Part shown: positions 1 to 20,069 of the stretch, one piece after another
Numbering within the stretch: the first letter of the stretch is position 1
Layout of the letters: the number at the start of each line of letters is the position of its first letter
Source: a virus
Strand: one strand, 5' to 3'
Virus record (IMG/VR): IMGVR_UViG_3300030110_003272
Span: 1-20,069 of that record
DNA length: 20,069 nt
Notes under the pieces: model-generated
Database searches by the model: none
Seen by the model: only the letters and a program-made list of their open reading frames with translations
What the model was told of the DNA's origin: nothing
Position numbers and translations under genes: made by a program

Positions 1-20
1 GTGTCCGCATAGGAGGACAC
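1..20 (+). promoter_or_regulatory. Leader hairpin overlapping the ribosome binding site of the fibre gene
   Basis: GTGTCC at 1-6 is the exact reverse complement of GGACAC at 15-20, giving a 6-bp stem with an 8-base loop. The Shine-Dalgarno AGGAGG at 11-16 lies partly in the loop and partly in the stem, five bases before the ATG at 22. Pairing would partly hide the ribosome binding site. The element touches the window edge, so its true extent is unknown and it could equally be the tail of an upstream element. Confidence 0.35.
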
Positions 21-21
21 A

Positions 22-1863
22 ATGCCAAGAAGTAAATCTGGCTCATCAAATGGTGGCGTACTAGGGGTTTCTAATAAAGCCTCTTTTGGAAAAAATACTG
101 TTACATCTAAAACTTCTTCAGGAAATATCACAACACAAGCAGGAACTAAAGTAATTGATACTTTAGTAGTTGCTGCAGGTGGATCAGGTGGAAATGATGC
201 TGGTGGTGGCGGTGGTGCAGGAGGCATGCTTTCCACTACAAGCGTAAATGTATGTGGTTCAACCACTTATGCAGCAGTTATTGGCGCTGGTTCAGCTAAC
301 CCAGGAAGTCCACAAAGTTTTGGTGCTAAAGGAAACAATTCAACTTTAACAATAGGATGCACAGTTTTAACAGCAACAGGTGGTGGTGGAGGAGTATTTC
401 AAAATACTCCTGATTGTGTGAAAGATGGTGGTTCTGGTGGTGGAGGAAGAGGTTCTGGAACAGGTCAATGTAAAGGTGAAGGAATAGTCGGCCAAGGAAA
501 TGATGGTGGAACTGGATCTAGAGGTGGCGGTGGTGGTGCCGGAGGTACAGGAGCAGCTTCTCCTAATGATGTTAATGGTGGTGCTGGTGGAAATGGTTTA
601 GCAAATAATATTACAGGTTCATGTGTTACTTATGCTGGTGGTGGTGGAGCAGGTGCAGAAGCACCGGGCACAGGTGGTGCTGGTGGCCCAGGTGGCGGTG
701 GTGCTGGTGGAAATAGACCTGGCCCAGGAAGCACTGGAACAGCAGGAACAGCAGGCACAGCAAACACTGGAGGCGGCGGTGGTGGTTCAGGTGGAGGGCC
801 AAGTAATACTGCAGCAGGAACAGGTGGCTCAGGAATAGTAGTAGTAAAAGAATTAAATAAAGCAAGTGGTGTGTGGTCAATGCAAAGTCAATTTAGTGCT
901 CAGTCTGAAGGAACATGGCCTAAACCATCCTTCACATTAAATTATCTAGTAATCGCTGGTGGAGGTGGTGGAGGTTTTGCTGCTTCTCCAAACTATACTG
1001 CTGGTGGTGGAGGTGGTGCTGGAGGTTATAGACACACTTCAGTTGATTTATTTGCACCCGGAACATTTGCAGTTGTCATAGGTGGTGGTGGAGCAACTGG
1101 TAATACTCCTGCACCAGGTGCGTTAGGAAGCTTATCAAGTTTTGATGCTTGTGGAACTTTAGAATTAATATCAGCAGGTGGTGGATCAGGTGCTGATGGT
1201 TTTTGTGGACAGCCGGGAACAGGACCTTTTCCTGCCAATTACAAAAAAGCAGCTCAAGCCGGTGGATCAGGTGGTGGTGGAGCTTGTCAAGGATCAAGAA
1301 AATGTGGAGCAGCAGGTAATACACCTCCTGTAAGTCCACCTCAAGGTAATCCAGGAGGAGACGCACCTGGTAGCACTGGTGATGGTGGTGGTGGAGGTGG
1401 TGGAGCTGGTGGAGCTGGAGCTGATGTTTCACCTGCAGACACAGGTGGAGCTGGTGGAGCAGGATCTAATGCATGGCCAGGTGACTGTACATTAAGAGCC
1501 GGTGGTGGTGGCGGTGGAGGTGGTGGACCTAACAACATCCCTTATGCACAAGCAGGACCAGCTGGAGCTGGAGGACCTGGAGGCGGTGGTCATGGAACTG
1601 CAGGAAGACCATGTGGAACTGGTGGTGGAGGTCCAAATTACAACGCAGGATCATCGGGAACAGCTAACACTGGTGGTGGTGGCGGTGGTGGTGGCGGTGA
1701 CGCTGGTGGTCATACTGGTGGATCAGGAACTGTATTAGTAAGATTTCCAGGAGGCATATCGGCTAGTGTTACACCTGGTACAAATAGCATAGCGTGTGTT
1801 CCAGGACCTTCTACGGACAAAGTAGCAACCTTTACAGTATCAGGAAATTTTGTTATAAGTTAA
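22..1863 (+). CDS. Glycine-rich tail fibre / adhesin-like protein with a duplicated Gly-rich module
   Basis: 613 residues. The ATG is preceded by a perfect AGGAGG with 5-base spacing. After a Ser/Thr/Lys-rich N-terminus (about 1-43) come two similar modules. Module A (about 44-278) opens with IDTLVVAAGG and closes with GSGIVVVKE; module B (about 306-580) opens with LNYLVIAGGGGG and closes with GSGTVLVRFPGG. Both hold long runs of Gly with Ala, Ser, Thr, Asn and Pro, and the protein has about twelve cysteines. This layout is familiar from marine phage fibre-type proteins, and poly-Gly segments can form polyglycine-II helix bundles, as in the T-even-like phage S16 adhesin gp38. The likely role is receptor recognition at the tail or a fibre tip. 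It is followed three bases later by the oxygenase cluster. The module reading is direct from sequence; the adhesin role is inferred. Confidence 0.72.
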   Translation: MPRSKSGSSNGGVLGVSNKASFGKNTVTSKTSSGNITTQAGTKVIDTLVVAAGGSGGNDAGGGGGAGGMLSTTSVNVCGSTTYAAVIGAGSANPGSPQSFGAKGNNSTLTIGCTVLTATGGGGGVFQNTPDCVKDGGSGGGGRGSGTGQCKGEGIVGQGNDGGTGSRGGGGGAGGTGAASPNDVNGGAGGNGLANNITGSCVTYAGGGGAGAEAPGTGGAGGPGGGGAGGNRPGPGSTGTAGTAGTANTGGGGGGSGGGPSNTAAGTGGSGIVVVKELNKASGVWSMQSQFSAQSEGTWPKPSFTLNYLVIAGGGGGGFAASPNYTAGGGGGAGGYRHTSVDLFAPGTFAVVIGGGGATGNTPAPGALGSLSSFDACGTLELISAGGGSGADGFCGQPGTGPFPANYKKAAQAGGSGGGGACQGSRKCGAAGNTPPVSPPQGNPGGDAPGSTGDGGGGGGGAGGAGADVSPADTGGAGGAGSNAWPGDCTLRAGGGGGGGGGPNNIPYAQAGPAGAGGPGGGGHGTAGRPCGTGGGGPNYNAGSSGTANTGGGGGGGGGDAGGHTGGSGTVLVRFPGGISASVTPGTNSIACVPGPSTDKVATFTVSGNFVIS

Positions 1864-1866
1864 TCT

Positions 1867-2400
1867 GTGAAAGTCATAGATAATAAGGTATCCAAAGTAC
1901 TTCAGAATAAAATTGAAGAATATTTTTTGCACGATAATTTTCCATGGTATTACAATAATAATTCATTAGGTAATTTTGTTGCAAAAAAATATAAAAAAAT
2001 AACTAAAGATAGTTTTAATGAATTTCAATTAACTCACAAATTTGTAGATGAAGGAAAAGTAAATTCAACTCATACAAATATAATTATTGATTTATTAGAT
2101 GAATTAAACATGGAAAAAACTAGTATTATAAGATGTAAGGCTAATTTAAAATTTAAAACTAATACAATAAAAAAACATAATGTACTTCATGTAGATCATA
2201 AAGATCCACATAAGGTTATGATATATTATGTAAATGACAGTGATGGGGATACTTATTTAAAAATAGGAAAAACAACTAAGAGAATAAGTCCAAAAAAAGG
2301 CAGAGTTCTTTATTTTGATGGAAGTATAATGCATGCAGCCAATCATCCTAGAAAAACAAATAAAAGGTTGATTATTAATTTTAATTTGGTAAAAAAATGA
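1867..2400 (+). CDS. 2OG-Fe(II) oxygenase-like protein, first of five
   Basis: 177 residues starting at GTG, three bases after the fibre stop; I see no earlier or better start. A double-stranded beta-helix oxygenase signature is visible late in the protein: H108-V-D110 (the HxD iron-binding pair), then IYYVN at 119-123, a typical strand after HxD. A distal H156 follows an LYFDGS strand, and R167 lies 11 residues beyond it, where the 2-oxoglutarate carboxylate-binding Arg is expected. The expected reaction is Fe(II)- and 2-oxoglutarate-dependent hydroxylation; the substrate is unknown. Protein substrates (prolyl or other side chains), nucleic acid or small molecules are all possible. It is very rich in Lys, Asn and Ile, like its four neighbours. 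The fold call rests on motifs only. Confidence 0.7.
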   Translation: MKVIDNKVSKVLQNKIEEYFLHDNFPWYYNNNSLGNFVAKKYKKITKDSFNEFQLTHKFVDEGKVNSTHTNIIIDLLDELNMEKTSIIRCKANLKFKTNTIKKHNVLHVDHKDPHKVMIYYVNDSDGDTYLKIGKTTKRISPKKGRVLYFDGSIMHAANHPRKTNKRLIINFNLVKK

Positions 2401-2422
2401 TAGTGGAGATGAAAGTAAAAAG

Positions 2423-3058
2423 ATGAATTTAGTTAATTATTATTATTATTTTACGGGAGTAATACCTCATAAGGTTTGTGATGATATTGTAAGATATGGT
2501 AAAACTTTATCTGATCAAATGGCTATCACGGGTGGATTCGGAGATGATCCAAAAAAATTAAATAAAAAACAAATTAAAGATTTAAAACAAAAAAGAGATT
2601 CTAATATTGTTTGGATGAATGATAGATGGATTTATAAAGAAATACAACCTTACATTCATAAAGCAAATAAAATGGCTGGTTGGAATTTTAATTGGGACTA
2701 TTCAGAATCTTGTCAATTTACAAAATATAACAAAGGTCAATATTATGATTGGCATTGTGATAGTTGGGATAAACCTTATCAAACACAAGATACACGAGAT
2801 CCTTCTAATGGTAAAATAAGAAAATTATCTGTAACTGTTTCTTTGTCTGATCCTAAAGAATATAAAGGTGGTGAATTAGAGTTTGATTTTAGAAATATGG
2901 ACCCAGATAAAAAAAGAAATATTAGAAAATGTAAAGAAATACTACCAAAAGGATCTGTTATTGTTTTTCCATCTTTTGTGTGGCATAGAGTATGTCCTGT
3001 TACAAAAGGATCAAGACATAGTTTAGTTATATGGAATTTAGGATATCCATTTCAATGA
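2423..3058 (+). CDS. 2OG-Fe(II) oxygenase, PKHD-hydroxylase-like
   Basis: 211 residues. A prolyl-hydroxylase-type core is clear: YNKGQYYDWHCD carries H111-x-D113, followed by a KLSVTVSLSD strand, YKGGELEF at 147-154, PKGSVIVFPSFVWH with distal H188, and R198 ten residues later as the likely 2-oxoglutarate-binding Arg. The N-terminal half holds the substrate-side helices. The arrangement matches the PKHD/P4H-like oxygenases common in T4-like cyanophages and other marine phages, whose substrates are mostly unknown. The start at 2423 follows a purine-rich GGAGATGAAAG tract. It also overlaps the stop of a nine-codon mini-ORF (2397-2426). It ends in an ATGA overlap with the next gene. This is the best-supported oxygenase of the cluster. 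Confidence 0.85.
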   Translation: MNLVNYYYYFTGVIPHKVCDDIVRYGKTLSDQMAITGGFGDDPKKLNKKQIKDLKQKRDSNIVWMNDRWIYKEIQPYIHKANKMAGWNFNWDYSESCQFTKYNKGQYYDWHCDSWDKPYQTQDTRDPSNGKIRKLSVTVSLSDPKEYKGGELEFDFRNMDPDKKRNIRKCKEILPKGSVIVFPSFVWHRVCPVTKGSRHSLVIWNLGYPFQ

Positions 3059-3549
3059 CACCTAAAATTTATGAATATAAAAATTTTTTAAAACCTATGG
3101 AATGTAAATATTTTATAGACAAACACTCTCAATTTTTTAATCCAGAAAATGATGACAGAACTTTTAGCCATAGAAAAACTCAAGTTATTACTGTTTATCC
3201 TTTTTCAAATACTCATACAAATTTTACTTATAAAGCTAAAAAATTAAATGGTCGTCTTGATTCTGCTGTTAAAAAAATAAATAACAAAGGGTTTGTTAAT
3301 TATTTTCAAATTGTAAAATGGTTAGAAAATTCTAATCAAGGTATTCACTTAGATTTTAAAAATCATTATTATACTAGTATTATTTATTTAAATGATAATT
3401 TTGAAGGGGGAGAGACTATAATTAATAATATTAAAATAAAACCTAAAAGAGGATTAATGATATTATTTAGTGGAAATAAAATTAAACATGGTGTAAACAA
3501 TATTACAAAAGGAGAGAGATATACAATACCTTGTTGGTACACGAAATAA
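3055..3549 (+). CDS. 2OG-Fe(II) oxygenase, prolyl 4-hydroxylase-like
   Basis: I choose the ATG at 3055, which forms an ATGA overlap with the previous stop and gives 164 residues. An in-frame ATG at 3031 would add eight residues but lies inside the preceding gene. The core reads GIHLDF with H98-x-D100, YYTSIIYLND, then FEGGET at 116-121, which is characteristic of P4H-type enzymes. KPKRGLMILFSG leads to H145, and R155 lies ten residues later. The full HxD...H...R set is present in a compact protein near the minimum for a P4H catalytic domain. The presumed activity is hydroxylation of a protein or peptide; the substrate is not evident. It could act on proline residues of the adjacent Gly/Pro-rich fibre, which is inference from proximity and family. 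Confidence 0.8.
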   Translation: MTPKIYEYKNFLKPMECKYFIDKHSQFFNPENDDRTFSHRKTQVITVYPFSNTHTNFTYKAKKLNGRLDSAVKKINNKGFVNYFQIVKWLENSNQGIHLDFKNHYYTSIIYLNDNFEGGETIINNIKIKPKRGLMILFSGNKIKHGVNNITKGERYTIPCWYTK

Positions 3550-3551
3550 CT

Positions 3552-4229
3552 ATGACTTTTCCAAATAAATTAAATTTAGAGCATTACTTTCCTTGTCCTA
3601 TTTGGTGGGCAGATGAACCTAAGTTTGTAAATAAATTAAATAAAGCCTCTGATCCTTATATTAAAAAATCTCAAAAAAATTTAAAAAAAACAATTGATGA
3701 AAGAAATAAAAAATTTGGTGATAAAGGAGATGCAGGGCAAGTATTTCATTCTACAACTTTAATAGGTGACCCTAAATTTAATGAATTAACAAAATACGTT
3801 GGTGCAACAGCACACAATTTATTAATTGAGATGGGTTTTGATTTAAAAGACTATCAAATATTTACAACAGAGATGTGGGTTCAAGAATTTGCTAAAAAAG
3901 GTGGCGGACACCATACTTTACATACACATTGGAATGGACATATATCTGGATTTTATTTTTTGAAATGTAGCGAAAGAACATCTATGCCAGTTTTTGAAGA
4001 TCCAAGAGCAGGTAATATGATGAATCTTTTACCTGAAAAGGATAAAACAAAAGTTACAACCGCAACTTCACAAATACATTTTAAAGTTAAACCTGGTCGT
4101 ATGATATTTTTCCCATCTTATATGCCTCATTTATATAGTGTGGATTTAGGATATGAACCATTTAGGTTTATACATTGGAACTGTCAAGCAATACCGAAAG
4201 GAGTATTAAATGTCATTCAAAAAAAATAA
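3552..4229 (+). CDS. Putative 2OG-Fe(II) oxygenase of the TIGR02466 / 2OG-FeII_Oxy_5 type
   Basis: I choose ATG 3552, two bases after the preceding stop, giving 225 residues; the TTG at 3531 would add seven. The sequence follows the pattern I associate with the TIGR02466 family. It has TTEMWVQEF, a His-rich segment with H120, H121, H124 and H126, then GHISGFYFLK, FEDPRAG at 148-154, KPGRMIFFPSYMPH with distal H193, and R205 in the final strand. The usual HxD aspartate is replaced by an HxH arrangement, so assignment of iron ligands is uncertain. Family members are widespread in marine phages and bacteria with unknown substrates. The 3' end overlaps the next gene by 20 bases and carries that gene's strong Shine-Dalgarno sequence. 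Confidence 0.75.
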   Translation: MTFPNKLNLEHYFPCPIWWADEPKFVNKLNKASDPYIKKSQKNLKKTIDERNKKFGDKGDAGQVFHSTTLIGDPKFNELTKYVGATAHNLLIEMGFDLKDYQIFTTEMWVQEFAKKGGGHHTLHTHWNGHISGFYFLKCSERTSMPVFEDPRAGNMMNLLPEKDKTKVTTATSQIHFKVKPGRMIFFPSYMPHLYSVDLGYEPFRFIHWNCQAIPKGVLNVIQKK

Positions 4230-4842
4230 ATATACAGTATTAAAAAAAGCAGTTAGCAAAGAAATGGCCGATTTTTGTTATGCTTATTTTTTAAATAAAA
4301 GAAAGGTTGCGAGATTTTTGTTTGATCAAAGATATATATCTCCTTTTACAGAAGAATGGGGGGTTTGGACAGATGAACAAATTCCAAATACATACTCACA
4401 TTATGCAGATATAGTTATGGAAACTTTATCACAAAAAGTAAAACCTACTATGGAAAAACATACGGGTTTAAAATTATGTGAGACATATACTTATGCTAGA
4501 ATATATAAACAAGGCGATGTCTTAGCTAGACACAAAGATAGATTTAGTTGTGAAATATCTACGACACTTAATCTTGGTGGCGATGAGTGGCCTATATATT
4601 TAGATCCAACAGGTAAAGAAAAACAAGCTGGTGTCAAAGTTAAATTAGATCCAGGTGATATGCTTATATATTCTGGATGTGATCTAGAACATTGGAGAGA
4701 AGAGTTTAAAGGTGACCAATGTGGTCAAGTATTTTGTCATTACAATAAAAAAGGCTCTAAGATGGCTAAAGAAAATGAGTTTGATACGAGACCATTTATA
4801 GGGCTACCTTCATGGTTTAAAGGCTTTAAATTACCAAAATAA
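4210..4842 (+). CDS. 2OG-Fe(II) oxygenase-like protein lacking the usual Arg
   Basis: 210 residues. The start at ATG 4210 is supported by AAAGGAG at 4197-4203 inside the preceding gene. The core has YTYARIYKQGDVLARHKD with H108-x-D110, CEISTTLNLGG, PIYLDP, a DPGDMLIYSG strand, distal H161, then QVFCHYN at 173-179. The HxD...H iron triad is therefore intact. However, no Arg or Lys sits about ten residues after H161, where the 2-oxoglutarate carboxylate is normally held. Gln173 is close to that position, and R163 or K168 are alternatives. I have seen this HxD / EHWRE / QVFxHY pattern in other phage proteins, so it may be a subfamily trait rather than a defect. It is the last gene before the intergenic hairpin. 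Confidence 0.72.
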   Translation: MSFKKNKYTVLKKAVSKEMADFCYAYFLNKRKVARFLFDQRYISPFTEEWGVWTDEQIPNTYSHYADIVMETLSQKVKPTMEKHTGLKLCETYTYARIYKQGDVLARHKDRFSCEISTTLNLGGDEWPIYLDPTGKEKQAGVKVKLDPGDMLIYSGCDLEHWREEFKGDQCGQVFCHYNKKGSKMAKENEFDTRPFIGLPSWFKGFKLPK

Positions 4843-4861
4843 TATAGTAGAATAATAATCT

Positions 4862-4894
4862 GGCGGGAGATACACCACCACACCATCTCCTGCC
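4862..4894 (+). terminator. Intergenic stem-loop between the oxygenase cluster and the tail genes
   Basis: GGCGGGAGAT (4862-4871) pairs with ATCTCCTGCC (4885-4894) over ten base pairs with one G-U pair (4865 with 4891). The loop is the 13-base ACACCACCACACC. It is conspicuously GC-rich against the surrounding AT-rich sequence and lies in the only sizeable gap (71 bases) of the plus-strand run. No T-tract follows, so it is not a classical intrinsic terminator. It could be an attenuator, an RNA-processing or stability hairpin, or a protein-binding site. The next gene has its own AGGA at 4905-4908. Confidence 0.45.
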
Positions 4895-4913
4895 TGACTA
4901 TTATAGGATTATT

Positions 4914-7091
4914 ATGCTACAAAAAATAGGTTTTCAACCAGGTATAAATAAACAAGTTACAGCTACTGGAGCAGAATCACAGTGGATAGATTGTGATAAT
5001 GTTAGATTTAGATATGGCACCCCTGAAAAAATAGGTGGTTGGAAGCAATTAGGAGATGATGCTCTTACTGGTGCAGGTAGGGGACTTCACCATTTTGTAA
5101 ATAGTAAAGCTAGAAAATATGCAATTATAGGCACAAACAGGATTTTATATGCATACTCTGGTGGTGTATTTTATGATATACATCCTATTAAAACTACAAC
5201 AACTCTTACAAGTGCATTTAGCACTACTAACGGATCACCAACTATTACAATAACTTTCAGTGGAGATCACGGTATATCTGAACAAGACATAGTATTATTA
5301 GATAATTTTAGTGCAATAACTAATTCTAATTTTGCAGCGGCAGATTTTGATGATAAAAAATTTATGGTAACGACTGTGCCTACAAGCACAACTATTACAA
5401 TTACAATGCCATCAAATGAAACAGGATCTGGTGCAACAACATCAGGCGGTGTTAGAGTACAACATTACTACCCTGTAGGACCAGCTGTACAAGCAAAAGG
5501 TTTTGGTTGGTCTCTTGGCTCTTGGGGTGGTGAAGTAGCAGGAGAACCCACAACAACATTAACAAATGGTATTATAGACACCGCAACAACAGGTATTATA
5601 TTAGGAGATGTATCACAATTTCCTGATACCGGGACAAACTTTATAAAAATAAATAATGAAGAAATATCTTATACAGGTATATCCGGTAATGAACTTACAG
5701 GTGTAACTAGAGAAGTAAGAGGTACAACAAAAGCTGCACATAGTGGTGGTGCAACAGTTACAAGCACAACAAACTTTGTAGCATGGGGAGAAGCTGCATC
5801 AGGTGATTTAGTTTTAGAACCAGGTATGTGGTCACTAGATAATTTTGGTGACAAAGCTATTTGTTTAATTCACGATAGTGCTGTTTTTTCTTGGGACTCT
5901 GCAGCAACAGGAGCAGAAAATATTAGAGCCACAATTATATCTGGAGCACCTACAGCATCAAGACATATGTTAGTATCTACTCCTGATAGACACTTAGTAT
6001 TTTATGGAACAGAGACAACGATTGGAACACCAACAACACAAGACGATATGTTTATTAGATTTTCTGACCAAGAGGATATAAATACATATACACCTACAGC
6101 AACTAATACAGCTGGAACACAAAGACTAGCCGATGGATCACAAATCAGAGGAGCAATTAGAGGTAGAGATGCTATCTATGTTTGGACTGATACCGCATTA
6201 TTTACTCAACGTTTTGTTGGATCTCCTTTTACTTTTGCATTTGCACAAGCAGGAACTAACTGTGGACTTGTTGGACAGAATGCATGTGTAGAGGTTGATG
6301 GTGCTGCTTATTGGATGTCAGAGAATGGTTTCTTTAGATACGCTGGTAAACTAGAATCATTACCATGTTTAGTAGAAGATTTTGTTTATGACAATATAAA
6401 TTTAGAATCTGGTAATCAGATGGTATCAGCAGGATTAAATAATTTATTTGGAGAGGTTGTATGGTTTTATCCAACAACAGGATCTTCAGTTGTCAATAAA
6501 CAAGTTACTTATAATTATTTTGATTCATCGCCACAACGACCAGTTTGGACCGTTGGAACATTAGCTAGAACTATGTGGGAGGATTCTGCGGTATTTGGTA
6601 AACCACATGCAACAGAATATACTGCAGGTAATGATTCATCGTTTGATGTTGTAGGCAACACAGAGGGTAGAACAATATACTATGAACACGAAACAGGGAC
6701 AGATCAAGTTCAAGGTGGTACAACAACCGCGATTGTTGCAAGTATTGAATCAGGAGACTTTGATATTACTCAAAGAATAGTTGGCAACCAACAAACTGGA
6801 ATAGCTGATATTAGAGGTGATGGAGAATTTATAATGAAGATAAGAAGATTTGTTCCTGATTTTATATCTCAAACAGGTTCAACTAGAGTTACATTAAATT
6901 TAAGGGATTTTCCAAATGATTCACAAACAGGTTCTTTATTAGGACCGTTTGATGTAACATCTAGCACAAAAAAAGTAGACACACGTGCAAGAGCAAGAGC
7001 CATTGCATTAAAGATAGCAAATACAACAACTAATCAGAGTTGGAAATTAGGAACTTTTAGGTTAGATATACAACCAGATGGAAGAAGATAA
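4914..7091 (+). CDS. Tail hub/nozzle protein, P22 gp10 / DNA-stabilisation-like
   Basis: 725 residues, ATG with AGGA five bases upstream. The N-terminus (QKIGFQPGIN, then WIDCDNVRFRYGTPEKIGGW) is a hallmark of a phage packaged-DNA-stabilisation or tail-nozzle family frequent in marine podoviruses. These proteins act below the portal, closing the DNA channel and carrying tail parts, comparable to P22 gp10 or T7 gp12. Repeated beta-rich segments with W, F and G (for example GDKAICLIHDSAVFSWDS, RHLVFYG, AIYVWTDTALF) fit a beta-propeller. An inserted segment around 226-285 contains NEEISYTGI and GVTREVRGT, a motif seen as a small add-on domain in phage tail proteins. Length is nearer T7 gp12 than P22 gp10. 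It heads the virion gene run. Confidence 0.7.
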   Translation: MLQKIGFQPGINKQVTATGAESQWIDCDNVRFRYGTPEKIGGWKQLGDDALTGAGRGLHHFVNSKARKYAIIGTNRILYAYSGGVFYDIHPIKTTTTLTSAFSTTNGSPTITITFSGDHGISEQDIVLLDNFSAITNSNFAAADFDDKKFMVTTVPTSTTITITMPSNETGSGATTSGGVRVQHYYPVGPAVQAKGFGWSLGSWGGEVAGEPTTTLTNGIIDTATTGIILGDVSQFPDTGTNFIKINNEEISYTGISGNELTGVTREVRGTTKAAHSGGATVTSTTNFVAWGEAASGDLVLEPGMWSLDNFGDKAICLIHDSAVFSWDSAATGAENIRATIISGAPTASRHMLVSTPDRHLVFYGTETTIGTPTTQDDMFIRFSDQEDINTYTPTATNTAGTQRLADGSQIRGAIRGRDAIYVWTDTALFTQRFVGSPFTFAFAQAGTNCGLVGQNACVEVDGAAYWMSENGFFRYAGKLESLPCLVEDFVYDNINLESGNQMVSAGLNNLFGEVVWFYPTTGSSVVNKQVTYNYFDSSPQRPVWTVGTLARTMWEDSAVFGKPHATEYTAGNDSSFDVVGNTEGRTIYYEHETGTDQVQGGTTTAIVASIESGDFDITQRIVGNQQTGIADIRGDGEFIMKIRRFVPDFISQTGSTRVTLNLRDFPNDSQTGSLLGPFDVTSSTKKVDTRARARAIALKIANTTTNQSWKLGTFRLDIQPDGRR

Positions 7092-7714
7092 TGATACCTT
7101 TTTATAATTTAGCAGATCAAGAAATATACAACAGAGGTTTGTCATTTATACCTCAAGAAAGATTTAGATTAGCTGATCCGTCTTTTGGGTCTAATCTTAA
7201 TGCTACTGGAATTGAAAGCATTATTGATAGAAACAGAGCAGCTTTAAATCAAGCAGCTTTAAATCAAGCTTCGCCTACGGCTTTTATGATGAGAGGTGAT
7301 CAAAATAATGAAGACGATATTGATAGAACAAATAATTTAGGAATTACATCTTTATCTGATTTAACAGGATTCATAAGCACTCCAGGAATAATTGGAGGAA
7401 CAATAGCTGGTTTACCTGGAGCTATAATTGGAAGAACTTTAGGACAATTATTTGAAAATATTAGAGATCCATACAAAGATATATTTGGAAGATTAAATAA
7501 ACAAACTTTAGGTGCAATTAATAGAGATCAAGTAAGAGATCTTCAAGCTAGAATTGATAGAGGAGATTTTGATGGACCAACTAGCAACACTGGCATACCA
7601 GACAGAGGTAGAGGTAATATTGGAACAAGAGGTGGTGGAGGCACTTCAGGATCAGGGTCTTCGTCAAGCGCTGGATTTGATCAAGGAGAAAGAGGAGGAG
7701 AATTTGGTAGATAA
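7091..7714 (+). CDS. Hypothetical virion-run protein with glycine-zipper helix and Gly/Ser tail
   Basis: 207 residues, not recognised as a named family. It starts in a TAATG overlap with the previous stop, implying translational coupling. Visible parts are an N-terminal region with IPQERFRLADPSF and a perfect tandem repeat AALNQ AALNQ (residues 50-59). A hydrophobic glycine-spaced stretch, about 95-118 (GIIGGTIAGLPGAIIGRTLG), could insert into or line a membrane. A charged segment follows (NRDQVRDLQARIDRGDFDG), then a disordered Gly/Arg/Ser tail. The position between a nozzle-like protein and candidate ejection proteins suggests a minor virion component; this is inference from context. Confidence 0.6.
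   Translation: MIPFYNLADQEIYNRGLSFIPQERFRLADPSFGSNLNATGIESIIDRNRAALNQAALNQASPTAFMMRGDQNNEDDIDRTNNLGITSLSDLTGFISTPGIIGGTIAGLPGAIIGRTLGQLFENIRDPYKDIFGRLNKQTLGAINRDQVRDLQARIDRGDFDGPTSNTGIPDRGRGNIGTRGGGGTSGSGSSSSAGFDQGERGGEFGR
7238..7267 (+). repeat. Perfect 15-bp tandem duplication inside a virion gene
   Basis: GCAGCTTTAAATCAA occurs twice head to tail (7238-7252 and 7253-7267), with a partial third copy (GCTT) after it. It is in frame and encodes AALNQ twice. It looks like a recent slippage duplication, since there are no synonymous differences between copies. Confidence 0.8.
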
Positions 7715-7878
7715 TGGCTAAGATAGTACAAGTATTAACAAGACCAAGTAAAGATTACGATTTGTTTACAGCAGAAGCTCAAGTAAGAGATCTTGATGCT
7801 ATTGTTGAAAAATTAAATACAACGTTTCAAGAAGAATTAAAACAGGAGGTAGAAGCATTTAACTTCTTTTTAAATTAA
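7714..7878 (+). CDS. Small conserved-type phage protein, 54 residues
   Basis: A 54-residue reading frame from the ATG at 7714, in TAATG overlap with the upstream stop, to the TAA at 7876-7878, which in turn overlaps the next start. The Shine-Dalgarno-like AGAGGAGGAG at 7691-7700 is strong but about 13 bases from the start. The protein begins MAKIVQVLTR and is mostly predicted helix with acidic/basic alternation (AEAQVRDLDAIVEKL, QEELKQEVEAF). It resembles small proteins I recall from marine phage contigs next to tail genes, but has no known function. The overlaps on both sides make it a convincing gene despite its size. Confidence 0.75.
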   Translation: MAKIVQVLTRPSKDYDLFTAEAQVRDLDAIVEKLNTTFQEELKQEVEAFNFFLN

Positions 7879-8219
7879 TGGCTAATAATTTTATAAATAA
7901 AAAAGTAGATTTAACGACAACAGATCTAACTACACTATATACGGTGCCTAGTTTCAAAACAGCTGTTGTAAAATCATTGTTAGTGTCCGAGGACGCTGGA
8001 TCAGGGAGCACAATAACTATAACTTTAGTAAATGCTAGTAGTGCTATATTTAATTTATTTAAAGATAAAGCCATAGCATCTAAAGCAACCACAGAACTTT
8101 TATCTCAACCTCTTGTAATGGAGGAGGGTGAGATACTAAAAGTACAAGCTGCTGACGCGAACGAGCTGCACGTCATAGCTTCTATATTAGAAATACAGCC
8201 GCGAGAGGTAACAACGTAA
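7878..8219 (+). CDS. Small beta-rich virion protein, hypothetical
   Basis: 113 residues, starting in a TAATG overlap. The sequence alternates short hydrophobic strands with polar turns: TTLYTVPSFKTAVVKSLLV, GSTITITLVNAS, LSQPLVMEEGEILKVQA and ELHVIASILEIQP. This is the look of a single beta-sandwich domain, as in small phage head- or tail-associated decoration or adaptor proteins. No catalytic motif is visible. Its place among virion genes supports a structural role, perhaps binding to tail or capsid; the precise role is unknown. Confidence 0.65.
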   Translation: MANNFINKKVDLTTTDLTTLYTVPSFKTAVVKSLLVSEDAGSGSTITITLVNASSAIFNLFKDKAIASKATTELLSQPLVMEEGEILKVQAADANELHVIASILEIQPREVTT

Positions 8220-8398
8220 TGAAAGATCTACCAATAATAGAACCAAAAGAAGTAATAACAACAATAACTAATATGAAAACAGGCGAGGAATATAAGGATG
8301 ATTCTGAGTGGAAAGCCAAAGGTATACCAGAATCTGACATAAGAAAAGATGTTAGGGTGATAATGCCTAGCCTTGATTTATTTGGAGAAACAAAATAA
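8219..8398 (+). CDS. Small hypothetical protein, 59 residues
   Basis: A 59-residue frame from the ATG at 8219, overlapping the previous TAA by one base, to the TAA at 8396-8398. It begins MKDLPIIEPK and contains NMKTGEEYKDDSEWKAKGI, which reads like a small beta-hairpin with a conserved-looking Trp. It ends MPSLDLFGETK. The one-base overlap and the lack of any competing frame make it likely to be real. No function can be assigned; it may be a minor virion or assembly protein by position. Confidence 0.7.
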   Translation: MKDLPIIEPKEVITTITNMKTGEEYKDDSEWKAKGIPESDIRKDVRVIMPSLDLFGETK

Positions 8399-8409
8399 GA
8401 TAGCAAACT

Positions 8410-9573
8410 ATGGCAATTTCAAGATCACAAATGGAAAGACAACTTCGAGAAAAAGGCGGAATTATAACCTTAGAGGATGCTAAAAGAATGGCTCCTCCTG
8501 GTGAGTCTTTAGCATATATTAATCCAGAGGAAGCTGCACTTTTAAAGTCCATAGGTGGTGCTGGTGAAGACGTTAATGGCACTGGTATTAAATCATATTT
8601 TTTTAAAAAAATTTTTAAAAAAGCTGCTAAGACGGTTAAAAAAGTTGTTAAAAGTCCTATAGGTAAAGCTGCATTGACAGCTGCTGCAATATATTATGGT
8701 GGCCCATTAATGGCAAAATCTTTTCCCACCACATTCGGATCAGCAGCAAAAAATCCTTTTTTAAGATCCTTGGGTAGAGGTAAATTTTTAGGAAACAATG
8801 GTATACTCTCTGCAGGGAAAAGTGCTTTATTTGGAAGTCAAGGTGTGCAGGGAACAACTGGTTTATTGGGTAAATTAGGTTTAACAAAAGGTGGTGGTAC
8901 TATGGGACTTACAGGTCTTGGCAAATTAGCAACTATTGGTGGTATATCAGGTCTTGGTGGATTACTAGCTGCTAAAGAAGCAGAGGATGAAGAAGAATTT
9001 GATTTAAGTAAAGTTGATAGGGGTGAGGGATTAAATATTGCAGATATAATTAGACGTGCAAAATTACAAGATTCTGAATTTAGATTCTTACCTGGCGCAG
9101 AGTTTACAGGTGCTTATGCTGCAGATGGTGGAAGAATAGGCAAAGAAGAAGGTGGTGAGGTTGGATCATTAGCCATGAACAAAGAAAATGTCCCACAAAT
9201 GTATGTATCTGATGAAGCAGGTGCATTACCTAAAAAAATGAAAGATGGTGAAGGCGGAGTATTACCATCAGATATGGGTAAATTAAAAAGAAGTGATTTT
9301 GAAACTGAAGAAGATTATAAAAGATATTTAAGACAATTAAACAAGAAAGCTGAAGGAGGGATCATGGACCTTGGAGGTATGGAAATGGACCTTAGAGGTG
9401 GTGGATTTGTGCCTATGGGTGCTAAAGAAAAGGCTGACGATGTACCCGCTAGATTAAGTAAAAATGAATTTGTAATGACCGCTGATGCTGTAAGAGCAGC
9501 AGGTGGAGGAAGTGTTGATAAAGGCGCAGATAAGATGTATAACCTTATGAAAGATTTGGAGAGTAGAGTATAA
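8410..9573 (+). CDS. Candidate internal/ejection virion protein with cationic amphipathic segment
   Basis: 387 residues. Residues 60-105 combine a strongly basic stretch (IKSYFFKKIFKKAAKTVKKVVK) with a hydrophobic helix (AALTAAAIYYGGPLMA), as expected of a membrane- or DNA-interacting segment. A Gly-rich hydrophobic middle follows (TTGLLGKLGL, GGISGLGGLLAA), then an acidic patch (KEAEDEEEFD) and DGGRIGKEEGG-type loops. The C-terminus (346-387) holds PARLSKNEFVMTADAVRAAG, a motif that recurs near the ends of many phage tail and internal proteins. I recognise the type from marine phages but know of no assigned biochemical function. The start at 8410 lacks a clear Shine-Dalgarno sequence; the 11-base gap from the preceding stop suggests coupling. 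Confidence 0.62.
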   Translation: MAISRSQMERQLREKGGIITLEDAKRMAPPGESLAYINPEEAALLKSIGGAGEDVNGTGIKSYFFKKIFKKAAKTVKKVVKSPIGKAALTAAAIYYGGPLMAKSFPTTFGSAAKNPFLRSLGRGKFLGNNGILSAGKSALFGSQGVQGTTGLLGKLGLTKGGGTMGLTGLGKLATIGGISGLGGLLAAKEAEDEEEFDLSKVDRGEGLNIADIIRRAKLQDSEFRFLPGAEFTGAYAADGGRIGKEEGGEVGSLAMNKENVPQMYVSDEAGALPKKMKDGEGGVLPSDMGKLKRSDFETEEDYKRYLRQLNKKAEGGIMDLGGMEMDLRGGGFVPMGAKEKADDVPARLSKNEFVMTADAVRAAGGGSVDKGADKMYNLMKDLESRV

Positions 9574-10499
9574 TGGCAGTAACAGAAACTAGAAATTTAC
9601 CCGCACAGTTTATAGAAGATCTTGGTAAAGATTATGCAAAGCAGTTAACAGCTACAACTGCTATACCGATAGATACTTCTAAATTTGCACCACAAGTAGC
9701 AGCACAGGATGCCTTACAAACCAGAGCTGCAACATTAGCAGGAACTGGTGTTGGGTCTTTTGCACCTTTTATACAAGCCGCACAACAACAAGCTACAGCT
9801 GCTGGTCAAAGATTAGGAGATGTTGGAACAACTTTAACAGGTATTGCTGGTTTAACAGGAGCACCTACAGCAGCACAAACAGCATCTTTTACATCACCCT
9901 TTCAACAACAAGTTATTGATACAACATTAGCTGAGTTTGATAGACAACAAGCTATTAACGAACAAAACATCAGGGACCAAGCAGCACAAATCGGGGCCCT
10001 TGGAGCAGGTAGAACTGGTGTACAATTATCTGAGTTTCAATCTCAGTCTGGAAGAGATAGAGCAGCATTAGAAGCACAATTAAGACAACAAGGTTTTCAA
10101 CAAGCACAAGCAGCTAGACAACAAGATATTCAAAATAGATTTGGTTTAGCTCAAGCGCAATCAGGTTTAGGATCTGCACAATTAGGTTTAGGTCAGTTTC
10201 AAACTGGTTTAGCACAACAAGTTCCAGCATTACAAAGAGCAGATGTTTCAACTCTTGGTCAAGTAGGTGCAGCACAACAAGCACAAAGACAAGCGATATT
10301 AGATGCACAAAGACAAGGAGCAAGAACCGCGGCCTATGAACCATTAGAGAGATTAGGATTCTTTGGTCAAGGTGTAACTGGATTAATGGGTGGTTACCCT
10401 GCACAATATCAATTTCAATCAACACCAGCAGCATCTCCATTACAAACTGCATTAGGATTAGGTACAAGTTTAGCAGGAATATTCGGAGCATTGAGATAA
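9573..10499 (+). CDS. Gln/Ala-rich candidate internal virion protein
   Basis: 308 residues, starting in a TAATG overlap with the upstream gene. After an N-terminal segment (LPAQFIEDLGKDYAKQL) the protein is dominated by Gln and Ala (for example QAAQQQATAAGQRL, QAQAARQQDIQNRFGLAQAQ). It would form long helices or coiled coils, and ends with a Gly-rich hydrophobic tail (ALGLGTSLAGIFGALR). It resembles ejection proteins of short-tailed phages, which pass through the narrow tail and re-assemble in the cell envelope. Family assignment is by composition and position, not by a specific motif. Confidence 0.6.
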   Translation: MAVTETRNLPAQFIEDLGKDYAKQLTATTAIPIDTSKFAPQVAAQDALQTRAATLAGTGVGSFAPFIQAAQQQATAAGQRLGDVGTTLTGIAGLTGAPTAAQTASFTSPFQQQVIDTTLAEFDRQQAINEQNIRDQAAQIGALGAGRTGVQLSEFQSQSGRDRAALEAQLRQQGFQQAQAARQQDIQNRFGLAQAQSGLGSAQLGLGQFQTGLAQQVPALQRADVSTLGQVGAAQQAQRQAILDAQRQGARTAAYEPLERLGFFGQGVTGLMGGYPAQYQFQSTPAASPLQTALGLGTSLAGIFGALR

Positions 10500-10500
10500 T

Positions 10501-11616
10501 ATGATGAACCGTATTTTAAAAAGACCTATGTTTAGAATGGGGGGTCGAAGTGATGATGGTATTATGTCTGTTAGACCTGGATATCAAAATGGTGGACCAT
10601 CATTAGAAGAAACAATTGCTGGCGTAAAGTTAGAAAAACCTAGAACAACATTGTTTACAGATGACTTTATTAGAGGAGAGTTTGATAAATTTAAAAGTCA
10701 ATATTTTCCAGGAGAAGAACCTTCGATGGAAGACATTGGTGGCTATGGAGAAATAACAGCACCAATAGATGTAAAAGATGAAGGCATAATGAAATTTCTT
10801 ACAGAACAACCTGAAAAATCTTTTGAGTTATTTAAAAAAGGAAAACTTGGTGGAACTGATTTTGAAGCTAAACAAAAAGAACAGAAAAAAATTGCAAAAG
10901 ATGCAGGGTTAAATTTATTTCCAGATGTAAAGATAGCGGATAAAGATACCAGCACACAGATAAAATTAAATACAGAAGGTAGTAAAACTGGCACTGGTGA
11001 TAAACGTCAATCAGATACTGAAGTAGTAAAAGATTACATAGACATGTTTAAAACAGCTTTAGGCTCAGAAGATGATAATGCAAGAAAACAAAAATTTTTA
11101 GCACTTGCACAATTTGGTGCTAATCTTTTAGGACAACCTGGTGGTGATTTAACTGGAGCTATAGGTAGAGCAGCGTCCCCAGCAATATCAACTTTTGGAA
11201 AAGCATTATCAGATCAAAGAGCAGCTGAAAGAGAAGTAGCTGCACTTGGTGCTCAGGCTGCTTTGAAAAAAATGGATCCAGGAAGCATAGGAAAAGCTAT
11301 AGATGATATTATGGCAGCTAATCCTGAATTAACTAGAAAAGAAGCTTTAGATATAGCTGTTAGAAGTGGTGGTGCTACTAGTGCTAGATTAAGTGAAGAA
11401 AGAAGACAAGCGGTAACTGGTGTTTTAGAAAATGAAGGTTTAAGCGATGCAGCTGCAAACAGAGCTTCTGGTAAGATAATGGCATCAGGGATAGAAGATT
11501 ATAGATTTAGTTTATTACCAAAAGAACCAAAAGAAGGTCAATACTACTATGATAAAGAAGGTAAACTTTATCAGGGTCAAAAAGACGGCGAAGTTAGAGA
11601 ATTAATAATAGACTAG
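10501..11616 (+). CDS. Candidate internal virion protein with RPMFRMGG N-terminus
   Basis: 371 residues from the first of two adjacent ATG codons (10501; 10504 is the alternative). The N-terminus ILKRPMFRMGG, followed by RPGYQNGG, is a recurring pattern in marine phage proteins next to ejection genes. The rest is polar and helical, with Lys/Glu-rich regions (about 110-160), an Ala-rich helical stretch containing FGKALSDQRAAEREVAALGAQ, and a C-terminal WW-like or beta motif GQYYYDKEGKLYQGQ. No enzyme motif is seen. The stop codon TAG is embedded in the AGGAGG of the next gene, linking their translation. Confidence 0.6.
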   Translation: MMNRILKRPMFRMGGRSDDGIMSVRPGYQNGGPSLEETIAGVKLEKPRTTLFTDDFIRGEFDKFKSQYFPGEEPSMEDIGGYGEITAPIDVKDEGIMKFLTEQPEKSFELFKKGKLGGTDFEAKQKEQKKIAKDAGLNLFPDVKIADKDTSTQIKLNTEGSKTGTGDKRQSDTEVVKDYIDMFKTALGSEDDNARKQKFLALAQFGANLLGQPGGDLTGAIGRAASPAISTFGKALSDQRAAEREVAALGAQAALKKMDPGSIGKAIDDIMAANPELTRKEALDIAVRSGGATSARLSEERRQAVTGVLENEGLSDAAANRASGKIMASGIEDYRFSLLPKEPKEGQYYYDKEGKLYQGQKDGEVRELIID

Positions 11617-11624
11617 GAGGTTTC

Positions 11625-14600
11625 ATGGCAATAAAGTTTGGACCATCTGTATCTCTTGAAGAAATTAATAAAAAAGAAAAAAAAGAAAAAGATACAGAAG
11701 AAGTAGGTTTTTTTGAATCTGCACTAGCTGGTGTTGCAACTGGTTTATGGAATATACCAAAAGGTATTGTTTCATTAGGGGCAGAAATATACGATTTAAC
11801 AGCAGATACTAATTTAGCAAGAGATGTTGAAGAATGGTTTGATAACGTAAACCCTTTTGATGATGAGGCTGAAGCTAGAACTGTTGGTAAAATAACTCAA
11901 GCATTAACTCAAATAGGTTTACCCGCTTATGCTGGCGCAAGAATAGGTGTATCTCTTGCAACTAAAACTGCTGAGAGTTTAGCAAAAAAAGCAGTTGCTG
12001 CAAAACAAGCGGGAAAAGTTTTAAGTTTATCTAGAATAGGTGCAAAGATAATGAGTCCAACTGGACGAGGTATTATTGGTGCGGGTGTTGGTGAAGCGTT
12101 AGTCACAGATGAAGATATAGGAACATTCGCAGATATAGTTAAAGGAACTAAGTTAGAACCTTTTGCTATAACTATGTTAGATCGTGAGGATAAACAAGGC
12201 AGAGAAGATGCATTAAGAAGATTAAAAAATAGATTAAAGTTTGGAACAGAAGGTGCATTATTTAATTTAGCTTTGGTTGGTGCTGGAAAAGGTATACAAA
12301 AATTAAGAGGTGTTGAGGTAGAACCTTTAGATGAATTTGCAAAAACTGCGATTGGCAGAGATATGCAAAGATTTGGACCTGAATATGGTTTTAGACCAGA
12401 AAATTTTTTAGGTAAATCTACATTTGAAATAAAAGAATTTTTTTCAGGTCAAAGAAAAGCTGCTATTGCAGCCGCTGACAATTCTAAAAAAGAATTAGAT
12501 ACAGCAATAAAAAATGTTAGTGATGAAGTTGTAGATAAATTTATTACAGGTAGATATAAATTAAAATCAACAGATCAAAAACGAGAACTATTTAAAGAAA
12601 AACTACAACAAATTTTAAAACCAGATAGTCTTGAATCAGAAAGACTTTTAAAAGATGGTGTTAGAGAAAGTGCTGTTGAAAAATTAACTGACATTAGAAA
12701 ACTTAAAGAATTAGATGACAGACTTTTAAAAGCAAATAATGATGAAGCGATTGAAGACTTAACTAAACTACAAAATAATCTTTTAACAAAAAATAAAAAC
12801 GTTGGTGGTGAAGGAGTTGGTTTAAGAGAGTTTACAGAAAAAGTTAGAAGAGAGGGTATATTTAAACCAGAAGACTATCGTCAAACAAAAGATCTAACAC
12901 AATTAAAAAATATCATTGAAGAGATGAGTGATAAATCTGTTAAAGACCCTGCTAAAAAATTATTAGATTCAGTAAGAGACTTTCGTCTTGGTATAGATAA
13001 TATGAGTGCTAAATCATTTTTATTAGGAAAAAATGAAGACACCCTAAAAAAAATTGGAGAAAACTTTGGTAGATATATGACAACCGTCTATCAAAAATAC
13101 GAACAAAAAGGTTTAAAATTTTTAACAGATTTTAAAACAACCGATGAAATGTTTAAACGAAGTAAAAGAAAATATATTGAGGGAAGTATTAAGACAGCAA
13201 GAAGAAAATATGTAAATGAACAAATTGAACAAATTGAAAAGGTGGGAAGAAAAGCAACACCAGAGGAAATTTTAAAATTTAAAAACGAAGCTGCGGAAAA
13301 TATATATTCAACTAGAAAAGAACTTGTAAAACTTATTGATGAAGCAGACAACGCTACTCAATCTTATGCTAAAAAAATAGCAGCAGATGAAGTAAGTCCT
13401 TATGATTTGCCTGAAAGTAATATATCTAAAACAGATTTAGCAGAGATAAAAGTAGACGATGCTATTTTAAAAAATAAAAAAGTAAACGAATGGCAAGAAG
13501 AATTATTTGGAGTTATAAAAGATCCATCCTACACTTTTTTTTCAACAATTGGTAAACAAGCTAATTTAAATTTTACTACAGATTATTTAAATAGAATAGC
13601 TCAAGTTGGTAAAGCTGGAAAAAATCCGTTTGTCTATGATCCTGAAGAAATAATACAAAGAAGAACAAAACAAGCAAAAATAGATAGAGAAGCAGGGCTT
13701 ACGGGTGACGCTTTTACAAGAGAACAAGATCAAATCTTAGAGGATGGTATTAGGGCACAGGTTAAAAAAGAATTTGGTGATGCCACTAAATGGAAAAGAT
13801 ATATCAACGATACTTCTATGCCTAATGATCTTGATAACTTATATATTAGAGCTCCGCAGTATGAGGGTATATTAGATATTACAAGCAATTGGCTAAACAG
13901 AAGTAATGTTGGAACATTTTACAAATATTCTGTGTTGTTACCAAAAGCAGGTTCACAAATAGCAAAAACTATTTTATCACCTTTAACACACGTTCGTAAC
14001 GTAATAAGTGCTGGTGCTTTTGTTTCAGCCAATGGAGCGTTCTTTCCTAATTATGGTGATATTAAAATGTTATTACCAAAAATGTTTGGAGGTGAAGGAG
14101 CAATAGGTCAGGCCTACAAATTATCTGGAAAAAGAATATTAGGGACACTAGGAGAACAAGATTTAAAATTATATCAAAAACTTTTACAAGTAGGAGTAGT
14201 GGATTCTCAAGTTCAAGCGGGTGAAATGAGAAGATTGTTAAGAGATATTTTATCTGATCCAGCCGCTGTTGAAAGAGGTTTGTATGATAAACTACCAAAA
14301 ACAATTACAGACCGAACTAAAAAAGGTTTGTTAAAAACGTATCAAACTTTACAAGATGCGTATGTTGCTGAAGATGATTTTTGGAAAGTTATAAATTGGA
14401 ATCTTGAAAGAAACAGGCATTCTATTTTAGCAGGTAAACTTGGTCTTAAAGAAGAAAATATTAAAGGTATTTTAAATGGTGATAAAAATGCAATAGCTTC
14501 AATCGGTAGGGACGCAAAACAAAATATTGCAATAGCAGAGTATTTTCAAAAAATAGCTCCAAGAAGAGATTATATAAATACCGCACAAAGCACTAAAGAA

Positions 14601-16097
14601 TTTTATGAAAATTTTTTAGATGAGGTTGCAGGTAACTTAACTAGAAATCAAGTCCCTAATTATGCGTATGTTGGAAGAACCGCTAAAGCTTTAAGACAAA
14701 CTCCATTTGGAAATTTCATAGCGTTTCCATTAGAGATTATGAGAACAGGTCACAATATACTACAAAGATCTCTTGATGAAATATATTCTGGCATACCAGA
14801 ATTAAGGTCTTTAGGTATGAAAAGATTATTTGGTTTTGGTGCAACAGTTGGTGGTATACCATATGGTATGGTTGAAATGTTTAAATCTAGACATGATGTG
14901 ACTGATGAAGAAATGCAAGCCTTAAAAAAATTTGTGCCAGAGTGGTCTAAAAATTCTACACTATTGCCCATGGGTAGAGATGAAAATGGTTATTTAAAAT
15001 ATGTAGATTTTAGTTACTCTAATGCTTACGATACACTAATAAGACCTTTTAACTCTGTAATAAATGCAATTTCTGCAGGGCAAGATACAAGAGAGTCAAC
15101 CATGGAATCTTTAGGAAAAGGTATGCAAGAAGGTATTAGTGAACTACTACAACCATACACTTCTGAATCAATATTTACTGAGGCGTTAGTTGATTCTACT
15201 ATTAGAAGAGGTGTTGGTAGAGGTGGTGTTAAAGTTTGGAACCCAGAAGATGAAACAATGGTAAAAATTGGAAAAGGTATCTTACACATAGGGGAGTCTT
15301 TAAAACCTGGTTCTTTATCACAATTAAAAAGATTAGGTCAGGCAGCTACTGGTAAGACGGATAAATATGGTAAGCTTTATAATTTAGAAGATGAGATTGG
15401 CTCTTTGTATGGTTTTAGAACTATTAACTCAGATCCAGAAAGAGCTTTAACATTTATGACCACTGATTTAGGAGATGGATTAAGAAATGCTGAAAGTCTT
15501 TTTAAGAGATCTGTTTTGCGGGGAGGAAGATTAGATCCTAAAGATATAGTTAACAGTTTTAAATATACACAATCTATACGTTATCAAAAGTTAAGAGAAA
15601 TGTATCAAAACATAGAGGCGGCTAGAACATTAGGGGTTTCCGAAAGTGTGATAAGAAGAAAAGTAAGAAGAAGAGGTTTAAAGAAAAAAGTTTTAAAAGA
15701 ATTGTACCAAGGTGTTTTTACTCCAGAAAGACCTGGAGATTTTACCATAAGAACTATTGGTAAAAATAATAGAGAGCTAAATGAAAAAGAAGGCACGGAT
15801 ATACCAAATCCTTTTTATGAGGCTATACCATCTATCACTTCTTTTATAAATAGTAATAGAAGAATTTCTTTAGAAGAAAATAGTTTAAACTTAGTTGATT
15901 TTGAACAACCTATTATACAACAAGAACCACGGATCACGACACCACCTGTAAACACAGTTCCAATAAACTCACAAGTAATAAACGCTACAAATCAAACACC
16001 AACTAAGGTATTGACAAATGTTGATAGATTTGCACAATTCTTTCCAGGAGATAGTTTAGGACGAGCAATCATACAAAATCAAGGAAATAAAAATTAA
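11625..16097 (+). CDS. Very large virion/ejection protein (T7 gp16-like by size and position)
   Basis: 1490 residues, the largest gene in the window, with AGGAGG at 11615-11620 four bases before the ATG. The N-terminus carries membrane-active-looking segments (ALAGVATGLWNIPKGIVSLG; IGLPAYAGARIGVSLATKTA; GRGIIGAGVGEAL). Residues roughly 280-640 are Lys/Glu-rich and helical. A conserved-looking centre (about 765-815) contains SQIAKTILSPLTHVRNVISA, which I associate with giant phage internal proteins. A basic patch (RRKVRRRGLKKKVLKEL) lies near 1343-1360. I see no lysozyme or transglycosylase motif, unlike T7 gp16. The probable role is the major DNA-ejection (internal core) protein, injected into the host to form a conduit. 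The role is inferred from size, order and composition. Confidence 0.62.
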   Translation: MAIKFGPSVSLEEINKKEKKEKDTEEVGFFESALAGVATGLWNIPKGIVSLGAEIYDLTADTNLARDVEEWFDNVNPFDDEAEARTVGKITQALTQIGLPAYAGARIGVSLATKTAESLAKKAVAAKQAGKVLSLSRIGAKIMSPTGRGIIGAGVGEALVTDEDIGTFADIVKGTKLEPFAITMLDREDKQGREDALRRLKNRLKFGTEGALFNLALVGAGKGIQKLRGVEVEPLDEFAKTAIGRDMQRFGPEYGFRPENFLGKSTFEIKEFFSGQRKAAIAAADNSKKELDTAIKNVSDEVVDKFITGRYKLKSTDQKRELFKEKLQQILKPDSLESERLLKDGVRESAVEKLTDIRKLKELDDRLLKANNDEAIEDLTKLQNNLLTKNKNVGGEGVGLREFTEKVRREGIFKPEDYRQTKDLTQLKNIIEEMSDKSVKDPAKKLLDSVRDFRLGIDNMSAKSFLLGKNEDTLKKIGENFGRYMTTVYQKYEQKGLKFLTDFKTTDEMFKRSKRKYIEGSIKTARRKYVNEQIEQIEKVGRKATPEEILKFKNEAAENIYSTRKELVKLIDEADNATQSYAKKIAADEVSPYDLPESNISKTDLAEIKVDDAILKNKKVNEWQEELFGVIKDPSYTFFSTIGKQANLNFTTDYLNRIAQVGKAGKNPFVYDPEEIIQRRTKQAKIDREAGLTGDAFTREQDQILEDGIRAQVKKEFGDATKWKRYINDTSMPNDLDNLYIRAPQYEGILDITSNWLNRSNVGTFYKYSVLLPKAGSQIAKTILSPLTHVRNVISAGAFVSANGAFFPNYGDIKMLLPKMFGGEGAIGQAYKLSGKRILGTLGEQDLKLYQKLLQVGVVDSQVQAGEMRRLLRDILSDPAAVERGLYDKLPKTITDRTKKGLLKTYQTLQDAYVAEDDFWKVINWNLERNRHSILAGKLGLKEENIKGILNGDKNAIASIGRDAKQNIAIAEYFQKIAPRRDYINTAQSTKEFYENFLDEVAGNLTRNQVPNYAYVGRTAKALRQTPFGNFIAFPLEIMRTGHNILQRSLDEIYSGIPELRSLGMKRLFGFGATVGGIPYGMVEMFKSRHDVTDEEMQALKKFVPEWSKNSTLLPMGRDENGYLKYVDFSYSNAYDTLIRPFNSVINAISAGQDTRESTMESLGKGMQEGISELLQPYTSESIFTEALVDSTIRRGVGRGGVKVWNPEDETMVKIGKGILHIGESLKPGSLSQLKRLGQAATGKTDKYGKLYNLEDEIGSLYGFRTINSDPERALTFMTTDLGDGLRNAESLFKRSVLRGGRLDPKDIVNSFKYTQSIRYQKLREMYQNIEAARTLGVSESVIRRKVRRRGLKKKVLKELYQGVFTPERPGDFTIRTIGKNNRELNEKEGTDIPNPFYEAIPSITSFINSNRRISLEENSLNLVDFEQPIIQQEPRITTPPVNTVPINSQVINATNQTPTKVLTNVDRFAQFFPGDSLGRAIIQNQGNKN

Positions 16098-16291
16098 TGG
16101 CAATAGACCCTAAAACAACAAGAGAACATATCGTATCATTATACGGACATATTTCAGGTGTTAAAAAAAATTTAAAACATGTACACGAAGATGTCGAGAA
16201 ATTGGGCGGCAAGATAGACAAGATCTATTGGGTTCTCTTAGCGGCAGCGGGATCTGCAGCACTCTTTGCAATAGGTATATTATTTAATTGA
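16097..16291 (+). CDS. XhlA/holin-like small membrane protein
   Basis: 64 residues, starting in a TAATG overlap with the giant virion gene and ending in a TGATG overlap with the peptidase. The N-terminal half is a charged helix (HIVSLYGHISGVKKNLKHVHEDVEKL). The C-terminal half is a single membrane segment at about 44-62 (YWVLLAAAGSAALFAIGIL). This is the architecture of haemolysin XhlA-type proteins that sit beside phage endolysins. It would help the peptidase reach the cell wall or form the lytic lesion. Only one membrane segment is present, so it would be a class III-like holin or an accessory. Confidence 0.68.
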   Translation: MAIDPKTTREHIVSLYGHISGVKKNLKHVHEDVEKLGGKIDKIYWVLLAAAGSAALFAIGILFN

Positions 16292-16767
16292 TGAAACTTT
16301 CACGTAACTTTAGTTTAGCAGAGCTAATTAAATCAGACACAGCCATCAGGCATGGCATAGATAATAATCCTAATGCAGATCAAATAGAAAAATTAAAATT
16401 ACTTTGTGAAAATATTTTACAACCAGTGCGTGACCATTTCGGCAGAGTAACGGTGACTAGTTGCTTTCGTAGTCCTGAGCTGTGCGTAAAAATTAATTCG
16501 TCGATCAATAGCCAACATACCCGTGCGGAGGCGGTCGACTTCGAATGTCTAGGAACTAACAACGCTGAGGTCTTCGATTGGATTCAAAAAAACTTAGATT
16601 GGGATCAAATGATACTTGAGTTCTTCACTCCTGGTGAACCAAATTCAGGGTGGGTCCACTGCTCCTGGGTTGCTGAAAACCCACGTAAACAATTAATGAG
16701 AGCATACAGAGAAGGTGGTAAAACTAGATACAAACCCATTATAGGTAATGCTGTAGATTTAGTTTAA
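16291..16767 (+). CDS. Endolysin, M15-type zinc peptidase (D-Ala-D-Ala carboxypeptidase-like)
   Basis: I choose ATG 16291, which overlaps the preceding TGA, giving 158 residues; a TTG at 16288 would add one. Peptidase M15_3 features are clear: TVTSCFRSPELC at 54-65, SQHTRAEAVDFE with zinc ligands H76 and D83, an acidic E110 in QMILEF, and GWVHCSW with H123 as third ligand. Such enzymes cut peptide cross-links of peptidoglycan and act as phage lysins. No signal peptide is visible, so export depends on the neighbouring membrane protein. The central part uses CGT for Arg and more G/C-ending codons than the flanking virion genes. It meets the minus-strand helicase tail to tail with a four-base overlap. 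Confidence 0.85.
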   Translation: MKLSRNFSLAELIKSDTAIRHGIDNNPNADQIEKLKLLCENILQPVRDHFGRVTVTSCFRSPELCVKINSSINSQHTRAEAVDFECLGTNNAEVFDWIQKNLDWDQMILEFFTPGEPNSGWVHCSWVAENPRKQLMRAYREGGKTRYKPIIGNAVDLV

Positions 16768-18194
16768 ATCCAATCTCTTAATTCTTCACCCATAACCTCA
16801 GATGCAATATTAATTTTTTTACGTAAAGATCTAACTATCTTTTCATCTACAGTATCTTCTGCAATTAAATCTATATAAGTTACATTTTTCTTTTGACCTA
16901 TACGATGCGCCCTGTCTTCTGATTGCAATCTTTTTTCTAAATCATAACCATTAGAATAATAAATAACAGTATTAGCCTCTGTTAGAGTAATACCATAACC
17001 ACCAGTAGAAGGTGTGCCTATCAAAAATCTACACTCATTATCATTTTGAAATTTACGTATATTATCTTGTCTTTCATCTTGTGGTGTTAATCCATAATAA
17101 TCGACCACGGATCTCGGACCATATTTTTTCTCAATAGTATTCTTTATATCTTGCACGTCTCTTTGCCAATATGCCCATATGATAGCTTTGTTTTCTGTCT
17201 CTTCTAATACATCCATAAGCTCATCTAGTCTGTTGTTTTTTATAGTTTGCACAGTGCCATCATCAGCAACAAAATGACCACAAGTTATTTGTTGTAGTCT
17301 CATCAATTGAGTTAACACAGTAACGGTAGAAGTAACCTTACCATTTAAGTTTGCAATAGCTGTCTTTCTCATCTCTTCATATAGTTTTTCTTGTTCTTTA
17401 GTTAGAGCTACATGTCGTTTCATATATATTTTATCAGGCAAATCTAAACAATCTTCTTTCAATACTCTGTAAGAAAAACCTTTTAATCTATCAGATAATT
17501 CACCTAAGTTTTGAAACTTATGTACTGTTTGTATTGATCTACCTCTTACATGTATTGTTTTCATAATCGCATATCTATTTCTAAACGCATACCAAGAATT
17601 AAAGTTCAAGAGAAACGGATCAAGGAACTCGCACTGTGTATATAAATCTAGAGGGTTTTTAGTTACAGGCGAACCCGTAAGGATTCGCCTATATTTAGCT
17701 ATAGGAGCAAGAGCTAAAACGTTTTTGGTTCTCTTCGCTGATGGATTTTTTATTGTAGTAGATTCATCCATAGCCATCAAAGTTTTGTGTGAATATAAAA
17801 ATTTTTGTGCAAACTTAACACCTTTGTCTGTAGACAAAGCCTCTACATTCATAATTAATATGTGAAGTTCAGATCCTGTTTCAAATAAAGTTTCTAATTT
17901 TGTTTGTTGTTTTTTAGTAATGTTTGCTTGCCACAATACAGTTTTGTGTTCTATGTGATCAGGTAAGTGTGCAGGTAGTTCTTGTTCATGCCAGGTTTTA
18001 ACAACACCTTTTGGTGCAACTATTAATGCACCATCAACTTTACCCTTATCATAGAGCATGGCTAAATTATCTATTAATACTTTTGTTTTTCCTGTACCCA
18101 TTTCCATAAAATAACCGTAGGTCTCTTTATTCCAAGACTTTTCAAGCGCAGTCATTTGATGCCCATAAGGCTTCAACTTAAATTTGTAATTCAT
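16764..18194 (-). CDS. SNF2-family DEAD-like helicase / ATPase
   Basis: 476 residues on the minus strand. In order: Q-motif region GHQ (11-13), Walker A MGTGKT (32-37), motif Ia VAPKGVVKTW, motif II DEST (143-146) in MAMDESTTIKNPSAKRTK, motif III LTGSP (172-176), motif V around 393-404 (GTPSTGGYGITL), and motif VI QSEDRAHRIGQ (424-434). This set is diagnostic of SNF2/Swi2-type superfamily 2 translocases. Phages use relatives for replication, recombination or remodelling of protein-bound DNA; which applies here is unknown. It is the only minus-strand gene in the window. It is read from a promoter overlapping that of the rightward replication genes, with a leader of about 13 bases containing AGAAAG five bases before the ATG. 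Confidence 0.92.
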   Translation of the reverse strand: MNYKFKLKPYGHQMTALEKSWNKETYGYFMEMGTGKTKVLIDNLAMLYDKGKVDGALIVAPKGVVKTWHEQELPAHLPDHIEHKTVLWQANITKKQQTKLETLFETGSELHILIMNVEALSTDKGVKFAQKFLYSHKTLMAMDESTTIKNPSAKRTKNVLALAPIAKYRRILTGSPVTKNPLDLYTQCEFLDPFLLNFNSWYAFRNRYAIMKTIHVRGRSIQTVHKFQNLGELSDRLKGFSYRVLKEDCLDLPDKIYMKRHVALTKEQEKLYEEMRKTAIANLNGKVTSTVTVLTQLMRLQQITCGHFVADDGTVQTIKNNRLDELMDVLEETENKAIIWAYWQRDVQDIKNTIEKKYGPRSVVDYYGLTPQDERQDNIRKFQNDNECRFLIGTPSTGGYGITLTEANTVIYYSNGYDLEKRLQSEDRAHRIGQKKNVTYIDLIAEDTVDEKIVRSLRKKINIASEVMGEELRDWI

Positions 18195-18206
18195 AATATC
18201 TTTCTA

Positions 18207-18236
18207 TTGACATTAATATAAGGGATGTTATATGAT
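18207..18236 (+). promoter_or_regulatory. Rightward sigma70-type promoter
   Basis: TTGACA (18207-18212, exact consensus) is followed after 18 bases by TATGAT (18231-18236, five of six); TATATG at 18229-18234 with a 16-base spacer is an alternative. The expected start of transcription is near 18243, upstream of the replication-type genes. Confidence 0.68.
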
Positions 18237-18243
18237 TTGTCAA
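18215..18243 (-). promoter_or_regulatory. Leftward sigma70-type promoter for the helicase
   Basis: Read on the minus strand, TTGACA (18243-18238, exact) is followed after 17 bases by TATATT (18220-18215, five of six). Transcription should begin near 18208, leaving about 13 bases of leader before the helicase ATG at 18194. It occupies the same DNA as the rightward promoter. Confidence 0.7.
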
Positions 18244-18635
18244 TGTCAGAAAGCATAAAGTACGAAGATATGAAAAATAATTATACGTCTACTGTATATG
18301 TTATTCAGGAGATAGCCGGTACAAAAGCAGGTAATCCAAAAATAAATATTATGGGGGCAAGTGGTTATGGTCAGTTTAAATTTTTACTACCAGAGTTTTC
18401 GCAAATGATATTTTCTCCAGGTCCATTAATTTTTAAATTAAGACAAGGTTTAAAAAATTATAAAACTAGAGATTATTTACTACTTACAGGCGATCCTGCA
18501 ATTATAGGTGTTGCGTGTTCTATTGTATCTGATATTACAACTGGTAAATTTAATTTACTAAAGTGGGATAAACAAGAAAGAAAATATTATCCCATTGAAA
18601 TTAACTTATATGAGAAAGGAGAGATTGATGAATAA
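18243..18635 (+). CDS. Conserved-type hypothetical protein, first gene of the rightward early run
   Basis: 130 residues from ATG 18243. An upstream in-frame ATG at 18225 lies inside the promoter and is unlikely. ATG 18270 (MKNNYTSTVYVIQEI) is a good alternative, and is where similar proteins I recall begin. The protein has alternating strands and turns, including STVYVIQEI, a KFLLPEFSQMIFSPGPLIFKL segment, a DYLLLTGDPAIIGVACSIV segment and a LLKWDKQERKYYPIEINLY end. It looks like a compact alpha/beta domain without catalytic motifs. Proteins of this look occur in phage replication regions, but I know no function. It overlaps the next gene by eight bases and contains that gene's AAAGGAGAG. Confidence 0.68.
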   Translation: MSESIKYEDMKNNYTSTVYVIQEIAGTKAGNPKINIMGASGYGQFKFLLPEFSQMIFSPGPLIFKLRQGLKNYKTRDYLLLTGDPAIIGVACSIVSDITTGKFNLLKWDKQERKYYPIEINLYEKGEIDE

Positions 18636-19182
18636 CATTGATTTCGAAAAAGACCAACAGAATAGTGTAAAAAAGATAGACAATATCGAATCACTATCAG
18701 ATCAAGTTATTAAGTTAGAGTCTGTTTTTTCAGATATAGAAAAAGCAGAAGAAAATTTAAAAACTTTAAAAAAGAAAAGAGATCACATATCAGGAGAGGT
18801 TATACCAACCATGATGACTGAGATGGGATTATCAGAATTAAAACTTCAAGATGGATCACATCTTAAAGTTGCCACTTCTTATAAAGCTCACATTAGTGAA
18901 GCAAATAAAGAAATGGCGTTTAACTGGCTTCGTGACAATGGACTAGGTGATATTATTAAGAACGAGATCTTGGTAGCATTTGGTCGTAACGAAGATAACA
19001 AGGCAGCGTCCTACGCTGAACTTGCGAAGAGTCAAGGGTTTCAACCGACACAAAAGATGAAGGTTGAACCTATGACTCTGAAAGCGTTAGTCCGTGAACG
19101 TTTAGAGGCAGGTAAAGAAATGCCAACGGAAATTTTCGGTGTATTTACCGAGAATAAAACAACAATAAAAAGGAACAAATAA
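18628..19182 (+). CDS. Coiled-coil DNA-metabolism-region protein, hypothetical
   Basis: 184 residues from ATG 18628, supported by AAAGGAGAG at 18615-18623; an earlier in-frame start at 18595 has no such support. Residues about 20-58 form a coiled coil (SDIEKAEENLKTLKKKRD). A conserved-looking domain follows: MGLSELKLQDGSHLKVATSYKAHI, AFNWLRDNGLGDIIKNEILVAFGR, QKMKVEPMTLKALVRERLEAG and FGVFTENKTTIK. This pattern is common in podovirus replication regions and usually left unnamed. A role with ssDNA-binding or recombination proteins is a guess from location. From about 18900 to 19115 the codons become richer in CGT, GCG and C/G-ending forms than those around. Confidence 0.72.
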   Translation: MNNIDFEKDQQNSVKKIDNIESLSDQVIKLESVFSDIEKAEENLKTLKKKRDHISGEVIPTMMTEMGLSELKLQDGSHLKVATSYKAHISEANKEMAFNWLRDNGLGDIIKNEILVAFGRNEDNKAASYAELAKSQGFQPTQKMKVEPMTLKALVRERLEAGKEMPTEIFGVFTENKTTIKRNK

Positions 19183-19184
19183 AA

Positions 19185-19876
19185 ATGAACCAAGTAGCAA
19201 CTAAAAAAGATCGCAAGAAGATCTTGCGTTACCTTTCTTAAAAATTTTGGGACAACTATCTCCAGAGGTAAACAAAAGAGATGGTAAATATGTAGAAGGT
19301 GCTGAACCTGGCAAAATAATTAATACCGTCACTAATCAATTGTATGATAGTGTTGATGTTGTGCCAGTGTTTTACAAAAGACAGTACATAGAATGGCAAG
19401 ACAGAGGTACATCATCAGGTGCACCAGTAGCTATTCACGAAGCAGGTAGTGATATAATTAATCAAACCAAAAGAGACGCTTCGTATAAAGATAGATTGCC
19501 AAATGGTAACTATCTTGATAATACTGCTAATCATTTTGTACTACAGCTAGGTGATAATCCACAAACAGCATTAATTTCTATGAAATCTACTCAATTAAAA
19601 GTTAGTAGAAAATGGAATTCAATGATGATGGGTATCAAAATGCAGGGTAAGAACGGATTGTTTACTCCGCCTACATACAGCCACATTTATAAACTATCCA
19701 CTGTTCAGATGTCTAACGACAAAGGAACATGGTTTGGTTGGGATGTAGCGAAAGTAGGTCCTGTAACTGATAAATCAGCTTACGAGATGGCGAAGAGTTT
19801 TGCTGAAAGTGTTGGCAAGGGGGAAGTCCAGGCTAAACACGGTTCGGAAGAAAACGAATCAAAACAACCATACTAA
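19185..19876 (+). CDS. DNA-metabolism-type phage protein interrupted by an apparent -1 frameshift
   Basis: The ATG at 19185, after AAGGA, opens MNQVATKK but stops at 19239-19241 after 18 codons. In the -1 frame, coding sense runs from about 19205: RSQEDLALPFLKILGQLSPEVN, then NKRDGKYVEGAE, YIEWQDRG, DRLPNGNYLDNTANHF, STQLKVSRKWNSMM, GLFTPPTYSHIYKL and MSNDKGTWFGWDV, to the TAA at 19874-19876. Joined, this gives about 230 residues. The -1 frame has no ATG until well inside the conserved part, only a TTG at 19247 without a Shine-Dalgarno sequence, and that would cut off the conserved ALPFLKILG segment. Similar intact proteins in marine phages sit in replication regions; some ssDNA-binding-like role is possible but unproven. 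Either one A is missing from an A-run (19203-19208), or frameshifting is used. Confidence 0.7.
19212..19228 (+). other. Hairpin directly downstream of the A6 frameshift site
   Basis: CGCAAGA (19212-19218) pairs perfectly with TCTTGCG (19222-19228) around an AGA loop. The stem begins three bases after the A6 run 19203-19208, exactly where the reading frame changes. Confidence 0.6.
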
Positions 19877-19890
19877 ACGTATCCTAGGTA

Positions 19891-19921
19891 GTGGGCGGCT
19901 ATGCGAGAGTAAGTCGCCCAC
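19891..19921 (+). terminator. GC-rich stem-loop before the next replication gene
   Basis: GTGGGCGGCT (19891-19900) pairs with AGTCGCCCAC (19912-19921) over ten base pairs with one G-U pair (19898 with 19914), leaving an 11-base loop. It is followed by GTTTAATTA, a weak T-containing tract. It may end or attenuate transcription between the frameshifted gene and the possible primase, which starts nine bases later. An RNA-stability or translational-control hairpin is also possible, as that start has no Shine-Dalgarno sequence. Confidence 0.5.
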
Positions 19922-19929
19922 GTTTAATT

Positions 19930-20069
19930 ATGGTTGAGCAGTTTAAAAAAATATTTGAAGGATTAGATCGTGCTCATGGTGTCACTAAGATTGGTGAATC
20001 GAATGGTAATGGCACTAAAGTAAAAGGACAATCTTTTGTAAAACGTGAACCAGTCACAGATGATCTTTG
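19930..20069 (+). CDS. 5' end of a phage replication gene, possibly an archaeo-eukaryotic-type primase (partial)
   Basis: 46 codons from ATG 19930, open to the window end. The visible N-terminus reads MVEQFKKIFEGLDRAHG, then TKIGESNGNGTKVKG, and VKREPVTDDL. The GLDRAHG / KVKG / REPVT combination resembles the start of the AEP/TOTE-type primases I recall from marine phages. No catalytic residues lie within the window, so the identification rests on memory of N-terminal similarity alone. No ribosome binding site is evident; the start falls just after the stem-loop at 19891-19921. Location after other early genes suits a replication role. Confidence 0.5.
   Translation, partial: MVEQFKKIFEGLDRAHGVTKIGESNGNGTKVKGQSFVKREPVTDDL

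Follow-up and report, generated by a model that had tools for sequence, protein, structure and literature searches.

Five divergent 2OG-Fe(II) oxygenase genes in a marine virus and their co-inheritance with an adjacent fibre-like gene

Genes for 2OG-Fe(II) oxygenases abound in marine phages, and the portions of the literature available treat them as metabolic genes whose substrate is undefined. Long arrays are present in cyanophages and myoviral pelagiphages, with nine consecutive oxygenases in S-CREM1 and five in HTVC008M; the reported totals are 24 for S-SCSM1 and 10 for S-CREM1. The original prediction for the DNA studied here, which spoke of single or scattered oxygenases in marine phages, understated this. 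The arrays of T4-like cyanophages and pelagiphages (S-SCSM1, S-CREM1, syn9, HTVC008M, Mosig; HTVC023P type, Wittmers 2022) are divergent, non-orthologous and often adjacent, and they share the subfamilies of the cassette described below, including the families named 'ferrochelatase' and 'DNA endonuclease V'. The accessible published text presents them as auxiliary metabolic genes, unlike the fibre-linked reading proposed here, and contains neither a link to fibre genes nor the oxygenase nature of the 'ferrochelatase'. A literature search, thin on subscription journals, returned nothing relevant on fibre hydroxylation by phage oxygenases. That the cassette is linked to the fibre and that the 'ferrochelatase' label needs correcting both appear to be new observations.

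A cultured relative is Pelagibacter phage HTVC033P, in which the Gly-rich gp62 is followed by counterparts of ox2, ox4 and ox5 (gp58-gp62; gene names as in Table 1), 73-79% identical to the oxygenases studied here. This phage has the three-gene core alone, without ox1 and ox3, and its ox5 is annotated as 'putative ferrochelatase'.

The window, the whole 20,069-nucleotide stretch that was analysed, derives from a virus whose host belongs to the ocean's commonest bacteria. Pfam, AlphaFold2 and motif conservation confirm the run of five oxygenase genes claimed at 1867-4842: five consecutive, partly overlapping open reading frames, all encoding divergent 2OG-Fe(II) oxygenases (Table 1). From ox2 to ox5, each gene overlaps the next by 19-28 nt. 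The genes are no recent tandem copies, as had been predicted; the best BLASTP pair shares 30% identity across 66 aa, and for most pairs no match is significant.

Table 1. Genes of the oxygenase cassette and its two neighbours in the window
Feature	Coordinates	Strand	Description
Gly-rich fibre-like gene	22..1863	+	613 aa, 33% Gly; proposed substrate
ox1	1867..2400	+	177 aa, GTG start; PHD2-like fold (predicted); accessory member
ox2	2423..3058	+	211 aa; PF13640, resembles PKHD-type hydroxylases (PiuC/YbiX); core member
ox3	3031..3549	+	172 aa; PF13640; accessory member
ox4	3531..4229	+	232 aa, listed start TTG; PF13759/TIGR02466; core member
ox5	4210..4842	+	210 aa; phrog_2954 'ferrochelatase' family; core member
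vsp, virion structural protein	4914..7091	+	phrog_3287 2.6e-97

The double-stranded beta-helix fold is assigned through sequence family for ox2-ox4, and through predicted fold plus motif for ox1 and ox5. In the HMM check (Pfam, NCBIfam), ox2 (62.3 bits) and ox3 (44.7 bits) exceed the cut-off of PF13640, and ox4 exceeds those of PF13759 (52.2 bits) and TIGR02466 (64.1 bits). The score of ox1 for PF13640 (25.7 bits) lies slightly under the cut-off of 27, and ox5 has no match to a 2OG family in Pfam. Against PDB sequences, ox2 matches PiuC (E 4e-6) and ox4 matches 3bvc (E 1.7e-5), while ox3 gives weak matches to prolyl 3-hydroxylase 1 (E 8e-4) and P4H (E 2e-3), the ox1 profile matches EGLN1 weakly, and the ox5 profile has no match. 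The HxD...H iron triad is 93-100% conserved in length-limited family alignments of ox1, ox2, ox3 and ox5. The residues originally picked out in ox1 (H108/D110/H156/R167), ox2 (H111/D113/H188/R198) and ox5 (H108/D110/H161) are 98-100% conserved in the family alignments. The motif of ox3 also stands, with its numbering corrected to H106/D108/H153/R163; the earlier numbers (H98/D100/H145/R155) are 8 lower because a later start was used. At the HxD position of the other four, ox4 has H131-x-H133...H200...R212, a candidate metal site.

The AlphaFold2 model of ox1 (pLDDT 95.0) has its best Foldseek/PDB matches among 2OG oxygenases, PHD2/EGLN1 at the top, and all 50 fold matches listed are 2OG oxygenases. 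The PHROG label of this protein, 'DNA endonuclease V' (phrog_274; T4 endonuclease V/denV), is not supported: no endonuclease V family was matched, the Pfam matches being 2OG/hydroxylase families and one DUF and the NCBIfam matches 2OG families. The ox5 model (pLDDT 91.6) best matches the prolyl-4-hydroxylase of P. putida (E 6e-9), its top Foldseek/PDB matches are 2OG oxygenases, and the predicted oxygenase fold covers the whole chain. P4H, PHD2 and SnoN are found at VIA Z 16-17, with SnoN, a small-molecule enzyme, heading the list. Although ox5 matches phrog_2954 (2.8e-50), searching Pfam and NCBIfam with E allowed up to 1 gave no ferrochelatase model. There is no ferrochelatase or nuclease among the 50 fold matches listed, an absence not taken as proof by itself. 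Profile-profile links of ox5 to the other oxygenases are weak (best 48% probability, with ox3), and the fold was therefore used instead. An iterated ox5 profile search wandered into ox2/ox3, possibly owing to two-domain fusion proteins, and length-limited families were therefore used. Both ox1 and ox5 are thus confidently predicted to be double-stranded beta-helix enzymes nearest to protein prolyl hydroxylases, and the 'ferrochelatase' type of pelagiphages and cyanophages is, as modelled, itself an oxygenase. The nearest fold or sequence matches of ox1, ox2, ox3 and ox5 are protein hydroxylases, a likeness to the P4H/PHD/PKHD prolyl hydroxylases in kind and not proof of membership.

The gene preceding the cassette encodes a protein with two PF21722 Gly_rich_2 stretches (93.9 bits), assigned to PHROG 2295 and weakly matching the tail-fibre-assembly family phrog_863. 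It is probably a tail fibre. A P-x-[EQ]-G-N motif lies within 'PPVSPPQGNPGGD'. A collagen-like character was considered from an excess of P-G dipeptides and rejected, Gly following Pro only at the frequency expected from composition.

The core order ox2-ox4-ox5 is present in 126 of 250 related non-redundant viral loci. In most loci of sufficient length a fibre gene precedes it and vsp, the first backbone gene beyond the cassette, follows. The arrangement of Gly-rich gene, short gene(s) and ox2...ox5 persists in phage-like contigs 41-71% identical in ox5, and among 11 new contigs seeded on a Gly-rich protein, 10 have oxygenases downstream. The five-gene order of the window recurs in 8 non-redundant contigs, while 2 more show ox1-ox4 alone. 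Since each of ox1-ox5 is under purifying selection (dN/dS 0.08-0.34 against relatives) and the same order recurs in relatives, the set goes beyond chance. The oxygenase complement varies widely among relatives, and the five-gene set corresponds to the core with further members added. The predicted block is conserved, its unit being the three-gene core, with ox1 and ox3 as add-ons of one group. The idea of a collected set of 2OG oxygenases holds for all five genes. Two outcomes named beforehand as speaking against the prediction, folds other than the double-stranded beta-helix in two or more genes and a set that never co-occurs, were not found.

Inheritance of the cassette follows the fibre gene and not the flanking structural genes. 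Rank correlations of divergence reach 0.62 for fibre and ox2, 0.56 for fibre and ox5, and 0.85 for ox2 and ox5. Those of ox5 with flanking genes are -0.18 (vsp), -0.11 (g8) and -0.04 (up318), whereas two backbone genes that bracket the cassette, up318 and vsp, do correlate (0.37). In the 63 loci with all genes, the partial correlation of oxygenases and fibre given vsp is 0.54 (permutation p 0.002), against -0.01 for oxygenases and vsp given the fibre. Among contigs seeded on vsp, all 33 with a Gly-rich fibre have at least two oxygenases, the four with a propeller-repeat fibre have ox4-ox3 alone, and none of the four with a lectin-like (LamG-like) fibre has any. The difference between Gly-rich and LamG fibres is significant (Fisher p 1.5e-5), with a small LamG group of 4 contigs that represents two or more changes on the tree; the Gly-rich state shows at least 7 well-supported changes on the vsp tree. 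As oxygenases also follow propeller-repeat fibres, the Gly-rich domain cannot be their sole target.

Such co-inheritance within one phage group is a stronger test than proximity in genomes. Across eight whole phage genomes, an oxygenase is found within 5 kb for 12 of the 19 Gly-rich genes (6 expected, p 0.05) and for 8 of the 9 most Gly-rich (2.8 expected, p 0.01), these being results from 16 threshold combinations, the majority non-significant. In S-SCSM1 and S-CREM1 some Gly-rich genes lack a neighbouring oxygenase, and many of the oxygenases in cyanophages sit elsewhere; the association is looser in large cyanophages. Overall, the original interpretation is partly supported. The multi-step or multi-target modification pathway that it suggested is one possible reading of the cassette, and the results single out a partner absent from it, the adjacent fibre-like gene.

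The co-inheritance suggests that the enzymes chemically finish the part of the virion that grips the host. We assign a probability of about 0.5 to the reading that the cassette supplies the enzymes of an exchangeable receptor-binding module, which thus carries oxygenases of its own. Such a module would pair a Gly-rich gene, coding for an adhesin or tail fibre, with a dedicated 2OG-Fe(II) oxygenase set downstream, would be expressed as a single run of overlapping genes and would be moved whole between phage backbones. While the virion is being assembled, the enzymes would most likely act on the new fibre or on a virion protein that partners it. Each would bind Fe(II) and 2-oxoglutarate, use O2 and release CO2 and succinate, hydroxylating the side chain of one particular residue (Pro, Asn or Asp), possibly close to the conserved P-x-[EQ]-G-N motif, and this hydroxylation may set the folding, stability or receptor specificity of the fibre. 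Linkage to the fibre is not enzyme activity, and an adjacent block could be co-inherited without its enzymes acting on the fibre; catalytic activity, the fibre as substrate, the modified residues and a benefit to the phage are what we infer. Tentatively, each receptor-binding fibre type of marine phages may have matching hydroxylases, a swap of host range exchanging fibre and enzymes together. If so, a large part of the very common 'auxiliary' 2OG oxygenases found in ocean viruses would be explained as fibre-matched hydroxylases, and their post-translational modifications would be required for receptor recognition.

It is unlikely that the oxygenases are auxiliary metabolic genes serving the host's 2-oxoglutarate/nitrogen signalling or iron/heme metabolism at a fibre site that tolerates cargo. 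Draw-down of 2OG to succinate and NtcA signalling have been proposed (PMC3037559), as has a heme/iron pairing with the 'ferrochelatase' (PMC9599517), and both gene classes are seasonally enriched (PMC11561400). However, that partner is an oxygenase by its predicted fold, and burning 2OG needs no several divergent enzymes. Tolerated cargo should neither track the divergence of the fibre over that of the adjoining structural gene nor be missing from every LamG-fibre phage of the same backbone.

Co-inheritance would be explained equally well if fibre and oxygenases addressed the same receptor, the enzymes modifying an envelope lipid, glycan, small molecule or receptor of the host for superinfection exclusion or progeny release. 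Cellular ox5 relatives have no single pathway among their neighbours, and some lie within NRPS/PKS-type clusters, alongside small-molecule enzymes; the ox5 family is therefore not confined to proteins, and the rank of SnoN agrees with this. Such host-side targets are nevertheless doubtful, given that, taken together, the nearest folds belong to protein hydroxylases, that the cassette sits among virion genes, and that ox5 relatives in two bacterial lineages adjoin tail-collar or Lcl_C surface proteins. A role in modifying or repairing DNA or nucleotides (TET/JBP- or AlkB-like) is very improbable: in its favour are precedent in the superfamily, a PHROG class ('DNA, RNA and nucleotide metabolism'), the name given to ox1, and a repair role suggested for cyanophage members (PMC3037559), yet ox1 has a PHD2-like predicted fold with no nuclease among the matches listed, the window has no DNA-metabolism gene inside or adjoining the cassette, and DNA as target gives no reason for the fibre co-inheritance.

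For the module reading, the inheritance of so frequent a cassette with a fibre points to a concrete substrate, testable on cultured HTVC033P. Published ideas of heme/iron manipulation rest on the 'ferrochelatase' label, which the predicted fold corrects to oxygenase. The nearest solved relatives largely act on proteins, and P. putida prolyl-4-hydroxylase was solved with EF-Tu. This enzyme, PHD2/EGLN1 and PiuC/YbiX have the fold and metal-binding residues in common with the cassette enzymes at 10-20% identity in structure alignments, and their substrates are not transferable. Virus-encoded enzymes that modify the virus's own fibre protein are exemplified by the Mimivirus collagen-like fibre hydroxylase L230 and by phage virion glycosylation, which use other enzymes (a lysyl hydroxylase/glucosyltransferase and glycosyltransferases, respectively) in other hosts.

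The window is a virus record of 20,069 bases; its closest named relatives infect or derive from the SAR11 group of phages, with Pelagibacter phage HTVC033P foremost among them. It carries the genes of a phage structural region, namely those for a virion structural protein (vsp) and for tape-measure-like, ejection-protein-like and endolysin products, and a helicase gene on the opposite strand. As the original prediction had it, five oxygenase ORFs (ox1 to ox5) follow one another uninterrupted; all are co-oriented. From ox2 to ox5, each ORF overlaps the next by 19-28 nt, and only 71 bases separate ox5 from vsp.

Coordinates of the oxygenase cassette, its neighbor and related loci
Feature	Position	Description
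Gly-rich gene	22-1863	upstream of cassette; 33% glycine, two PF21722 stretches
Oxygenase ORFs ox1-ox5	1867-4842	co-oriented, no other gene intervening
ox1	1867-2400	phrog_274
ox4	3531-4229	HxH family
ox5	4210-4842	phrog_2954
S-SCSM1 453-aa protein	L293:8881-10242	annotated 'ferrochelatase'
Inverted cassette	L458:3879-6541	gene run including oxygenases, upstream of vsp, opposite strand
Methylobacter locus with ox5 relative	L383:6960-9266	neighbor: phage-tail-collar-domain proteins
Polaromonas locus with ox5 relative	L389:1-6979	neighbors: Lcl_C and large surface-like proteins

The predicted oxygenase signatures were recovered by family models for ox2, ox3 and ox4, and by predicted fold and motif for ox1 and ox5. 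In profile searches, ox2 and ox3 exceed the PF13640 cut-off and ox4 those of PF13759 and TIGR02466; ox1 falls narrowly under PF13640, and no oxygenase model of the Pfam/NCBIfam type matched ox5. Family alignments show the HxD...H residues to be 93-100% conserved in ox1, ox2, ox3 and ox5, and the ox4 motif to be H131-x-H133...H200...R212. The AlphaFold2 models of ox1 (pLDDT 95.0) and ox5 (pLDDT 91.6) are confident and adopt oxygenase folds. Foldseek places ox1 with human PHD2; for ox5, the top match is a P. putida prolyl-4-hydroxylase (E 6e-9), all 50 matches listed are 2OG-type oxygenases, and structure alignments gave VIA Z 16-17. Most of the fold neighbors are prolyl hydroxylases that act on proteins. 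Purifying selection acts on all five genes, which, in keeping with their supposed mutual divergence, can barely or not be aligned to one another. The ox4 family carries HxH where other members have HxD, as does the aligned PDB entry 3bvc; judging from sequence, a three-histidine metal site is possible.

ox5 belongs to PHROG 2954, labelled 'ferrochelatase', and many cyanophage records annotate the PHD2-like family of ox1 as 'DNA endonuclease V / denV'. Neither label is supported, because the fold matches are prolyl-4-hydroxylase and PHD2, respectively. By predicted fold and motif, phrog_2954 (with members in, for example, L291, L292 and L296) is a 2OG oxygenase family; tblastn matched this type in 156 phage records, many annotated as ferrochelatase. 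The S-SCSM1 protein has matches to the ox5 family as well as to PF13640, and is therefore apparently a fusion of two oxygenase domains.

The block recurs: of 250 non-redundant viral loci retrieved using the oxygenases as baits, 126 hold exactly ox2-ox4-ox5 and eight the full set in the window's order. Two further loci hold ox1-ox2-ox3-ox4, and other loci further combinations. Most sufficiently long loci have a Gly-rich gene on one side of the cassette and vsp on the other. The order Gly-rich gene, at least one short gene, ox2...ox5 also persists in phage-like contigs that were binned with marine bacterial genomes and whose ox5 shares just 41-71% identity, in most of those extending far enough upstream. 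The cassette is inverted in L458, and L472 seems alike.

Together, the putative fibre and the oxygenases that go with it behave like a single exchangeable unit. Seeding on vsp favours neither, and only contigs with enough upstream sequence were counted. Fibre classes followed our own composition and repeat rules (Gly threshold, 30% in 60 residues); the borderline contig L420 was scored Gly-rich, though its oxygenase set is of the propeller type. At least two oxygenases accompany the Gly-rich gene in 33/33 contigs, ox4-ox3 only the propeller-like DFGD-repeat fibre (4/4), and two or three the WDGSSW-repeat fibre (3/3); a LamG-like fibre has none (0/4), and four contigs have oxygenases and no recognised fibre. 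The Gly-rich state changes at least seven times over well-supported branches of the vsp tree, and the module has therefore been swapped on one backbone. When the Gly-rich protein of a distant contig was the seed, oxygenases lay downstream in 10 of 11 new loci; the 11th stops at its Gly-rich gene. Pairwise identity co-varies between fibre and oxygenases (0.56-0.62), between ox2 and ox5 (0.85) and among backbone genes on both sides of the cassette (up318-vsp, 0.37; vsp-g8, 0.56). Oxygenases and backbone do not co-vary (-0.18 to -0.04), despite the short distance from ox5 to vsp, and the upstream gene up130 is partially linked to both sides. In L401, L411, L416 and L426, up to three consecutive GNATDFGDL-type repeat fibre genes occupy the slot of the Gly-rich fibre.

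The simplest reading, and the most likely, is one of enzyme and substrate: the Gly-rich protein would be a tail fibre hydroxylated by the cassette, a protein hydroxylase set finishing it during assembly. Since propeller-repeat fibres have a different, smaller set, the data suggest that oxygenase sets match fibre types. A candidate recognition or modification site is P-x-[EQ]-G-N, found in 171 of 254 non-redundant Gly-rich proteins of this kind versus 4.4 expected from shuffling, an excess to which common descent contributes. In two bacterial lineages, ox5 relatives adjoin tail-collar or Lcl_C surface-protein genes; others belong to NRPS/PKS-type clusters, which makes the family a broader one.

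Larger oxygenase arrays exist in S-CREM1 (nine consecutive), syn9, HTVC008M and Mosig, several with tail-fibre, collagen-like or Gly-rich genes nearby; across whole phage genomes, the association with Gly-rich genes is loose and suggestive. In HTVC008M, syn9 and S-CREM1 (L290, L292, L294), a few kb at most separate the arrays from tryptophan halogenase genes, which likewise have Gly-rich or collagen-like genes in the vicinity and may belong to the same modification islands. In the accessible parts of the literature, an entry 'Hyp. with ferrochetalase domain' is given by Sullivan et al. 2010, who propose effects through 2OG/NtcA (PMC3037559); eight non-orthologous 2OG oxygenases alongside one or two 'ferrochelatases' are described by Wittmers et al. 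2022, with a discussion of heme and iron (PMC9599517); both gene classes are reported to be seasonally enriched in a time series from 2024 (PMC11561400); and the oxygenases of S-SCSM1 (24) and S-CREM1 (10) are treated as metabolic genes (PMC9602691, PMC9964418). Those parts state neither that 'ferrochelatase' is an oxygenase nor that there is co-inheritance with a fibre, and with incomplete journal coverage priority is uncertain. The cassette is real, under selection and conserved, and of an already-known kind; what is new is its context, and this context can be tested.
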